A stretch of 64,000 nt of DNA from Clostridia bacterium (GTDB lineage: Bacteria; Bacillota; Clostridia; RGIG7378): NCBI GenBank assembly GCA_017559445.1, contig JAFYSJ010000017.1, positions 1 to 64,000 of the forward strand, in the 5' to 3' direction. The position numbers and the translations under genes were made by a program. The notes beneath the pieces were generated by a model that was given only the letters and a program-made list of their open reading frames with translations, was not told the DNA's origin and did not search any database. This document shows, piece after piece, positions 1 to 64,000 of the stretch. Every line of letters begins with the position of its first letter. Position 1 is the first letter of the stretch.

Positions 1-134
1 TAGAAGGACTTAACAACAAAATAAAGGTAGCCAAGCGCGTAGGCTATGGCTACCGTGATGATGACTACTTTTTTACTCTGGTTCGTTACTTGTCGCTACC
101 AGCATCTTTTATTTCACTCCCACAAAAAATGTGA
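1..134 (+). mobile_element. C-terminal end of an ISL3-like transposase (cut by window start)
   Basis: An open frame enters from the left edge (codons from position 3) and stops with TGA at 132-134. It encodes about 43 residues beginning EGLNNKIKVAKRVGYGYRDD, which I recognise as the conserved tail of ISL3-family DDE transposases (the E of the catalytic triad lies just before the NNKIK motif). The rest of the element is outside the window, so completeness cannot be judged. The 100 bases after the stop hold no obvious gene and may include the right inverted repeat. Confidence 0.75.
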
Positions 135-234
135 AGAACCATAATATTAGATAGATTTATGTTGGAGCGTCTGTACTTTGTTGAAGAGTATTGGCGCTCT
201 TTGTGATTTATTATCATTTTTTTAGGAGGAGATT

Positions 235-1047
235 ATGAAAAAAAGACATATATTAATATTTATAGTCTGTTCTTTGTTCCTCATGATAGGCCTGCTATCT
301 GGATGCGCATTTAATGGAACTATCGATGTGACTATTAATGCTGAAGATTATATAAATTATAAGTGTTACGATTATCATCTTGTGTGTCTTGATGCATATA
401 GCAAGGCAGACAGTACGTACATTGAGGGGGAAAGAACAAAGAATTTAGTATACTTTAGAAAACCTGTAGCTGAATCTGATAAACAATTTGTTTGTGCGAG
501 AGATGGCAGTCTTTTTGCAGAGAGGGAATATTTTGTAATGCAGAATCCAGAGGATTATATTGATGTTTTACAGGAATGGACAGTCAAAAAAATAGAATTT
601 TACTATAGAGATCTAGATTTCAGCGATCCTCAAAATAACGCAAAACCAGATTATCGAGATACTGCTTTAAAGCCAACCGAAATTATAGCGACTACAAATG
701 ATTCTATAATTGTTAATCAGCTTTTAGATGCTATAGTGAAACCGGAAATTTGTGAACCATATGTTTTCGACGATGAAAATCATAAAGAAAGCATTAAACC
801 AGGATTATTCAATTATATATTGTATATACGAGTATATTTTAATGAATCCGATGTTATTGTATGGGAAACAGATGTAAGAAGTTATGTTGTATGGGAAACA
901 CAGGAACGAGATATTGTTATAGATGTCGGAAAAGCGTTTTTTGATGATGCTTTTGACAGAAATCGTCAATGGGTTGCTATTAATTCACAGCAGGATTTAT
1001 ATCAATGGATTTCAAATTCTATTGATGAAACAAAATTAGATAAATAG
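235..1047 (+). CDS. Predicted lipoprotein of unknown function
   Basis: This 270-residue protein starts at an ATG preceded by a strong TTAGGAGGAG ribosome site. The N-terminus has three basic residues, a hydrophobic core and a lipobox ending LLSGC at residues 21-25, so it should be a diacylglyceryl-anchored surface lipoprotein. The remainder is acidic and tyrosine-rich with no motif I recognise. It stands alone between an IS end and a terminator hairpin at 1056-1091, and its codons are AT-richer than those of the ligase downstream, which fits acquired or fast-evolving cargo beside the transposase. Function unknown. Confidence 0.8.
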   Translation: MKKRHILIFIVCSLFLMIGLLSGCAFNGTIDVTINAEDYINYKCYDYHLVCLDAYSKADSTYIEGERTKNLVYFRKPVAESDKQFVCARDGSLFAEREYFVMQNPEDYIDVLQEWTVKKIEFYYRDLDFSDPQNNAKPDYRDTALKPTEIIATTNDSIIVNQLLDAIVKPEICEPYVFDDENHKESIKPGLFNYILYIRVYFNESDVIVWETDVRSYVVWETQERDIVIDVGKAFFDDAFDRNRQWVAINSQQDLYQWISNSIDETKLDK

Positions 1048-1055
1048 TTAAAACG

Positions 1056-1091
1056 AAGGTGTAATTGGAGAAATCCGGTTACACCTTTTTC
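1056..1091 (+). terminator. Intrinsic terminator after the lipoprotein gene
   Basis: A 9-bp perfect stem AAGGTGTAA / TTACACCTT (1056-1064 with 1079-1087) is followed by a T-rich run, directly after the stop codon at 1047. Confidence 0.8.
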
Positions 1092-1140
1092 TTTACCTAG
1101 GAATTTATGTATCCGTAGTGCATAGCATCTATAGACCATT

Positions 1141-1212
1141 GGACCAAAGAGACAAACACCAAACACCCAACACCAAACACCAAACACTAGATGCGAAGCA
1201 TCTTTGGGTCGT
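1141..1212. repeat. CCAAACA short tandem repeat and one CTAG hairpin unit
   Basis: About 36 bases of CCAAACA-like heptads (near 1152-1188) run into CACTAG followed by the hairpin GATGC GAA GCATC (about 1190-1202). The linker and hairpin match one unit of the large array family found at 11795, 13143, 17793, 36332, 37631 and 54779. Flanking GACCAAAGA and TCTTTGGGTC make an outer inverted repeat. Confidence 0.6.
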
Positions 1213-1274
1213 TCCAAAGTAATGGATATACACTAACCATTTTTACTTTTGATTGCTCAAATGCAAAGCAGTAG

Positions 1275-1302
1275 TTGAAGTTTCAACAGTTTAGTTTATA
1301 AT
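1275..1302 (+). promoter_or_regulatory. Promoter for the acyl-CoA ligase gene
   Basis: TTGAAG (1275-1280), a 16-base spacer and a perfect TATAAT (1297-1302) lie 77 bases before the ATG at 1379. Confidence 0.65.
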
Positions 1303-1378
1303 GAGTTTACATTAAGCATACATTTGAAATATTCCGCACATTGCATTCATATACAGATACACAAGAAAGGACTCCCTT

Positions 1379-3067
1379 ATGAAGAAGACAGATTACGAGA
1401 AGTTCCTCAAAAAGGCGTATAAGGCACAGAGACACGAATCCTTCAAGGACATCGTTTATAATTGTGCAGAGAAATTTGCAGATGAGTTAGCATTCCAGAT
1501 CAGAAAGGGCAAGGATGAATATAGGTTCATCACTTTTGCCGAGGTTAAGGAAAGATTCCTTAGGGTTTGCAACTACCTTTTGGACCAGAAATTAGAGGGC
1601 CAGTGCATTGCCATGGTAGGCCCTAACTCTAGCGACTGGTGTATGTCATATTTGGCAGCAGCCACAGTTGGTGTGGCAGTTCCTTTGGACAAGGAGCTCC
1701 ATGTAAACGACGTGGAGAACTTTGTTAAGACAGCAGATTGTAAGTTACTTTTCGCACCAAGTCAGACAATTGCTAAGCTTAAGGAGGCAGGTCTTACGGG
1801 AGTGACTTTCGTGGACTGGGATCAGGTGAAGGAAATAGAGGACAACTATTCTGCAGATGCAACAGGCGTGGATGCATTGCCTGTTCCTACAAAGGACGAA
1901 ATGAGAGTGCTCATTTTCACTTCCGGCACAAGCGGCAAGGCAAAGGGTGTTTGCCTTTCTCAGCACAACATTTGCTCCAACATCTATGGCACAAGCCGCA
2001 TGGTAGGCATCAAGACTGCAGATAAGACATTGTCCATTTTGCCTTTGCATCACACATACGAATGTACGTTGGGATTCATGACAGTTTTCTCTAACGGCGG
2101 TGGCATCTCCTTTGCAGATGGCCTTACACGTGTTGCACAGAATATGGCAGAGTACCAGCCCTCTATTATTGTTGTGGTTCCTGCACTTTTGCAGGTTTTG
2201 GACAGCAGACTTTCCAAGAGCTTGGCCACAAAGGTTCCAGAAAAATACAAGAAGCATTTTGAGACTTTAACCATTGCTGAGGCCATGGCAAAGTGCCCCT
2301 TCTTTGTGCAGGCAGCCATCCGCGGCAAGGTTAAGAAACAGTTCGGTGGCAAGCTTAGGCTCATTATCGTGGGCGGCGCTGAGGTTAGCCCCCATCTGGT
2401 AGAGGATTTCAATTCCTTGGGTTTCCGCACGCTTCAGGGATATGGCCTTACAGAGTGCTCACCTTTGCTTGTTGGTAACAACGACTTCTACCTTAAGGCA
2501 GATTCCACAGGTTTGGCAATTCCAGGTGTAACAGTTAAGATTGACGAGCCCAACGAAGAGGGCATCGGCGAGATTTTGGCAACTGGCGAAAACATAATGC
2601 TTGGTTACTACGAGGACCCAGAGGCAAACGCTGCAGTTTTCACTGAGGATGGTTTCTTCCGCACAGGTGATTTGGGGCGCATCGACGACCAGGGATATGT
2701 GTACATCACAGGCCGCAAAAAGAACGTAATCGTAACATCCAACGGTAAGAACATTTACCCCGAGGAACTGGAGTCTAGACTTCAGCAGTACGACATAGTG
2801 CAGGAGTGTTTGGTTGTGGCAGCTAAGGACAAGAATAGCGAGACCTGCGTTAAGGCTAAGGTTTACCCCAACGTGGCAGTAATCACCGAGAAGCTTGGTC
2901 ACGAGCCCACATACGAAGAACAGGAAAAGATGGTGGTGGAAATGGTGGCTGAGATAAACGGCCAGGTTGCACCGTACAAGAGAATTAGAATCACCGAGGT
3001 TTTGCGAACAGAGTTGGAGAAGACAACTACTCGCAAGATCAAGAGATTCGGCAACAATTTGTTGTAA
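1379..3067 (+). CDS. AMP-forming acyl-CoA ligase (long-chain fatty-acid--CoA ligase family)
   Basis: The 562-residue product is an ANL-superfamily adenylating enzyme. Visible signatures are the phosphate-binding loop IFTSGTSGKAKG (about residues 178-189), the YGLTECSPL motif (about 354-362), the TGDLGRID core and the C-terminal hinge/lysine region ITGRKKNVIVTSNGKNIYPE. Such enzymes activate a carboxylic acid with ATP and pass the acyl-adenylate to CoA or another thiol. Length fits the FadD-like long-chain acyl-CoA synthetase group, but the acyl substrate cannot be read from sequence. It is a single-gene transcript: promoter at 1275-1302, GAAAGGA ribosome site, terminator just after the stop. 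Confidence 0.9.
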   Translation: MKKTDYEKFLKKAYKAQRHESFKDIVYNCAEKFADELAFQIRKGKDEYRFITFAEVKERFLRVCNYLLDQKLEGQCIAMVGPNSSDWCMSYLAAATVGVAVPLDKELHVNDVENFVKTADCKLLFAPSQTIAKLKEAGLTGVTFVDWDQVKEIEDNYSADATGVDALPVPTKDEMRVLIFTSGTSGKAKGVCLSQHNICSNIYGTSRMVGIKTADKTLSILPLHHTYECTLGFMTVFSNGGGISFADGLTRVAQNMAEYQPSIIVVVPALLQVLDSRLSKSLATKVPEKYKKHFETLTIAEAMAKCPFFVQAAIRGKVKKQFGGKLRLIIVGGAEVSPHLVEDFNSLGFRTLQGYGLTECSPLLVGNNDFYLKADSTGLAIPGVTVKIDEPNEEGIGEILATGENIMLGYYEDPEANAAVFTEDGFFRTGDLGRIDDQGYVYITGRKKNVIVTSNGKNIYPEELESRLQQYDIVQECLVVAAKDKNSETCVKAKVYPNVAVITEKLGHEPTYEEQEKMVVEMVAEINGQVAPYKRIRITEVLRTELEKTTTRKIKRFGNNLL

Positions 3068-3072
3068 AAAAA

Positions 3073-3101
3073 TACCCTCCCTAGGACCAAGGGAGGGTTT
3101 T
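3073..3101 (+). terminator. Intrinsic terminator after the acyl-CoA ligase
   Basis: Stem ACCCTCCC / GGGAGGGT with a T run, six bases after the stop codon. It also lies just beyond the end of the convergent DUF1232 gene. Confidence 0.85.
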
Positions 3102-3104
3102 GTG

Positions 3105-3470
3105 TTAAAGGATAGCCTTCAAAATCAAGAAAATTAGTAGTGCCCACACCAGAATAATGAAGATGGAATAGTACCATTTCTCAGGCTTGCCATCTTTCCA
3201 CATGTCCTGGGCCTGTTTCCTATATTCTTCGAACACATCGTGGGGGATGAACTTAATAGTTAATGCCACAAGGGCGGGAAGGATAATCAAATCATCCAAA
3301 TAGCCCAAAACAGGAATGAAATCGGGGATAAAATCTATGGGAGACAGGGCATATATCACCGTAAGAGCAGCGAACAACTTGGCATACCAAGGAGTTTTCT
3401 TGTCCTTTAGGGCGAGAAACACGGCTGGAATATCTGTTTTAAGTTGTTTTGCCTTTTTTTTAAGTGACAT
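3105..3470 (-). CDS. DUF1232 (YkvA-like) small membrane protein
   Basis: I take the start as the ATG at 3470 (MSLKKKAKQLK...), giving 121 residues. A longer upstream reading frame exists but lacks a ribosome site and family similarity. The core WYAKLFAALTVIYALSPIDF followed by IPVLGYLDDLIILPALVAL is the hallmark of DUF1232/YkvA proteins: a short amphipathic membrane hairpin with the SPIDxIPDxxPxxGxxDD signature. A further C-terminal hydrophobic segment (about residues 100-120) is probably transmembrane. Cellular role is not established. It has its own minus-strand promoter at 3511-3539 and converges on the ligase. Confidence 0.8.
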   Translation of the reverse strand: MSLKKKAKQLKTDIPAVFLALKDKKTPWYAKLFAALTVIYALSPIDFIPDFIPVLGYLDDLIILPALVALTIKFIPHDVFEEYRKQAQDMWKDGKPEKWYYSIFIILVWALLIFLILKAIL

Positions 3471-3510
3471 GGAATATGAAATCTCTCTTAACAAGGTAAT
3501 AGATAAGTTT

Positions 3511-3539
3511 ATTGTATCACAAGAGTTATATGTGCGTAA
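3511..3539 (-). promoter_or_regulatory. Promoter for the DUF1232 gene
   Basis: On the minus strand TTACGC (3534-3539), a 17-base spacer and TACAAT (3511-3516) lie about 40 bases before the start at 3470. Confidence 0.5.
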
Positions 3540-3548
3540 GAAAGCAAA

Positions 3549-3634
3549 TTCTACTGAACAATTTGACAAAGTAGCGTAAAAGTTTTCAGTATACTGAACA
3601 AAAAGATGGACAAACATCAAAGTTTTCAGTAGAA
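3549..3634 (+). promoter_or_regulatory. Clustered TTCAGTA-type inverted repeats upstream of the AAA ATPase
   Basis: A perfect 14-base palindrome TTCAGTATACTGAA (3585-3598) is flanked by TTCTACTGAA (3549-3558) and its exact reverse complement TTCAGTAGAA (3625-3634). A TTGACA (3563-3568) lies inside the cluster, but no TATAAT sits at ideal spacing. The arrangement looks like multiple binding sites for one dimeric repressor at the ATPase promoter. Confidence 0.45.
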
Positions 3635-3654
3635 TTTGGGTAAGAGGTGATAAA

Positions 3655-4836
3655 ATGATTAAGAGAGAACACTATATCAATCAAATAAGACCATTTTATG
3701 AGTCCGATTTAATCAAGATCATTACTGGAATTCGTCGTAGCGGTAAATCTGTTATTCTTGAACAGATTATGGATGAAGTGCGCTCTAAGACAGATAATAT
3801 TATTTATCTTAATTTTGAAGACAAGAGAACATCTATAAATATAAACGATAGCCAGCAGCTTATTGAATATGTAGAGGCAAACCGAGGAGAGGGCAAGTGC
3901 TACTTGTTCTTTGACGAAATACAGACCCTCACAGGTTGGCAGGATGCTTGTAAGACATTGCGCCTTTATAACAATTCCCTCTTTATCACAGGATCTAATT
4001 CCAAACTTCTCTCAGGAGAATTTACCAAAGAACTTTCAGGTAGATATGTTGCTTTTAGAGTGCGCCCATTTGTTTATAAGGAAATTGTGGAATACTGCAA
4101 GGAACTTGAGGTAGAACCCTCTGTGGCTGATTATCTTGTATGGGGAGGATTCCCTAAGAGATTTGAATTCCAAGATCAGGGGGCACAGACAAGATATCTT
4201 GAGGACTTGGACGATACTATCGTAATAAACGATTTGATGAATAGATATAAGATTCGTCGCGATAGATTGTTTAAGAGTTTGGTTAATTTTGTGCTGCGTA
4301 GTAACAGCCGCATTTTCTCTGCAAATTCCATTTGTGACTATATTAAGCAGGAAAATGAGAAGTGTTCAGTAAATACTGTGCTGAAATACTTGAGTTATTT
4401 AGAAGAGGCCTACATTATAGAATCGGTAAAGCTTTACTCCACCAAGGTAAAGAGAGAACTGATTTTCTACTCTAAGCTATACAATGCAGATGTATCTTTT
4501 AACTCAATCCGTTCCATAAACAATAGATATGATGTTACACATAACATGGAGAATATTGTATATAACGAATTGGTTTATATGGGATATGAAGTCTATGTGT
4601 ATGATAACCACGGCAAGGAAATTGATTTTGTTGCAACAAAGGATAACAAGCAGTACTTCATTCAGGTTGCGTATAGCGTAGTTGAGGATAAGGCATATAA
4701 GAGAGAGTTTGGTGCTTTTGAAAATATGGGCAATCTATCTCAGAAAATAGTAATCACAAATGACGAAGTAGACTATTCCACAAGCACTGTTCGTCACATT
4801 AAGTTCAAGGATTTCCTGATGATGGAATCTTTGTAA
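3655..4836 (+). CDS. AAA_14/DUF4143-type ATPase
   Basis: This 393-residue protein has an N-terminal Walker A ITGIRRSGKSV (about residues 23-33), Walker B CYLFFDEIQ (about 82-90), a sensor motif FITGSNSKLLSGE, and a C-terminal region with KEIDFVATKD that resembles the degenerate PD-(D/E)XK fold of DUF4143. These P-loop proteins are common and mobile in anaerobes and their physiological role is unclear. The start ATG is preceded by AAGAGGTGAT. A symmetrical terminator follows at 4851-4880. A second, divergent relative lies at 25608-26831. Confidence 0.85.
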   Translation: MIKREHYINQIRPFYESDLIKIITGIRRSGKSVILEQIMDEVRSKTDNIIYLNFEDKRTSININDSQQLIEYVEANRGEGKCYLFFDEIQTLTGWQDACKTLRLYNNSLFITGSNSKLLSGEFTKELSGRYVAFRVRPFVYKEIVEYCKELEVEPSVADYLVWGGFPKRFEFQDQGAQTRYLEDLDDTIVINDLMNRYKIRRDRLFKSLVNFVLRSNSRIFSANSICDYIKQENEKCSVNTVLKYLSYLEEAYIIESVKLYSTKVKRELIFYSKLYNADVSFNSIRSINNRYDVTHNMENIVYNELVYMGYEVYVYDNHGKEIDFVATKDNKQYFIQVAYSVVEDKAYKREFGAFENMGNLSQKIVITNDEVDYSTSTVRHIKFKDFLMMESL

Positions 4837-4850
4837 ACTAGCGCAAATAC

Positions 4851-4880
4851 AAAAAACTAGCGACTATTCGCTAGTTTTTT
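4851..4880. terminator. Bidirectional terminator between ATPase and phoU
   Basis: Perfect stem AAAAAACTAGCG / CGCTAGTTTTTT with a 6-base loop. The A and T tracts allow termination from both strands. Confidence 0.85.
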
Positions 4881-4896
4881 GCTTTGTTACTGTCCT

Positions 4897-5541
4897 TTAT
4901 GCATCCTTGTGGATTCCAGATACTACATAAATAACCCATTCTGCAATGTTTGTGGCATGGTCTGCAATTCGCTCCAAGTACTTTGCGATCATGAGCAAAT
5001 CAAGGGCAACCTCGCCGTCTGAATAGTTATTTGCAATTCTTCCGATAATGTCGCTTTTAACATCCTTAAAGTAGCTGTCTACAATGTCGTCGTCCCTGAG
5101 CACCTGCTGTGCCATGTCCATGTCCTTTTTCACAAAGGCGTCCACGCTGTTGGTAACCATTCTAATGGTTGAATTAGCCATTTCTTCTATCAGGTCCATA
5201 CCATCCAGGGAATGTCCCTTAAGGAAGGTGATAATCTCGGCAATATCCTCAATCTGGTCGCCGATTCGCTCCATGTCTGTGATGATTTTAAGTGCGGAAG
5301 AAATAAGGCGCAAGTCACGTGCCACTGGCTGCTGGTGCAGGAGAAGCTTCATGCAGCGACTCTCAACGTCTCTTTCCATCTGGTCGATTACGCCACAGTT
5401 AGACCTTACTGTGATCGCCAACTCCACGTCTCCTGTGTGAAGGGCTCTGTATACGTCTACTAAGCAATTTTCACAGGCAGAACCCATCTCAATAATTTCT
5501 CTATTTAATTCAAAAAGTTGTTCGTCAAAGCGGTTTCTCAT
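4897..5541 (-). CDS. phoU: Phosphate transport regulator PhoU
   Basis: The 214-residue protein shows the two-repeat three-helix PhoU pattern, with a metal-site-like ERIGDQIEDIAE (about residues 90-101) in the first half and YLERIADHATNIAE (about 187-200) in the second. PhoU couples the state of the Pst transporter to the Pho two-component system and restrains uptake. It is the last gene of pstS-pstC-pstA-pstB-phoU on the minus strand, 9 bases after pstB, with an AAGGAG ribosome site. No PhoR/PhoP pair is present in this window. Confidence 0.95.
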   Translation of the reverse strand: MRNRFDEQLFELNREIIEMGSACENCLVDVYRALHTGDVELAITVRSNCGVIDQMERDVESRCMKLLLHQQPVARDLRLISSALKIITDMERIGDQIEDIAEIITFLKGHSLDGMDLIEEMANSTIRMVTNSVDAFVKKDMDMAQQVLRDDDIVDSYFKDVKSDIIGRIANNYSDGEVALDLLMIAKYLERIADHATNIAEWVIYVVSGIHKDA

Positions 5542-5550
5542 GGGGTCTCC

Positions 5551-6306
5551 TTATCCAAATCTACCTGTAATGTAATCTTCTGTTCTCTTGTCCTGGGGTT
5601 GGGAGAAAATGTCATCAGTCTTGCCAAACTCCACCAATTCGCCCAAAAGGAAAAACGCTGTGTAATCGGAAACTCTAACTGCCTGCTGCATGTTATGTGT
5701 AACCATTACAATGGTGTACTTTTTCTTAAGCTCAGTTACCAACTCCTCGATTTTCAAGGTGGAAATTGGGTCCAAAGCAGATGTGGGCTCGTCCATCAAG
5801 AGGATCTTAGGTTCCACAGCAAGTGCTCTTGCAATACACAGTCTCTGCTGCTGACCACCAGACATGCCCAAGGCATTCTTTTTGAGCCTATCCTTAACCT
5901 CGTCCCAGATGGCAGCATCCCTTAAGGCGCGCTCCACAATTTCGTCAAGCTGCATCTTGTTTGTAATGCCGTGGGTGCGAGGACCGTATGCAACGTTATC
6001 GTAAATGCTCATGGGGAAGGGGTTGGGCTTTTGGAAAACCATGCCGATTTCCTTGCGCAAATGGTTAATGTCGGTTTCCTTAGAGAAAATGTTTGTCCCC
6101 TGGTATCTTATGTCGCCTGTGATTTTCACATTGGGGATAAGGTCGTTCATGCGATTCAAAGTCTTAAGGAAAGTGGACTTTCCGCAACCAGATGGGCCGA
6201 TGAAGGCAGTAATGCTGTTTTCGGGAATCTGAATATTCACATTTTTAATGGCGTGGTGGTCACCATACCAGAGGTTCATATCTTTAACTGTGAGAATATT
6301 GCTCAT
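5551..6306 (-). CDS. pstB: Phosphate ABC transporter ATPase PstB
   Basis: A 251-residue ABC ATPase with Walker [13 protein letters not shown] (about residues 35-46), Q-loop, signature [17 protein letters not shown], Walker [14 protein letters not shown] and the H-loop MVTHNM. The segment around [12 protein letters not shown] and the [10 protein letters not shown] context are typical of PstB. It energises phosphate import through PstC/PstA. Its start overlaps the pstA stop by 4 bases (ATGA), indicating translational coupling. Confidence 0.97.
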
Positions 6307-7157
6307 TGAGTTCTCCTTTTTGCAAAATGTTTTTGTACTAAGGTGGCTTCGAAGTTAATAACAAGGGTTAAGATCATGAGGATGGCTGCGATGGCAAAGG
6401 CTACGCCAAATTCTCCACGCTCCTTTGCGTATACGTAAAGTGCCACAGTAAGGGTAGCGCCTGGAGCTGCAAGGCCCTCGATGATTCCGTTAAGGGCGTG
6501 GGCAAAACCTGCGGTAAAGAGCAGGGCGGCAGACTCGCCTAAAATACGACCTACTGACAAAATGCATCCTGTAACTACGCCGTCAACGCAACCTGGCAGA
6601 ACAACTGTGCGAACCACTCTCCATTTGCCAGCGCCAAGACCAAAGGCACCTTCGCGGTAGGACTGAGGAACTGTTTTAAGGCTTTCCTGAGTTGTACGCA
6701 TTATGGTTGGCAGGTTCATGATAACTAATGTCAAAGCACCTGAAATAAGGCTTGTTCCAAAGGTGTTAGAAAACAGCAACATACCAACGAGGCCGTAGAT
6801 AATAGATGGAATACCAGACAATGTTTCAGCAGCAAACTCTATGATTTCCACAACCTTTTTGTTGGAAGCGTACTCTGTAAGGTAGATGGCTGCGCCTACT
6901 CCCAAGGGGAGAACCAGGGCCAATGTGGCGATAACGATGTAAATCGTGTTAAGAATGTCAGGCAGGATACCGATTGACTCAGTTAAGTAGCTTGGTTTAG
7001 TGGTCAGGAACTCCCATGAGATGTTAGGGACACCTTGAACTAGTACGTATATTAAGAAAAACAGAACTAAGGAGCCTGTTAAGCCTGTGGAGATAATCAT
7101 CAAGGCTCGCATTAGGAGTTCAAAGGATTTTCTCTTGAATGTTAAAGATTTTCCCAT
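6303..7157 (-). CDS. pstA: Phosphate ABC transporter permease PstA
   Basis: The 284-residue membrane protein has about six hydrophobic segments, and the EAA-like cytoplasmic loop [20 protein letters not shown] (about residues 167-186) docks PstB. With PstC it forms the phosphate channel. It overlaps pstB by 4 bases and follows pstC by 6 bases. Confidence 0.95.
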
Positions 7158-7163
7158 GTAGGT

Positions 7164-8030
7164 TTATGTCCTTTCTCTCTTGAGGAAGAAGTTTAGGGTA
7201 ACGTTGATCATCATGATGAACAAAAACAGAACTAGTGCAATGGAGAACAAGGCCTGTCTCTGAAGTCCGCTGGAGTAGGACATTTCAGTGGAAACTGCAG
7301 TGGTCAAAAAGCGAACGCTCTGGAACAGGGAGTTTGGCATGTTGGGCACATTACCTGCTACCATCATAACTGCCATGGCCTCTCCAATGGCCCTACCTAC
7401 GCCCAGCACTACCGCTGCAGCAATACCGCTTTTGGCGGCTGGAACAGATACCTTGAAGAAAGTCTCAATAGGTGTTGCTCCTAGGGCCAAGGAAGCATCC
7501 TCATACTCCTTTGGTACTGCATCTAGGGCAGTGATGGACATTTTGATAATAGATGGCAGGATCATAATGGCCAGTACGATAATGGAGGCCAGCAAACTTG
7601 CTCCATCTGGCACATTGAATATCTGGCGGATTGCAGGGACCAAAACCAGCATACCCACAAGGCCGTACACAACAGAAGGAATGCCTGCCAGCAAGCTAAC
7701 TGCTGATTCCATAACAGCCTTTACCTTAGGTGGTGCAAGCTTGGACAAGAACACTGCAGTCATAAAGCCAATTGGAACTCCAAGTACTACAGCACCTGCA
7801 GTTCCGTAGATGCTGGTGAGGATAAAGGGAAGTATGCCGTATGCAGGGTCGCTAGTTGTGGGGGCCCACTCCTTGCCAAAAAGGAAGTCGATTAAGCCTA
7901 TTTCCTTAATAGCAGGTATTCCTGATATAACCAGGTAAACTGTGATTAAGAGAACGCATCCCACGGCGATTAGTCCTAAAACTAAGAAGAGGCCGTGGAT
8001 GAACTTTTCCATCATTTGATTTTTGTACAT
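7164..8030 (-). CDS. pstC: Phosphate ABC transporter permease PstC
   Basis: This 288-residue permease has six predicted membrane segments and the EAA loop KEYEDASLALGATPIETFFK (about residues 174-193). The N-terminus MYKNQMMEKFIHG leads into the first membrane helix, as in the family. The start is preceded by AAGGAATCCTT and lies 24 bases after pstS. It pairs with PstA for high-affinity phosphate import. Confidence 0.95.
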   Translation of the reverse strand: MYKNQMMEKFIHGLFLVLGLIAVGCVLLITVYLVISGIPAIKEIGLIDFLFGKEWAPTTSDPAYGILPFILTSIYGTAGAVVLGVPIGFMTAVFLSKLAPPKVKAVMESAVSLLAGIPSVVYGLVGMLVLVPAIRQIFNVPDGASLLASIIVLAIMILPSIIKMSITALDAVPKEYEDASLALGATPIETFFKVSVPAAKSGIAAAVVLGVGRAIGEAMAVMMVAGNVPNMPNSLFQSVRFLTTAVSTEMSYSSGLQRQALFSIALVLFLFIMMINVTLNFFLKRERT

Positions 8031-8054
8031 AAGGATTCCTTGTTCTCCAGTGAA

Positions 8055-8855
8055 TTAGTTAGCTGGAACTACACCAGATGCAGAGATAATGTCTCTAGCT
8101 GCGCTGGATGTGATGAAGTCAAAGAATTTCTGTGCAGACTCAGTGAGAGCAGTGTCAGCCTTAGTTACCAAAACGAAGGGGCGCTGTACAGAATATGTGC
8201 CAGCCTTGATTGTTTCCTCAGATGGGAGCACACCGTTTACAGATACAACCTTAACAGTTGCCTTAATGGAGGCAACAGATGCATATCCGATGGCTGCAGG
8301 GTTCTGAGAAACAGTTGTAATAACGTCGCCTGTGGATGTGAGCTCCTGACGGTACTGGCAAGCATCCTTAGTGCCTGTAACGGACTCAAAGCCCTCTCTT
8401 GTACCAGAACTTGCCTCACGACCAATGAGTACGATCTCAAGATCCTGTCCACCAATCTGGGACCAGTTAGTAATCTCGCCCTTGTAAATCTTGGCGATTG
8501 TCTCGAGGCTCAAGTCAGAAATTGGGTTATTGGGGTTAAGGATAATGGCAATGCCATCGTAAGCAAGGACTGTGGATGTAAGGCCAGCTGCCTTTTCGGA
8601 ATCCTTAAGGTCACGGGAGGACAAACCGATGTCGCAACGACCTTCCAACACAGCCTGAATGCCTGTGCCAGATCCTGTGGGATTATATGTAAAACTGATG
8701 CCTGTATCGTTCTGGAAAGCCTCTCCAAGGGAGCCGATTACGAGTTCCATGGAAGTGGAACCGTCTGTAGATACAGTTTCAGTGGAACCTCCGCATCCTG
8801 TAAGCGCAGCGAAAGCCAATGTAGAAACTAAAATAATCGCAAATAACTTCTTCAT
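8055..8855 (-). CDS. pstS: Phosphate-binding lipoprotein PstS
   Basis: The 266-residue precursor has a lipobox ending LAFAALTGCGG near residue 21 and the phosphate-binding motifs STSMELVIGSL, YNPTGSGTGIQAVLEG and REASSGTREGFE typical of PstS. It captures phosphate outside the membrane and delivers it to PstC/PstA. It is the first gene of the operon with a GAAAGGAGA ribosome site, and repeated TTTTACAC motifs upstream (8914-8957) suggest PhoP control. Confidence 0.96.
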   Translation of the reverse strand: MKKLFAIILVSTLAFAALTGCGGSTETVSTDGSTSMELVIGSLGEAFQNDTGISFTYNPTGSGTGIQAVLEGRCDIGLSSRDLKDSEKAAGLTSTVLAYDGIAIILNPNNPISDLSLETIAKIYKGEITNWSQIGGQDLEIVLIGREASSGTREGFESVTGTKDACQYRQELTSTGDVITTVSQNPAAIGYASVASIKATVKVVSVNGVLPSEETIKAGTYSVQRPFVLVTKADTALTESAQKFFDFITSSAARDIISASGVVPAN

Positions 8856-8913
8856 ATCAATGTCTCCTTTCAGACACGAGTATTATGATTTTCAAATTCA
8901 TTCTAATTTTGGG

Positions 8914-8957
8914 GTGTAAAATCCAAAACATAGGTCGTGTAAAATCCTTGTGAAAAT
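8914..8957 (-). promoter_or_regulatory. Pho-box-like direct repeats upstream of pstS
   Basis: Reading the minus strand there are two identical GGATTTTACAC repeats (8914-8924 and 8937-8947) and a third related ATTTTCACAA (about 8949-8957). Firmicute PhoP binds direct repeats of TT(A/T/C)ACA. The sites lie about 60-100 bases upstream of the pstS start, as expected for activation. Confidence 0.55.
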
Positions 8958-9026
8958 CTGGAGAAAAAGATTTTACATTACTTTATGTGTTCAACAGTTA
9001 GAAGTTACGAGGATTTGGCAACAAAA

Positions 9027-9053
9027 AAAGGAAGGCCAATTTGACCTTCCTTT
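9027..9053 (-). terminator. Terminator of the antiporter gene
   Basis: Stem AAAGGAAGG / CCTTCCTTT. On the minus strand it is followed by a T-rich run. It lies just past the antiporter stop at 9074. Confidence 0.8.
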
Positions 9054-9073
9054 GTCGTATATTGTGAATTAAA

Positions 9074-10411
9074 TTACTCTGCTGTGTTCTGGTCTGGGTG
9101 ATCCACGGAAATGGCAGGAGCCTTTTTCTTAGCGGACTCCAATACCTTAGTACGTGTAACGGCTGGCTTTGGAGCGGGAGCCACGATGTCGCCTGCCTTA
9201 GTAAGAGCAATCTTAGAAAGAACAGGGCTCACAAGTGCGTAGATGAGAACTGCGAACAATACGATGTTCCTAATAAGTCCGCCATCCACTGCGCCAAGTG
9301 CCATTGCCTGCAAGGACATGCCAAGTGCAACGCCCTCCTGAGGCAACAATGTAATACCCAGGTACTTCACAACGTTATCGTTACACTTTACAGCCTTTGC
9401 AGACCAGTAGGAACCATAGTACTTACCAAGTGTACGGAACACGATGAATGTTGCGCCGATGATTACGGTGATTGCATTTGTGAAAATATCAAGGTGCAGG
9501 GATGCGCCGTTAGATACAAAGAACAGGATGAACAAAGGAGCTGTCCACTTGTCTGTTCTCTCCATGAGCTCTTCTGAGAAGTCACAAAGGTTGCAGAATA
9601 CGGAACCCATCATCATGCACACAAGGAGTGCGGAGAAGCTGATGTGAATGGAACCAATGTGGAACTCCAACATGGAAAGTCCTGCTGTCAAGAACACAAA
9701 GCATACGCAAAGTGACTGACGCTTACTACCGGAGTGGAAGAATCTCTCAAGCCATGTGAGCACAACGCCCAATACAGCACCGAGCAACAAGGAAAGCACG
9801 ATCTCAATAAGGGGGTTAGCCAAAATTGTTACGATGTCCAATGTACCGCTCTGAAGTGTACGTGCCACACCCAGGGAAACTGCGAAAATAATAAGACCAA
9901 CTGCGTCATCCAAAGCTACGATAGGAAGCAAGAAGTCTGTGAGCTCACCCTTTGCCTTATACTGACGAACAACCATGAGTGTTGTAGCAGGTGCAGTAGC
10001 TGTAGCAATAGCACCAAGAGTAATGGCTGCAGAAAGTGAAAGCTTATGTGGGATGATGAAGTGGAGACCGATCAAAGCAGCGTCTACAAACAATGCAGCA
10101 ACAACAGCCTGCACAATACCGATTACTGTGGCCTGCTTGCCTGTGCGCTTAAGAGAAGAAAGTCTAAACTCATTACCAATGGAAAATGCGATGAATCCAA
10201 GGGCAATGTTCTGGGCCAGCTTCAAACTGTCAACTGCTTCGAAGTCGTTAAAGCCAAGGCCGGAGATATTGAGAGCACCAAGTCCGAATGGACCGATGAG
10301 AATACCAGCGATCAAGTAGCCTGTAACTGCGGGAAGGCGAAGCTTCTTCATAAGACGGGACAAAATAAGTCCTGCCAACAGGGCCACACCTATATTCAGA
10401 ATATCTACCAT
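9074..10411 (-). CDS. CPA2-family monovalent cation:proton antiporter (Kef/NapA-like)
   Basis: This 445-residue membrane protein has roughly 12-13 hydrophobic segments, including the family-typical LRLPAVTGYLIAGILIGPFG (about residues 26-45) and the unwound-helix region ALDDAVGLIIFAVSLG with the paired acidic residues (DD, about 168) expected for ion binding. Length and layout fit the Kef/NapA-type membrane domain without a TrkA-N domain. The C-terminal 40 residues are a soluble tail rich in Lys and Pro. It probably exchanges Na+ or K+ for H+. Single-gene transcript, AAGGAG ribosome site. Confidence 0.88.
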   Translation of the reverse strand: MVDILNIGVALLAGLILSRLMKKLRLPAVTGYLIAGILIGPFGLGALNISGLGFNDFEAVDSLKLAQNIALGFIAFSIGNEFRLSSLKRTGKQATVIGIVQAVVAALFVDAALIGLHFIIPHKLSLSAAITLGAIATATAPATTLMVVRQYKAKGELTDFLLPIVALDDAVGLIIFAVSLGVARTLQSGTLDIVTILANPLIEIVLSLLLGAVLGVVLTWLERFFHSGSKRQSLCVCFVFLTAGLSMLEFHIGSIHISFSALLVCMMMGSVFCNLCDFSEELMERTDKWTAPLFILFFVSNGASLHLDIFTNAITVIIGATFIVFRTLGKYYGSYWSAKAVKCNDNVVKYLGITLLPQEGVALGMSLQAMALGAVDGGLIRNIVLFAVLIYALVSPVLSKIALTKAGDIVAPAPKPAVTRTKVLESAKKKAPAISVDHPDQNTAE

Positions 10412-10560
10412 AATAAACTCCTTATAATAAGAGATTTAATACTTATTTAAATGCACACAAATTGTATCACTCTAAATTTTCAACTTCAATTAACTGATAG
10501 CATAAAGACAGGGCCTTTTAGCATAGATTTTCATCAAATATTAACAATAGGTAAAAGCTC

Positions 10561-11793
10561 GTGAAGATAAAACAAGTTTTAGAGAAAATATGTTGTGGTG
10601 TGTTGGCAGTGCTCCTTATGGCAGGAGCGGTGGCAATGCCAGGTGCAAAAGCAGAGGACACGTGGGATCAGTATGCGGCGGCAGATAGTGTGGATGTGAC
10701 AATTCCCGACATTTTGGATGTGCAGGCAGCAACCAATGTGAACGCACTTTCCTGCGCAGGTGCCATGTTGGTGGAGGCTGAGTCAGGCACAGTTTTGTTT
10801 GCCAAAGACCAGTACGTGGAAAGGCCCATTGCCAGCGTCACCAAGGTCATGTCCATGCTTTTAGTCATGGAGGCTATGGCTCAGGGCAAGCTGACCTACG
10901 AAACAGAGGTCAAGGTGTCAGCATACGCAGCAGGCATGGGTGGCTCCCAGGCATACATTGAGGAGGGAGAAGTCTTCACTGTACACGAAATGCTTAAGGC
11001 AGTGGCAGTACATTCGTCCAATGACGTTACTGTGGCCTTGGCCGAGGCTGTGTCCGGCAGCGAGATGGCATTTGTGGAGGAAATGAACCAAAAGGTAAAG
11101 GATCTGGGACTGGAGCACACAATTTTCGCAGATTGCACAGGCCTAAACGACAAGGATCAGCACAGTTGCGCCTACGATGTGGCCATGATCGCCCGTGAGC
11201 TGGTTACCAAATATCCAGATATTTTTAACTACACAGGTATATGGCAGGACACGTTCAGAAACGGCACTTTTGAGCTAGTAAACACCAACAAGTTGGTTAG
11301 GTACTACGCAGGTTGCGACGGCCTCAAGACTGGTTTTACCAATGCGGCAGGCTTTAACTTGGTGGCAACGGCCAACAGAAACGACATGCGAATAATATCT
11401 GTAGTTTTGGGTGGCACGGACTCCAAAACCAGGTTTGGCGAAAGCACGGCCCTGTTGGACTACGGCTTTGCAACGTACATCGTAAAGGATGGAAGAGGTG
11501 ACCTGGAGTGGCCAATTACATTGGATGTAATTAACGGAGTGAAGACTGAGTTTCAGGCGGAGCCCCAGGCAGGCAAGATCGTCATGTCCAAAAACGAGGC
11601 AAAGCAGGTGGAGTACAAGGTCACCGTGGACGAAAAAGTCAGGGCGCCCATAGCAAAGGGCCAGCAGGTAGGCAAGGTGGACGTTGTCATGGGAGATGTG
11701 GTGCTGGGTACGTTCCCGCTGGTGGCCACGGAAGATGTGGAAGGGATTACGTTTTGGTGGATGTTGATTAAACTCTTTAGGGAAATGGTTTAA
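10561..11793 (+). CDS. D-alanyl-D-alanine carboxypeptidase (S11, DacA/DacF-like)
   Basis: The 410-residue precursor probably starts at the GTG at 10561: it opens a good signal peptide (hydrophobic core to about residue 30, AKA-like cleavage) and no better start lies upstream. The S11 motifs are present: ASVTKVMS with the catalytic SxxK (about residues 89-96), HSSND (SxN, about 150), and GLKTGFTNAAGF (KTG). A C-terminal PBP5_C-like domain and an amphipathic tail follow. It trims the terminal D-Ala from peptidoglycan stem peptides. The stop TAA is followed within 2 bases by hairpin array A. Confidence 0.92.
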   Translation: MKIKQVLEKICCGVLAVLLMAGAVAMPGAKAEDTWDQYAAADSVDVTIPDILDVQAATNVNALSCAGAMLVEAESGTVLFAKDQYVERPIASVTKVMSMLLVMEAMAQGKLTYETEVKVSAYAAGMGGSQAYIEEGEVFTVHEMLKAVAVHSSNDVTVALAEAVSGSEMAFVEEMNQKVKDLGLEHTIFADCTGLNDKDQHSCAYDVAMIARELVTKYPDIFNYTGIWQDTFRNGTFELVNTNKLVRYYAGCDGLKTGFTNAAGFNLVATANRNDMRIISVVLGGTDSKTRFGESTALLDYGFATYIVKDGRGDLEWPITLDVINGVKTEFQAEPQAGKIVMSKNEAKQVEYKVTVDEKVRAPIAKGQQVGKVDVVMGDVVLGTFPLVATEDVEGITFWWMLIKLFREMV

Positions 11794-11794
11794 T

Positions 11795-11938
11795 TTAGTG
11801 AACCACGAGCTCTGCTCGTTAGTGAACCACTACGTTAGTAGCCGCGCTGTCGCGCTAGTAGTCGCACCGTTGGTGCTAGTGAACCGCCTTCGGCTAGTGG
11901 ACGCTTCGCTAGTAGCCGCACCGTTGGTGCTAGTGAGA
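11795..11938. repeat. Hairpin array A (CTAGTG-linked mini-hairpins)
   Basis: Seven short stem-loops are separated by linkers of the form TAGTGAACC, CTAGTAGCC or CTAGTGG. Stems include CGAGC-TCT-GCTCG, CGCG-CTGT-CGCG, GCACC-GTT-GGTGC (twice) and GCC-TTC-GGC. It starts 2 bases after the carboxypeptidase stop and ends 16 bases before the promoter of the antitoxin RNA. Orientation is the reverse complement of arrays B, D, E and F. Confidence 0.85.
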
Positions 11939-11953
11939 GGAAAAAATGTTGCA

Positions 11954-11982
11954 TTGCACGATTGATAGCAGAGTGGTAATAT
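11954..11982 (+). promoter_or_regulatory. Promoter of type I antitoxin RNA 1
   Basis: TTGCAC (11954-11959), 17-base spacer, TAATAT (11977-11982). The predicted transcript starts at about 11989, at the conserved GGGAACTACC. Confidence 0.65.
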
Positions 11983-11988
11983 ATAGAA

Positions 11989-12072
11989 AAGGGAACTACC
12001 GGTAAACGGTTTGCCCAGATAGTGATTCAAACGACCGCCATACTAGTCAATTTGGGCGGTCGTTATTTTTTT
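11989..12072 (+). ncRNA. Antisense antitoxin RNA of type I TA locus 1
   Basis: A predicted RNA of about 84 nt runs from the promoter at 11954-11982 to an intrinsic terminator: stem AACGACCGCC / GGCGGTCGTT (12030-12039 with 12055-12064) plus seven T. A 5' mini-hairpin ACCG-GTAAA-CGGT follows the GGGAACT start. Its 3' end overlaps the last codons of the opposite-strand toxin gene, the classical layout for TxpA/RatA-type and holin-like toxin systems. No coding potential. Confidence 0.7.
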
Positions 12073-12185
12073 GCCTTTTGGATTGTTATGTACAATCCAA
12101 TAAGCCCTAATATTAGCCCAGTAAGAAAAATACCGGCGTTAAACAACAAATCTAATAAGCTTATTAAATCAGTATAATTAACCAT
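12063..12185 (-). CDS. Holin-like type I toxin 1 (40 aa)
   Basis: The reading frame on the minus strand gives a 40-residue peptide beginning MVNYTDLISLLDLLF, with one long hydrophobic helix (about residues 12-35) and the basic C-terminus IQKAKK. This matches the small putative holin-like toxin family (PF16935) of Firmicutes. The start follows AAAGGAGGTGAGG. The SD can pair with CCTCCCC just upstream (12194-12216), so translation is probably locked by leader structure. The antitoxin RNA on the other strand overlaps its 3' end. Expressed alone, such peptides depolarise the membrane. Confidence 0.8.
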   Translation of the reverse strand: MVNYTDLISLLDLLFNAGIFLTGLILGLIGLYITIQKAKK

Positions 12186-12285
12186 AGGGCCTCACCTCCT
12201 TTCGAGAGGGGAGGTACAAAAATGCCCTCCCAGTTGAGGGCCAACCGCCTACCGTATAATAGTAGTTCCCGTGGATTGGAGTATA
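12186..12285 (-). promoter_or_regulatory. Promoter and structured leader of toxin 1
   Basis: On the minus strand an extended -10 TGCTATACT (TATACT at 12280-12285) precedes a leader that begins CACGGGAACTACT, the same 5' sequence as the antitoxin RNA. A stem GCCCTC-aactg-GAGGGC (about 12222-12240) is followed by a second stem in which ACCTCC pairs with the SD AGGAGGT. This is the usual translational lock of type I toxin mRNAs. Confidence 0.6.
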
Positions 12286-12306
12286 GCATAGAATGAAATT
12301 TCTGTT

Positions 12307-12457
12307 TTTTGTCGAAATGCCCCAACGTCTTGAACTGCAAGGCTTAGAAAGAATTTATAATTAAATTATTGTCGAAAAAACATGTCGGAATATGTATTTT
12401 CCGATCAAGGAAGATTAGAAAATGTGCTTGTGATGTAAATGTAACTTTTTTGTCGGA
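12307..12457. promoter_or_regulatory. Cluster of Spo0A-box-like motifs
   Basis: TTTTGTCGAAA (12307-12317), TTGTCGAAA (12369-12377), TGTCGGAA (12383-12390) and TTTTTTGTCGGA (12446-12457) occur in 150 bases between the toxin 1 promoter and the solo antitoxin promoter. The first two match the 0A-box core TTGTCGAA and the others deviate at one position. Whether Spo0A acts here is inference. Confidence 0.4.
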
Positions 12458-12510
12458 TTTTTTCGAAGCACTTTTTATTAGAAAAATAGCGTGATATTAT
12501 GTAATTAAAA

Positions 12511-12591
12511 GGGAACTACCGGTAAACGGTTGGTCCTAGATTGCAATCAAACGACCGCACGCTAGTCAATTTGGGCGGTCGTTATTTTTTT
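12511..12591 (+). ncRNA. Solo copy of the type I antitoxin RNA (locus 1)
   Basis: GGGAACTACCGGTAAACGGT (12511-12530) is identical to the start of antitoxin RNA 1. The terminator AACGACCGC / GCGGTCGTT plus T7 (12550-12591) is nearly identical, while the middle differs. A weak -10 TAATTA lies at 12502-12507. No toxin frame survives opposite it: only YQKAKK-stop, the toxin C-terminus, after an in-frame stop. It therefore looks like a duplicated antitoxin whose toxin was lost. Confidence 0.6.
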
Positions 12592-12781
12592 GCCTTTTGG
12601 TACTAAAATCCAGCACGGATAATTGACAAACTATCGTTGTGACGATACTTAAGGTTATGCAAACTTGATATGTTACTCTTTATAGACGACAAAAATCGAC
12701 TGAAAACTATGCTAAAAAGGCCGTTTTTGGCAAATCTTGAATTTTGGAGTATAGTCTTTGCACTAAATTCAGGAGGTCAAA

Positions 12782-13150
12782 ATGAAGAGTATTTTAAGGG
12801 AAAAATCAAAGTTGTTTGCTCAGGAGATATGGGCATTATCTGAATTGCTAAAACTAAGAAAAGCAAATTATTCCATGATAGATCAGTTGCTTCGTGCGGC
12901 ATCTTCGGTAGGAGCAAACATACATGAGGCACGATATGCGTGTAGTACGAAGGATTTTATATTGAAGATGAGTATTGCTCAAAAGGAATGTAGCGAAGTT
13001 GAGTATTGGCTGGAGTTGTTTTATGACAGTGATTTCATTAGTAAGGAGCATTACAGAGATTTGCGAAGTTTAGCTTCAGAATTGCAGAGAATGTTATTTG
13101 CATCAATTCGTACTGCAAGATCAAAGCAATCCTCTCAAACCCTTCACTAG
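12782..13150 (+). CDS. Four-helix-bundle protein (23S rRNA intervening-sequence-like family)
   Basis: The 122-residue protein has the layout of the TIGR02436 four-helix-bundle family often found in 23S rRNA intervening sequences and beside mobile DNA: QLLRAASSVGANIHEA (about residues 38-53), then FILKMSIAQKECSEVEYWL. Molecular function is not known. The start ATG follows CAGGAGGTC. The stop codon TAG and the final His codon CAC are the first CACTAG linker of array B, so the array forms the gene's 3' end. Confidence 0.8.
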   Translation: MKSILREKSKLFAQEIWALSELLKLRKANYSMIDQLLRAASSVGANIHEARYACSTKDFILKMSIAQKECSEVEYWLELFYDSDFISKEHYRDLRSLASELQRMLFASIRTARSKQSSQTLH

Positions 13151-13430
13151 CGAGTAAAACGAGCGTATACTAGCGCAGCGGCCTACTAGGCGCAGCCGAT
13201 TCACTAGCGCCAACGGTGCGACCACTAGGCGCAGCCGATTCACTAGCGAGTGAAACGAGCGTATACTAGCAAGCTCTGCTTGCGGCTCACTAGCGCAGCG
13301 TATACTAGCAACGCAGTTGCGGCTCACTAGCACCAACGGTGCGACTACTAGGCGCAGCCGGTTCACTAGCGAGTGAAACGAGCGTATACTAGCGCGACAG
13401 CGCGTCCACTAGGCATAGCCGGTTCACTGA
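13143..13430. repeat. Hairpin array B (CACTAG-linked mini-hairpins)
   Basis: Fourteen CTAG-containing linkers (TATACTAG, GCCTACTAG, TTCACTAG, CTCACTAG, ACCACTAG, TCCACTAG) separate recurring stem types: GCAAGC-TCT-GCTTGC, GCAAC-GCA-GTTGC, GCACC-AAC-GGTGC, CGCG-ACAG-CGCG, GGC-GCA-GCC (three times, plus a GGC-ATA-GCC variant), and an element CGAGTGAAACGAGCG (three times, one variant) that folds with its upstream linker as TTCACT-AGCG-AGTGAA. Unit lengths run from about 15 to 24 bases. It begins inside the stop of the four-helix gene and ends 6 bases before the M42 promoter. Confidence 0.9.
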
Positions 13431-13435
13431 ATTTG

Positions 13436-13444
13436 TGATACAAT
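13436..13444 (+). promoter_or_regulatory. Extended -10 promoter of the M42 peptidase operon
   Basis: TGATACAAT is an extended -10 element directly after the last array linker, 25 bases before the peptidase ribosome site. No convincing -35 is visible, since upstream sequence is array. Confidence 0.45.
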
Positions 13445-13469
13445 TTCCCCATATATACACAAGGGAGGA

Positions 13470-14537
13470 GTGATTCCCATTTCAGCACATACATTACTAG
13501 AACAGTTACTTAACCTGAGGGGCGTTACAGGAGGCGAATTCTCCGCAGCCCAGGCCGTTGCAGACATGTTCCGCCAGGTTGGTTGCGACGCATATGTTGA
13601 CGAATTCGGCAACGCAATCGCACGACTTGCAGGCACAGGTGATTCCCCATTTAAATTAGTTATAGATTCCCACTTGGACGAAATCGGCCTCATGGTTACA
13701 GGATATGAGGACGGCGGTTTCTTGCGCATTGCCAAGGTTTCTGGCGTGGATCCCAAGACTTTGCCAGCATGCATCGTTGAGGTGCAGGCTTCTGGCGACA
13801 ACTCCATCGTTCCAGGTGTTATTGGCGTTAAACCACCACACCTTTTGAGCGAAGAGGACAGAACCAAGACACCTTCTTTTGACATCCTTTTCATCGACAC
13901 AGGCTTGGCAGACGAGGAGCTCAAGGCTCGCGTTAAGATTGGCGACTACGTTACACCTATTCAGAAGATTTCTTACCTTGCTGGACAGAAGGTTGCAGCT
14001 AAGGCATTGGACGACAGAATCGGCGTATATGCCATGCTTTTGGCAGCACAGCAGCTCCAGGGCGTGGACCATGCTATCGACATGTACTTCGTAGCATCCG
14101 TTCAGGAGGAGAGACACGATATCGGACCTGTTGCAGTAGCAGCTGAGGTTTTGCCAGACATGGTTATTGCACTTGACGTAGGATTCGGCGATCAGGAGGG
14201 CACTAAGCCTGGTTCCACATCTCCTTTGGGCGAGGGCTTGGGCATCGGTTTTGGCCCATCCACTAAGAGAGAGCTTTCCTTGCTCCTTGAGAAGGTAGCC
14301 AAGGACAACGAGGTTCCAGTGCACAGAGACGTTAACGCAGGCAGAACTGGCACAGACAAGGACTCCTTTGACCGCACATTTAGAGGCATCCCATCCGCCA
14401 CAATTTCCATGCCACTTAGATACATGCACACACCAGCAGAGGTTGTGTCCCTTAAGGATATCGACAATGTGGCCAAGCTTTTGGTTAAGTTGGCAACACA
14501 GGATCCAGAAACATTGAGAGGTGCCCTATGCTATTAA
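13470..14537 (+). CDS. M42-family metallo-aminopeptidase, paralog 1
   Basis: About 352-355 residues with the M42 co-catalytic metal site: SHLDEIGLM (His and Asp), AALDDRIGVYAM-like Asp, VQEERHDIG (Glu-Glu), ALDVGFGD (Asp) and the C-terminal YMHTPAEV (His). These are dinuclear-metal aminopeptidases, often tetrahedral and cytoplasmic, that finish peptide breakdown. The start is unusual: the GTG at 13470 lies only about one base after GGAGG, whereas ATT at 13479 would have normal spacing. It is the first of three tandem paralogs and overlaps the second by 10 bases. Confidence 0.9.
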   Translation: MIPISAHTLLEQLLNLRGVTGGEFSAAQAVADMFRQVGCDAYVDEFGNAIARLAGTGDSPFKLVIDSHLDEIGLMVTGYEDGGFLRIAKVSGVDPKTLPACIVEVQASGDNSIVPGVIGVKPPHLLSEEDRTKTPSFDILFIDTGLADEELKARVKIGDYVTPIQKISYLAGQKVAAKALDDRIGVYAMLLAAQQLQGVDHAIDMYFVASVQEERHDIGPVAVAAEVLPDMVIALDVGFGDQEGTKPGSTSPLGEGLGIGFGPSTKRELSLLLEKVAKDNEVPVHRDVNAGRTGTDKDSFDRTFRGIPSATISMPLRYMHTPAEVVSLKDIDNVAKLLVKLATQDPETLRGALCY

Positions 14538-15547
14538 AGAAAATCACAGACTTAAACGGCGTAGCTGGTAACGAGGGTCCAATCAGGGACTACCTCAAGG
14601 AGCTGGTTACTCCTTTGGCAGACAAAGTATATATCGATTCCACAGGCAACTTGGTCGCATACAAGAAGGGTACTAACTCCAAGCAGCCCGAGAGACCAGT
14701 TATGGTGGCAGCACACATGGACGAGGTTGGCTTTATCGTTCGCAGCGTTACAGAGAGCGGCCACATTAAGTTCATCAACGTTGGCGGCATCGATTTCCGC
14801 ATTTTGCCAGGCACACACGTGGACATAGAGGGCAATCCCGGCGTTGTGGCACACAAGCCAATCCACTTGCAGTCCAAGGAGGAGCGCGCTAGAGCAGTTT
14901 CTGCAGATGACCTTTACATCGACTGCGGTTTCGAGACCAAGGAAGAGGCAGAGGAGGCAGGCGTAATGCCCGGCACATACATCTCCTTTGTTAACCAGTA
15001 CATGGAGTTCGGAGACGGCTGCATCGAGGCAAAGGCTTTGGATGACAGAATCGGCTGCTATGTAATGCTTAAGCTCTTGGAGAAAAAGTACAAGTCCGAC
15101 GTATACTTTGTATTCTCCACCAAGGAGGAAATCGGCGGTGACGGAGCGGGCGTTTGCGCATACGCACTTAACCCCAGAGCATGCCTCATTTTAGAGGGCA
15201 CAACATGTAGTGACGTTCCAGAGGTTTCTGCATGGAAAAAGTCCACATTGCTCGGTCACGGCCCAGCAATTACTCAGATGGATTTGCGCATGGTGGCAAC
15301 TCCAGAGCTCAATGACTTCATCATCAGGCTGGCAGAAAAAGAAAACTTGGCCTACCAGTTCAAGACAACAGTCAGCGGCGGCACAGATGGCGGCAAGATT
15401 CACACTCTCAGGAGCGGTATTGCCACAGCTGTAATTTCAGTTCCCACCAGATATATTCACTCACCTGTTAGCGTAGTTAAGAAGGTAGACATCGACGCAA
15501 CTTTGGCCTTGACTGACAGAGTGCTTGACAAGATTCACGAGTTTTAG
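14528..15547 (+). CDS. M42-family metallo-aminopeptidase, paralog 2
   Basis: 339 residues. Motifs are AAHMDEVGFIV (His, Asp), ALDDRIGCYVML (Asp), STKEEIGGDGA (Glu pair), LILEGTTCSD (Glu in the fourth metal position rather than Asp) and TRYIHSPVSVV (His). The ILEGTT variant defines a different M42 subgroup from paralogs 1 and 3, so substrate preference may differ. The ATG lies inside the end of paralog 1, implying translational coupling. Confidence 0.92.
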   Translation: MLLKKITDLNGVAGNEGPIRDYLKELVTPLADKVYIDSTGNLVAYKKGTNSKQPERPVMVAAHMDEVGFIVRSVTESGHIKFINVGGIDFRILPGTHVDIEGNPGVVAHKPIHLQSKEERARAVSADDLYIDCGFETKEEAEEAGVMPGTYISFVNQYMEFGDGCIEAKALDDRIGCYVMLKLLEKKYKSDVYFVFSTKEEIGGDGAGVCAYALNPRACLILEGTTCSDVPEVSAWKKSTLLGHGPAITQMDLRMVATPELNDFIIRLAEKENLAYQFKTTVSGGTDGGKIHTLRSGIATAVISVPTRYIHSPVSVVKKVDIDATLALTDRVLDKIHEF

Positions 15548-15561
15548 GGGAGGATACACAC

Positions 15562-16572
15562 ATGTACGATACATTTAAGTTATTGAAAAAGCTTTGTGGA
15601 GAGCAGAGCCCTGCAGGCCACGAGGAAAATATTAGAAACACAATTAAGGAATTGGTAGCCCCCATGGCAACAGAGATTGAGACCGACGTAATGGGCAACT
15701 TGTTGGTTTACATGGGCAAGGGCGACACATGCAAGATGCTCGTTGCAGCCCACATGGACGAAAACGGCATCATCGCAACATACTGCGACCCAGAGGGATT
15801 CTTTAGATTCTCTAAGATTGGCGGCATTTCTCCATACAACTTCCTCAACCAGAAGGTTATGTTCACAAACGGCGTAATGGGCGTTGTGCACAAGGATGGA
15901 GACAAGAAGTTCGACAGCCTTTCCTTTGACGATTTGTTCATCGATATCGGCGCAAAGAGCGACAAGGATGGCTACAAAAAGCTTCCAGTAGGTACAGCAG
16001 GTTCCTTCATTTCTCCATTGGAGAGAATTGGCAAGAACAAGGCTTCCGGTAAGGCTTTGGACAACAGAGCTGGCTGCGCAGTTGCTATTTTGGCAATGCA
16101 GATGCTCCATGAGGCTAAGGCAAAGCTTGACGGCAAGGTTTGCTTCGCATTCACAGTGCAGGAGGAGATCGGCTGCAGAGGTGCTAAGGTTTTGGCAGAT
16201 AGAATTAAGCCAGAAATGGCATTGGCAGTGGACGTAACTTTGGTTGGCGACTCCCCAAAGATGCCTAAGAACTCCGTTTGCTTGGGCAAGGGTCCTGCAG
16301 TTAAGATCATGGACGCATCCGTTATTGCACACCCACAGGTTCGCGGACTTTTGGAAGGCGTTGCAGCACAGCATGGCATCGAGGTACAGCATGAGATCAT
16401 CACTGCTGGTGGTACAGATGCAGGCGCTATTCAGCCAACAGCAGGTGGCGTAAAGGCTGGCGGTATTGCAATTCCTTGCAGATACATCCACACAACAACA
16501 GAGGAAGTAGCACTTTCTGACGTAGAGCAGGCAGCAACATTGCTCACAGCTGCTATCGAGGAAGTTTGCTAA
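15562..16572 (+). CDS. M42-family metallo-aminopeptidase, paralog 3
   Basis: 336 residues, with AAHMDENGIIA, KALDNRAGCAVA (DN instead of the usual DD), TVQEEIGCRGAKV, AVDVTLVGD and CRYIHTTTEE carrying the metal ligands. The ribosome site AGGGGAGGAT lies 14 bases after paralog 2. All three may assemble together or have complementary N-terminal residue preferences. Alanine racemase follows 17 bases later, so this may be one peptide-to-D-Ala transcript. Confidence 0.92.
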   Translation: MYDTFKLLKKLCGEQSPAGHEENIRNTIKELVAPMATEIETDVMGNLLVYMGKGDTCKMLVAAHMDENGIIATYCDPEGFFRFSKIGGISPYNFLNQKVMFTNGVMGVVHKDGDKKFDSLSFDDLFIDIGAKSDKDGYKKLPVGTAGSFISPLERIGKNKASGKALDNRAGCAVAILAMQMLHEAKAKLDGKVCFAFTVQEEIGCRGAKVLADRIKPEMALAVDVTLVGDSPKMPKNSVCLGKGPAVKIMDASVIAHPQVRGLLEGVAAQHGIEVQHEIITAGGTDAGAIQPTAGGVKAGGIAIPCRYIHTTTEEVALSDVEQAATLLTAAIEEVC

Positions 16573-16589
16573 TATTTTAGGAGATATAT

Positions 16590-17795
16590 ATGAGCAGAGT
16601 TGTTCCAGAATTTGGAGGATACAAGCTTAATAGAGCATGGGCAGAAATAGATTTGGATGCCATTAGGTCCAACCTTATGGAAATCCGCAAGGTTTTGCGC
16701 CCAAATACCAAGGTTTGTGCTGTGGTCAAGGCAGATGCATATGGCCATGGTGTAAAAGAGGTGGCTAATTTCTACACCCAGTGCGGCGTGGACTATTTTG
16801 CTGTGTCCATGGCAGATGAGGCCATACAGCTCCGACTCCTTGGAATAGACAAGCCTATCCTTATTTTGGGCTATACAGATCCAGTAAGGGCAGATGAACT
16901 TGTAAAGCACAAGATTACACAGTCTATTTTTGATCTGGATATGGCTAAGGCTTTGTCCGAGGCAGCAATTAGACAGAATACCAAGATAAAGGTACACATT
17001 AAGATCGACACAGGCATGAGCCGTGTGGGCTTCCGCGCAGGATACAATGCTGTAAAGGCAATTACTGAAATTAGCAAGTTGCCTGGCATAATCATCGAGG
17101 GTATGTTCACACACTTTGCCACAGCAGATGAGACAGACAGGGCTTATACAGAGTACCAGTTTGACCTTTTCGAAGGCGTGGCAGAGGAGCTGGATAGAGT
17201 GGGCATTCACATTCCAGTAAGGCACGTTGCAAATAGTGCTGCGGTTATGATGTACCCAGAGACACAGTTGGACATGGTGCGACCAGGCATTATTTTGTAC
17301 GGCATGTACCCATCCAACGAAGTGGACAAAGAAAGACTCCATTTGAGCCCAGTAATGTCCCTTAAGGCAAACATAACTCTCATTAAGACTATTTATGAGG
17401 GGGACACAGTTAGCTACGGTAGGACATTTACAGCTCCCAAGGACATGCGTATTGCCACTGTGCCCATTGGATATGCGGATGGATATATGCGTAGCTTGTC
17501 CAACAAGGGTTACATGCTGGTTAATGGACAGCGTGCAGCCGTGGTGGGCAGAGTTTGCATGGACCAGTGCATGATCGACGTGACAAATATCCAAGGGGAT
17601 ATTCGCGTTGGTGATGAGGTTGTGGTATATGGCAGCCAGAGCTATGGCGAGTACAGTGACACTATTTCCATCGAGGAAGTGGCAGAAAGCTGTGGTATGA
17701 TCAACTACGAAATGAGCTGCATCATAGGAAAGCGAATCCCACGCGTGTACAAACAAGGCGGGGAAATTGTGGATGTGGTGAATTATTTGGTTTAG
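16590..17795 (+). CDS. alr: Alanine racemase
   Basis: The 401-residue PLP enzyme converts L-alanine to D-alanine for peptidoglycan. The PLP lysine motif AVVKADAYGHG is at about residues 44-54, HIKIDTGMSRVGF follows at about 137-149, and the second catalytic tyrosine is in the C-terminal beta domain (SYGRTF, about 274). VGRVCMDQCMIDVT is also typical. It follows the M42 genes after 17 bases with a TTAGGAGA ribosome site. Its stop TAG is the first TTTAGTGAACC linker of array C. Confidence 0.97.
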   Translation: MSRVVPEFGGYKLNRAWAEIDLDAIRSNLMEIRKVLRPNTKVCAVVKADAYGHGVKEVANFYTQCGVDYFAVSMADEAIQLRLLGIDKPILILGYTDPVRADELVKHKITQSIFDLDMAKALSEAAIRQNTKIKVHIKIDTGMSRVGFRAGYNAVKAITEISKLPGIIIEGMFTHFATADETDRAYTEYQFDLFEGVAEELDRVGIHIPVRHVANSAAVMMYPETQLDMVRPGIILYGMYPSNEVDKERLHLSPVMSLKANITLIKTIYEGDTVSYGRTFTAPKDMRIATVPIGYADGYMRSLSNKGYMLVNGQRAAVVGRVCMDQCMIDVTNIQGDIRVGDEVVVYGSQSYGEYSDTISIEEVAESCGMINYEMSCIIGKRIPRVYKQGGEIVDVVNYLV

Positions 17796-17980
17796 TGAAC
17801 CACGAGCAAAGCTTGTTAGTGAGCCGCAACTGCGTTGCTAGTGAGCCGGCTGCGCCTAGTGAACCGCTGCGCTAGTGAGCCGCAACTGCGTTGCTAGTAT
17901 ACGCTCGTTTCACTCGCTAGTGAGCCGGCTGCGCCTAGTGATCCGCTGCGCTAGTAGGCTGCAACTGCGTTGCTAGTGAA
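17793..17980. repeat. Hairpin array C (CTAGTG orientation)
   Basis: Ten linkers separate hairpins: ACGAGC-AAA-GCTTGT (kept by a G-U pair), GCAAC-TGC-GTTGC (three times), GGC-TGC-GCC (twice), CGC-TGCG and CGCTCGTTTCACTCG. The first linker provides the alr stop codon. The last, CTAGTGAAGGAGG, runs directly into the SD of the ArsC/Spx-family gene. Confidence 0.88.
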
Positions 17981-17990
17981 GGAGGAAACA

Positions 17991-18332
17991 ATGAATATTC
18001 AGATATTTGGAACTAAAAAGTGCAGTGATACACGCAAGGCAGAACGCTTTTTCAAGGAGCGTGGCATTAAGGTTCAGTCCATTGACATGCTGGACAAGGG
18101 TATGAGCAAGGGCGAGTTTAGAAGTGTGTGCCAGGCAGTTGGTGGAATGGACAAGTTGATCGACCAGAACTGCAAGGATAAGGATACATTAGCACTTATT
18201 CAGTACATAACACCAAGTGAAAGGGAAGACAAGGTGCTGGAGAATCAGCAGGTAATTAAGACTCCCATCGTCAGAAATGGCAAGGAAGCCACAGTAGGCT
18301 ATGCCCCTGACGTGTGGAAGGCTTGGAAGTGA
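17991..18332 (+). CDS. ArsC/Spx-family thioredoxin-fold protein
   Basis: I choose the ATG at 17991 (MNIQIFGTKKC) because GAAGGAGGAAACA precedes it. An upstream in-frame TTG lies inside the array. The 113-residue protein has the ArsC/Spx fold with the N-terminal CSDTRKAERF (single Cys and Arg spaced as in ArsC-like proteins) and the cis-Pro region KTPIVRNGKEATVGY. No Spx CxxC pair is present. It may be a glutaredoxin-coupled reductase or a redox regulator; arsenate reduction is not demonstrated. A terminator follows at 18345. Confidence 0.8.
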   Translation: MNIQIFGTKKCSDTRKAERFFKERGIKVQSIDMLDKGMSKGEFRSVCQAVGGMDKLIDQNCKDKDTLALIQYITPSEREDKVLENQQVIKTPIVRNGKEATVGYAPDVWKAWK

Positions 18333-18344
18333 AGTAGAAATGAG

Positions 18345-18369
18345 AAAGGCTCCTGGAAGGGAGCCTTTT
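18345..18369 (+). terminator. Terminator after the ArsC/Spx-family gene
   Basis: Stem AAAGGCTCC / GGAGCCTTT followed by TTG, 12 bases after the stop. Confidence 0.8.
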
Positions 18370-18421
18370 GTTATACGAAAATTATAAGATCTCAGTGGTC
18401 GCCCTGTTAAGGTGCGTCGGA

Positions 18422-18513
18422 TTTTGTCGAAAGGAAAATTTAGTTATTATATTTCCAAAACAAAGGAGTTGAGCGTAATCCAAAGTGAATGTTTATCGCG
18501 TTTTTGTCGAAAA
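18422..18513 (+). promoter_or_regulatory. Two Spo0A-box-like direct repeats
   Basis: TTTTGTCGAAA (18422-18432) and TTTTTGTCGAAAA (18501-18513) match the 0A-box core TTGTCGAA. Each is followed by the same AGGAAAATTTAG / AAGAAAATTTAG context, so this is a repeated roughly 25-base module upstream of the HigA remnant. Confidence 0.4.
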
Positions 18514-18573
18514 GAAAATTTAGGAAAGGAGTATAATTAATAGTGTTTGATAAATAAAAGACAGGATATTTTA

Positions 18574-18839
18574 ATGAAGATTAGTAGTGGGAAAAATCAC
18601 TTCCTCCTGACAGTACAATACAGGAGCAACTAAAAGATAGAGAAATAAGAGTAAAAGACCTTGCGTTGAAAACAGGTATGTCAGAGAGTAGCGCATATGC
18701 TTTTACGAATGGTGAAATTGAACATGCAACAGAAATAACAATCAAGTTGGAAGATAGCCTTGGAACCCCTACAAGTTTTTGGAACAATCTCGATAGAAGA
18801 TATAGAGAAATTGGATTATTTCTTACTATTGTCAAGTAA
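18574..18839 (+). pseudogene. Frameshifted HigA-type XRE antitoxin remnant
   Basis: Translation from ATG 18574 starts MKISSGK and then terminates early. If one A is added to the A5 run at 18592-18596, the frame continues LPPDSTIQEQLKDREIRV..., the HigA pattern PPGxxLxEEL, with a helix-turn-helix KDLALKTGMSESSAYAF and the HigA signature SLGTPTSFWNNLDRRY. The C-terminus after RRYREIG ends early. No HigB toxin is adjacent. It is either decayed or hit by a homopolymer undercall. About 88 codons. Confidence 0.7.
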
Positions 18840-18881
18840 ATTCCAATTTTACTTGACAATGAACCGGTTTATACATATAAC
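18828..18881 (+). promoter_or_regulatory. Operator-like inverted repeat over the abiE promoter
   Basis: ATTGTCAAGTAAA (18828-18840) and TTTACTTGACAAT (18848-18860) form a perfect 13-bp inverted repeat. The right arm contains the -35 TTGACA (18853-18858), followed by a 17-base spacer and TATAAC (18876-18881). AbiEi antitoxins are known to autorepress through inverted repeats at this position. Confidence 0.65.
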
Positions 18882-18917
18882 ATAAATTGAGAATACTAGA
18901 GAAGGAGGTGCAGAATA

Positions 18918-19622
18918 ATGAGAAGTAATCCAGTAGTGAGAAACGCTATTAAGGAGTTCAAGGATAATGAATTAATAGTTGCGAGCAAGTTTTATAGGGA
19001 GAATCTAGCTGATCAGATTGGTGAGGCAGCTTATTATAAGACTTTGCAGAGAATGTGCGAAGCGGGCGAACTTATGAAGATAGCTAAGGGAACGTACCAT
19101 TTGCCTAAAAAAAGCAAGTACGGTATCGTACCACCTTCAGAAAATGAAATTGTAGATGCTTTTACAAAAAATGAAACAGGCACAGTAGTAGGTTATTCCT
19201 TGTACAATGCGTTGAATTTAACGACACAGATTTCAAAGGTTATCAATGTTGTTTCATCCTCTCTTGATGGAATAACAAAATCTGTACGTAATATTGTTAT
19301 CCACCAAATGTCATTGGAATTTTCAACAGAAGTAACTAATATGGTTCAGGCACTAGAGGTTCTACAGAATTTCAATTCCATTCAGGACATAAATTATTCT
19401 GCATTTTTAAGATATACTGAAAAAGTAGCAACATCATTCGATGCAGAGGCTTTTAGAGAGGTTGTTACAGCAAAAAAATACAAGAAATCGACTATAGCTT
19501 TTTTACAAGAAATCTTAAATTACTATCAGGTGAGCAATAACTTGAATGAGTATTTGTGCTCACTTTCAGAGTACAAATATCCTAAAATGGAGGAGTTGTA
19601 TGAAGCTGCACGAATTTCCTAA
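18918..19622 (+). CDS. abiEi: AbiEi-family antitoxin / transcriptional regulator
   Basis: This 234-residue protein has an N-terminal winged-helix-like segment (about residues 1-65, YYKTLQRMCEAGELMKIAKG) and a C-terminal AbiEi-type domain. It precedes and overlaps a nucleotidyltransferase toxin gene, which defines a type IV toxin-antitoxin / abortive phage infection pair. The ribosome site GAAGGAGGTG is very strong. An inverted repeat overlaps the promoter, fitting autorepression. It lies in an AT-rich accessory block. Confidence 0.8.
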   Translation: MRSNPVVRNAIKEFKDNELIVASKFYRENLADQIGEAAYYKTLQRMCEAGELMKIAKGTYHLPKKSKYGIVPPSENEIVDAFTKNETGTVVGYSLYNALNLTTQISKVINVVSSSLDGITKSVRNIVIHQMSLEFSTEVTNMVQALEVLQNFNSIQDINYSAFLRYTEKVATSFDAEAFREVVTAKKYKKSTIAFLQEILNYYQVSNNLNEYLCSLSEYKYPKMEELYEAARIS

Positions 19623-20535
19623 TGCGTTTAGGGATCTAATATCAATTGTATCTGCAGATAAGCATCTGCCAGAGTCTACAATTGAACGTGACTATTATAT
19701 TGTGTTGCTTTTGCAGAAGCTAGCTAATAGTGAATATGCAGAAAGATGTGTATTCAAGGGTGGCACATCATTAAGTAAGTGTTATCCAGGCTCAATAGAA
19801 CGATTCTCTGAAGATATTGATTTAACTTATCTTGGTGAAGAGGGAATGAGTGACAAACAATATAGCAAAAATATAAAGAATATTGAAAATTTAATGACAT
19901 CAGGTTTTCAAACAGAGAAAATTGAGGCAGAAAGAAATAACCGTAATAAAAGCATGCAGGTATGGATGTTTGATAAAAAAGACGGAATTAAGTTGGAAAT
20001 TGGAAGCCAGATTCGTCCAGATCCATATTCTAAGAAGATTCTCAAAACCTATATACAAGAATTCCTTGAAACACACGGTGGTGAAGATGATGTTATAAAG
20101 TATGATCTTGAGGAAGTTTCGTTAAATGTATTAGATATTACACGAACGTTCCTTGATAAAATCATGTCTGTAAAACGTCATGCTATATGTGGAACGATTG
20201 AGAAAAAGGTGCGTCATATATATGATGTTACAAGGCTATTTTATAAGCCTGAAATTAAGGCGTTTCTAAGCGATAAAGAAAACCTAAAGAATTTAGTTAG
20301 TGTTACTAAGCAGACGGATGCATATTATCTTGGGAAACGAAACATACCCAAATCATATGATCCTTCAGGATTGTACAATTTTGAGTGTTGGAAACATAGT
20401 CTTAATAGTAATGTTCGATTGGCGTATGAAAGTTTGCACAAAGAATTACTTTACACAGATATTCAACAAGATTTTGATGAGGCATTGAGCGTATTTTCAA
20501 AAATTAGTAAAATATTAAGTGACATTGGTGAATAG
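19600..20535 (+). CDS. abiEii: AbiEii-family nucleotidyltransferase toxin
   Basis: Start is the ATG at 19600 (MKLHEFPNAFRD) behind GGAGGAG, overlapping abiEi by 23 bases; a longer frame upstream is not supported. The 311-residue protein carries the nucleotidyltransferase motif GGTSLSK(x)9FSEDIDL (about residues 47-69), in which GGTS and the DxD-type acidic pair bind NTP and metal. AbiEii toxins block growth of infected cells, reportedly by modifying tRNA acceptor ends with nucleotides. Tight overlap ensures co-translation with its antitoxin. Confidence 0.85.
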   Translation: MKLHEFPNAFRDLISIVSADKHLPESTIERDYYIVLLLQKLANSEYAERCVFKGGTSLSKCYPGSIERFSEDIDLTYLGEEGMSDKQYSKNIKNIENLMTSGFQTEKIEAERNNRNKSMQVWMFDKKDGIKLEIGSQIRPDPYSKKILKTYIQEFLETHGGEDDVIKYDLEEVSLNVLDITRTFLDKIMSVKRHAICGTIEKKVRHIYDVTRLFYKPEIKAFLSDKENLKNLVSVTKQTDAYYLGKRNIPKSYDPSGLYNFECWKHSLNSNVRLAYESLHKELLYTDIQQDFDEALSVFSKISKILSDIGE

Positions 20536-20566
20536 CACCTAAAATACAAAACCACAGGAGGACAAT

Positions 20567-20842
20567 ATGGAAAACAATAAAAAAGACACATCCTTGGCAT
20601 TTGGCTTATTAGTAGGTGGAATGGCCGCTCTCGCAGTATCCGTTGTGTTAAACCTGGCGCAGATTATTTTGCGAAAATCCACAAATCCTGCTATGTTGGC
20701 CATTAGCTTGAGCTATGCAGCAGCAACTTTTTTGACTGCTGGCATTAAGAGCAAAAAGATAGATCACATAATTGTTGGAGTGGCAACAGGTATAGGCGCT
20801 CTGATGTACATAGCGATAACAATATCCAAGTATTTAGCATAA
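20567..20842 (+). CDS. Small membrane protein of unknown function
   Basis: 91 residues with three hydrophobic stretches (about 11-33, 41-58, 65-85) separated by short basic loops (RKSTN, KSKKID). ACAGGAGGACA precedes the ATG 31 bases after abiEii, so it may be co-transcribed. No motif recognised. A terminator follows immediately. Confidence 0.7.
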   Translation: MENNKKDTSLAFGLLVGGMAALAVSVVLNLAQIILRKSTNPAMLAISLSYAAATFLTAGIKSKKIDHIIVGVATGIGALMYIAITISKYLA

Positions 20843-20849
20843 ACACTAC

Positions 20850-20875
20850 AAGCTCCCGCATAGGGAGCTTATTTT
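20850..20875 (+). terminator. Terminator after the small membrane protein
   Basis: Stem AAGCTCCC / GGGAGCTT followed by ATTTTG. Confidence 0.8.
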
Positions 20876-20939
20876 GTCCCAAATCCATTATTTTTGCTTT
20901 ACGGAAAAAGGCATTTCTTCATAAATACCTTTGAAACAA

Positions 20940-20967
20940 TTGTATTTTTCAAAAGATTGAGTAGAAT
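20940..20967 (+). promoter_or_regulatory. Promoter of an unassigned short transcript
   Basis: TTGTAT (20940-20945), 16-base spacer, TAGAAT (20962-20967). Predicted start is near 20974. Confidence 0.5.
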
Positions 20968-20973
20968 AGAACA

Positions 20974-21162
20974 AAAAAGCTAGGTGTCACACATGACAGC
21001 CGCTGGTATGTTTTACAAGCCGGTGGAGTAAATATGACAAAAGTCTTCGCAGTAGCCGTATAGATCAGAGAGGCTGGCAGAAATATCTGCAATTGCTAAA
21101 GGTGGAATAAAAAGCGTATAAAATAGCGCAAAGGAAAAGGAGTGTCGAAACACTCCTTTTTG
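20974..21162 (+). ncRNA. Candidate structured RNA or decayed-gene transcript (about 190 nt)
   Basis: Bounded by a good promoter and a strong terminator (AAAAGGAGTGT-CGAA-ACACTCCTTTT at 21135-21160), the interval lacks a real reading frame. Near its 5' end are TGTCA-CACA-TGACA and a longer helix CCGCUGGU / GCCGGUGG. The 3' half contains a decayed coding remnant (21071-21121). It could be a small RNA or a transcript of a deleted gene; I recognise no riboswitch family. Confidence 0.35.
21071..21121 (+). pseudogene. C-terminal remnant related to the 24758-25372 membrane protein
   Basis: One frame reads RLAEISAIAKGGIKSV-stop, closely matching RLAEISAIARNGMKYKEDK at the end of the protein encoded at 24758-25372. 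No start or upstream domain is present, so it looks like the leftover of a deleted paralog. Confidence 0.5.
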
Positions 21163-21166
21163 CTTG
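21135..21166. terminator. Bidirectional terminator
   Basis: An 11-bp perfect stem AAAAGGAGTGT / ACACTCCTTTT with a CGAA tetraloop serves the plus-strand transcript from 20974 and possibly the minus-strand gene ending at 21188. Confidence 0.75.
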
Positions 21167-21187
21167 CAAAATTTTGTTTGTTAGAAA

Positions 21188-21958
21188 TTACTTCTTTTTC
21201 TTAGCAACTACGATTACAACAATTGCTGCAACAAGAACTACTGCTACTGCACCGCCGGAAATCATCCACCATGTCTCTGCGGACAAACCATCATCTGTGT
21301 CTGCTACGCCATCTGCTACGTTATCATTAGCAGGAGCCTCTGTTGGAGCTGGTGTTGCTGTTGGGTCTGGCTCTGGGAATCTAGGATCTGTCATAGTTGT
21401 CTTAGTAGCCAATGTTGTTGCTGCGGAACCATCGAAACCATAAACTCTAGCAGGATCTACAGGCTGGCCGTTGATTGTGATACCAGCAACCTTACAATCT
21501 GCTACCTGTGCATCAGGATATTTGCCGCTCTCGCCTTCGTCCCAAGTTACAACTGCCAAGAAGTTGTCGCCGTCCTTCTGGATCTGTGCTTCAATGTAGT
21601 ACCAGTTGCACTCGCCATCTGTCCAGAGACAGCAGTTATCTTCCTCAAACCAAATGCTGTAGCAAAGGTAATCTGTTACTTCGCCATCCTCGTCAAGTCT
21701 CTTAGCCTTGGTGTCGCCACCTTCAACGTGTCTAACGTACATCTTGGTCTGCTCAACGCCGTCAATACCTGTGCCAGGAACTGGGTTTACGTAGAAGCCG
21801 ATGATGTCGCCTTCCTTCATATCCTTTATTGTAACGCCTTCTCTGCGGCCATCCTGATAGGACTCCATCTCATAGCAATCGATCTCTCTTGCCATTGCTA
21901 CAGAAGACACAGAAAGTGCCATAGCGAGAACCAAAAGAACTGCTAAAAATTTCTTCAT
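21188..21958 (-). CDS. Secreted, membrane-anchored surface protein of unknown function
   Basis: Start is the ATG at 21958 (MKKFLAVLLVLAMALS), preceded by ACGGAGGAAAC. 256 residues: a signal peptide to about residue 23 (SVAMA cleavage), a cysteine-containing extracellular domain of about 160 residues, a Pro/Thr/Ala-rich stalk (PEPDPTATPAPTEAPAND), a C-terminal membrane helix (about 230-250) and a VAKKKK tail. The layout resembles sortase substrates but lacks LPxTG. Substrate or partner unknown. Confidence 0.8.
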   Translation of the reverse strand: MKKFLAVLLVLAMALSVSSVAMAREIDCYEMESYQDGRREGVTIKDMKEGDIIGFYVNPVPGTGIDGVEQTKMYVRHVEGGDTKAKRLDEDGEVTDYLCYSIWFEEDNCCLWTDGECNWYYIEAQIQKDGDNFLAVVTWDEGESGKYPDAQVADCKVAGITINGQPVDPARVYGFDGSAATTLATKTTMTDPRFPEPDPTATPAPTEAPANDNVADGVADTDDGLSAETWWMISGGAVAVVLVAAIVVIVVAKKKK

Positions 21959-22099
21959 TTTTGTTTCCTCCGTTTTATATATGCGTGTTCGCATTCTTTT
22001 AATGAAATTTTAACAATTATATGTAGTTGAGTCAATGGATAAGTTGTTTAATTTTACCTAAAAACAGGGAGGATTGGGGAAAGAAGGGGGAGAAATGAA

Positions 22100-22126
22100 T
22101 AAGGCTCCCGAAAGGGAAGCCTTATA
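22100..22126. terminator. Terminator of the UvrD-like helicase gene
   Basis: TAAGGCTCCC-GAAA-GGGAAGCCTTA with one bulged A, at the minus-strand end of the helicase gene. Confidence 0.7.
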
Positions 22127-22134
22127 GAGATAAA

Positions 22135-24612
22135 TTATTTCTTTATTTTCCTAATATATTTGCAACCTAGCTTGCTGTAGTTAGAGCAACCGAAGAATTC
22201 GCCATATGGGCCAGTTTTCTTAAGCAAGTTTCCACCACACAGAGGGCACTGGAACTGCTCCTTCTTGATTTGTTCTCCAAACCATGTTTTTAAATCCTTC
22301 ACAAAACTGGATTCCTGATTCTCCACGGTTACTAGGTAAGCCTTCTTTTTAGCTCTTGTCAAAGCTACATAGAATAGCCTTCGCTCCTCTGCATCTGGGA
22401 AAGAATCACAGTTGTCTAGGAGCAATTCAAGTATCTTTGCATCCTGAATCTTGCTGGGGAAACCCATTCTAGAGCTCTTGTTATTAAGAATGAAAACATA
22501 GTCAGCCTGAAGTCCCTTAGACTTGTGGGCAGTCATAAATGTGATTTTCAAATCTGGACGCTCCTTGGACTTTACATCCACAAATCCAGTTACATTATTG
22601 TATTGGTATGTGAATAATCCACTTTCTTCGAGAATCTTAGCATCAAAGGAGTATCTGCCAATAAAGTAAACAGAGTTATCCTTTGGAACGTCTGCAAGCT
22701 TGTTAGAGAGAAATTCAATGGCATATTTCTCGGTATAGCCATGTATTTCGCCTACGGGGAAACCAATGCTTTCGGTTTTACCTTGGATGGCCTTTTTGAT
22801 CTGTCTAGGGTTCTTCATGACAAACTTACCACTTACATTAATCAGCTCCTTTGAGAAACGATAGGTTGTCTCAATCTTGCTAATTTCTGTGGAGCCCCAG
22901 TAGTTGGAGAAGTTGAGAATATACCCAATATCGCTACCAGCAAAACGGTAAATGCTTTGCCAGTCATCACCAACGCAGAACAGATCGTAGTTGTTATGTT
23001 GCCTTAGGGCATACAAGAGCATGTATCGTGATTTAGATATATCCTGATACTCGTCTACAATTACATATTTATATGGGTTTTGGTATTTGCCAGAAGTAAC
23101 ATAACTTGTGGCCAGGTTAATCATATCGTTAAAATCAATTTCGTCGTTTTCAGTAAGGTAGCGGCAGTATGCATTAAAAATTGGTTCCAACAATGTCAGA
23201 ATTTTATTGTTAGCAGGATTGTTGCTACGGGACTTATTAAGATTACGAACTGTGTCTATGCTGTACGCGTTGCTCTTGATCAAATTAATCAAGGTTTCAA
23301 AGAGCTCAATAACACCGTCTAAAAGAGAGGACTCTTTAGATTTAAGGGTGTTTAATAGTTCTTCGCTATTTACAGGGGAAAGAGGAATAGAAGCATTGGT
23401 TAAACGTTCTGCTAGACAGTCAGTGAGAGTATCTTCTAATTTTTCATAGGCGAAAACTTCAATTAAGCGAGTGTTGTTTTCAGCATGGAGCTTTCTTTTC
23501 CACTCCATAGAAGAGGTGTATGTCTCAGTAGGAGACATTCCCTTTTGGGCACTAAAATAGGAAGGAACTTGTCCATCGCGATTAATAGCAAAATACTCAA
23601 TATATGTGTCATAGTCAGGCAGATAGAAGTCTGGCTTGTATTGGCCATACTCTTCTGTTCTAGTGTCTACGAAATATGGATTTTCGTATATGTACTTAAT
23701 ACCATTTGAAGCAAGGAAATTGGCGATATCCATTTCACCATAGCTCTTAACAACCTCTCCATTTAATGTGGTAGGTGGATTAAGTTTGAGGTGTTCGTTG
23801 TACTTCTCTAAACTGTCAAAATCGAACTCAGAAGATGAATATGTTGGATTAAATACAATATAGCTAAGCAGGAGCCTTAAGTAATCGGGCTTCTGCATAT
23901 TAATGGCAAGTTGTTCTTTAACGAACTTGCGCAGATTAATCTGGGTGATTTTTGGCATTATGCCATCTACCTTGGAGATAATGTTAAGGCCCAGCTTATG
24001 GAAAGTAGATGCAGCTATGTTGTAGCCAGTCTCCTTGTTAATACGCTGACACATTTCAGTGGCAGAGGCGTTTGTGAAGGAAAGTACTAATATCTCATCT
24101 GGAGAGTACTTATTAGTCTTTAAAAGGTATTTGATCTTACTTACTACGGTTGTTGTTTTGCCTGTTCCAGCTCCGGCAATAACTAGATGACTGTGCGCAT
24201 CTTTTACGATGCATGACATCTGTTGTCTATCTAATCTGCGACCTTCTACAGCGCCAATTATTTGATAAGCTTGAGATATCTTTTGTTCTGCAACTTTCTC
24301 ATTATGACGTATTATCCTGTTGCCAAGAGCAGTAGACATATTATGGAGATCGGCTTGCTTTTGGAATAGCTGAGTATATTTAGAAGTTTTACGAAGGTGA
24401 CTAATAGCACTTGGCTCAGATTCTATGAGAACTGAAAGATTTTCGCTACGCCATTTGTATTCTTCTATTGGGTCGATATATGTTGTAGGTGAAAGAAAGA
24501 TGCTATTAGCAGCTCGAATGGAGTCGTTGACGCGCAAAAGAATAGCCTCGCAAATATCTTCACGCTCCTTGGCACGCTGTCTGTATGAATCTATTAGCTT
24601 TTTAATACACAT
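22135..24612 (-). CDS. UvrD/Rep superfamily 1 helicase (helicase IV-like) with nuclease-like insert and zinc ribbon
   Basis: 825 residues. Walker A GAGTGKTTTVVSKIK (about residues 147-161) is followed by SF1 motif Ia (VLSFTNASATEM), motif II YVIVDEYQDISKSRY, motif III FCVGDDWQSIYRFAGSD, TAHKSKGLQADYVF and RRLFYVALTRAK. Between motif Ia and II sits YKPDFYLPDYDTYIEYFA, a PD-(D/E)XK-like pattern also seen in helicase IV relatives. The C-terminus CPLCGGNLLKKTGPYGEFFG is a topoisomerase-type zinc ribbon with two further Cys. Probably unwinds or processes DNA in repair or defence. Lies in the accessory island as a single gene. Confidence 0.88.
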   Translation of the reverse strand: MCIKKLIDSYRQRAKEREDICEAILLRVNDSIRAANSIFLSPTTYIDPIEEYKWRSENLSVLIESEPSAISHLRKTSKYTQLFQKQADLHNMSTALGNRIIRHNEKVAEQKISQAYQIIGAVEGRRLDRQQMSCIVKDAHSHLVIAGAGTGKTTTVVSKIKYLLKTNKYSPDEILVLSFTNASATEMCQRINKETGYNIAASTFHKLGLNIISKVDGIMPKITQINLRKFVKEQLAINMQKPDYLRLLLSYIVFNPTYSSSEFDFDSLEKYNEHLKLNPPTTLNGEVVKSYGEMDIANFLASNGIKYIYENPYFVDTRTEEYGQYKPDFYLPDYDTYIEYFAINRDGQVPSYFSAQKGMSPTETYTSSMEWKRKLHAENNTRLIEVFAYEKLEDTLTDCLAERLTNASIPLSPVNSEELLNTLKSKESSLLDGVIELFETLINLIKSNAYSIDTVRNLNKSRSNNPANNKILTLLEPIFNAYCRYLTENDEIDFNDMINLATSYVTSGKYQNPYKYVIVDEYQDISKSRYMLLYALRQHNNYDLFCVGDDWQSIYRFAGSDIGYILNFSNYWGSTEISKIETTYRFSKELINVSGKFVMKNPRQIKKAIQGKTESIGFPVGEIHGYTEKYAIEFLSNKLADVPKDNSVYFIGRYSFDAKILEESGLFTYQYNNVTGFVDVKSKERPDLKITFMTAHKSKGLQADYVFILNNKSSRMGFPSKIQDAKILELLLDNCDSFPDAEERRLFYVALTRAKKKAYLVTVENQESSFVKDLKTWFGEQIKKEQFQCPLCGGNLLKKTGPYGEFFGCSNYSKLGCKYIRKIKK

Positions 24613-24757
24613 GTGATCACCTGCTTATGAGATAGGGATATATTACACCAAAAAGTGATGTAATACGAGAGTGAGGGGAGCGGGGTATTTCAACAATGCT
24701 CATTTACATAGGTATACCGAAAGGTATACAATAAAGAAAAATGCTAGGAGGCACATA

Positions 24758-25372
24758 ATGACAGATAAGGTTAAGAAATATTTGGACGGTCAAGATAGCA
24801 TAATCGAAAAATATAAAGAGAAGAAACTTATAGAGTTGGGCCTCACAGAGAAGGAGTATGCTCCAGAAAATCAAGGATCATATATTTACAACAAGAGCGA
24901 GATTGTTGACGGTGAGAAGCGTTACTACCGATATGTGGCAATCAAGGTAACTGACGAGGAGTATGAGCTGATCCTGCAAAAGGAAAAGCAGATTGATGAA
25001 ATCTATGAGTCAGAGAATAAGAAGATGCAGAGAGAGGGCATCATTTCCGAAAAGAAGAGGGATAAGAAGTGGGTGCCTGTGTACGAGTTGCCTGTAGACG
25101 AGGGGAGCGAGACTGCAGATGCAGGATATAAGGATGGCAAAAGCACATGTGCTAATGTACTTAGAATATTTGCATGGATTATTATGTTGATTGTAGGTAT
25201 TGGAGGAATTATCTCTGGCTTAGATGCAGAGGATTTACTGATTACATTGGCATGTTTTGTAGCTGGTGGAATTAATATGACAATAATGTTTGCAATAGCA
25301 GAAGTGCTAGATAGGTTGGCAGAAATATCCGCAATTGCACGAAATGGTATGAAGTACAAAGAAGATAAGTAA
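24758..25372 (+). CDS. Membrane protein of unknown function
   Basis: Start ATG 24758 (MTDKVKKYLDGQDSI) is preceded by TAGGAGGCACATA. A longer frame upstream is not supported. 204 residues: a charged cytoplasmic part with alternating Lys/Glu helices (to about 150), then two membrane segments (about 137-158 and 163-187) and an amphipathic tail RLAEISAIARNGMKYKEDK. That tail recurs as a remnant at 21071-21121, hinting that the gene was once duplicated. Own terminator. Function unknown. Confidence 0.75.
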   Translation: MTDKVKKYLDGQDSIIEKYKEKKLIELGLTEKEYAPENQGSYIYNKSEIVDGEKRYYRYVAIKVTDEEYELILQKEKQIDEIYESENKKMQREGIISEKKRDKKWVPVYELPVDEGSETADAGYKDGKSTCANVLRIFAWIIMLIVGIGGIISGLDAEDLLITLACFVAGGINMTIMFAIAEVLDRLAEISAIARNGMKYKEDK

Positions 25373-25375
25373 ACT

Positions 25376-25403
25376 AAGGCTCCTGGGTGACCAGGAGCCT
25401 TTT
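25376..25403 (+). terminator. Terminator after the membrane protein gene
   Basis: Stem AAGGCTCCTGG / CCAGGAGCCTT with a GTGA loop, followed by TT. Confidence 0.85.
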
Positions 25404-25558
25404 AGTATGCTCAAAAATACATATTAGAGAATAGTAAAATTTCTAAAATTGCAATTTTAAGTTGAATACTTGTGGATTGAATTAAGTCAATAGCAGAAAT
25501 TTAGCACTGTTTTGTTTCGGAGAGAATCTAATCTCACGTGTAATAACCTCATTGCGAC

Positions 25559-25589
25559 AGTGTAGCCGTTTGCGAGGAGCGGCTACACT
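25559..25589. repeat. 10-bp inverted repeat after the AAA ATPase
   Basis: AGTGTAGCCG / CGGCTACACT with an 11-base loop lies 19 bases beyond the minus-strand ATPase stop. There is no T run, so it may be a processed or Rho-type 3' end, or an insertion boundary. Confidence 0.5.
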
Positions 25590-25607
25590 TCGTCGGATAG
25601 GCAATTA

Positions 25608-26831
25608 TCAAATCATCCAAATAGGTACAATAAAGTTCTCGCTGTTGATTGCAGAGAGCTTGGGGCGCATACAAAGGATTGCGCCATTTCCGCGAGGAAG
25701 AGAAGCTTTATCCAGGTGGGCAAAAGCGCCAATTAACCCGTTGTTGGGATTAACAGAACGCTTAATCTCCAGCGGATGCAGCATGCCGTCGCTTTCGATA
25801 ACCATATCAATTTCGTTGCTGTTGCTGTCGCGGTAGTACCACAGTAGGCACTCCTTGGCATTGTTATGATAAGACTTCAAAAGCTCGGAGACGACGTAGT
25901 TCTCTAGGATTGCGCCATTAATCGCGCCGTTCTCCAAAATCTCTGGAGAGGAATAGCGTGTAATATAGGCTACCAATCCGGTATCAAAGAAATACATCTT
26001 TGGAGTCTTCACGGTGCGCTTTAACAGATTATTGGAATATGGACGAAGGAAGAAGATAACGTCCGACTTTTCCAGCACCTGAAGCCAGCGCTTTGCAGTA
26101 TCGTCAGACACGCCGATATCCTGCGCAATGTCATGGACATTCAACATCTGTCCGGCGCGGCAGGCCGCTGCACGCACAAAGTCTCGGAATAGCAGTGGAT
26201 CCGAAAGCTGAACCTGCTCTTTGACATCGCGATCAATATAGGTTTGCAGATAGCTAGAGTAGAATACATCACGATCTGTAAACTTTCCACTTACAAGGCC
26301 GGGCATGGAGCCCTTCCAGATGCGCTCATAAATTTGTGCGATATCCGCTGGTGCGTTTGTGCTCTCCCTAGCTTTCAGTGCCGCTACATCCAGCGTGAAA
26401 GGTTTGCACTCTCCGGAACCATATATCTCGTGCTGTGAAAGGCTGGACATATGCAGAATCGCAACGCGACCGGCCAAAGACTCCTGTGCCAGTTCCATGA
26501 GCTTAAATGCCTGTGATCCAGTGAGCCAATAGGTGCCGGGGTCAGCTCCGTTATCAATCTGAATCTTGATATAGGAAAACAGCTCTGGAGCATACTGAAC
26601 CTCATCTATCATGATGGGGGTAGAATGTATTTGCAGGAACATGGCGGGGTCTCTCTTAGCAAGACTGCGCTCTTCCATATCATCCAACGTCACATACTCA
26701 CGGTTACTGTCCATAAGCTGCTTTAATACAGTGGTTTTACCGACCTGACGAGGACCGGTGATCAGAATACAAGAATACTCCTTTGACAGAGCAAGAATTT
26801 TATCCTCAATATCTCTTTTGATATAAGCCAT
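25608..26831 (-). CDS. AAA_14/DUF4143 ATPase, second copy
   Basis: 407 residues. Walker A ITGPRQVGKTTVLKQL (about residues 19-34), Walker B PIMIDEVQYAPE (about 72-83), YWLTGSQAFKLME (sensor) and a C-terminal DUF4143 region with NEIDMVIESDGMLHPLEIKR, which keeps the D...ExK order of PD-(D/E)XK enzymes better than its relative at 3655. Codon choice looks GC-richer than the adjacent island genes, suggesting separate acquisition. A GAGGTAACTGAT ribosome site and repeated elements lie upstream. Biological role unknown. Confidence 0.85.
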   Translation of the reverse strand: MAYIKRDIEDKILALSKEYSCILITGPRQVGKTTVLKQLMDSNREYVTLDDMEERSLAKRDPAMFLQIHSTPIMIDEVQYAPELFSYIKIQIDNGADPGTYWLTGSQAFKLMELAQESLAGRVAILHMSSLSQHEIYGSGECKPFTLDVAALKARESTNAPADIAQIYERIWKGSMPGLVSGKFTDRDVFYSSYLQTYIDRDVKEQVQLSDPLLFRDFVRAAACRAGQMLNVHDIAQDIGVSDDTAKRWLQVLEKSDVIFFLRPYSNNLLKRTVKTPKMYFFDTGLVAYITRYSSPEILENGAINGAILENYVVSELLKSYHNNAKECLLWYYRDSNSNEIDMVIESDGMLHPLEIKRSVNPNNGLIGAFAHLDKASLPRGNGAILCMRPKLSAINSENFIVPIWMI

Positions 26832-26854
26832 ATCAGTTACCTCCTTAGGCAGAT

Positions 26855-26931
26855 ATACGATGCAATCTTATTTTTCCCTAAAGCAAGCGGAATGTCAAGG
26901 CTAAAATACGATGCAATCTTATTTTAGCCTA
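26855..26931 (-). promoter_or_regulatory. Direct and inverted repeats upstream of the second ATPase
   Basis: The 20-base sequence ATACGATGCAATCTTATTTT occurs twice (26855-26874 and 26906-26925). The distal copy is bracketed by AGGCTAAAAT / ATTTTAGCCT. On the minus strand a TTGACA lies between the copies. This looks like a repressor-controlled promoter. Confidence 0.5.
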
Positions 26932-27050
26932 AAACAATTGTTTTATGAATAGATTTCTCTAAATTGCAATTAGGGTGAAAATACTCCCAGCTATTTTGAC
27001 TATTAGCTTAAGCTATGTTACAGCGATATTTCTGACATTCCCTTTTCCAT

Positions 27051-27115
27051 TTGCATAACCCCACGCATAGGTATATGATGGATATTGTCGGAAAGCGTCG
27101 ATTTCCGACAATATC
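27051..27115 (+). promoter_or_regulatory. Promoter with perfect palindromic operator for the HNH gene
   Basis: TTGCAT (27051-27056), 17-base spacer and TATGAT (27074-27079) are followed at once by GATATTGTCGGAAA (27081-27094), a 7-base centre and TTTCCGACAATATC (27102-27115). The 14-bp perfect inverted repeat covers the predicted start site near 27086, so it can act as DNA operator or as a 5' RNA hairpin. Confidence 0.65.
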
Positions 27116-27132
27116 TTACAGGAGATGAGCGC

Positions 27133-28143
27133 ATGGCAGGCTACAAACTTCCAGAAGGTTACTACCCTAACAGGCAGTTGTCTGACGACGAAATGTGGTC
27201 AGCATTTAGCAATCTGTTCTCATCCCATTCCAAAAACTCCAGCAGCTACAAGTTCGGTTTCCTCAAGGCAATAATGGACAACCTCTACAACGTAGACCAC
27301 AATCTGACGCTGACCTTCGATCAGATATTCGCCACATTCACAGAGATATATTGGAACCTTGTTCTGAAGCACGGCATCCGACAGCAGCCACTGAGCGAGC
27401 GTTCAACAGGTACATATTTGGAGCAGGCATTGGGCGCTGCTTCTATTAAGTATGCCTTGGCAGCAGATATCCCCTTTGAAAGCATTTCCGACGAAGCAAA
27501 GCTTGAGGTGTGCAAGAAGGTTAAGAGCAGGTGCAAGACAAATGTTGTTGGCGCCTTGTTTGGGGACACAAAGGGGCTGTTTTATTCTTTCTCCAAGAAA
27601 GAGGAGTGGCTGCAGTTTAATCCTCAGATGTATGAGTTTGTATGTAAGCACAAGTTGGCAATTGAGAAGTTGAACTACTATGAGTGGGCAAGGTATCTGG
27701 AAAAGATAAATGATGGAGCGGTGATGGACCACTTGCTTACAAAAATCGACAAGAGCTCCGAAAGAGAAAACCTTTCCATTTATAGGAGAATCCTTTTTGA
27801 AGAGTTTGAAAATGAAACCTGTTTTTACTGTGGTAAAAAGTTGTCAAATGATGGTAAAAAGACTCATGTGGATCATTTTGTGCCAAGGGCCTTTATCAAG
27901 GACGACAAAATGTGGAACCTGGTTTTGGCTTGCCCAACATGCAACTTGCAGAAGAACGACAAGCTCGCAGCAGGCATCTTTTTAGACAAACTGGTAGATA
28001 GAAACAAAAAGATTATCTTGGCAAACGACAGGGCAAAGGATATGCGCAACTATAGTGCAGATAATCTGAGGGCTGTATATCACTGGGCTACAGTAAATGG
28101 TTATGAATCCGTATGGCAGCCTAAGAAAATTGTTGTGGTGTAA
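27133..28143 (+). CDS. HNH endonuclease-domain protein
   Basis: Start ATG 27133 (MAGYKLPEGYYPN) with CAGGAGATGAG upstream. An upstream TTG lies in the palindrome and is unlikely. 336 residues. The C-terminal half has a treble-clef HNH: CFYCGKKLSNDGKK, THVDHFVPRAF (catalytic His) and NLVLACPTCNLQKNDK (zinc Cys pair and Asn). The N-terminal 200 residues are helical and unassigned, presumably target recognition. It is followed 2 bases later by a MazG-like gene, a pairing that suggests a defence or damage-response cassette. Confidence 0.82.
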   Translation: MAGYKLPEGYYPNRQLSDDEMWSAFSNLFSSHSKNSSSYKFGFLKAIMDNLYNVDHNLTLTFDQIFATFTEIYWNLVLKHGIRQQPLSERSTGTYLEQALGAASIKYALAADIPFESISDEAKLEVCKKVKSRCKTNVVGALFGDTKGLFYSFSKKEEWLQFNPQMYEFVCKHKLAIEKLNYYEWARYLEKINDGAVMDHLLTKIDKSSERENLSIYRRILFEEFENETCFYCGKKLSNDGKKTHVDHFVPRAFIKDDKMWNLVLACPTCNLQKNDKLAAGIFLDKLVDRNKKIILANDRAKDMRNYSADNLRAVYHWATVNGYESVWQPKKIVVV

Positions 28144-28145
28144 TT

Positions 28146-28448
28146 ATGGGCAAATTAGTTAGAGACAAAATTCCAGATATTATTAGAGCTGCAGGCAAAA
28201 CTCCGGTCACTGAAATCTTATCTAATGAGGAATATTTGAATGAGCTTGATAAGAAACTGAATGAGGAAGTAGCAGAATACCAGGCAGACAAGTCCATTGA
28301 AGAAATGGCAGATATTCTTGAGGTGCTTTATGCCATATGTGAGGCAAGGGGCTACAGCATAGAGGAACTGATGCAGGTGAAAGAGGCCAAGCGTGATGAG
28401 CGTGGTGGATTCAAGGATAGAGTGTATTGGGTAGGAAATAGGGAGTAA
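28146..28448 (+). CDS. MazG-like nucleotide pyrophosphohydrolase-family protein
   Basis: 100 residues beginning MGKLVRDKIPDIIRAAGKTP, a typical start for phosphoribosyl-ATP pyrophosphohydrolase-like/MazG-like phage and accessory proteins. The metal-binding helix pattern EEVAEY...EEMADILEVLYA (ExxE...ExxD) is intact. The natural substrate is probably a nucleoside triphosphate or a derivative. It is coupled to the HNH gene (2-base gap, no independent strong SD) and followed by a terminator. Confidence 0.8.
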   Translation: MGKLVRDKIPDIIRAAGKTPVTEILSNEEYLNELDKKLNEEVAEYQADKSIEEMADILEVLYAICEARGYSIEELMQVKEAKRDERGGFKDRVYWVGNRE

Positions 28449-28524
28449 TAGCAAGGGGACTTTAACCTATTCAACCGTTTAACTTGATTTTATAAGCTAC
28501 CAAAGAAAAATAAATGAAAAGTTC

Positions 28525-28551
28525 AGGAATGTGTAGAACTCATTCCTTTTT
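28525..28551 (+). terminator. Terminator after the HNH/MazG-like pair
   Basis: Stem AGGAATG / CATTCCT followed by five T, about 80 bases after the stop. Confidence 0.7.
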
Positions 28552-29422
28552 GTAATGTAGAAAAATGATACTTATTAGTATACATACAGGTAATATTATA
28601 AAATTCAGCGTATATGCTTTTATTCAAAAAATGCATATTAAAGAGCTGCTAACTATTTTGTAAAATCGTCCTATTTGCCCTATTGACAGCCTTAAAAGGC
28701 GAAATTTTGGCTCGCACAAGGTTGTGTGTTTTTATCCAAAAAATGGCATAAATTTTCCATAATAAAATTAATAAAAAATATATTAAAACCCTATATTTAG
28801 TGTTGGCTGGGTGTTGCGGTAAACTATATGTTGTGTTACAATCCTTCTTGCTGAATTGTTGCAGATAGTAAAAATCACAGCGCAGCAATATTTCTATAGA
28901 ATCTCATATGATTAGTTTTGAGGTTAGAGGTGGTGCATAACTGCACGGAGAGATTCGAGAAGTATTTATCTTGGAATAGGAGATCCCAAGAAACAATTAA
29001 ATAAGTTTATAAACAGAAAAAAGCACATTCTAGCAACGGCAATTGCAAAAATGTGCTTTGAGAGCAGCATATAGACCAGGGTTATCTGGTAAAATAGCAA
29101 CATAACACAACTATTTTACTAGTCCCTTGTTGGATATGCAACCCGTAAATATAGCCAAAAATACGGTCGCTCTTTCTGTTTAGATACAGAATCTAACAAG
29201 GAGGTACATCATTTGGATTTATTAAATTCTATAATGCCATAGGGCATAGCACACAAGTTTAAGTTCATTTAAGTCAACAGTCTCTAGAAAGTGGATGCTT
29301 CTAGCTTTGATTTTTGTACCTTAAATTTAACAATCTGTCTAAAAGTTGACAGATATTGTGATTAGGTTAGGCATGTTGATTCGAATGAACAGGTTATTTT
29401 ATTACAGAGAGGAGGAGTGAAT
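28552..29422. other. Long AT-rich intergenic region with several hairpins
   Basis: No convincing gene. Contents: a 10-bp stem AAAGCACATT / AATGTGCTTT with 20-base loop (29020-29059), then ACCAG-ggttat-CTGGT, AAATAG/CTATTTT, GTTG/CAAC and TCTGT/ACAGA mini-stems up to about 29200, and a ribosome-site-like AAGGAGG near 29200 before a 9-codon frame that stops at once. This may be a leader or small RNA for the 29423-30672 cassette. Confidence 0.4.
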
Positions 29423-29548
29423 ATGGCAGTACATCACGGCGGTAAAGTTGGTAGTGCAGCTAAAAAATTAGCAAGTAAGTCAACTAGCAAGAGCACTAAG
29501 AGTAATGCAGGAAAGGTATTAGCTAATCATAAGGCTAAGTTCCATTAA
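29423..29548 (+). CDS. Small cationic protein (41 aa) of unknown function
   Basis: ATG at 29423 follows GAGGAGGAGTGA. The 41 residues start MAVHHGGKVGSAAKKLASKS and are rich in Lys, Ser, Ala and His, with no hydrophobic segment. Strong SD and clean frame argue that it is real. It heads a cassette with two membrane proteins. It could be a nucleic-acid-binding peptide, a secreted peptide or an antimicrobial; nothing in the sequence decides. Confidence 0.6.
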   Translation: MAVHHGGKVGSAAKKLASKSTSKSTKSNAGKVLANHKAKFH

Positions 29549-29621
29549 TTAATAAGCAAAGGCTATGACCTGAGCAAGTCATAAAAAGGCTCAAAATTAT
29601 AATTAATAGAAGGAGACAAAC

Positions 29622-30034
29622 ATGATTTTTTAGAAACTATATTAACAGCTACAATTCCAGCTGTTTTTGCATCTATATTATCTTTTTTTGCATCTAGATT
29701 TCAGTATAAAACTGAAATTGAGAAGGTTAGAGAAGCGAACAAAGGAGATATTGAAAAATTGCTTGAGCAACACAAAATAAATATAGAAGCAGAAAGAGAA
29801 AAGCATGCTAATGAAGTAGAATCGAAAGAACAGGCACATAAGCATGCTATGGAGATTTTGCAAAAAGAACATGAAAACGAGTTAATTAGGGCTAATAATG
29901 AAAGAGAGAATGAGGCAAGGTACTCAGTTGCTCAGGATTTGTTTAAAGGTGTACTTACTGAAACAGTGGGAAATGCTCTTAGAGACCCAAGGGTGCAAAA
30001 AATGATGACGGAGAAAATATTGGAAAGTAAGTAG
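29622..30034 (+). pseudogene. Membrane-anchored coiled-coil protein, frameshifted at a T6 run
   Basis: ATG 29622 has a well-placed GAAGGAGACAAAC but reads MIF-stop. Adding one T to the T6 run (29626-29631) gives about 137 residues: MIFLETILTATIPAVFASIL, an N-terminal membrane helix, then a long Glu/Lys coiled coil (about residues 30-105) and a conserved-looking tail VGNALRDPRVQKMMTEKIL. Without the shift the only start is a TTG at 29759 with no SD. Phase variation, decay and sequencing undercall are all possible. Confidence 0.65.
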
Positions 30035-30052
30035 TTAGGATGAGGTAAAATT

Positions 30053-30672
30053 ATGGAAGAGGCTATTAGAGAATTAACAGAAGTTATGCGTTCAATGGGT
30101 GGTGGAACTGATTGGACAGCTATTGTAACAGCAATCAGCTCAATCCTGTCATTGTTTGGTGTTGTTGTGTTGATGATTGAACGTAAAGAAAAAAGAGACC
30201 TTATTTGCAAATATCTTTTGAGTTGGTAAAAGAAAGTTTAGTTTGCCTTGTGATTAGAAATGTTGGAAATACACCTGCAAAACTACACAAACTTTCTTTT
30301 AATCAGAATTTCACGAATCAGCTGCCACCTGAGGCAAAAAAACAGGCAGAAGACAAAACGAATTTGAATATTTCAATTTATCCTCAGGGCAAATGGGTTT
30401 TGTGCCTAAATGAGACAACAAATAAGGTTATTTCTTATGAATATACAAAACTAGAAATTGATTATGTATACACAGCAAAAGGAAAATCCAAAAAATACAA
30501 GGAAAAAGAAATAGTTGACTTTAAAGACTATTTGAATTTCTTAGTATATATTTCCGAGATGGACGAGCTTCGAGGAGAGATAAAAAAGCTTAATGTGGTA
30601 ATGGGTAAAGTTAATAAAAATATATCTAAACTTTGCAAATCATCTTTAGAATTATCACAATGTGAAGGGTAA
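30053..30672 (+). pseudogene. Membrane protein, frameshifted at an A6 run
   Basis: ATG 30053 begins MEEAIRELTEVMRSMGGG, then a membrane helix (about residues 22-43). The frame ends at 30229. Adding one A to A6 (30189-30194) joins it to the second frame as ERKEKKRPYLQISFELVKES, followed by a soluble domain with LVIRNVGNTPAKLHKL, giving about 206 residues. This VIxNxGNTPA type of extracytoplasmic or cytosolic beta domain is seen in many anchored proteins of unknown role. Same type of lesion as the preceding gene. Confidence 0.65.
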
Positions 30673-30779
30673 GCAAATTTATGTGATTCAGAAATAAGAT
30701 ATAAGGAGATAGATAAAGATAGTATATTGCGTTCAAAAGATTAATGAGTATACAGGCGGGATGCAAAAATATAAAGATT

Positions 30780-30805
30780 GAAGCCCTGTAAAGCAGGGCT
30801 TCGTT
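30780..30805. terminator. Bidirectional terminator between membrane cassette and exonuclease gene
   Basis: GAAGCCCTG / CAGGGCTTC with a 5-base loop and a T run, placed between convergent genes. Confidence 0.8.
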
Positions 30806-32176
30806 TTATTCCAATATAAAATCCGCTTCCTTAATAATTTGGATATGTGCTCCCTTTTCATTAAATTCGAGGGCTTTCTTGACCTTGGTGCCGTAGGAAC
30901 CATTGGAGTAGGCCTGGCACTCGTTATTGCCAATGATAAGCAGGTCGGTAGTTTTTTTGACGTTGGAGTCGATAAGGCCTCCTTGAGAAATGATGTATTG
31001 TTCGACTTTTGCCTTTGTTCCGTAAGAAAAGTTTCCACTAAGGCATACATGCTTGTCTTTGGCGGAGTTCACTTGTTTTGTTAGAGCCTGCACAGGATTA
31101 AGCAGGTCGTTAATGACATTAGTTAGAAATGCAGACTCTTCTTTTGTAATAACTGAATCCTCTAGGACTTTCTCTATAAGCTCTAATGCTTTATTAAAGG
31201 GGAAGTGATCTGAGAGATAGATATTATCATATAGCCATAGTCTTAGATTTTTACACTCAGCTTCTGTAACTTCTCCGTCAATAACAATGCCTTTAAGAAT
31301 TCCATCTAAGATTTGAGTTGCTAAGGTGACGGGTGCTGTGTTTACTAAGTCCAGGTATGACTTAATAGATACATGGAGAGAGGTGAGCTCGTCTAAAGTA
31401 ATAACTTCATCTTCTAGTATAGTGTCAATTGTATTAATAATTGCACCAATTTCTCTATAATTAGCATACTGTGCATGTTCGGAACGCCATTTTGCAATAT
31501 ATTCTGTTTCTTCCTTCGATACAATTGAGTCTATAGAAAATCCTCTAACGATACCATAAAACTCATTAATGGCTTTTCGGAGTAGGGGATTATATACATA
31601 TGAGGAAAAAGTTCTTGATGTTTGAGGAGTATACTTTCTAACATGTTTTTCTAAATCAATGTCGTAGTACTCAACAAGAGTGGATAGTAGGTCAGAGCAA
31701 GCGCATGCATCATCAAAGGCATTGTGTTCTGAATCTATATCAATATCAAAAAACTCACATAGTGTGGAAAGGGAATAGTCCTTTACTGCATAGGATGGGA
31801 CATATTCTCTGGATAGATTGTAGGTACATACATAGTACAATTCAGGAATGTCTATATTATATCGAGTAAGATTTTTTGTAAGTGAATCAAGATCTGACGA
31901 TGCGACATTATGACCAATTACTACAGTATTAGTGAAATATTTCTCGATGGTTTTCCAAACTTCGGGGAAAGTAGGTTCATTCTTTACTTTGTCGGCAGAT
32001 ATGCCGTGAATTCGAACACAAACATCGTCAAAACCATCTTCGGGGTTAATGTAAATGTCTAATTCTGGATAAACAGGGTCACCAGTAGTTAAGTCGTTAC
32101 ACATTAATCCTATTTGACAGATGGATTTGTTCTTTGAGTTAGCATATTCAACATCAAAAAAAGTAACCTTGTTCAT
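30806..32176 (-). CDS. DEDDh exonuclease (DnaQ-like) with C-terminal BRCT domain
   Basis: Start ATG 32176 (MNKVTFFDVEYANSK) behind TTGGAGGTTTTT; a longer frame is not needed. 456 residues. The N-terminal 3'-5' exonuclease has FFDVEYAN (D/E), VVIGHNVASSDLDSL (second Asp) and SEHNAFDDACA (His and Asp), i.e. DEDDh. The middle (about 190-370) is helical and unassigned. The C-terminus KHVCLSGNFSYGTKAKVEQY to DFIL is a BRCT fold. The combination resembles polymerase epsilon-like/RNase T-type proteins with BRCT found in Firmicute accessory DNA. Possible repair or anti-phage role. Confidence 0.82.
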   Translation of the reverse strand: MNKVTFFDVEYANSKNKSICQIGLMCNDLTTGDPVYPELDIYINPEDGFDDVCVRIHGISADKVKNEPTFPEVWKTIEKYFTNTVVIGHNVASSDLDSLTKNLTRYNIDIPELYYVCTYNLSREYVPSYAVKDYSLSTLCEFFDIDIDSEHNAFDDACACSDLLSTLVEYYDIDLEKHVRKYTPQTSRTFSSYVYNPLLRKAINEFYGIVRGFSIDSIVSKEETEYIAKWRSEHAQYANYREIGAIINTIDTILEDEVITLDELTSLHVSIKSYLDLVNTAPVTLATQILDGILKGIVIDGEVTEAECKNLRLWLYDNIYLSDHFPFNKALELIEKVLEDSVITKEESAFLTNVINDLLNPVQALTKQVNSAKDKHVCLSGNFSYGTKAKVEQYIISQGGLIDSNVKKTTDLLIIGNNECQAYSNGSYGTKVKKALEFNEKGAHIQIIKEADFILE

Positions 32177-32463
32177 AAAAACCTCCAAAGTTAAATAATA
32201 AAACAAGTATATAGAAAACAAAAATGTTTAGCAAATAGTAGCAATTTTTGGCGTTAATTTTACAATTAACCCTTAATAGCCAAAACAAGCCATCCCATTT
32301 ATTGGACAGCTACAATGTTTATAATATCCCTGTGTGGATTGATAAGAGACACAAGATAGACTAAAATAAGACATAGGCCAATCGATCCGGCGTCTGTCGG
32401 TGCTAACATTTTATATGGCCTAAAATAAGTGAGCTGGTTGCTAGACAACCATATGAGGACTTT

Positions 32464-33678
32464 ATGGAAAAGAAGATTTGTGAATTGTTTGCAGGAGTAG
32501 GTGGATTCCGCCTAGGCCTGGAGCGATTGGGTTCTGGATGGGAGACAGTTTGGTTCTCTCAGTGGGAGCCAGGAGCTCGTACACAGTGGGCACATGATTG
32601 CTATGTGCAGCACTTTGGAGATTGTGTAGATGTTAATAGTGAGCTTCACACAGGAGAAGATATCAGCACAGTAGATAAGAACGCTATTCCAGACCACACT
32701 CTGCTGGTTGGTGGTTTCCCTTGCCAAGATTATAGCGTTGCCCATTCTCTTGTATCATCTAAGGGTATTGAGGGCAAAAAGGGTGTTCTCTGGTGGCAGA
32801 TTAGAGACACTATTATTGCCAAGCATCCACCATTTTGTATCTTTGAAAATGTAGATAGAATGCTTAAGTCTCCTGCTAAGCAAAGAGGTAGAGACTTTGG
32901 TGTTATTTTGGCTTGTCTTAATGAACTTGGATATAGCGCAGAGTGGAGAGTAGTTAATGCAGCTCAGTATGGCGCAGCTCAGAGACGTCGCCGCGTATTT
33001 ATCTTTGCCTATAGAAATGACACTGCATATGCTAAGACTATGCCTGAATTTGCAGGTGATGTTATCTGTGAGGATGGTCTTATGGCAAAGGCTTTCCCCA
33101 TTATTGAGATTGGAAAGGTAACAGAAACAAATCTTAACAATGACATTGTAGAAGTAAGTGATAACTTTAAGTTTGCCTTCGAAAATGCAGGATATATGCG
33201 AAATGGTGTAATCTATACTGCTAAGGTTTTAGAAAAGGAAGAAGAACCTATTCTTCTTGGGGAAATTTTGCAGAATAATGCAGATGAAAAGCTGTATATT
33301 GCACCAGATAAGATGTCTAAGTGGACTTATTTGAAGGGCTCAAAGAAGATTCCGAGAGTTGCAGCTAATGGCCATGAGTATGTGTTCTCTGAGGGCCCAG
33401 TTGCATTCCCAGACCCATGGAATAAGCCTGGACGTACAATGTTAACTAGTGAAGCAACACTAAATAGATCCACACACGTAGTTGCAGATCCAGGTACTGG
33501 AAGATATCGTATCTTAACTCCAGTAGAAGCTGAGAGACTTCAGGGTTTTGATGATGATTGGACAAATAGCGGTATGCCAGATAGAATGCGTTACTTCTGT
33601 ATGGGCAATGCTTTGGTTGTTCCAATGATTACTAGAATGGGCAAGGTGCTGGACAATATTATTGAGCAAGAAAACTAA
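32464..33678 (+). CDS. DNA cytosine-5 methyltransferase (type II R-M, predicted GATC)
   Basis: 404 residues. C5-methylase motifs in order: I ELFAGVGGFRLGLE (about residues 7-20), IV GGFPCQDYSVA (catalytic Cys, about 85-95), VI FENVDRML, VIII QYGAAQRRRRVF, then a variable recognition region and motifs IX-X (LTPVEAERLQGF, GNALVVPMITRMG). It methylates cytosine C5. The partner endonuclease is Sau3AI/MutH-like, so the target is probably GATC (inference). An ATGAGGACT SD precedes the ATG; the nuclease gene follows 12 bases later. Confidence 0.93.
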   Translation: MEKKICELFAGVGGFRLGLERLGSGWETVWFSQWEPGARTQWAHDCYVQHFGDCVDVNSELHTGEDISTVDKNAIPDHTLLVGGFPCQDYSVAHSLVSSKGIEGKKGVLWWQIRDTIIAKHPPFCIFENVDRMLKSPAKQRGRDFGVILACLNELGYSAEWRVVNAAQYGAAQRRRRVFIFAYRNDTAYAKTMPEFAGDVICEDGLMAKAFPIIEIGKVTETNLNNDIVEVSDNFKFAFENAGYMRNGVIYTAKVLEKEEEPILLGEILQNNADEKLYIAPDKMSKWTYLKGSKKIPRVAANGHEYVFSEGPVAFPDPWNKPGRTMLTSEATLNRSTHVVADPGTGRYRILTPVEAERLQGFDDDWTNSGMPDRMRYFCMGNALVVPMITRMGKVLDNIIEQEN

Positions 33679-33690
33679 CAGGAGGATGGA

Positions 33691-35298
33691 ATGGATAACG
33701 GAATTGTAAAAATGAAAGAAGTGTTGTATTGTCCTCATAAAAGGGACAACTATGATCCTACAGATATCCAGTCCATCTTCAAATATGCAGAAAAAATCGA
33801 AGGCAAAACTTTCCTTGAGATTCTCAAGGAAGGTGGCTTAGATGAGTCTCAGATTGAATATGTAAAAGCTAAAGAAGCAGATAAGGGGTTGCCAGGTAAA
33901 ATTATCGAGGCAACCTATTTTGGTTATGAGCTAAATAACCGTCAGGAAGCAGATTTTGAGCAGGTTGGTGTTGAACTAAAGACAACTGCTGCAGATAAGG
34001 ATAAGCAGGATAAATATAAGTCAGGTGAGACAATAAGTGTTACTCAGATTGATTTTAAGTCTCCTGTTGAGGAAGATTTCTACCTTTCACATCTGTACGA
34101 GAAATTGAAGAAGCTGATTGTAATTTTTTATCATAGAGATAAGAAGATTCCTTCTAAGCTTGACTATAAGGTGATTTACTCAAGCTTGTTCGAACCTACA
34201 GAGCAGGACTTAGCCATTATTAAGAGTGACTATAGGGAGATTGTACGTAAGATTATGAGCGGACAAGCTCATAAGTTGTCACGTGCAGATGGTATATATT
34301 TAGGAACTGCGCCTAAGGCCCAGAAGAGTACAAACACAGTTATCCCATATTATGGTGGAGAACAATTAGTTAAGCGTAGCTATACTCTCAGAAAAGAATA
34401 TGTAAATGTAATATTGGATGGTTATTATTCTCGTTCTCAGGAGACAGAGAGAATTATTACCGATGTCAGCGAATTGGAAGAGTTGACTTTCGCTCAGGTT
34501 ATCCAGAATCGTTTTGCTAAATATGTTGGCAAAGAAGTTAATGAGATTGCAAGAGAAGTTAATAGATATTTAATTACCGCAAATGGTAAGCAAATGGACC
34601 CCATCGACGTGAAAAAAGAATCGAAAGCTACATATCCTTTGCTTACAGCAAGAATGCTGGGTCTTAGTAAACTCGGATCAGAAGAACTTACAAAGGCTGG
34701 TATTGTTGTAAAGACAGTTAAGTTTGATAGCAAGGGCAACAATAAGGAGAATCTACGCCTTAGTGATGTTGATTTCATGGAGATTTATAACTCTCCAGCA
34801 AGTACTGTTGTAGTTGAAACAGATGAGAATGGAGTAGAACAGGAGTATTTTACAGATTCGTGGGAATTAAGTGAGTTATATGCTCAGCTAGATACTATGA
34901 AGTACCTATTTGCTGTTTTCCAGAATGACAACAATGGAGGAGTTATCTTTAGAGGTTGTAGACTGTGGGCTATGTCAGATGAAGAAATTGCTATGGCAGC
35001 AAAGGACTGGAAGGATATTAAACGAATAATCACAAGTGGTGTTGAGTTGTTTTTGGATGCAAGAGGAAGAATTGGTAATAACTTCCCAGGTTCCAAGGAG
35101 GCAAGAATGATTCACTTAAGACCACATGCAAACAAAGCGTTCTATGTAGATTCAGAAGGTAAATCATGGGGTAATGGAAAACTTTCAGATACAGAGCCGC
35201 TACCTGATGGTCGACATATGTGTAGACAGTCTTATTGGCTTAAGAACACTTTTATCCGAGAGATTTTGAAGGATTTGTTGAAGAAGGACCCCACATGA
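33691..35298 (+). CDS. Sau3AI/MutH-family type II restriction endonuclease
   Basis: 535 residues. The N-terminal region shows the MutH/Sau3AI catalytic pattern KIIEATYFGYELN, EADFEQVGVELKTT (E...D...ExK, about residues 70-100). The C-terminal half (after about 280) is a second, catalytically silent MutH-like copy, as in Sau3AI: GSKEARMIHLRPHANKAF resembles the recognition segment. It cuts unmodified target, probably GATC. Ribosome site AGGAGGATGGA. Downstream of its methylase and overlapping a NUDIX gene by 4 bases. Confidence 0.85.
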   Translation: MDNGIVKMKEVLYCPHKRDNYDPTDIQSIFKYAEKIEGKTFLEILKEGGLDESQIEYVKAKEADKGLPGKIIEATYFGYELNNRQEADFEQVGVELKTTAADKDKQDKYKSGETISVTQIDFKSPVEEDFYLSHLYEKLKKLIVIFYHRDKKIPSKLDYKVIYSSLFEPTEQDLAIIKSDYREIVRKIMSGQAHKLSRADGIYLGTAPKAQKSTNTVIPYYGGEQLVKRSYTLRKEYVNVILDGYYSRSQETERIITDVSELEELTFAQVIQNRFAKYVGKEVNEIAREVNRYLITANGKQMDPIDVKKESKATYPLLTARMLGLSKLGSEELTKAGIVVKTVKFDSKGNNKENLRLSDVDFMEIYNSPASTVVVETDENGVEQEYFTDSWELSELYAQLDTMKYLFAVFQNDNNGGVIFRGCRLWAMSDEEIAMAAKDWKDIKRIITSGVELFLDARGRIGNNFPGSKEARMIHLRPHANKAFYVDSEGKSWGNGKLSDTEPLPDGRHMCRQSYWLKNTFIREILKDLLKKDPT

Positions 35299-35678
35299 CA
35301 CACGTAGTAGCAGCATTAATATGGCATGGAGACAAGTTCCTTATTTGTCAGCGCCCTGCCAACAAGGCTAGAGCTTTGCTTTGGGAGTTTGTCGGCGGCA
35401 AAGTAGAGCCCGGCGAGACCAAGGAGCAGGCCCTTATCCGCGAGTGCCAGGAGGAATTGGCCATAACATTAGACGTGGGAGATGTCTACATGACCGTAAC
35501 TCATGAGTATCCAGATATCACAGTAAACCTCACTTTGTTCAATGCAACAATCAAAGAGGGAGTCCCTCAAAAGCTAGAGCATAACGATATCAAGTGGATC
35601 ACCCCATCTGAGATCCCCCAGTATGAGTTCTGCCCCGCAGATGTGGAAATATTAGCAAAACTCCGCGAAAAACTTTAA
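35295..35678 (+). CDS. NUDIX hydrolase, MutT/CTP-pyrophosphohydrolase type
   Basis: 127 residues with the NUDIX box GGKVEPGETKEQALIRECQEEL (given here only by position, about residues 34-55; key residues GG, E, REcqEE). It opens with VVAALIWHGDKFLICQRP, typical of 8-oxo-dGTP diphosphatases. It probably sanitises oxidised or unusual NTPs. Its ATG overlaps the stop of the endonuclease (ATGA), so the R-M operon includes it, although its codon use looks more like the core genome. Confidence 0.88.
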   Translation: MTHVVAALIWHGDKFLICQRPANKARALLWEFVGGKVEPGETKEQALIRECQEELAITLDVGDVYMTVTHEYPDITVNLTLFNATIKEGVPQKLEHNDIKWITPSEIPQYEFCPADVEILAKLREKL

Positions 35679-35703
35679 CCTACTAGAAAGGAAGTAACAC
35701 ACC

Positions 35704-36096
35704 ATGACACGAGTACATGACTTTTTGAAAAAAGCATCTGTATATTACTTAGCAACAGTAGAAGGCGACCAGCCCAGAGTACGCCCCTTCGGCACCATCA
35801 ACCAGTTCGAAGGCAAACTCTACATCCAAACAGGCAAGATCAAGCCCACAAGCCACCAGCTAGCAGCAAACCCCAAGGCAGAGATTTGTGCATTCACAGA
35901 GGGCGCCTGGATCCGCGTAGCATGTGAGTTCGTCGAAGATGACCGCTACGAAGCCAAGAAATCCATGCTCGACGCCTACCCCAACCTCCGCGGCATGTAC
36001 GACGAAAACGATGGCAACACTCAGGTGTTCTACATGAAAAACGCCGTCGCCACATTCTGCGCATTCGGCAAGGCTCCCGAGGTAGTGGAGTTTTAA
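35704..36096 (+). CDS. Pyridoxamine 5'-phosphate oxidase-family flavoprotein
   Basis: 130 residues with the split-barrel FMN-binding pattern: VYYLATVEGDQPRVRPFG (about residues 13-30), KLYIQTGKIKPTSHQL and GAWIRVACEFVEDDR. These small enzymes bind FMN or a related cofactor and reduce diverse substrates; vitamin B6 synthesis is unlikely for this short clade. GAAAGGAAGT ribosome site 26 bases after the NUDIX gene, terminator just after. Confidence 0.82.
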   Translation: MTRVHDFLKKASVYYLATVEGDQPRVRPFGTINQFEGKLYIQTGKIKPTSHQLAANPKAEICAFTEGAWIRVACEFVEDDRYEAKKSMLDAYPNLRGMYDENDGNTQVFYMKNAVATFCAFGKAPEVVEF

Positions 36097-36109
36097 GAAT
36101 TAAGTAACT

Positions 36110-36146
36110 AAAAGGGCTAGGTTTGTTGTTGGGCCTAGCCCTTTTC
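36110..36146 (+). terminator. Terminator after the flavoprotein gene
   Basis: A 12-bp perfect stem AAAAGGGCTAGG / CCTAGCCCTTTT. The following 190 bases up to array D show no gene. Confidence 0.85.
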
Positions 36147-36331
36147 CACGCCTTGACACTCTCACTATATCGTGAAAACATCCATATTAGAATAACACCT
36201 AGTGGATTACCATTGTTCAAGCAGGATGTTTACCTAAGGTTTTACGCACAACAGAGAGTTAGTGAAGATGACAGAGTAATTTGTTCGTACCCTTGATAAA
36301 GAATGTGACCTTTGCTAAGCTGAGGTTAGCG

Positions 36332-36510
36332 TTAGTTCGTAGCGGATCACTAGCGAAGCGGGTCACTAGCAACGCAGTTGCGGCTCACTAGCAAGCTTTG
36401 CTTGCGGTTCACTAGGCGTAGCCGGATCACTAGCACCAGCGGTGCGGCTCACTAGGCGTAGCCGGATCACTAGCAACGCAGTTGCGGCTCACTAACGAGC
36501 GGTTCACTAA
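36332..36510. repeat. Hairpin array D
   Basis: Nine linkers (ATCACTAG, GTCACTAG, CTCACTAG, TTCACTAG, ending CACTAA) join GCAAC-GCA-GTTGC (twice), GCAAGC-TTT-GCTTGC, GCACC-AGC-GGTGC, GGC-GTA-GCC (twice) and GC-GAA-GC units. A larger stem GCTAA/TTAGC (36314-36330) stands just upstream. The last linker merges with AAAACGGAGG, the ribosome site of the flavin reductase gene. Confidence 0.88.
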
Positions 36511-36525
36511 AAAACGGAGGTTTTT

Positions 36526-36999
36526 ATGACATTTACAACAGATATTCTCAACAAATTCCATAAGCAGTGGGCACTCCTCTCAGCAGGTACCCCTGACAAC
36601 TTCAACGCCATGACTGTTAGTTGGGCAGGCCTCGGCACACTCTGGAACGTGCCAGTTGCCACCGTATACGTGCGCACAAACCGCTACACTCATGAATTTA
36701 TGGACAACAACGACTACTTCACAGTTAGCTTCTACCCCGAGTCTATGAAAAAGGAGCTTGGCGTTTTTGGCAGCAAGTCTGGCAGAGACATCGACAAAAT
36801 GAACTACCCAGGTCTCACACCCAAGGTAGCAGGCCCCTCCATGACATACGCAGAGGCAGAAGTTACCCTCGTTTGCAAAAAGCTTTTTATGCAGCAATTG
36901 GACATTTCTAAGATGCCTGCAGACGTTCAGGAGAAGTTCTACAAGGGCGACTACCCACACGACATGTACATCGGAGAAGTGGTAGACGTTATCCAGTAA
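36526..36999 (+). CDS. Flavin reductase-like FMN-binding protein
   Basis: 157 residues with the flavin reductase-like split barrel: ALLSAGTPDNFNAMTVSWAG (about residues 16-35), PVATVYVRTNRYTHEF and YFTVSFYPESMKKEL. It probably binds FMN and reduces flavin or a small organic substrate with NAD(P)H. The SD AACGGAGG abuts array D. Its last 20 bases and the antitoxin promoter after it are duplicated at 37471-37560. Confidence 0.85.
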   Translation: MTFTTDILNKFHKQWALLSAGTPDNFNAMTVSWAGLGTLWNVPVATVYVRTNRYTHEFMDNNDYFTVSFYPESMKKELGVFGSKSGRDIDKMNYPGLTPKVAGPSMTYAEAEVTLVCKKLFMQQLDISKMPADVQEKFYKGDYPHDMYIGEVVDVIQ

Positions 37000-37028
37000 T
37001 TTACAAACTAAATAGTCATTGATATAAT
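37000..37028 (+). promoter_or_regulatory. Promoter of type I antitoxin RNA 2
   Basis: TTTACA (37000-37005), 17-base spacer, perfect TATAAT (37023-37028), overlapping the end of the flavin reductase stop region. An identical promoter recurs at 37496-37524. Confidence 0.75.
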
Positions 37029-37034
37029 AAAAGC

Positions 37035-37119
37035 ACGGGAACCACCGGTAGACGGTGACTCTCAGTTAGGTTTTGATGTGATCGCCGCTAATTGCTAGTC
37101 AGGGGCGGTCACTTTTTTT
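37035..37119 (+). ncRNA. Antisense antitoxin RNA of type I TA locus 2
   Basis: About 85 nt from CACGGGAACCACC to a terminator: GTGATCGCC / GGCGGTCAC (37078-37086 with 37104-37112) and seven T. The mini-hairpin ACCG-GTAGA-CGGT near the 5' end matches locus 1. The 3' end overlaps the last codons of the opposite-strand toxin gene. Confidence 0.7.
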
Positions 37120-37201
37120 GTGCCTTCATGATTCTGAAGACCAAATCAATGATTGCTATGATCAGCATAAGGAAAGCAAATAATTCTTTGTATGTAACCA
37201 T
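37109..37201 (-). CDS. Holin-like type I toxin 2 (30 aa)
   Basis: The minus-strand frame encodes a 30-residue peptide starting MVTYKELFAFLMLIIAIIDL and ending RIMKAQKK, a single membrane helix with a basic tail. This is a close match in form to the PF16935 putative holin-like toxins. The start follows GAAAGGGGGTGAT. A GAAGA/TCTTC stem lies just upstream of the SD. It is controlled by the antisense RNA from 37035. Confidence 0.85.
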   Translation of the reverse strand: MVTYKELFAFLMLIIAIIDLVFRIMKAQKK

Positions 37202-37290
37202 AGTATCACCCCCTTTCAAGAAGAATGAATCTTCTAACCAGGAGAGTCAACCGCCTACCATCTAGGGTGGTTCCCGTGAGGACTATTATA
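37202..37290 (-). promoter_or_regulatory. Promoter and leader of toxin 2
   Basis: On the minus strand a perfect TATAAT (37285-37290) precedes a leader that begins CACGGGAACCACC, repeating the 5' sequence of the antitoxin RNA in inverted orientation. No clear -35 is visible. Confidence 0.55.
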
Positions 37291-37470
37291 AAATATTCCG
37301 CAATAAATTTTTAGAGGTAATCAATTCGCTTAAAACCCTGAAAGCCTTGAAATTACTAGGTTCTTGGGGTGTGAAAATATTTTTTTTAGCTCAAAATCGC
37401 ATATGAAAATCGGGTACTAAAACAGTTGTTTTATGTCGGAATAAGTCGGACAGATCTTCATTTTAGTTAG

Positions 37471-37614
37471 GGAAGTGGTAGCCGTTATTCAGTAATTTAC
37501 AAACTAAATAGTCATTGATATAATAAAAGCACGGGAACCACCGGTAGACGGTGACTCTCAAGTGTTAGTCAAAGTGACTTCCCACTATTTGAGTCAGGGG
37601 CGGTCACTTTTTTT
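37471..37614 (+). ncRNA. Duplicated solo antitoxin RNA (locus 2) with its promoter
   Basis: 37471-37560 repeats 36971-37060 almost exactly: the last codons of the flavin reductase gene, promoter (TTTACA 37496, TATAAT 37519-37524) and the RNA 5' half. The 3' half has a new left terminator arm AAAGTGAC pairing with GTCACTTT (37571-37578 with 37603-37610). Opposite it only MKTQKK-stop remains of the toxin. The RNA would span about 37531-37614. Confidence 0.65.
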
Positions 37615-37630
37615 GTGTCTTCATGACAGA

Positions 37631-37938
37631 GCAAGCTTTGCTTGCAGCCTACTAGCGCGATAGCGCGTCCACTAGCACCAACGGTGCGGCTCACTAGCCG
37701 AAGGCGGCTACTAGCAAGCTCCGCTTGCGGCTCACTAACGAGCTTTGCTCGTGGCTCACTAGCACCATCGGTGCGACCACTAGGCGGAGCCGGCTCACTA
37801 GCCGAAGGCGGCTCACTAGCGAATGCAATGAGCGGCTACTAGCAAGCCCCGCTTGCGGCTCACTAGGACCGAAGGTCCGGCTCACTAGCACAGCCGGCTC
37901 ACTAGCGCGAAAGCGCGTTCACTAGCACCCTCGGTGCG
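37631..37938. repeat. Hairpin array E
   Basis: Fourteen linkers. The same stems appear with many loops: GCAAGC with TTT, TCC and CCC; GCACC with AAC, ATC and CTC; GCC-GAA-GGC (twice); GGACC-GAA-GGTCC; CGCG with ATAG and AAAG-like loops; ACGAGC-TTT-GCTCGT; GGC-GGA-GCC. It begins just after the solo antitoxin terminator and ends 10 bases before the guaB promoter. Confidence 0.9.
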
Positions 37939-37948
37939 TAACATTGCC

Positions 37949-37977
37949 TTGACTCTCATCATCTCTCTTTGTATAAT
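37949..37977 (+). promoter_or_regulatory. Promoter of guaB
   Basis: TTGACT (37949-37954), 17-base spacer, perfect TATAAT (37972-37977), immediately after array E. Confidence 0.75.
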
Positions 37978-38038
37978 GAACTTTAACCTAAAACGTAATT
38001 ATTGCCCTCGGGCATATTTCAAGACAGGAGATTAAACC

Positions 38039-39544
38039 ATGGCATTTTATTTTTCTGAGCCCTCTCGTACATTTAGCGAGTATTTGTTGATTCCTGGATT
38101 TTCCTCCAAGGAGTGCATTCCAGCAAACGTTTCTCTTAGAACACCTTTGGTTAAGTATAAGGCCGGTGAGGAGTCTGCAATCTATTTGAACACTCCACTG
38201 GTATCTGCTATCATGCAGTCCGTTTCCGACGATAGAATGGCTATCGCACTTGCTAAGGAGGGTGGTATGTCCTTCATCTATGGTGCACAGACTATTGAGG
38301 ATGAGGCAGCCATGGTTGCTAGAGTTAAGTCTTACAAGGCAGGTTTCGTTCGCAGCGATTCCAACGTTAAGCCTGAGGACACTTTGGCAGACGTTATTGC
38401 TATCACAGAGCGTACAGGTCACTCCACAGTAGCTGTTACTGACAATGGACAGGCTGATGGTAAGCTTTGTGGTATCGTAACACCTCGTGACTACAGAGTT
38501 AGCCGCATGGACCGTACAACTAAGGTTACTGAGTTCATGACTCCACTGGATAAGCTTGTTACAGCTCCAGAGGGTACAACTCTTAAGGTTGCTAATGACA
38601 TTATTTGGGACCACAAGCTTAACTCCCTTCCAATTGTTGACAATGATGGTAAGCTTGTTGCTCTCGTTTTCCGTAAGGACTATTCTGACCACAAGGAGAA
38701 CCCACTTGAGATCTTGGATTCTTCCAAGCGCTACATGGTAGGTGCTGGTATCAACACTAGAGACTTCGCACAGAGAGTTCCTGCTCTTGTAGAGGCTGGT
38801 GCTGACGTTCTTTGCATCGACTCTTCTGAGGGTTTCACAGAGTGGCAGAAGATTACAATTGATTGGATCCGCGAGCACTACGGCGACACAGTTAAGGTAG
38901 GTGCTGGTAACGTTGTAGACAAGGAAGGTTTCGACTACCTTGTAGCATGTGGTGCTGACTTTGTTAAGGTTGGTATCGGCGGCGGTTCCATTTGTATCAC
39001 TCGTGAGCAGAAGGGTATTGGCCGTGGCCAGGCTTCCGCTCTTATCGAGGTTGCAGCAGCTAGAGATGAATATTTCCAGAAGACTGGTATTTATGTACCA
39101 ATCTGTTCCGACGGCGGTATCGTACACGATTACCACATGACATTGGCACTTGCTATGGGTGCTGACTTCCTCATGATGGGTAGATACTTCGCTAGATTCG
39201 ATGAGTCCCCAACAGCTAAGCTCATGGTTAACGGTACATACGTTAAGGAGTACTGGGGTGAGGGTTCCAACCGTGCACGTAACTGGCAGAGATACGACAT
39301 GGGTGGCGACAAGAAGCTTTCCTTCGAAGAGGGCGTAGACTCTTACGTACCTTACGCAGGTAGCCTTCACGACAACCTTGCTAGATCCATGGCTAAGGTT
39401 CGCTCCACAATGTGCAACTGCGGTGTTCTTAACATCCCTGACCTTCAGAAGAATGCTAAGATGACTCTCGTTTCCGCTACATCCATTATCGAGGGTGGTT
39501 ACCACGACGTTACTCTTAGGGACAAAGAGGCTACCAACAGGTAG
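38039..39544 (+). CDS. guaB: IMP dehydrogenase (Tritrichomonas-like clade)
   Basis: 501 residues. It oxidises IMP to XMP, the committed step of GMP synthesis. Two CBS motifs occupy about residues 100-220. The catalytic loop reads [20 protein letters not shown] (Cys of SICITRE; most bacterial enzymes have GPGSICTTR), followed by [15 protein letters not shown] and the flap [17 protein letters not shown]. From memory this flap and loop are those of the Tritrichomonas foetus enzyme, thought to be of bacterial origin. Strong own promoter; the SD ACAGGAG precedes the ATG. The ECF genes follow 5 bases later. Confidence 0.93.
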
Positions 39545-39549
39545 TAACC

Positions 39550-40407
39550 ATGTCCATAAAGGTTAGTAATCTTTCATATACTTACCAGCAGGATACCCCT
39601 TTTCAAAAGGAGGCCCTGTATGACCTTACCTTTGAGATCCCAGATGGTCAGATAACGGCCATCATGGGACACACTGGATCTGGCAAGTCCACACTTGCTC
39701 AGCACTTTAACGGACTCCTGATGCCTAGCACTGGCACCATTTCCGTTAACGATATTCCAGTCACCTCCAAGACTCTTAAGCAGGTCCGCTATCAGGTAGG
39801 TATGATCTTCCAATATCCAGAATATCAGCTATTTGACGAGACCGTACTCAAGGACATTGCGTACGGTATCTTGTTGCGCGGAATTTCCCCAGAAGAGGCA
39901 GAAAATAAGGCAAAAGAGGCCATGAAGTTAGTTGGCCTTGACCCAGAGACCCATGGAAATAGGTCTCCTTTTGACTTGTCAGGAGGACAGAAGCGCAGAG
40001 CTGCCATTGCAGGTGTACTTGTTATGGAACCCAGCATTTTGGTAATGGACGAGCCTGCAGCAGGTCTTGATCCAGAGGGAAGAAGAGAGATTCTCAACCT
40101 AGTTCAGAAATTAAACAAAGAAAAGGGTATTACAGTAGTTATCGTGTCCCATTCAGTAGAGGACATGGCAGAGTTAGCAGACAATATCCTTATCCTAAAT
40201 AGAGGCAGACTCCACGCCTTTGGTAAGCCTGCAGACATCCTTACAGACAAGGAGTCCTTGGAGCAGGCAGGTCTTGAGCTTCCTGTAGCCACTATTCTTA
40301 TGCAGAATTTGGCCAAGAGGTTGCCAGGACTTCCCACCAACGCCTTTACAGTAGAGGGTGCAGTGGAGGCCCTTATCCAGTACAAGGGAGGTCAGACCAA
40401 TGAATAA
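39550..40407 (+). CDS. ecfA: ECF transporter ATP-binding subunit (EcfA-type)
   Basis: 285 residues. Walker A GHTGSGKSTLAQHFNG (about residues 36-51), Q-helix FQYPEYQLFDETVLKD, signature DLSGGQKRRAAIAG, Walker B ILVMDEPAAGLDPEG, VSHSVEDMAELAD. The FQYPEYQLFE-type Q-helix is characteristic of EcfA subunits that energise vitamin uptake through EcfT and exchangeable S subunits. Only one EcfA gene is present, whereas Firmicutes normally have adjacent EcfA1 and EcfA2. It overlaps ecfT by 8 bases. Confidence 0.92.
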   Translation: MSIKVSNLSYTYQQDTPFQKEALYDLTFEIPDGQITAIMGHTGSGKSTLAQHFNGLLMPSTGTISVNDIPVTSKTLKQVRYQVGMIFQYPEYQLFDETVLKDIAYGILLRGISPEEAENKAKEAMKLVGLDPETHGNRSPFDLSGGQKRRAAIAGVLVMEPSILVMDEPAAGLDPEGRREILNLVQKLNKEKGITVVIVSHSVEDMAELADNILILNRGRLHAFGKPADILTDKESLEQAGLELPVATILMQNLAKRLPGLPTNAFTVEGAVEALIQYKGGQTNE

Positions 40408-41200
40408 CATTACCATTGGCCAGTACATCCCTGGCAATTCCATTCTCCACAGAGCAGACCCTAGAACTAAGCTCATTGCAACTATCCTTTATATGGTTAT
40501 GTTGTTTGTGTCCGATGGACCAGTGGGCCTTGCATGTTCTGCTGCTTTGCTTATTGCAGCAGTATCCACATCCAAGGTTGGATGGAAACTTGTGCTTCGC
40601 AGTCTCAAAACCATACTTATTGTAGTTATATTTACAGCAGTCATTAACCTTTTGGTAATTAAGGAAGGTACTGTTTTGGTGAACTTTTGGCTCATTACCA
40701 TTACAACAGGAGGTGTTTTTACCACTCTCCGTCTTATTGTTAGACTTTTCCTGTTGATTATGGGAGTTTCCTTGCTCACATTCACCACTACACCAATTAG
40801 CTTGACAGACGGCATCGAGACCATGTTCAAGCCCCTTAACAAGATTAAGGTTCCAGTTCACGACATCGCCATGATGATGACCATTGCCATTCGCTTTGTG
40901 CCACCACTTATGGAGGAGGCAGGTCGTATTACTAGAGCCCAGGCATCTAGAGGCGCTGACTACACATCCGGAGGCCTCATGGCTAGGGTTAAGGGATTTT
41001 TCCCAATTCTCCTGCCCATGATCGTAGGTGCATTTACCCGCGCGGACCAGTTGGCAGACGCCATGGAAGCAAGATGCTACAGAGGTGGGGAAGGCCGAAC
41101 AAAATTCAACAAATTAGCGTTTACTAAAGTGGATGTTTACCTTACAGTCATCCTTTGTTTATACACTTTGGCCATGATTTTGGCTAAAATATTCCTGTAA
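40400..41200 (+). CDS. ecfT: ECF transporter transmembrane subunit EcfT
   Basis: Start ATG 40400 (MNNITIGQYIPGNS) lies within the end of ecfA, with AAGGGAGGT upstream. 266 residues with about five membrane segments, the N-terminal LHRADPRTKLIAT motif and the coupling helices ITRAQASRGAD and ADAMEARCYRG (the two Ala-Arg-Gly signatures that grip the ATPases). No S-component gene lies nearby. Confidence 0.93.
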   Translation: MNNITIGQYIPGNSILHRADPRTKLIATILYMVMLFVSDGPVGLACSAALLIAAVSTSKVGWKLVLRSLKTILIVVIFTAVINLLVIKEGTVLVNFWLITITTGGVFTTLRLIVRLFLLIMGVSLLTFTTTPISLTDGIETMFKPLNKIKVPVHDIAMMMTIAIRFVPPLMEEAGRITRAQASRGADYTSGGLMARVKGFFPILLPMIVGAFTRADQLADAMEARCYRGGEGRTKFNKLAFTKVDVYLTVILCLYTLAMILAKIFL

Positions 41201-41218
41201 AGAGATAGAGGGAACAAA

Positions 41219-42211
41219 ATGGCAAAGAATAAGAAAAAGTACAAACCAGTTAATAAAAAGAAGAGAAAACTCATTGTTGCCCTGAGCATTTTGGCAGGGC
41301 TTATTCTCATTGCTGGCATTTGGATTTTGGTAGCCAACTACGACCCATCTCCAGTTAAGTCAGGCAAGTATGACACAACCATCGTAGCCACACTTTCTTA
41401 CACAGACGACAATGGCAAGGTATATACACACGACGTAACATACGCAGAGGTTAGATACTACGTTAAGGAGCGTAAGCTTACACCTAACAAGGCCTTGGAG
41501 GCAGTTGCCAACGACTGGGTGCCAGAGGTTATGTCCGAAATGTATAAGGTAGGCCTTACAGTCTCTGATGTTCAGCAACTTGAGGCAGAACTTGAGGAGT
41601 ACAAGAACGTAACAAGTATTGTTAAGTACGAGGCTGCATTGGAAGGTCAGTACATGACAGTGGATTTGCACCATAGATTCTTGGAGCTTAAGTATTTGAC
41701 AGCCAGAGTTCGCGTGGACCTTACAGAGACCACATCTTCTCCAATCCTCAAGGCAGCTAACAAGGACGATGTTTTGAAGTTCCTTAACGAGACTTTCTAC
41801 GCTGCAAGACATATTTACATCCCTAAGGAAACTGGCGCAGACGCTAAGATTCAGGATGCATATACCAAGCTTCAGGCAGGTACATCCTTTGCAGAGCTTT
41901 TGGCCCAGTACAACAAGGATACTGCCATGACAGACAAGGGTATTATCTTTGTAGAGGATGCCATGGTAGAGGATTACATGGAGGCAGTTAAGGCTCTTAA
42001 GGAGGGCGAAACCAGTGTGGTATTGGAGCTTTCCAAGGGGTATTTCATTATCGAGAGATTGGAGCCTGACGCACTTATCCTCGAAAATTACGACTCCGCA
42101 TGTCTCACATATGCTGTTGATGTATACCATCACGTTTATGCTGACATCCAGTGCGACATCCAGATAACAACAGAACCCATTTTTGACAAAATTGACAGTT
42201 CTATAAGGTAA
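41219..42211 (+). CDS. Membrane-anchored parvulin-like peptidyl-prolyl isomerase
   Basis: 330 residues. A highly basic N-terminus (KKKYKPVNKKKRK) and one membrane helix (about 20-41) anchor an extracellular part. An N-terminal SurA/PrsA-like helical region (about 50-175) is followed by a parvulin segment: ARHIYIPKETGADAKIQDAY, GTSFAELLAQYNKD, KGIIFVED, KEGETSVVLELSKGYFIIER. It should assist folding of secreted or cell-wall proteins. Position directly before mreB suggests a role in wall synthesis. Confidence 0.78.
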   Translation: MAKNKKKYKPVNKKKRKLIVALSILAGLILIAGIWILVANYDPSPVKSGKYDTTIVATLSYTDDNGKVYTHDVTYAEVRYYVKERKLTPNKALEAVANDWVPEVMSEMYKVGLTVSDVQQLEAELEEYKNVTSIVKYEAALEGQYMTVDLHHRFLELKYLTARVRVDLTETTSSPILKAANKDDVLKFLNETFYAARHIYIPKETGADAKIQDAYTKLQAGTSFAELLAQYNKDTAMTDKGIIFVEDAMVEDYMEAVKALKEGETSVVLELSKGYFIIERLEPDALILENYDSACLTYAVDVYHHVYADIQCDIQITTEPIFDKIDSSIR

Positions 42212-42226
42212 TAATAGAATTAAATT

Positions 42227-43264
42227 ATGTTTGATATATTTCGTAGGTTAAACAACCGCATAGGATTGGATATAGGTGCAACGACTATCCGCATCTATAG
42301 TTACGGCAGGGACGAGATCATCTCGGAGCCCAGTATTATTGTGTACAATCGTAAGCGTAAGGTTGTGGCTGCAGGTGCAGAGGCAGAGGATATGGTAGGC
42401 CGTACACCTAAGGGAATCACAGCCATGCGACCAGTTAAGAATGGCTTGGCAGCAGAACCACAGGCCCTCACAGACCTTTTGGTAAATATATTGGACAGAA
42501 ACCACATCACCAGAGCAGGTGTGTTTAAGCTTAAGATCGACGTTTGCGCCTTGTATGGCTTGGACGACATTGAGCAGACAAACATCATGAAGGCTGTTCT
42601 TGGTGTAGGTAACGTTAGGGCAACTATCGTAGACAAGACCTTGGCCGCAGCATTCCACGAGGGATATGACGGACACTCCTGGGATTCCATGATGCTCGTT
42701 AATATTGGCAAGGATACTTCCGAGGCAGCAGTTTTGTCCTATGGTGGCGTAGTTTCATACAAGCACATTAACATCGGTAGTGGTGACATCGACCAGGGCA
42801 TTATTAACTACCTGAGACGCAAGTATGGCATGCTTATTTCTGCCACAACAGCAGAGGATATTAAGAAGACTTTGGGTAACGCATGTGGTAGTTTGGAAAA
42901 TGATTCCATGCTCATGTTCAAGGCAGTAGACTTGGCATCTGGTATGCCACGAGACATGTCCGTAACAGCAGGCGAGATTCAGACTTGCGTAGACGAAGTT
43001 GTTAAGAAGATTATCAACATGGTCGAGACCGTTAAGCAGAAGACTCCTTACGAGCTTTTGGCAGGTATATATGACAAGGGTATGACTTTGACAGGCGGAG
43101 GCTCTAAGCTTAAGGGCCTTGAGAACCTTATTTCTGTACAGACAGGTATTAAGGCTAGATTGTCCAAGGAACCGGAAAATGGCACAGTTTTGGGTGCAAT
43201 TGAGGCTGGTCAGTTCATGTTCCAGCGAAGCAATATTAAGAAAATTAGCGGGAGAGATAGATGA
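42227..43264 (+). CDS. mreB: Rod-shape actin homologue MreB/Mbl
   Basis: 345 residues with actin-fold motifs: NRIGLDIGATTIRIYSYG (phosphate 1, about residues 10-27), SEPSIIVYN, MLVNIGKDTSEAAVLSYGG (phosphate 2) and LTGGGSKLKGLENLI (adenosine). The phosphate 1 loop DIGATT differs from the usual DLGTAN, marking a divergent MreB. It organises lateral wall synthesis with MreC, MreD and PBP2 encoded next. It overlaps mreC by 4 bases. Confidence 0.9.
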   Translation: MFDIFRRLNNRIGLDIGATTIRIYSYGRDEIISEPSIIVYNRKRKVVAAGAEAEDMVGRTPKGITAMRPVKNGLAAEPQALTDLLVNILDRNHITRAGVFKLKIDVCALYGLDDIEQTNIMKAVLGVGNVRATIVDKTLAAAFHEGYDGHSWDSMMLVNIGKDTSEAAVLSYGGVVSYKHINIGSGDIDQGIINYLRRKYGMLISATTAEDIKKTLGNACGSLENDSMLMFKAVDLASGMPRDMSVTAGEIQTCVDEVVKKIINMVETVKQKTPYELLAGIYDKGMTLTGGGSKLKGLENLISVQTGIKARLSKEPENGTVLGAIEAGQFMFQRSNIKKISGRDR

Positions 43265-44109
43265 AACAGTATATAAGCAAAATACTTCCAGTATTTGCAA
43301 TTACAATGTTCATATGTGCAGCCACATTCTTTCTGTTTTACATTGCAGATGGTGTGCGTTTGACTGCCCGCAACGTGGTACAGACCATGGTTTCCCCAGG
43401 TCAGACAGTAGTTACTAAGGGTATCGAAGGTGTTGAGGCCTTTGTGCAGAACATCCGCGACAACCAGGCACTGCGCGAGGAGCTTGAGGAGACCAAGAGA
43501 CAGCTTGCTCAGTACCAGGAGCTTGTTAGAGAGTACCAGCATTACGCAGACCGCAATGAGGAGTTATCTAAGCTCCTTAACATTACAGAAGAGTACAAGG
43601 ATTACGAGTACGTTCACGCCACAGTTATTGCTAAGAGCCCTGGTATTTTCTTCTATCAGTTCACAATTAACAAGGGTTCTAAGGATGGCATTTCCGTTAA
43701 CGACACAGTTATTAACGGCGATGGCTTGATTGGCCGCGTTTCCGAGGTTTCGTTAAACAGCGCAACTATTTCCACATTGCTTGACGAGTCCACATACGTT
43801 AGCTCCGTTATGACAGCCACTCGTGACATGGTTATGGTATACGGAACTTACCAGCTCAAAACAGAGGGTAGACTTATGATGGAGTACATTCCATCCTCCA
43901 CAAACATTAAGATCGGTGACGCAGTTGAGACATCTGGTATCGGCGGCATCTATCCCGGTGGACTTATTATCGGAACAGTAGAGGGCTTTGTTCAGGAAGG
44001 TACAAGCATTGAGCAGTACGCCATTATTAAGCCTGTTGTAGATTTCAGTAAGATTGAGACAGTTATGATTCTCAAGACTTCACAGACAGGAGGTCAGGAG
44101 AATGAATAA
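43261..44109 (+). CDS. mreC: Rod-shape protein MreC
   Basis: 282 residues: N-terminal membrane helix (about 8-30), coiled coil (REELEETKRQLAQYQELVRE, about 72-100) and an extracellular double beta-barrel domain with TVIAKSPGIFFYQFTINKGS, DGLIGRVSEVS and ETSGIGGIYPGGLIIGTVEG. It links MreB filaments to PBP2 outside the membrane. Overlaps mreB by 4 and mreD by 8 bases. Confidence 0.94.
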   Translation: MKQYISKILPVFAITMFICAATFFLFYIADGVRLTARNVVQTMVSPGQTVVTKGIEGVEAFVQNIRDNQALREELEETKRQLAQYQELVREYQHYADRNEELSKLLNITEEYKDYEYVHATVIAKSPGIFFYQFTINKGSKDGISVNDTVINGDGLIGRVSEVSLNSATISTLLDESTYVSSVMTATRDMVMVYGTYQLKTEGRLMMEYIPSSTNIKIGDAVETSGIGGIYPGGLIIGTVEGFVQEGTSIEQYAIIKPVVDFSKIETVMILKTSQTGGQENE

Positions 44110-44623
44110 GATTATTCGTGGCGCAATTTATGTGGTTTGCCTCTACACATGCCTTGTTTTGCAGACAACATTGGCTGGATATTTGGCAGTAAAGGGAGCA
44201 ACACCTGACTTTTTGTTATTGTTCACATTGTGCGTTGCCTTTGAACTTGAGGGCATCAGCATCGTAATGGCTGCAGTTAATGGATTTTGTTTAGATATGT
44301 TGTCCATTCACAATGTTAATGGACTTTATATGCTCATGTTCCCATGCCTTGCCTTTATCGTGGACATTTTCCGCAAGGGCGCTCAGGGTATTTTTAAGTA
44401 CATGTGGCTTGCCATGGGTATCTTGGTAGGATCCCTGGTTTGCAACACTTTGACATGTGCATTTACAGCAGAGTCTATGGCTCAGTTCCTTGAGATGGTA
44501 ACTATGCACGTTCTCCCCAAGACAGCATACAACATGGCACTTGCTGCACCATACTTAATTGTTCGCACTATCATCGTAGGCGTACAGGATAACAGACGTA
44601 AGAGAGCTAAGACTATTTACTAA
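44102..44623 (+). CDS. mreD: Rod-shape membrane protein MreD
   Basis: 173 residues, five to six hydrophobic segments, with the short polar motif ATPDFLLLFTLCVAFELEG followed by GFCLDMLS typical of MreD. A partner of MreC in the elongation machinery. One base separates it from the PBP2 gene. Confidence 0.9.
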   Translation: MNKIIRGAIYVVCLYTCLVLQTTLAGYLAVKGATPDFLLLFTLCVAFELEGISIVMAAVNGFCLDMLSIHNVNGLYMLMFPCLAFIVDIFRKGAQGIFKYMWLAMGILVGSLVCNTLTCAFTAESMAQFLEMVTMHVLPKTAYNMALAAPYLIVRTIIVGVQDNRRKRAKTIY

Positions 44624-44624
44624 T

Positions 44625-46715
44625 ATGAACAAAAAGAGATTTACAGCTATATATGCCTTTTTGGCTTTTGTTCTGGTGGCATGTATCGCCAGACTTGTTG
44701 TGTTGCAGTTAATGGACGATGGTCTTAACATAAACTCTGGCAACAAGGGTGGAAACACCACAGAGATTCATATTATCGAAGCTCCTCGCGGCTCCATTTT
44801 CGCAGGTACAGGTGAGACATTGGCCGGCAACAGAATCGGCTATAACTTGTACATGGCTGTTCGTAAAGGTGTAAGTAGCACAGATATTAACAACACACTT
44901 GGTCTCGTACTTCAGACATTGTCCGAAAACGGTGACACATTTGAACATTCCTTTGGCAAGTACATTAAGTACCCAGAAATTGACTACGGTTACGCCATTT
45001 CTTCCAAGGCAAACAAGGTTGCATACTTTAGAAACTTCACAGGTCTTAAGCTTGAGGACCTGGAGGAAGGCTGCTCTGCAGAGGAAATGTACCATGCAAT
45101 CCTTAAGGAGTTCGGTATTTTAGAAGAAAACTACAGTTCAGACATTGCATACGTTATTGCAGCGTTGCGCTTCGAGCTTTTGTGGGCTACTTCCGGTTCC
45201 TCCATTCTTATTGCTGAGGATATTAGTCTTGATACATACGCAAAACTCAACGAAAACAGCTATGCTTTGGCAGGTATTTTCACAGAGCCCGTTGCCTTTA
45301 GAACATACGGATACGGCGAAGTTGTTTCCCACGTAGTTGGATACATTGCGGCTATTTCCGACAGTGAGTTCGATGCCATGATCCAGGCAGGTAAGGATTA
45401 TTCTGCCGACGACGTAATTGGTAAGCTTGGTATTGAGAAAACATACGAGTCTTGGCTCAAGCCACATAACGGTCAGAACACTATTACCCTTAACCCAGAG
45501 GGCGTAGAAATTAGCACAGAGGAAACAGTACAGGCAAGACCTGGTAACGATATCTATTTGACTATTGACCTGAACCTTCAGCAGGTTGCTTTGGACAGCC
45601 TTAAGGCAAACATCGAGAAAATTGCAGGCATGGCAGACGGCGAAACCAACTTTGGTGACGCTCGTACAGGTGCGGCAGTAGCCATGGACGTTAAGACAGG
45701 TAAGGTTTTGGCACTTGTTAGCTACCCCAGCTACGATTCTTCACTTTTCCTTGCATCTGCAGATGACGAAGAGGCACAGAAGCTCATTGCTGACCTTTAT
45801 AAGGAAGAGAGCAATGGTCCCACATACAACAGAGCTATTCAGGGTTTGTATGCACCAGGTTCTACATTTAAGCCCCTTGTTGCTATTGCTGCCTTGGAAA
45901 CAGGCAACTTTGCATCTGACATGACCATTGACTGCGACGGTTCTTGGGACATTCAGGGCCATAAGGTATACTGCATGGAGTGGAAAAAGTACCACTATAC
46001 CCACGGACTTATCGACATCGTAACTGGTTTGGAAACATCCTGTAACTTGTTCTTCCATAAGCTTGGTGTAACTTATGCTGGTATTAACAACATCGACATC
46101 TGGGCACAGAAGTTTGGACTTGGCGAGTACACAGGCATTGACCTTTACGGTGAAATGAGAGGTATCCGTAACAACCCAGAGGTTAAGGCAGCACTTACAA
46201 ACGGTGGTGGTTGGACACAGGCTGATACAGCTCAGGCATCCATCGGACAGCTTTATAACACATTTACTCCAATTCAGCTTTGCAGATACACAGCTGCTAT
46301 TGCTAATGGCGGTAACCTTTTGACACCTTACTTGGTAGACAAGATTGTTAACTCATCTGGCGAGACAGTTTACAAGGGTTCCACAACAGTTCAGTCTCTT
46401 GGCCTTACAGACATGACAATCGCCACAGTTCAGGAAGGTATGATGGCCGTAGCTAACGCTGTTGACGGTACAGCTTCTCAGACATTTGCTAACTTCACAG
46501 TAAACGGCGTTTCTATTAAGGTTGCTTGTAAGACAGGTACTCCCGAAACAGGTATGGAGCAGTTCGGTCAGTCATCCAACGCTGTTTTCATTTGCTATGC
46601 ACCTGCAGACGACCCACAGATCGCTGTAGCCATCGTAGTAGAGCACGGTGTTTGGGGTTCCTACGCAGCGCCAATTGCTAAGGACATCCTTACAGAGTAC
46701 TTCAGAAATAATTAA
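44625..46715 (+). CDS. mrdA: Penicillin-binding protein 2 (elongasome transpeptidase)
   Basis: 696 residues. One N-terminal membrane helix (about 5-25), a dimerisation domain (EAPRGSIFAGTGETLAGNR, about 45-63) and a transpeptidase domain with SxxK in YAPGSTFKPLVA (about 410), SxN in LETSCNLFFHKLG and KTG in VACKTGTPETG. It crosslinks lateral peptidoglycan with a SEDS partner (RodA), which is not encoded here. ATG lies 1 base after mreD. Confidence 0.94.
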   Translation: MNKKRFTAIYAFLAFVLVACIARLVVLQLMDDGLNINSGNKGGNTTEIHIIEAPRGSIFAGTGETLAGNRIGYNLYMAVRKGVSSTDINNTLGLVLQTLSENGDTFEHSFGKYIKYPEIDYGYAISSKANKVAYFRNFTGLKLEDLEEGCSAEEMYHAILKEFGILEENYSSDIAYVIAALRFELLWATSGSSILIAEDISLDTYAKLNENSYALAGIFTEPVAFRTYGYGEVVSHVVGYIAAISDSEFDAMIQAGKDYSADDVIGKLGIEKTYESWLKPHNGQNTITLNPEGVEISTEETVQARPGNDIYLTIDLNLQQVALDSLKANIEKIAGMADGETNFGDARTGAAVAMDVKTGKVLALVSYPSYDSSLFLASADDEEAQKLIADLYKEESNGPTYNRAIQGLYAPGSTFKPLVAIAALETGNFASDMTIDCDGSWDIQGHKVYCMEWKKYHYTHGLIDIVTGLETSCNLFFHKLGVTYAGINNIDIWAQKFGLGEYTGIDLYGEMRGIRNNPEVKAALTNGGGWTQADTAQASIGQLYNTFTPIQLCRYTAAIANGGNLLTPYLVDKIVNSSGETVYKGSTTVQSLGLTDMTIATVQEGMMAVANAVDGTASQTFANFTVNGVSIKVACKTGTPETGMEQFGQSSNAVFICYAPADDPQIAVAIVVEHGVWGSYAAPIAKDILTEYFRNN

Positions 46716-46766
46716 TTTTTCATTCGACAAATCTATTCTTGAATATGCTATTTAGCGCACCATATA

Positions 46767-46793
46767 CTTCCGTTGCAAAACGGAGGTTTTTTT
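46767..46793 (+). promoter_or_regulatory. Terminator-like hairpin overlapping the minD ribosome site
   Basis: CTTCCGTT-GCAA-AACGGAGG (46767-46786, one G-U pair) is followed by seven T and then the minD ATG. The right arm is the SD sequence. The element could terminate or attenuate transcription from the mre genes, or sequester the minD ribosome site. Confidence 0.6.
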
Positions 46794-47561
46794 ATGGGAA
46801 AAAGCATTATCATCACATCGGGAAAAGGCGGAGTAGGCAAGAGTACTTGCACTGCTAATATAGGCGCCGCATTGGCAGACATGGGATACAGCGTGGTCTT
46901 GGTAGACGGGGACATGGGTCTTAGGAACCTAGACGTTATTATGGGATTGGAAAACAGGATTGTTTTCACAAGTTTGGACGCTGCCCTCAAAAAATGCACC
47001 ATAAAAAGCGCTCTTGTTAAGGACAGGCATAGCGACAACTTATTCCTCCTGCCAGCAGAACAACACAAAAACATAGAGCTCATGACTCCAGAACACATGG
47101 AGTGGATATGCCGCTCCCTCAAGGAGGCCTTTGACTACGTACTCATAGACTGCCCAGCAGGCATAGACAGGGGCTACAGGACATCTGTGGCAGGAGCCGA
47201 TGAGGCCATAGTCATAACTACACCTGAGGTGGCAGCCATTCGAGATGCGGACAAGATAATTGGGGTTCTGTCCAGCGATGGCATATGTCAGATTCGCTTG
47301 GTGATCAACAAAATCCGCAGTGAGCTTATGCGAAGTGGCAACATGGTCAGTTGTAGCGACATCGAAAACATCTTGGGCGTAAAGTCCATAGGCTATGTGC
47401 CAGATGACAAAACTGTGGTGGTCAACACCAACAGGGGACAACTATCTGTTAGGACTTTTAGGTCTGTGGCAGGCAGGGAATTTCGCAAAATCGCAGGCAA
47501 AATATCTGGCAACAGGACCTTGGTGTCACGTGGAGAAGAAATGTCTGCAGTTAGGATATAG
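46794..47561 (+). CDS. minD: Septum-site ATPase MinD
   Basis: Start ATG 46794 (MGKSIIITSGKGGVGKST), after a GGAGG embedded in a hairpin. 255 residues with the deviant Walker A KGGVGKST, DGDMGLRNLDVIMG (switch I) and DYVLIDCPAGID (switch II). MinD positions the division site at the membrane. The C-terminal amphipathic membrane-targeting helix is only partly like the consensus. minC, which normally precedes minD, is absent. Confidence 0.95.
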   Translation: MGKSIIITSGKGGVGKSTCTANIGAALADMGYSVVLVDGDMGLRNLDVIMGLENRIVFTSLDAALKKCTIKSALVKDRHSDNLFLLPAEQHKNIELMTPEHMEWICRSLKEAFDYVLIDCPAGIDRGYRTSVAGADEAIVITTPEVAAIRDADKIIGVLSSDGICQIRLVINKIRSELMRSGNMVSCSDIENILGVKSIGYVPDDKTVVVNTNRGQLSVRTFRSVAGREFRKIAGKISGNRTLVSRGEEMSAVRI

Positions 47562-47569
47562 GTGACAGA

Positions 47570-47848
47570 ATGGGATTACTAAATATGCTTAGAGAGGTTA
47601 GGGGAACATCGGGCAAGGAGGCCATGGTACGCCTTGAGCGCGACTTCATCATGGACAGGACAAACATTGCCCCGGACAAGCTAGATGTGATCACCCAGGA
47701 CCTAATTAGAACTCTTAGAAGGCATGCGGGTATTGAAGAAAAGGACATTCGTGTTATAATTAGGATGAAGAATTCCACCAATGGCGTGGGCACGGTGCCA
47801 GTGATTGAGATTACAGCTCCCTTGCTCCCCAGACAGGTGGACAGTTGA
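47570..47848 (+). CDS. minE: Cell division topological specificity factor MinE
   Basis: 92 residues. MGLLNMLREV forms the membrane-targeting N-terminus, followed by the MinD-contact helix (ERDFIMDRTNIAPDKLDVI) and a beta strand DIRVIIRMKN. It stimulates MinD ATPase activity and drives oscillation. It follows minD after 8 bases. Confidence 0.92.
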   Translation: MGLLNMLREVRGTSGKEAMVRLERDFIMDRTNIAPDKLDVITQDLIRTLRRHAGIEEKDIRVIIRMKNSTNGVGTVPVIEITAPLLPRQVDS

Positions 47849-47882
47849 CGTGTTAGGTCTTATTGAGAACAGGTAGGTATGT

Positions 47883-48284
47883 ATGAACATCGCACTCATT
47901 GCACACGATAACAAGAAGGAGTTAATGGCAGATTTTTGCTATGCTTACGCAGGCGTTCTTTGCAAGCATAAGCTCTATGCCACTGGTTCCACATCCGATG
48001 CTATTCGCGATTACGCTAAGCTCCCAGTAGAGTCTTTGTCTCCTGGTTTGTTGGGTGGTCTGCGTCAGTTGGATACTAAGATTATCTGTGGTGAGATCGA
48101 TATGATGATTTACTTCACCAACACACTTCCTGGTGAGAATGCATACGACGAGGAGGGTCAGCTCTTCACACACTGTGACATGCACGACGTTCCATTTGCT
48201 ACTAACATTGCTACAGCTGAGGTTTTGATCCACGGACTTGAGCGTGGCGACCTTGACTGGAGAGATTTGGTAAAGGATCTGTAA
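47883..48284 (+). CDS. mgsA: Methylglyoxal synthase
   Basis: 133 residues with MNIALIAHDNKKELMADFCY, LYATGSTSD, LSPGLLGGLRQLD (phosphate loop) and the catalytic Asp region CGEIDMMIYFTN. It converts dihydroxyacetone phosphate to methylglyoxal as an overflow from glycolysis. Its last 74 bases overlap the 3' end of the convergent protease gene. Confidence 0.95.
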   Translation: MNIALIAHDNKKELMADFCYAYAGVLCKHKLYATGSTSDAIRDYAKLPVESLSPGLLGGLRQLDTKIICGEIDMMIYFTNTLPGENAYDEEGQLFTHCDMHDVPFATNIATAEVLIHGLERGDLDWRDLVKDL

Positions 48285-49095
48285 TAGCCGACACAGGCTG
48301 GTCCATTTGACCACACATCATGGCCTCTAGGAGTCTCTTTTCTAGGACCACACCACGGGGAGTCATATCCTCAAACATTACACAATATACGTTAATACTA
48401 TCGCAGGGCATACGCTCTGCGATTTTCTTTATCTTGGTATTTTCGTTAACGGCCAAGGCCCTAATTTCCATAAGGCGGTTTTCCTTGAGCCTGCGACTTT
48501 TTGACATGTGGTTTTCCAGCACCCTTATGAGGGTATCTCCTTTGCTACGGTATGGGGTCAAAAGTACCATTCCACAAAGTATGGGAATGACAAATCGTAT
48601 GCCTTGGTTAAGGTTCAATATGCCACTTAGGATTATGACTGCACCAAATATTGTGGAGCCCATGTCTTGAAGCCTGCCTAGGCGGTTGTGTAGCCCAGTT
48701 GCCCTGGCCAGTTCGCCACCGTCCAGTGGAGGGATTGGCAATAGGTTAAAAAGGCATAGGGTTAGGTTCATTTCCGAGGCCTCAGGCATGTTAAGATTGC
48801 TAAAAACTAGCCACAGAATAAGGTTAGAAAAGGGGCCAGCTAGCAAAATGACGGCTTTGTGGTGAAGTGGTGCGAACTCCAAATCTAAATTAAGATAAAA
48901 ACCCCAAGGCATTATTCTAAATTCGCGAGGAAGTCGCCTGGTAAGACAGTAGCAAGTCACAATATGGGCCAGCTCGTGTATTCCCATAGACAGTATGCGT
49001 AGGACAAAAACCATGGGCGTTTGCAGTAGCAAATCTATGGCTAGCCTTACAATCCAAGAAAGTATGCCAGGTAAATTATCACGGATCTGAGCCAT
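48211..49095 (-). CDS. M50B site-2 protease, SpoIVFB-like
   Basis: 294 residues with HELAH zinc motif (GIHELAHIVTCYCLTRR, about residue 40), the second zinc site NLLPIPPLDGGEL (about 116) and several membrane segments. A C-terminal cytosolic region (about 190-294) may be CBS-like. In spore formers SpoIVFB cleaves pro-sigma-K, and the mre/min neighbourhood is its usual location in Clostridia, but sporulation cannot be proven here. The C-terminal 25 residues lie over mgsA. Confidence 0.82.
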   Translation of the reverse strand: MAQIRDNLPGILSWIVRLAIDLLLQTPMVFVLRILSMGIHELAHIVTCYCLTRRLPREFRIMPWGFYLNLDLEFAPLHHKAVILLAGPFSNLILWLVFSNLNMPEASEMNLTLCLFNLLPIPPLDGGELARATGLHNRLGRLQDMGSTIFGAVIILSGILNLNQGIRFVIPILCGMVLLTPYRSKGDTLIRVLENHMSKSRRLKENRLMEIRALAVNENTKIKKIAERMPCDSINVYCVMFEDMTPRGVVLEKRLLEAMMCGQMDQPVSAITDPLPNLSSQGRHAQVRGSKPQL

Positions 49096-49221
49096 GGAGC
49101 ATAAGGTCCTCTAAAATAGTGTTTTGGTAGATTATATTTACGTTGAGACTAGTTAATCACTTTCCCATCACATGTTAATAAGGTATAATTTTAATGTATT
49201 TTAGAGTAGGAGGTGACCTAT

Positions 49222-50238
49222 ATGGCTAAGGGTTTTAGAGTGTACGTTGACCCAGACGAAGAGGCTTTTCAGAGATCTTTATTAGGACAGGCAGCCCCCA
49301 AGGCCAAGAGTTCAAGTAGCAGCTCTGTCCCAGTAATGGACAGGCAGACAGCTAGGGCCAAGGTAGGTCAATTCTTGCTTGATTCGGCCAAATATATGGG
49401 TTTAGAGCTAGGTAGAGCTTACTTTGTGCCTTTCAAGGCAGAGTTCCCCACATATCAGGATATGACAGATGAGCAGAGGGACTATTACCTTAATTGGCGC
49501 AGGGAGTTCATAGATGGCCATCCACTTAATGCGGACGAGGGTTACATTCTGTGCTTTGCCTACGAGATAATTAACCAGACCTTGATGATTAGTCCCAAGT
49601 TTGGAGCGGAACTTCTGGTTAGCTTGCTCACAGAGTACGGAGACAGGTTCCCTGCGGTGGCAAGGCAACTTGTTCGCTGGATTGAGGACTACTACGCAGC
49701 TTACTTGACAGTGGACCAGCTGTATCAGGATTTGATGCAGGTGGATACATGGGTCCTTAACCTCTTTGAGTGCGGTAGATTTCTGCCAGCCATATTTGAG
49801 GACCAGCCCCTGGATTACGACGACATATGCGCACTTACTGCCATCTCCCACAAGAGATGTTTGTTCGCCAACAACTGGGACCAGATGTCTGAGTTTAAGG
49901 AGATTTTGCCAAGTAGTTTTGGCGCAGTAGATGCCATTATTAGGGAACGTAGTGGCAAAAGTTGGCTTTCCACCATTGCAACCTACAGCCGTAGGGCTTT
50001 TCCCGGAGCTGTTTATGGTGGTGACGAGGAGGTTAAGACCTCAGTTATTGACTTTAGTCCCGGCCCACAGAGAGATGTTTTTGCCAGAATTGCTAGACTT
50101 ACTGAACTCCTCATGGGAGAAGAGGTTGGCTATGGTAACAAAAAGATGACTTCTAATATACAGCGTCTTGAGGCGCAGATTGACGACCCAGAATTAGTAG
50201 AGGCCATTAGGGCGCAGATTAGGCAGTATTATTCCTAA
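49222..50238 (+). CDS. TerB-N-like domain protein of unknown function
   Basis: Start ATG 49222 (MAKGFRVYVDPDEE) after TAGGAGGTGACC; an earlier GTG overlaps the SD. 338 residues. The segment FPTYQDMTDEQRDYYLNWRR followed by GYILCFAYEIINQ resembles the TerB-N module (YxxMTxEQxxWYxxWR...YIxLYxYELIN), which is linked to tellurite/stress and phage-related systems. The rest is unassigned. It starts a probable operon with the CYTH gene (10-base gap). Confidence 0.6.
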   Translation: MAKGFRVYVDPDEEAFQRSLLGQAAPKAKSSSSSSVPVMDRQTARAKVGQFLLDSAKYMGLELGRAYFVPFKAEFPTYQDMTDEQRDYYLNWRREFIDGHPLNADEGYILCFAYEIINQTLMISPKFGAELLVSLLTEYGDRFPAVARQLVRWIEDYYAAYLTVDQLYQDLMQVDTWVLNLFECGRFLPAIFEDQPLDYDDICALTAISHKRCLFANNWDQMSEFKEILPSSFGAVDAIIRERSGKSWLSTIATYSRRAFPGAVYGGDEEVKTSVIDFSPGPQRDVFARIARLTELLMGEEVGYGNKKMTSNIQRLEAQIDDPELVEAIRAQIRQYYS

Positions 50239-50248
50239 GAGGTATAAC

Positions 50249-50716
50249 ATGAGCAAAGAGATTGAACGCAGATTTTTAGTTACAGACCCAAGTTTAGTTC
50301 CAAAGGGACAGGACCATGTTGTCAAGCAGGGCTATATGTATAGCGGTTACAACGGCACAGTTCGTTTTAGAGTTTGGGACGATCAGGGCATTGTGACAAT
50401 TAAGGGCAAACCTGAGCCAGGACACTTTGGTAGAAGCGAGTTTGAGTACGAAATTCCAGTGGCAGATGCAGAGGAAATGATCGCAACTCTCTGTGGAGAA
50501 AGGGTTATTTACAAGACACGCCGTGTTATCCACATGGACAATCTTACATGGGAGGTGGACTTTTTCCATGACTTCCATGAGGGCTTGATTATCGCAGAGG
50601 TGGAGTTGGACAGCGAGGAACAGGAAATTACTTTGCCGAATTTTGTGGGACGTGAAATCACAAGAGAAAAGGGCTATAGTAACGCCGCTTTATCGCTCAA
50701 AAAGGTTTGCAATTAA
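50249..50716 (+). CDS. CYTH-domain phosphatase-like protein
   Basis: 155 residues with the N-terminal ExExK-type signature (KEIERRFLV) and alternating charged beta-strand residues (YNGTVRFRVWD, GIVTIKGKPE, FEYEIPV, TWEVDFFHD, IIAEVEL) of the CYTH tunnel fold. Members hydrolyse inorganic triphosphate or thiamine triphosphate, or are adenylate cyclases; the short form favours triphosphatase. Confidence 0.85.
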   Translation: MSKEIERRFLVTDPSLVPKGQDHVVKQGYMYSGYNGTVRFRVWDDQGIVTIKGKPEPGHFGRSEFEYEIPVADAEEMIATLCGERVIYKTRRVIHMDNLTWEVDFFHDFHEGLIIAEVELDSEEQEITLPNFVGREITREKGYSNAALSLKKVCN

Positions 50717-50775
50717 AGAAGTGCAATGCTATAATGCCAACACTTTGAAACTTCGACTCGTGGACAACTGTCCAC
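50707..50775 (+). promoter_or_regulatory. asd promoter and leader hairpin
   Basis: TTGCAA (50707-50712), 17-base spacer and TATAAT (50730-50735, with TGC extension) form a near-consensus promoter overlapping the CYTH stop. The leader has a 6-7 bp stem GTGGAC / GTCCAC (50760-50775). No lysine-riboswitch architecture is recognisable. Confidence 0.7.
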
Positions 50776-50839
50776 CGTGGACGGACACTAAATTAAACAG
50801 TAAATTACAGGGCCTTGGGCCTAGATGAGAGGATATTTT

Positions 50840-51922
50840 ATGACTAAGTTAAGAGCAGGTATTATCGGTGCAACAGGTATGGTAGGACAGAGATTTATCA
50901 CTCTGTTGGCAGATCACCCCATGTTCACTATTGAGGTTTTGGCAGCTAGCAGCAGATCTGCAGGCAAGAGATATGGCGACCTCATGGAGAACAAGTGGGC
51001 TATGAAGACCGAGATTCCAGCAGACGTTGCAGATATGGTTGTTATGGACGCATCTAACGTTGAGGAAGTTGCATCTAAGGTAGATTTTGTTTTCTGCGCA
51101 GTTGACATGGACAAGAAGGCTATCGTTGAGCTTGAGGAGGCTTATGCTAAGGCAGAGGTTCCAGTTGTTTCCAACAACTCCGCTAACAGATGGACACCTG
51201 ACGTTCCAATGATGATCCCTGAGATTAACTGGCAGCACGCAGAGGTTATCGAGGCACAGCGCAAGAGATTGGGCACTAAGAGAGGCTTCATCGCATGTAA
51301 GCCTAACTGCTCTATCCAGAGCTACGTTCCTGCACTTAACGCTCTTATGGAGTTCGAGCCTACAGAGGTTGCAGTTTGCACATACCAGGCTATTTCCGGC
51401 GCAGGTAAGACATTTGAGTCTTGGCCAGAGATTTTGGACAACGTAATTCCTTACATCGGCGGCGAAGAGGAGAAGAGTGAGCAGGAGCCACTTCGTATTT
51501 GGGGTTCCGTAGTAGATGGCAAGATCGTTCCAGCTACAACTCCTGTTATTTCCGCACAGTGCTTGAGAGTTCCTGCAAGCGATGGTCACATGGCTGCAGT
51601 TTCCGTAAACTTCAAGAAGAAGCCAACTAAGGAGCAGATCCTTAAGGCTTGGGCAGATTACAAGGCACTTCCTCAGGAAGTTAACTTGCCTCACGCTCCT
51701 GCACAGTTCTTGACATATATGGAGGAGGACAACAGACCTCAGACTAAGCTTGATAGAGATATTTACGGCGGTATGGGTATTACAGTTGGTAGACTTAGAG
51801 AGGATGCTCTCTTTGACTACAAGTTCGTATGTCTTTCTCACAACACATTGAGAGGTGCAGCAGGTGGCGCTGTACTTACAGCTGAGTTACTTACAGAGAG
51901 AGGCTATATTACAGCAAAGTAA
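50840..51922 (+). CDS. asd: Aspartate-semialdehyde dehydrogenase
   Basis: Start ATG 50840 (MTKLRAGIIGATGMVGQRF) with GAGAGGATATT. 360 residues. The Rossmann GATGMVGQRF (NADP), the catalytic Cys in ACKPNCSIQSY (about 154) and the C-terminal SDGHMAAVSVN place it in the archaeal/fungal-type Asd clade. It reduces aspartyl phosphate to the semialdehyde for lysine, diaminopimelate, threonine and methionine. Single gene with own promoter. Confidence 0.95.
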   Translation: MTKLRAGIIGATGMVGQRFITLLADHPMFTIEVLAASSRSAGKRYGDLMENKWAMKTEIPADVADMVVMDASNVEEVASKVDFVFCAVDMDKKAIVELEEAYAKAEVPVVSNNSANRWTPDVPMMIPEINWQHAEVIEAQRKRLGTKRGFIACKPNCSIQSYVPALNALMEFEPTEVAVCTYQAISGAGKTFESWPEILDNVIPYIGGEEEKSEQEPLRIWGSVVDGKIVPATTPVISAQCLRVPASDGHMAAVSVNFKKKPTKEQILKAWADYKALPQEVNLPHAPAQFLTYMEEDNRPQTKLDRDIYGGMGITVGRLREDALFDYKFVCLSHNTLRGAAGGAVLTAELLTERGYITAK

Positions 51923-52015
51923 GTAGACTTTATAATTTGAACTTGTTGTGTTAGAATATCACCGTATATAGCGACTTTTAGCTATTCTTCTTTAGAGGAT
52001 ATCGGGAGGTAACAG

Positions 52016-52504
52016 ATGCTTTGTCCATTTTGCGGTATAGAGAACGATAAGGTTATTGAGACTAGAGCTGCTGACGACGGTAGAAGTATTAGACGTCGTA
52101 GAGAGTGTTTGTCTTGTGGTAAGCGTTATACAACCTATGAGAAGGTTGAGATGCCCCCTGTTCAGATAACCAAGAGAGATGGTACTAAACAGCCATTTAA
52201 CCGTGATAAGATCCGTTCAGGCCTTATTAAGGCTTTTAATAAGCGTGACATTACAGAGGATCAGATGGAGCGCATCGTTTCTGACGTAGAGTACATGGTA
52301 TATAACAAGATGTACCAGGATTCTAAGTCTGGTGCAGGTTACGAGATTTACAGTGACGACATCGGCAAGTTTATTATGCAGAGCATTAAGAAGGTGGACG
52401 AGGTCGCATACATTAGATTTGTATCCGTATCTCGTTCATTCGAGAATATCGACCAGTTCCTCCAGGAGCTTAACGAGCTTAAGAGGGAAAGGGATGGTCA
52501 ATGA
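52016..52504 (+). CDS. nrdR: Transcriptional repressor NrdR
   Basis: 162 residues. Zinc ribbon CPFCGIENDKVIET...RRRRECLSCGKRYTTYE (four Cys), then an ATP-cone (ITKRDGTKQPFNRDKIRSGL). It senses dATP/ATP and represses ribonucleotide reductase genes, none of which is in the window. Ribosome site TCGGGAGGT. It overlaps the next gene by 4 bases (ATGA). Confidence 0.96.
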   Translation: MLCPFCGIENDKVIETRAADDGRSIRRRRECLSCGKRYTTYEKVEMPPVQITKRDGTKQPFNRDKIRSGLIKAFNKRDITEDQMERIVSDVEYMVYNKMYQDSKSGAGYEIYSDDIGKFIMQSIKKVDEVAYIRFVSVSRSFENIDQFLQELNELKRERDGQ

Positions 52505-54129
52505 AGGACAGAAACACCGACTACAATTTGCTAGACCTGATTGAGAAGAGTTCTCAGCTCAGGCAGAGTCAACAAGAGACACCTGTTCAGTCTAAGGAGA
52601 CTGGGGAGGTGCTTTCTGTCGTGCCTTGCCAAGATAGAGAAACAGCTCCAGCACCTGTAGTAGATGCTTTCCAGCTTAAGATTACTAGGGACTTGGCACC
52701 TGTGATTGTTGAGGATGAGCCTGCTGTTGAAGAGGAGGTTGTTGAGACTAAGCCTACATTCTTCCAGAAGGTTGGAGATTTCTTCAAATCAGTTCCAGAC
52801 AGGACTAAGGAGTGGTTCCGCACATTCCCAGAGCGTTCCAAGGAATATTTCTCAGACTTTGGACCTCGTTTCTTAAAAGAGACTAAATATTTCTTCAAAT
52901 ACATTAACTGGACCAAGGTTTCCAACAGAATCTTCACATGTCTGTTGTACCCCTTGACCATCTATTTGCTTGGATTAGCAGCTAAGTACACCAATCAGAT
53001 TGAATCCTTGTTCTCTGACGGACTTAACTACATTATTCGTTTGGTACTTAACGTTTTGAGTTCCCTTACAACAATCGTAATTTCCGATGTTTGCACATGG
53101 GCTCTGATCATAATCCTTGCAGGAGCAGTTATTACAACGATTATTAAGCTTTTCACAGAGAAGCATGGCTATCGCAAGGTGTATGCAGTTCTTGGTTTAG
53201 GATCTGGATTCTGCGTATTTTTGGCAGTTATTTTCTTCGTGGGACAGCTTTTCCAGGGAGCAAATGCATATCGTAAGCCCTTGGATCAGATTATGAACAT
53301 GACAGTTCAGCAGTCCACCACAGATGAGCTTGTTTCCGTAAGCGAAAATCTTGTTTACAGAGCAGCTGAGGTTCGTGAGTATTTGGAAGAGGATAGCAGA
53401 GGCGTTGTATACATCGCAGACAGAAATGCTTACCTCACCAATGCAGCACATGGTTTCCAGAGAGGTATTCGTTACTTTGGTAATTTGACATTCCAGAGCA
53501 GCACAGAGATTGGTAATCTGGAGTTAAAGATGTCTGTTGCCAAGTTCACCAATTTCTCCAAGGCATTGGATTGGCAGAATAGAGACGGATGCTACCAGCC
53601 TTACACAGGTGAGGTTCTCATTAACAAGTCGGTATCTGACATGCAGCTTCCAGCTACTGTGAACTACTATTTGGCAGCTCAGATGGGATTCACAGATCCT
53701 GAGGCATGCAGTTTCCTTGCTTTCTTGGCAGGTGTTAACCACTCTGATCCGTACTACAATTATTCCAGCCTTATGTACGGCTTGTCTTTGTGTTTGGAGG
53801 AGCTTTACGAGACAGACTATGCAGCATGGACAGCAGTTCGCAACAGCTTCACAGTGCAAATGAACAGAGATATTGCAGCTACAGAAATGTATAATTGGTT
53901 CGCTACAGGACAGGGCCAGGAGGACGACTCTCAGACCATTACAAACGTTGAGGGTGTAGCAACTAATAACGGCTTGGCAGTAGATCTTATTTTGAGCTAT
54001 TATCGCGAAGGCTACATGAAGGATGTTCATGTTGGTGTATATCAGCCAGAAGAGACAACATCTGACGTAACAACAGATGTAACAGACGATGTAACTACAG
54101 ATTCTTCATCTAATACAGTTACAGAGTAA
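52501..54129 (+). CDS. Probable DUF3810-type membrane protein lacking the zinc-protease motif
   Basis: 542 residues. A 115-residue charged N-terminal extension precedes three membrane segments (about 139-160, 175-205, 228-252). The extracellular part contains CYQPYTGEVLIN, LPATVNYYLAAQMGFTDPEA and FLAFLAGVNHSDPYYNYSSL. I align these with the DUF3810 pattern PFTGEANIN, PATxxHELAHxxGF, EANFLAxL, YSGYL. The HExxH zinc site is replaced by YYLAA, so proteolysis is not expected. A Thr/Asp-rich tail follows. Coupled to nrdR by overlap. Confidence 0.65.
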   Translation: MKDRNTDYNLLDLIEKSSQLRQSQQETPVQSKETGEVLSVVPCQDRETAPAPVVDAFQLKITRDLAPVIVEDEPAVEEEVVETKPTFFQKVGDFFKSVPDRTKEWFRTFPERSKEYFSDFGPRFLKETKYFFKYINWTKVSNRIFTCLLYPLTIYLLGLAAKYTNQIESLFSDGLNYIIRLVLNVLSSLTTIVISDVCTWALIIILAGAVITTIIKLFTEKHGYRKVYAVLGLGSGFCVFLAVIFFVGQLFQGANAYRKPLDQIMNMTVQQSTTDELVSVSENLVYRAAEVREYLEEDSRGVVYIADRNAYLTNAAHGFQRGIRYFGNLTFQSSTEIGNLELKMSVAKFTNFSKALDWQNRDGCYQPYTGEVLINKSVSDMQLPATVNYYLAAQMGFTDPEACSFLAFLAGVNHSDPYYNYSSLMYGLSLCLEELYETDYAAWTAVRNSFTVQMNRDIAATEMYNWFATGQGQEDDSQTITNVEGVATNNGLAVDLILSYYREGYMKDVHVGVYQPEETTSDVTTDVTDDVTTDSSSNTVTE

Positions 54130-54201
54130 TACTAATATTGACAATATTGTCCGCAAAGGGTATTATTCCTGCGGCGAATTTTAAGAATTTGAGAGGATAT
54201 T

Positions 54202-54699
54202 ATGGGACTTTACGCATCTTGGAATCAGACAGTTGAGAGTATTATGCAGTCCGGCCACGGCCAGGAGTTCTGGAATGGCTATTTTGCAGCAGAGGCTGAC
54301 AATTACCAGAAGATTTTGTCTGACACATCAGTAGTATATAGCGGCAAGCTTTCCGAGCTTGCAGAGCAGTTTGATATGGAGCCTGTTGTTTTCGCAGGTT
54401 TCTTGGATGGTATCAACACCAGCCTTAAGACAGCTCTTGATCTTGATTCTCTTACAGAGGAGTCTGAGATCACATTGGACATCGACATGGAGAAGCTTTT
54501 CTACAACATGCACCTTGCAAAGGCTAGCTGGCTCTATGAGATGAAGGAGTGGGATAACATCCTCTCCGTAGAGAAGAGAGCAGAGATTGTTGCTCAGTAC
54601 AGAAACGACGTTATCGCACACAGCGACAAGGTTGGTCGTAACGATCCTTGTCCATGTGGTTCTGGCAAGAAGTATAAGAACTGCTGCTTGAAGAAGTAA
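54202..54699 (+). CDS. SEC-C motif protein
   Basis: 165 residues. A mainly helical body ends in [19 protein letters not shown], the SEC-C zinc-binding motif also found at the SecA C-terminus. These small proteins are often ribosome- or translocation-associated; role here unknown. GAGAGGATATT precedes the ATG; a terminator follows at 54738. Confidence 0.85.
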
Positions 54700-54737
54700 T
54701 TGAAGATTATTTCTAAACTACATTCAAAACAAAAATT

Positions 54738-54760
54738 AGGAGCCACTGGCTCCTTTTTTA
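54738..54760 (+). terminator. Terminator after the SEC-C gene
   Basis: Stem AGGAGCC-ACT-GGCTCCT followed by six T. Confidence 0.9.
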
Positions 54761-54778
54761 GTGCCCAAATCTAGTTTT

Positions 54779-55102
54779 TCACTAGCCGAAGGCGGCCTAC
54801 TAGGCGCAGGCGGTTCACTAGCAACGCAGTTGCGTATACTAGCAAGCTCTGCTTGCGGCTCACTAGCGTAGCGGCCACTAGCCGAAGGCGGCCTACTAGG
54901 CGCAGCCGGCTCACTAGCGAGTGAAACGAGCGTATACTAGCAAGCTTTGCTTGCGGCTCACTAGCCGAAGGCGTTTCACTAGCAACGCAGTTGCGATTAC
55001 TAGCAAGCTCTGCTTGCGGCTCACTAGGACCGAAGGTCCGGCTCACTAGCCGAAGGCGGCCTACTAGCGCAGCGGTTCACTAGGCGCAGCCGGTTCACTA
55101 GC
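54779..55102. repeat. Hairpin array F (longest in the window)
   Basis: Seventeen linkers (TATACTAG, CTCACTAG, CCTACTAG, TTCACTAG, ATTACTAG, GCCACTAG) separate GCC-GAA-GGC (four times), GGC-GCA-GCC (two, plus one degenerate GGCGCAGGC), GCAAC-GCA-GTTGC (two), GCAAGC-TCT/TTT-GCTTGC (three), GGACC-GAA-GGTCC and CGAGTGAAACGAGCG. It is framed by the SEC-C terminator on the left and the signal peptidase terminator on the right, so probably neither gene transcribes it. Confidence 0.92.
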
Positions 55103-55128
55103 AAAAAAGAAGTCCCTCGGACTTCTTT
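55103..55128 (-). terminator. Terminator of the signal peptidase operon
   Basis: AAGAAGTCC-CTC-GGACTTCTT with A/T tracts on both sides, immediately beyond the minus-strand stop. Confidence 0.88.
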
Positions 55129-55761
55129 TTAATTTGCGTTATATTTAACTGTTTTATAAATCTCAAAATTCTTGTAAATCTTGCAGACTGCCTTGGCGAT
55201 TATGTCTTCGCGTGGCACATAACTATTGGACCACTTTCGTGCATCGTAGGAGCTCTGTCTGTTGTCTCCTAGGAAGAAATAATGGCCCTCTGGAACCTCA
55301 AATGTGCCATAGCTTGCAGTATCTACAGAGCCAAGATAATCCTCTTGGAGAACAAATACATGGCCATCCTTGGTGGTCACTGTAATAACACCATTTGTGA
55401 TGTCGATTGTCTCTCCAGGCAAACCAATAAGCCTTTTGATATAAATCGTATCTGGATTCATGTAGGACTTATCTGGTGCATAGAAGATGATAATATCTCC
55501 GCGCTTTGGCTCAGAAAATGTATATGCCAATCTATTTCCAATAATGTGGTCATCCAACTGTATTGTTTCTAACATGGAGCCAGAAGGAATAACTGAATGG
55601 ATTATGACAAAGTACATTAGGAAAAGACCTATAGCCACAGCACCTAACATATACAGAATGGTGCTCATCCAATCGCATACACGCAACTGCTGTTTTTCGT
55701 TAAGAGACTGGTACCAATCCTCTACAGATTGTATGTATAAAAAAGGTTTTTCTCTCTTCAT
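55129..55761 (-). CDS. lepB: Signal peptidase I
   Basis: Start ATG 55761 (MKREKPFLYIQSVEDW), 2 bases after the glucokinase stop; a longer frame runs into that gene and is rejected. 210 residues: one membrane helix (about 32-55), catalytic Ser in IPSGSMLETI (about 64), catalytic Lys in IYIKRLIGLPGE (about 104) and GDNRQSSYDARKW. It removes signal peptides from secreted proteins. Translation is probably coupled to glucokinase. Confidence 0.93.
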   Translation of the reverse strand: MKREKPFLYIQSVEDWYQSLNEKQQLRVCDWMSTILYMLGAVAIGLFLMYFVIIHSVIPSGSMLETIQLDDHIIGNRLAYTFSEPKRGDIIIFYAPDKSYMNPDTIYIKRLIGLPGETIDITNGVITVTTKDGHVFVLQEDYLGSVDTASYGTFEVPEGHYFFLGDNRQSSYDARKWSNSYVPREDIIAKAVCKIYKNFEIYKTVKYNAN

Positions 55762-55763
55762 GC

Positions 55764-56729
55764 CTACTTTACTGCACTCTGCATACCCAAGGCTGCAGCT
55801 CCTACAATACCAGCGTCGTTGCCCATGGCTGCAATGCAAAGCTTAGTCTGAACAGTGGAGTTACGTGCGAACTGTAACTGGTCTACAATGGCCTTAACTG
55901 GCAACAGGAGATTATCTCCCTGTCCACTAATACCACCGCCTATAGCCAAAACCTGGGGCTGAAAAATATTAATCATGGAGATAAGACCATCTGCCAACTG
56001 ATAGATGTATTCATCCAAAATAGCAATGGCTGTTGGGTCACCCATTTCGGCGCCAATCCATGCTGTGCGTCCCTCAACCTTGGACAAATCTCTGTCAACA
56101 ATATCCCAAAGAGCAGAACCAATATTGCGCTGCATGTACTCCTTAGTTGTGGCAATAAGGCCTGTTGCAGAAGCATATGCCTCCCAGCAACCTCTGCGTC
56201 CACAGGAGCACTGTCTAGTACCACCTGCAATAGTGATGTGACCAACTTCACCAGCTGCATAGTTGCAACCGTGCAAAATCTTGCCGTCGATGATGATGCC
56301 GCCGCCGATACCTGTGCCCAAAGTGATTGTAATAGAATCCTTGGTGCCCTTTGCAGAACCTGCCATGGCCTCGGCCAAAGCTGCTGCATTAGCATCGTTC
56401 TCAGTCAAAATGTTGTTAAGGGGAATGTACTTGCGAAGCTCTGTTGCAATGTCATAGTGAAGGAAGGGCAAGTTAGCAGTGTAAACAACCTCTCCGTCCA
56501 AAGGATCTGCAGTACCAGGCACAGCAACGCCAACAGTAGCAATATCGTCTACTGTCAAACCTGTCTTGTCGATCAGGTGAGAAATCAAGCCTGCAATGTC
56601 CTTAGTGATGCCATCTGCGCCACCGGCTGCATTGGTAGGGATAGATGCCTTGTAAATAATTCTGTTGTTAAAATCTACTACGCCAGCGGCAATGTTTGTG
56701 CCACCTAAGTCGACTCCAATATTAACCAT
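55764..56729 (-). CDS. glcK: ROK-family glucokinase
   Basis: 321 residues. GVDLGGTNIAAGVVD (ATP phosphate loop), ENDANAAALAEA (sugar-binding Asn/Asp), TLGTGIGGGII, EVGHITIAGG and the ROK zinc motif CSCGRRGCWEAYAS. It phosphorylates glucose with ATP. AGGAGGTAC SD and promoter at 56753-56781. Confidence 0.94.
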   Translation of the reverse strand: MVNIGVDLGGTNIAAGVVDFNNRIIYKASIPTNAAGGADGITKDIAGLISHLIDKTGLTVDDIATVGVAVPGTADPLDGEVVYTANLPFLHYDIATELRKYIPLNNILTENDANAAALAEAMAGSAKGTKDSITITLGTGIGGGIIIDGKILHGCNYAAGEVGHITIAGGTRQCSCGRRGCWEAYASATGLIATTKEYMQRNIGSALWDIVDRDLSKVEGRTAWIGAEMGDPTAIAILDEYIYQLADGLISMINIFQPQVLAIGGGISGQGDNLLLPVKAIVDQLQFARNSTVQTKLCIAAMGNDAGIVGAAALGMQSAVK

Positions 56730-56752
56730 AACAGTACCTCCTGTACCGGCCC

Positions 56753-56781
56753 ATTATATACCCTTTTGCAAAAAGTCGAAA
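56753..56781 (-). promoter_or_regulatory. Promoter of glcK-lepB
   Basis: On the minus strand a perfect TATAAT (56753-56758), 17-base spacer and a weak -35 TTTCGA (56776-56781). Confidence 0.55.
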
Positions 56782-56914
56782 GTCTTAGATTCTTGGTAAC
56801 TTTGTCTCCAAGTCTTTGAGTTTTTCTCTTTTAGGATTCGATGGTTTGTGGTATAGTGTGGACGATGATATTTATATTATAAGGGTGAAGCCCAGGATAT
56901 AGGAGATATTGACT

Positions 56915-58060
56915 ATGAAGTGTATTAAGAATTGTCGTATTGTTTTGACAAATGAGGTTCTGGAGAACAAGGCTCTTATCTATGATTCTCAGATCCGTGA
57001 GATTGTTGATGAGTGTGAGATCGCAGGCCGCACAGACTTAGAGGTTATTGATGCAGGTGGTCTTTATGTTATGCCTGGTTTCATCGATGTACATATTCAC
57101 GGCTATTTGGGCGAGGATACTTCCGACGGTACAATGGAGGGTCTCGAGGTTATGTCCAACGGCATCATGAAGAATGGTGTTACAGGTTGGCTCCCAACTA
57201 CAATGACAGTATCTCAGGCTGAGATTGACACAGCTTTTGAGTGCATTAGACAGGCAATGCCTAAGAGCAAGGATTGGAATGGTGCTTTGGTTCTTGGTAC
57301 ACACTCTGAGGGTCCATTCATCAACGTTAACAAGAAGGGTGCTCAGAAGGCTGAGTGCATCCAGAAGGCTAACATCGACTACATTAAGAATAACGCTGAT
57401 GTTATTAAGATTATTACTATGGCTCCAGAGATGGATGACAACTTCGAGACAATCAAGGCTATTAAGGCTGAGACAAACGTTCTCGTATCCATGGGTCATA
57501 CAGATGCTACATACGAGCAGGCATTGGCTTCCGTTGAGGCAGGTGTTGGTCACGTAACACACTTGTTCAACGCACAGTCCGCTTTGACACACAGAGCTCC
57601 TGGTGTTGTAGGTGCAGCTCTTACAGCTCCTGTTACAACAGAGCTTATTGCAGACACATTCCACGTTAACAAGAATTTGTTCCAGTTAGTATACAACCTT
57701 AAGGGTGACAAGCTCGTTCTTATTACAGACTGCACAAGAGCAGGTGGTATGGCAGACGGCGAGTACTCCTTGGGTGGACAGAAGACAATCGTTAAGGGCA
57801 TTGAGTGCCGCTTAGAGGATGGTACTATTGCAGGTAGCGTACTTCGTATGAACGATGGTGTGCGTAACTTCCACCAGAATACTAACCTCTCTATTCCAGA
57901 GACAGTTAGATTGGCAACAATCAACCCAGCAACAGCAATTGGTTATGGCGATACTAAGGGTTCCATCGAGGTAGGTAAGGATGCAGACCTTATCGTAGCA
58001 GATGGCGATTTCAGAATTTATAAGACAATTATCGGAGGAGAGACTAAGTATGAAGCTTAA
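56915..58060 (+). CDS. nagA: N-acetylglucosamine-6-phosphate deacetylase
   Basis: I choose ATG 56915 (MKCIKNCRIVL): AGGAGA lies 9 bases before it, whereas the upstream in-frame TTG is too close. 381 residues with the amidohydrolase metal motif FIDVHIHGYLGED (HxH), GTHSEGPFIN (Glu), MGHTDATYE and HLFNAQSALTHRAPG (His) and TDCTRAGG (catalytic Asp). It yields GlcN-6-P and acetate from amino sugars. A TGGTATAGT extended -10 lies about 60 bases upstream. Overlaps the kinase gene by 11 bases. Confidence 0.94.
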   Translation: MKCIKNCRIVLTNEVLENKALIYDSQIREIVDECEIAGRTDLEVIDAGGLYVMPGFIDVHIHGYLGEDTSDGTMEGLEVMSNGIMKNGVTGWLPTTMTVSQAEIDTAFECIRQAMPKSKDWNGALVLGTHSEGPFINVNKKGAQKAECIQKANIDYIKNNADVIKIITMAPEMDDNFETIKAIKAETNVLVSMGHTDATYEQALASVEAGVGHVTHLFNAQSALTHRAPGVVGAALTAPVTTELIADTFHVNKNLFQLVYNLKGDKLVLITDCTRAGGMADGEYSLGGQKTIVKGIECRLEDGTIAGSVLRMNDGVRNFHQNTNLSIPETVRLATINPATAIGYGDTKGSIEVGKDADLIVADGDFRIYKTIIGGETKYEA

Positions 58061-59423
58061 GTGCAACACTTATTTGGACAAGGGCTTTCAGCCAATGTCC
58101 ATCTATGTTAGAGATTTTCTAGCAGCAGTTGGAGAGCAGGGACAGGATATCGTTATTGGTATTCAGCGTAACAAGGGCAATATGTCCACATTCGCTACTA
58201 AGATTTATCCAGATGGCACAGGCCACGATGAGGAGAACGGCGCATACGTAGAGAGACTTGTTAAGACTCTCCTTTGGGCTAGAGGCGGATACAAGGTTAT
58301 TATCGCAGGTTCCAAGGTTATGGCTGACTACATGGCTAAGGTTTACAGCGTAGGCGGTCTTAGAGACTTTGACCGTGACTTCATGGCTGGCGTATATGAG
58401 CAGCCCTTCCAGGTTGAGTACGCTACATTGGAGAACGCACCTGTAGATAAGGAGAGCGCATCTCCAGTAGGTCGTCACCTTAACGGATGCCGTATCGGCT
58501 TCGACGCAGGTGGATCTGACCGTAAGGTTTCTGCTGTTATCGATGGTGAGGCAGTTTACTCTGAGGAGGTTATCTGGTTCCCTAAGCTTAACGCAGATCC
58601 TCAGTATCAGTACGATGGCATTCTCGACTCCATGAAGAGAGCTGCAGAGCATATGCCTAGAGTAGACGGTATCGGCGTATCTTCTGCTGGCGTATATATT
58701 GACAACAAGATCATGGTAGCTTCCTTGTTTATCAAGGTTTCTCCAGAGGATTTCGAGAGCAGAGTTAAGAACATGTACATCGACATCGCTAAGGAGTTCG
58801 GACCTGACGTTCCATTGGAAGTTGCAAATGACGGTGACGTAACAGCTTTGGCAGGTGCTATGGACCTTGAGGATGATCAGGTTCTCGGTATTGCAATGGG
58901 TACATCTGAGGCTGCAGGTTATGTAGATAACCAGGGCAATATCACAGGATGGCTCAACGAGTTCGCATTCATTCCAGTAGACTTCAATCCAGAGTCCATG
59001 GTTGACGAGTGGTCTGGCGATTACGGCTGCGGAGTTAAGTATTTCTCCCAGGATGCTGTAATTAAATTGGCTCCTCTTGCAGGCATCGAGTTGGACGAGA
59101 CACTTTCTCCTGCTGAGAAGCTTAAGGTTGTTCAGGGCCTTATGGCTGAGGGCGACGAGAGAGCAGAGCAGATCTACAGAACAATCGGTGTTTACTTTGG
59201 ATATGCTATTGCATACTACGCAATGTTCTACGGTATTAAGCATGTTCTCATCATGGGCAGAGTAACATCCGGTAACGGTGGTGTTCTCATCCTTGAGGAG
59301 GCAGACAAGGTGCTTAAGGCTGAGTTCCCAGAGCTCAACCAGATTCAGTTGCACATTCCTGACGAGAGCTCCAGAAGAGTTGGTCAGTCTGTAGCAGCAG
59401 CTAGCTTGCCAGAGATTAAGTAA
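58050..59423 (+). CDS. ROK-like sugar kinase with N-terminal extension
   Basis: Start ATG 58050 (MKLKCNTYLDKGFQ) behind CGGAGGAGAG. 457 residues. The first 150 residues are unassigned. From about 155 the fold is ASKHA/ROK: GFDAGGSDRKVSAVID (phosphate 1), DGIGVSSAGVYID, EVANDGDVTALAGA and GIAMGTSEAAGYVD (phosphate 2). The CxCGxxGCxE zinc motif is missing. Overlap with nagA suggests it phosphorylates an amino sugar such as GlcNAc, but this is inference from context. Confidence 0.75.
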   Translation: MKLKCNTYLDKGFQPMSIYVRDFLAAVGEQGQDIVIGIQRNKGNMSTFATKIYPDGTGHDEENGAYVERLVKTLLWARGGYKVIIAGSKVMADYMAKVYSVGGLRDFDRDFMAGVYEQPFQVEYATLENAPVDKESASPVGRHLNGCRIGFDAGGSDRKVSAVIDGEAVYSEEVIWFPKLNADPQYQYDGILDSMKRAAEHMPRVDGIGVSSAGVYIDNKIMVASLFIKVSPEDFESRVKNMYIDIAKEFGPDVPLEVANDGDVTALAGAMDLEDDQVLGIAMGTSEAAGYVDNQGNITGWLNEFAFIPVDFNPESMVDEWSGDYGCGVKYFSQDAVIKLAPLAGIELDETLSPAEKLKVVQGLMAEGDERAEQIYRTIGVYFGYAIAYYAMFYGIKHVLIMGRVTSGNGGVLILEEADKVLKAEFPELNQIQLHIPDESSRRVGQSVAAASLPEIK

Positions 59424-59439
59424 GATATTTAGATTCAGA

Positions 59440-59467
59440 GCGGCCGAGGGGACTTGGCCGCCTGTTT
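59440..59467 (+). terminator. Terminator after nagA operon
   Basis: GCGGCC / GGCCGC stem with a 10-base loop, then CTGTTTT. Confidence 0.7.
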
Positions 59468-59485
59468 TGGGTTTAAGAGGGATAT

Positions 59486-60373
59486 ATGAAAGGCAAATAT
59501 ATTTCTTGGATTATGGCCTTGGCAGTGCTTGTAATGGTTTTTGCAGTGTTAACAGGCTGTGATAATGACGTAACTACAGAGGGTTTGGCACAGGCTACGC
59601 CAACAAGTACACCAACAAGCACACCAACTGCTAACCCTGGTCCACAGCAGTATTTAACTGTGGATGGATACAACTTAGAGCTTGCATTTTGCGATGAGTT
59701 TAATGGAAACAACTTAAACCAGGCCCTTTGGAGCTATTGCCCCGCATGGGAAAGACAGGACCTTGGCAATATGTGGGACAAAAAGCAGGTATCTGTTTCA
59801 GATGGCAATCTGGTTCTTAACATGGACTACGGTGACGGTGTTTACAAGTCAGGTGCCATTAGAACAATCAATAAATATCAGCAGAAGTACGGATATTTCG
59901 AAATTAGGTGTCAGATTAACCAGGTTCCAGGTTTTTGGTGCGCATTCTGGCTTTATTGCACAGGCGTATCTGGAGCAAATGGTTCTGGAGAAGATGGCAC
60001 AGAGATCGACATTTTCGAATCAGCCTACTATGGTAAAGACCTCATTGGCCACGCCATCCATTACGATGACGACTCATGGCAGGGAGGCAACAGTATTTAC
60101 AGCGATTCCTACACATCTTATGTGCAAGGCATATACGAGGGTTACCACACATTCTCACTTCTTTGGACACCGAACCAGTACGTTTGGTACATAGACGGAC
60201 AGGAAGTGTGGAGACTTACAGAAAAGGATGTTCCCGGCGGCATTTGCCAAGTTCCACTTTACCTCAAAGTATCTGTGGAAACAGGCAGTTGGACAGGCCT
60301 TCCAGATCAAAAGGACATGCCTGCATCCTTCTTGGTAGATTACGTTAGGACATATACAATTATAGAAGAATAA
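59486..60373 (+). CDS. Glycoside hydrolase family 16 lipoprotein (beta-glucanase)
   Basis: 295 residues. Lipobox VLTGC at about residue 25, a Thr/Pro linker (ATPTSTPTSTPTANPG) and a GH16 jelly roll: FCDEFNGNNLNQALW, YGYFEIRCQI, GTEIDIFESAYYG with the catalytic ExDxxE, and WTPNQYVWYIDGQEVW. It should cleave mixed-linkage or beta-1,3-glucans at the cell surface. No transporter or CBM neighbours. Own GAGGGAT SD. Confidence 0.9.
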   Translation: MKGKYISWIMALAVLVMVFAVLTGCDNDVTTEGLAQATPTSTPTSTPTANPGPQQYLTVDGYNLELAFCDEFNGNNLNQALWSYCPAWERQDLGNMWDKKQVSVSDGNLVLNMDYGDGVYKSGAIRTINKYQQKYGYFEIRCQINQVPGFWCAFWLYCTGVSGANGSGEDGTEIDIFESAYYGKDLIGHAIHYDDDSWQGGNSIYSDSYTSYVQGIYEGYHTFSLLWTPNQYVWYIDGQEVWRLTEKDVPGGICQVPLYLKVSVETGSWTGLPDQKDMPASFLVDYVRTYTIIEE

Positions 60374-60390
60374 ATTTTTGGAGAAAAATA

Positions 60391-62040
60391 ATGGATTATC
60401 AGCGTTTAGCGGCACTTATGTTCCCACAGGAGTTAAAGACACCAGAGGAGTACGAGGCACTTTTCCCAGTTCGTAACTTGCCTGAGGGAGCCAAAATCAC
60501 ACGTATGGCACCTAGCCCTACAGGTTTCATGCACCTTGGTAACCTTTTTGGTGCAATTGTAGACGAGAGATTGGCACACCTTAGCGGAGGTAAGTTTATC
60601 CTTCGTATCGAGGATACAGACCTTAAGAGACAGGTTCCTGGAGCAGTTGAGCTCATTACTAGAGTTTTCGGTCAGTACGGCCTTAATATCGACGAGGGTG
60701 TTACATCCGATGGCGAGATTGGTGAGTATGGCCCATACTACCAGAGACAGAGAGCTCCTATTTATCAGGCATTTGCTAAGAAGCTTGTTTTGGAGGGTAA
60801 GGCATATCCTTGTTTCTGCACAGAGCAGGATTTGGAGAATATGCGTAACCTTCAGGAGCAGAGACATGAGAACCCTGGATACTACGGCGAGTACGCAGTA
60901 CACAGAGACATGGACGTTGATACAGTTGAGCAGTTGATCAAGGAGGGTAAGCCCTTTGTAGTACGTTTCCGTTCCACAGGCGACCCAGACAAGACAGTTA
61001 CAATCGACGACCAGATCAAGGGCAAGATTTCCGTTCCAGAGAACAATCAGGACTTCGTATTGCTTAAGTCCGACGGTATTCCAACATACCACTTTGCTCA
61101 CGTAGTTGACGATCACCTTATGCGCACATCTGTTGTTGTTAGAGGTGAAGAGTGGCTTTCTACACTTAACTGGCACATTCAGCTCTTTGGTGCTCTTGGT
61201 TTCAAGATGCCAAAGTTCGCTCATACATCCCACATGATGAAGGTAGATGGCGACAAAAAGCGTAAGCTCTCTAAGCGTAAGGATCCAGAGGCTTCCTTGG
61301 ACTTCTACAGAACAGAGGGTTATCCACCAGAGTCTGTTAAGGAATACCTTATGACAGTTATTAACTCCAACTTTGAGGATTGGAGAATTGCTAACCCAAC
61401 AGCTCCATTGGAGACATTCCCCTTCTCCCTTAAGAAGATGAGCGTTTCTGGTACACTCTTTGACATGGATAAGTTTAGAGACGTAAGCAAGAACGTTATT
61501 GCTAGAATGTCTGCAGAAGAGGTATATGACAGAGTTGTAGATTGGGCACAGGAGTTTGATCAGGACCTTTACAATTGTTTGACAAGAGATCCTGATTACG
61601 CAAAGTCCATTTTGGCAATTGGCCGCGGTGGCAAGAAGCCTCGTAAGGACTTGGCTTTGTGGAGCGAGGTTAAGGATTATTTGAGTTTCTTCTACGATGA
61701 GTTGTTCAACCCTGACTACACAATGCCTGAGAATGTTGCTAAGGAAGATGTTGCACGTATCCTTGCAGATTACGGTGACATCTACAACCCAGAGGTAGAC
61801 ATGACAGAGTGGTTCAATGCCATTTGTCAGTACTCTGGCACTATCGGATTTGCTAGCTCCACTAAGGAGTACAAGCAGAACCCAGAGCAGTTCCGTGGCA
61901 GCCCTGGAGACACATCCATGGTATTGCGCGTAGCTGTTTGCGGCAGACAGAACTCACCTGATTTGTTCTCCTGCATGCAGATTTTGGGCGCAGACAAGGT
62001 TAAGGCTAGACTTCAGGAAGCTCTTAACAAGTTGAACTAA
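60391..62040 (+). CDS. gltX: Glutamyl-tRNA synthetase
   Basis: 549 residues. Class I signatures: MAPSPTGFMHLGNLFGA (HIGH-like), FILRIEDTDLKRQ and the KMSKS-like KKRKLSKRKDPEAS. It is longer than typical GluRS (about 480) at the N-terminus (about 35 extra residues) and in the C-terminal anticodon domain. It charges tRNA-Glu and, in lineages without GlnRS, also tRNA-Gln. It converges with and overlaps the XRE gene by 17 bases. Confidence 0.93.
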   Translation: MDYQRLAALMFPQELKTPEEYEALFPVRNLPEGAKITRMAPSPTGFMHLGNLFGAIVDERLAHLSGGKFILRIEDTDLKRQVPGAVELITRVFGQYGLNIDEGVTSDGEIGEYGPYYQRQRAPIYQAFAKKLVLEGKAYPCFCTEQDLENMRNLQEQRHENPGYYGEYAVHRDMDVDTVEQLIKEGKPFVVRFRSTGDPDKTVTIDDQIKGKISVPENNQDFVLLKSDGIPTYHFAHVVDDHLMRTSVVVRGEEWLSTLNWHIQLFGALGFKMPKFAHTSHMMKVDGDKKRKLSKRKDPEASLDFYRTEGYPPESVKEYLMTVINSNFEDWRIANPTAPLETFPFSLKKMSVSGTLFDMDKFRDVSKNVIARMSAEEVYDRVVDWAQEFDQDLYNCLTRDPDYAKSILAIGRGGKKPRKDLALWSEVKDYLSFFYDELFNPDYTMPENVAKEDVARILADYGDIYNPEVDMTEWFNAICQYSGTIGFASSTKEYKQNPEQFRGSPGDTSMVLRVAVCGRQNSPDLFSCMQILGADKVKARLQEALNKLN

Positions 62041-62428
62041 CCCGTTGACCATGTAGACTATCAAGGAATTTGAGCACAAGGTTCTTTTCCTCGTCGGAGA
62101 GACATAGGACTTTGGGTAAAGTTTCTGGATGACCATCTGTATTACAGAAATTGCGAGGCAAAAAATATGTTTCGCATGTAGAATCGTTTGACATTACTAT
62201 GGCCTTGGCTTGTCCAAGGCTATAGTTTGTAAGATCCAAACATAGTCCAAGTATAGAACAGTTCACGTTAAAAGCTTCGGACATCTTGTTCACAATGGAA
62301 AATGTGGGCTCTACCAAGCCATTTTCGTATTTGCTAATTAGGGAGCGATCCACGTTGAGAAAACGGGCCATGTCCTCTTGTGTTAAACCGGCGTTCCTCC
62401 TAAAGAATAGTATTATTTTACTAACCAT
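62024..62428 (-). CDS. XRE-family transcriptional regulator
   Basis: Start ATG 62428 (MVSKIILFFRRNAGL), preceded by GAAGGAGTG at good spacing. 134 residues: helix-turn-helix GLTQEDMARFLNVDRSLISK and YENGLVEPTF (about residues 14-43), then an unassigned C-terminal half. It probably regulates a local stress or regulatory gene; the target is unknown. Confidence 0.85.
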   Translation of the reverse strand: MVSKIILFFRRNAGLTQEDMARFLNVDRSLISKYENGLVEPTFSIVNKMSEAFNVNCSILGLCLDLTNYSLGQAKAIVMSNDSTCETYFLPRNFCNTDGHPETLPKVLCLSDEEKNLVLKFLDSLHGQRVSSTC

Positions 62429-62582
62429 AAACAAAACACTCCTTCTTTAAGATGTTATTTTTTATATGCAGGGGATTTTATGACATTTTGGTTGTGTAAG
62501 AAAGTGAATGTTGTGCACATTTTGATACATTCATTAAATTGTTTTTACAAAAATAGACATTATCTTTAAATGGTTAAGAAAT

Positions 62583-63320
62583 ATGAAGAATATATTGCTT
62601 ACAACTCAATATGATGGAACAGATTTTTGCGGTTGGCAGTGTCAGCATGAGTGCAGAACTGTGCAGGAGACTTTGCAGAATGCTATTTCTGAGGTAACAG
62701 GCGAGGAAATCACACTATATGGATGTAGCCGCACAGATGCAGGTGTTCACGCAGCGAAGCATGTTTCCAACTTTAAGACGAATTCCAACATCCCACCTGA
62801 GAGATTTTCATATGCTCTGAATGTTTTGCTTCCACAGGATGTTAAGGTTTTGTGTAGCGAAGAAACACACATGGACTTTAACGCAAGATTCAAGGCGAAG
62901 AGCAAAAAATACAGATACTGCATTCAGTATGGTCCAGCACCACAGGCTCTTTGGAATAGATTTGCATATTATAGCCCCAAGGTTCCAGATATTGCTAAGA
63001 TGCAGCAGGCAGCGGACGCCTTTGTGGGTGAGCATGACTTTAGAGGATTTCAGGCATCTGGTGGAACAGTTAAGTCCACAGTACGTCGCATTATCTCATG
63101 TCAGGTGGTGCAGATGGCTCCAAACGTTGTTGCAGTGGAGATCGAGGGCACTGGGTTCTTGTACAACATGGTGCGTATCATTGCAGGTACATTATTATTT
63201 GTAGGAATCGGCAAGATTCCAGCTGAATCCATGGCAGAAATAATTGCATCCGGCGAGCGAAAGAGGGCTGGAAAGACGCTTTCACCTTGCGGATTGATGC
63301 TTATGGAGGTCAATTATTAA
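62583..63320 (+). CDS. truA: tRNA pseudouridine synthase A
   Basis: 245 residues. YDGTDFCGWQCQ, catalytic Asp in YGCSRTDAGVHA (about 53), FNARFKAKSKKYRY, GEHDFRGFQASGG and FLYNMVRIIAGTL. It makes pseudouridine at tRNA positions 38-40. In Firmicutes it commonly sits between ecfT and rplM; here ecfT is elsewhere. Confidence 0.96.
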   Translation: MKNILLTTQYDGTDFCGWQCQHECRTVQETLQNAISEVTGEEITLYGCSRTDAGVHAAKHVSNFKTNSNIPPERFSYALNVLLPQDVKVLCSEETHMDFNARFKAKSKKYRYCIQYGPAPQALWNRFAYYSPKVPDIAKMQQAADAFVGEHDFRGFQASGGTVKSTVRRIISCQVVQMAPNVVAVEIEGTGFLYNMVRIIAGTLLFVGIGKIPAESMAEIIASGERKRAGKTLSPCGLMLMEVNY

Positions 63321-63433
63321 TACAATTTTTGAGGACATTGCTTTGAAAAAGCCTCAAAAAGGCCCAAAAACGAAGAAAAACGCACCTTTATGGGTCGTAG
63401 ATTAAAATAATTCAAAAATTTCGAAAATAACTG

Positions 63434-63462
63434 TTGACAAGGTGGACTACTTATATTAGAAT
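63434..63462 (+). promoter_or_regulatory. Promoter of rplM-rpsI
   Basis: TTGACA (63434-63439), 17-base spacer, TAGAAT (63457-63462). The short leader contains a CTCAC / GTGAG stem (about 63464-63480), possibly part of an L13-type leader. Confidence 0.7.
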
Positions 63463-63518
63463 CTCACCTGTTGCGTGAGAAATCACGTTATTTCGGAATG
63501 TTATTTTGGAGGGTTTAA

Positions 63519-63953
63519 ATGAACACATATGTTGTTAAAGGCAACTCCATTGAGAGAAAATGGTATGTTGTTGATGCAAGCGGTTTGACTCTCGGTAGAT
63601 TGGCTAGCCAGGTTGCAGCAATCTTGAGAGGTAAGAATAAGCCTACCTTTACTCCTAACCTTGACACAGGTGACTATGTTATCGTAGTTAATGCTGATAA
63701 GATCGTTCTTACAGGTAAGAAGCTTGAGAAGAAGATGTACTATCACCACACAGGTTACCGTGGCGGACTTAGAGATGTATCTGCAGGCAAGTTGTTGGCT
63801 AAGAATCCTGAGAGAGTTATCGAGTTGGCAGTTAAGGGTATGCTTCCTAAGAATGCTCTTGGTAGACAGATGTACAGAAAGCTCAAGGTTTACGCAGGCC
63901 CCGAGCATGAGCACCAGGCACAGCAGCCTGAGGTTCTCACACTTGTAGACTAG
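63519..63953 (+). CDS. rplM: 50S ribosomal protein L13
   Basis: 144 residues with the L13 hallmarks [45 protein letters not shown] and [33 protein letters not shown]. Co-transcribed with rpsI. Confidence 0.98.
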
Positions 63954-63966
63954 GAGGTAAACTTAA

Positions 63967-64000
63967 ATGGCTAAGATTCAGCAGTATCAGGGCACAGGTA
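63967..64000 (+). CDS. rpsI: 30S ribosomal protein S9, N-terminal fragment (cut by window end)
   Basis: ATG 63967 after TAGGAGGTAAACTTAA opens MAKIQQYQGTG, the start of bacterial S9 as expected after rplM. Only 11 codons are inside the window. Confidence 0.85.
   Translation, partial: MAKIQQYQGTG

Follow-up and report, generated by a model that had tools for sequence, protein, structure and literature searches.

A dispersed family of arrays of short DNA hairpins occupies the genome of the bacterium (class Clostridia) studied here, and it is far larger than the 64-kb stretch of DNA that was analysed as a whole (contig C24, further called the window) can show. In our opinion these arrays may well be non-coding, self-expanding simple-sequence DNA, in which hairpin-bearing heptamers have grown by hairpin-assisted slippage during replication, together with template switching, on the linker, even though we rate this explanation at somewhat less than an even chance. 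The genome is a draft of 1,684,159 bp in 40 contigs, estimated as 96% complete, in which 68 kb read N. The pattern ACTAG-N(11–24)-ACTAG occurs in it 664 times, compared with 31 occurrences of the reversed pattern, and 90 arrays with at least three ACTAG were registered (821 ACTAG in total, about 820 units, 16,172 bp). Thus, the dispersed family proposed in a preliminary description of the window is real and is not a product of chance. Since the assembly is a draft and several contigs end within arrays, an artefact of assembly or binning might be suspected, but this is hardly credible for arrays that lie inside contigs between normal genes, differ from each other and are present on most contigs. 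All six arrays of that description and its single unit were found in the window where it had placed them, the arrays comprising about 70 units:

1150–1199, plus strand: lone unit, a heptamer run AACACCA/AACACCC passing into ACTA and then into the GNA hairpin GATGCGAAGCATC
11796–11934, minus strand: array A, 8 ACTA
13143–13430 (ACTA run 13146–13411), plus strand: array B, 13 full units with 14 ACTAG, head-to-tail
17793–17977, minus strand: array C, 10 ACTA
36332–36512 (ACTA run 36349–36509), plus strand: array D, 9 ACTA
37631–37943 (ACTA run 37651–37924), plus strand: array E, 14 ACTA
54779–55100 (ACTA run 54781–55100), plus strand: array F, 17 ACTA

According to gene calls made with a simple ORF picker, arrays overlap ORFs of at least 150 aa by only 169 of their 16,172 bp, and such ORFs make up 84% of the genome. 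Judging from the sequence, array A is situated between the stop of ORF 10561–11793 and the downstream GAGAGGAAAAAATG. Arrays C and D directly adjoin with their ends GAAGGAGGAAACAATG and AAAAACGGAGGTTTTTATG, respectively, array F is flanked on both sides by terminator-like hairpins, and array E contains an ACGAGC unit linked via ACTAA. Array B follows the 3′ end of ORF 12782–13150 and provides its stop codon (TAG), while the first TAG of array C serves as the stop codon of ORF 16590–17795, which appears to be alanine-racemase-like. In the genome as a whole a TAG stop codon is drawn from inside an array in 10 genes, including ORF 12782–13150. The product of this ORF presumably resembles the four-helix protein of 23S rRNA intervening sequences; as a candidate repeat-associated gene it was rejected, being present in a single copy in the genome. 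Between arrays B and C, at 13470–16572, three consecutive peptidase-like genes can be read, probably of the M42 aminopeptidase family. The window also contains a separate repeated element (11985–12275, 12505–12600, 37030–37280 and 37520–37620) built as GGGAACYACCGGTARACGGT ... CGGTCRYTWTTTTTTT with a terminator-like hairpin. Two of its copies also have a second part in convergent orientation, which ends in the complementary GGTGGTTCCC/GTAGTTCCC, so that the element looks like a putative paired small-RNA locus, for which Rfam gave no match.

Each unit of the arrays consists of a 7–15 nt hairpin starting exactly after ACTA and a linker of 8–9 nt that ends in the next ACTA. As a post-ACTA hairpin with a linker 783 of 828 units (95%) were parsed, and in 754 of these 783 the linker has a length of 9 nt (557 units) or 8 nt (197 units). 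A perfect stem of at least 3 bp is present in 62% of units and in only 7% of letter-shuffled ones, and the general form of the unit can be written as hairpin + GG + YYCACTA. The stem of most units opens with the G of CTAG, which pairs with the last C of the stem, while in the class ACGAGC..GCTCGT (54 units) ACTA is followed by A instead of G. Because this G belongs to the stem and is replaced in the ACGAGC class, ACTA has to be taken as the constant tetranucleotide, with CTAG as a mere by-product. The constant linker of the preliminary description is therefore borne out, but its constant motif CTAG has to be replaced by ACTA as the linker end. The small set of stem classes recurring in different order, also proposed there, amounts to approximately 13 hairpin classes, including GC, GCC, GGC, GCAAC, GCACC, GGACC, GCAAGC, ACGAGC, GAACGC and GCGC. 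Three classes contain a tandem G.A mismatch inside the stem (for instance GCGA-GT-GAA-AC-GAGC). GNA triloops (GCA, GAA or GTA) were found in 470 of the 783 parsed units (~60%), with other loops in the remaining ~40%, and in the commonest class ACTA is followed by GCGCAGC, GCGTAGC or GCGAAGC, which have 2-bp stems. As far as can be read from the letters, GNA loops and G.A pairs belong to the ACTA strand alone, while its complement has TNC loops and T.C mismatches, which are weaker.

A probable origin of the linker is suggested by tandem 7-bp repeats NNCACTA (AACACTA, ACCACTA, ATCACTA) or their complement, which are also present in this genome. CACTA is followed by another CACTA at the heptamer spacing 71 times, compared with 0–3 times when the spacing is shifted by one or two bases, and 4–5 times for scrambled motifs. 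Separate NNCACTA runs have 7-bp units, while the units of hairpin arrays are 15–24 bp long with linkers ending in the heptamer-like NNCACTA, such as TTCACTA, CTCACTA or ATCACTA. In places, heptamers pass directly into hairpin units, for example in ACCACTAACCACTAGCAACACAGTTGC and, near position 60,576 of contig C31, in ACCACTAACCACTAGCAACACAGTTGCGTATACTAGCGCAGCGG. Since the linker matches the NNCACTA heptamers of the same genome, the arrays can be read as heptamer repeats in which a mini-hairpin was added to the monomers. The unit near 1185, previously regarded as single, is present but not isolated, since its hairpin terminates the 7-bp repeat run ACACCAA..ACACTAG-ATGCGAAGCATC; the segment 1150–1199 turns out to be a heptamer-to-hairpin junction and the key to the family.

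Pairing of the stems is preserved when their sequences change. In the 5-bp classes all cells pair (100%), two pairs are changed on both sides and covariation equals 0.356 versus 0.082 in shuffled sets; in the 6-bp classes all cells again pair (100%), both-sided changes affect four pairs and the corresponding values are 0.641 and 0.228. Thus, the complementary variation of stems, on which the preliminary description had made its own proposal depend, is found in both groups. Within classes only 43 of 6,406 stem sites deviate from the consensus, nearly all of them on one side, and loops are more variable. Among single-sided changes on the array strand G.T (13) and A.C (10) show no wobble asymmetry, and hence there is no sign of selection on either RNA strand. 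At locus C13 the third hairpin is ACGAGCTTTGCTCGT, while most of seven other loci with a common block have GCAAGCTTTGCTTGC; two pairs are here altered on both sides in a homologous context, either by replacement of the whole hairpin or by a hairpin-templated change. Nearest-neighbour folding of array B gave z-scores of −1.9 and −0.2 for DNA and +0.5 and −1.35 for RNA, i.e. little excess stability, calculated with parameters that may leave the stability of GNA loops or sheared G.A pairs out of account. For this reason the claim that hairpins form in the cell relies on covariation and on what is known of the chemistry of GNA mini-hairpins rather than on the folding program.

The units of the arrays follow each other head-to-tail, with only two opposite junctions across all arrays. 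Identical hairpin classes are neighbours 30 times instead of the 97.6 times that within-array shuffles would give (z −8.6) and, outside the GC class, 5 times instead of 50.9, while repeats of a class at lag 4 are enriched (z +5.9). Identical neighbouring linkers are also avoided (z −6.1), and linker ends alternate between CACTA and TACTA (z −8.3, +6.4, −3.2 and +4.0 at lags 1, 2, 3 and 4, respectively), so that consecutive TACTA linkers are about half as frequent as expected. The excess information is 0.61 bit for a hairpin and its own linker and 0.30 bit for a linker and the next hairpin; the stronger association makes the hairpin with its 3′ linker the better definition of the unit. Avoidance of identical neighbours is a quantitative signature that any mechanism must explain.

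Orientation of the arrays is biased. Where the spacer lies between codirectional genes, the ACTA strand runs antisense to them in 35 of 48 cases (35:13, p 0.002), and in 53 of 86 arrays genome-wide it is located on the strand with negative GC skew (53:33, p 0.04). GC skew marks the leading strand well in this genome (correlation with gene strand 0.93). This moderate bias, confounded with transcription, is suggestive but not decisive for the ACTA strand tending to be the nascent lagging strand. The strictly intergenic location of the arrays, their bias in respect to genes and the maintained pairing of stems would also be expected for functional RNA or transcription elements (mRNA stabilisers, attenuators or processing sites) kept by selection between genes. 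However, the preferred orientation leaves the better-folding strand outside mRNA, that strand shows no excess of RNA folding, tolerance to G.U is not asymmetric, Rfam has no match in the window, and the orthologous spacers of a sister species do without arrays (see below), so that we consider such a function rather improbable. As far as it can be judged from folding, an RNA function was discarded, array B having no excess stability.

Hairpin-assisted slippage is the explanation that we prefer. The linker, as a short direct repeat, would allow the nascent strand to pair anew with an adjacent copy as the hairpin is extruded; a fold in the nascent strand would duplicate one or more units, and a fold in the template would delete them. 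If the ACTA strand is the nascent lagging strand, fold-back there would expand the repeat. Template switching between units would swap hairpins and linkers and produce a mosaic. Identical neighbours, which have the longest homology, would be lost fastest by slippage deletion, and this would explain the neighbour rule. A host function would not be required, and since every CTAG contains a stop codon in either strand and the arrays keep clear of genes, insertions may be tolerated. That slippage occurs between direct repeats on either side of a hairpin is known from both in vitro and in vivo work (PMC4134008), and short direct repeats flanking hairpins are exactly the anatomy of the arrays, which makes them substrates of this type for polymerase slippage (PMC4134008). 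Replication slippage, which had been suggested to act on CTAG, is supported in part, with the heptamer-like linker NNCACTA as its site. The linker of nearly always 8–9 nt, the heptamer spacing of CACTA, heptamer-hairpin junctions, the stability known for 2-bp mini-hairpins, stem covariation without wobble asymmetry, head-to-tail order, neighbour avoidance and strand bias of ACTA all argue for it, as do the array-free spacers of the sister species and a parallel in Prevotella described below. On the other hand, events involving single units would yield exactly those identical neighbours that are avoided, so that fast loss has to be assumed additionally, and the alternation of CACTA and TACTA with period 2 has no direct explanation. 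The small folding excess of array B and the moderate strand bias also count against slippage, MutS is intact, and the spread to approximately 90 sites is not explained by it.

This spread may be partly associated with a dispersed core (TAGTGTT)n-ATGTCCCTATGTTCCAATGGTCATTT, after which either inverted heptamers or a hairpin array come (for instance near 1090–1240 of C24). The core ATGTCCCTATGTTCCAATGGTCATTT has 44 matches in the genome, about three of them in coding sequence, and eight loci have in common both the core and an ordered block of first units GAACGC-GCAAC-..., which means that blocks disperse as units; in 12 of the 90 arrays the start is no more than 60 bp downstream from a core. 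A related core with other heptamers seems to be present in the sister species. The arrays could thus be passengers of a larger mobile element, i.e. the core flanked by heptamers, which is moved by an unrecognised enzyme and rearranged afterwards. We regard this as unlikely, since 78 of 90 arrays have no core nearby, and none of the enzyme families searched, namely Y1 transposase, reverse transcriptase and IS110, was found. If the arrays expand by slippage, their blocks would also have to reach new intergenic sites, sometimes with the flanking core, for which ectopic template switching or gene conversion may be offered as a guess.

The search for enzymes was made with positive controls, which worked: Y1 transposase (PF01797) had no match in this genome or in the sister one, and reverse transcriptase and IS110 had no significant match in this genome. 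The tetranucleotide adjoining a hairpin, mismatched stems in some classes, intergenic location and high copy number resemble non-autonomous REP/BIME-like elements moved by a RAYT/Y1 single-strand transposase, and an origin of this kind had been considered plausible in the preliminary description. It is now very improbable in view of the lack of PF01797 in both species (with the genome 96% complete and 68 kb masked), head-to-tail strings of hairpins only 7–15 nt long, and a tag that is neither GTAG nor CGTC. Among repair genes, loss of MutS as the cause was rejected, the gene being intact. SbcD, a subunit of the DNA hairpin nuclease, was not found in this genome, but its absence is not diagnostic, because the array-free sister has at best a sub-cut-off match of 18.8 bits and only 67 of 147 sampled members of the class exceed the cut-off. 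Loss of SbcCD was thus also dismissed as the cause, SbcD being below the cut-off in the sister and in over half of the class.

The sister species was represented by one genome of the same genus (median protein identity 69% over the stretches compared), which has 2 matches to a loose array pattern; its CTAG density is 0.47 per kb versus 2.05 per kb here. The other relatives compared belong to the same class only, and the Lachnospiraceae label of the preliminary description did not find confirmation. For four arrays with both flanking genes syntenic, no arrays were found in the orthologous spacers of the sister stretches examined: the counterpart of a 320-bp spacer with ten ACTAG is ~65 bp long and has no array, and that of a spacer with sixteen ACTAG contains (C/T)ACCTCT heptamers beside the hairpin AGAGGTGTTTCACCTCT. 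It follows that the arrays are young and private, and that in the sister a different heptamer repeat can occupy such sites. GCGNAGC units, with 188 matches here, have 0–1 in each of 390 other genomes of the class. An uncultured Prevotella and another Bacteroidales genome have runs of TTCACTA heptamers with mini-hairpins in between that are placed exactly after ACTA (GCGAAGC, GCGTAGC, GGGCGAAGCCC, GGACGAAGTCC). Behind these hairpins there is commonly GTTTCACTA, a 9-nt linker built like those of the present arrays; this motif is absent from 150 further genomes sampled in the family of that Prevotella. We read this as an origin of the heptamer + hairpin design in at least two phyla, while common descent of the Bacteroidales and present arrays by transfer is possible. 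Tentatively, and with considerable doubt, one can assume a transposase-free self-propagating DNA of heptamer linker and mini-hairpin that arises repeatedly in unrelated phyla, the neighbour rule (identical neighbours avoided, linkers of two types in alternation) recording here the enzymology of copying. In the unrelated bacterium Gpa_5 (C42:9227–9319) a four-unit array of CTTCACTAG with longer hairpins (GGTAGGGCCTACC and variants) was observed. Two unit patterns gave 0 matches in viral contigs, and blastn against phages and plasmids gave none, and spread via viruses or plasmids was therefore rejected. Searches of genomes and viruses with a broad TCACTAG triple pattern returned, among the matches listed, mostly heptamer repeats or chance. 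Rfam at the gathering score had 0 matches in the window, and a described family of heptamer + mini-hairpin arrays was not found in the open-access literature, in agreement with the earlier statement that no known repeat family matches.

Two puzzling kinds of bacterial repeats, heptamer tandem repeats and short palindromes, are joined here in one structure, whose origin thereby becomes testable. The arrays may be considered as a natural record of those DNA hairpins that slip and copy in a living cell, including GCGNAGC mini-hairpins and stems with tandem G.A pairs. They are not CRISPR, as had already been concluded, since CRISPR combines identical repeats of at least 20 bp with unique spacers of constant length, whereas the constant part is here 4–9 bp and the “spacers” are ~13 recurring hairpins of 7–15 nt. 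The view that they are not a tandem satellite is likewise upheld. As regards integron attC arrays, whose hairpins are recombined by IntI, no cassettes lie between the units of the present arrays. Cyanobacterial STRRs are heptanucleotide tandem repeats, and TAACTGA heptanucleotide repeats are described in Beggiatoaceae (PMC4679880). With heptanucleotide repeats the arrays have in common the heptamer backbone, intergenic location, scattered species-private distribution and slippage as the proposed origin, but most monomers bear here a hairpin of variable sequence and length, forming a mosaic of ~13 classes. REP/BIME are GTAG- and CGTC-tagged palindromes with RAYTs, in which inverted dimers are favoured and head-to-tail pairs are rare (PMC3733652). 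Like them, the arrays consist of short intergenic palindromes in high copy with a tetranucleotide by the hairpin and stem sub-families with compensated changes; unlike them, they have ACTA instead of GTAG/CGTC, hairpins of 7–15 nt, mixed classes in head-to-tail order and no RAYT gene. “Extraordinarily stable” DNA mini-hairpins include GCGAAGC, and a 2-bp example melts at 76.5 °C (PMC10527192); their sequences are like those of the commonest array class, but they are known as a chemical property and not as a repeat family. Finally, the short palindromic repeats of Volvox organelle DNA average 50 nt, are nested in each other, were judged selfish and have no known enzyme (PMC2670323). They resemble the arrays in being intergenic hairpins with 3–5 nt loops and several related classes, which is a likeness in kind and not a claim of homology; these repeats are longer and nested, and the description considered here reports no constant heptamer linker such as that which joins the units of the present arrays (PMC2670323).
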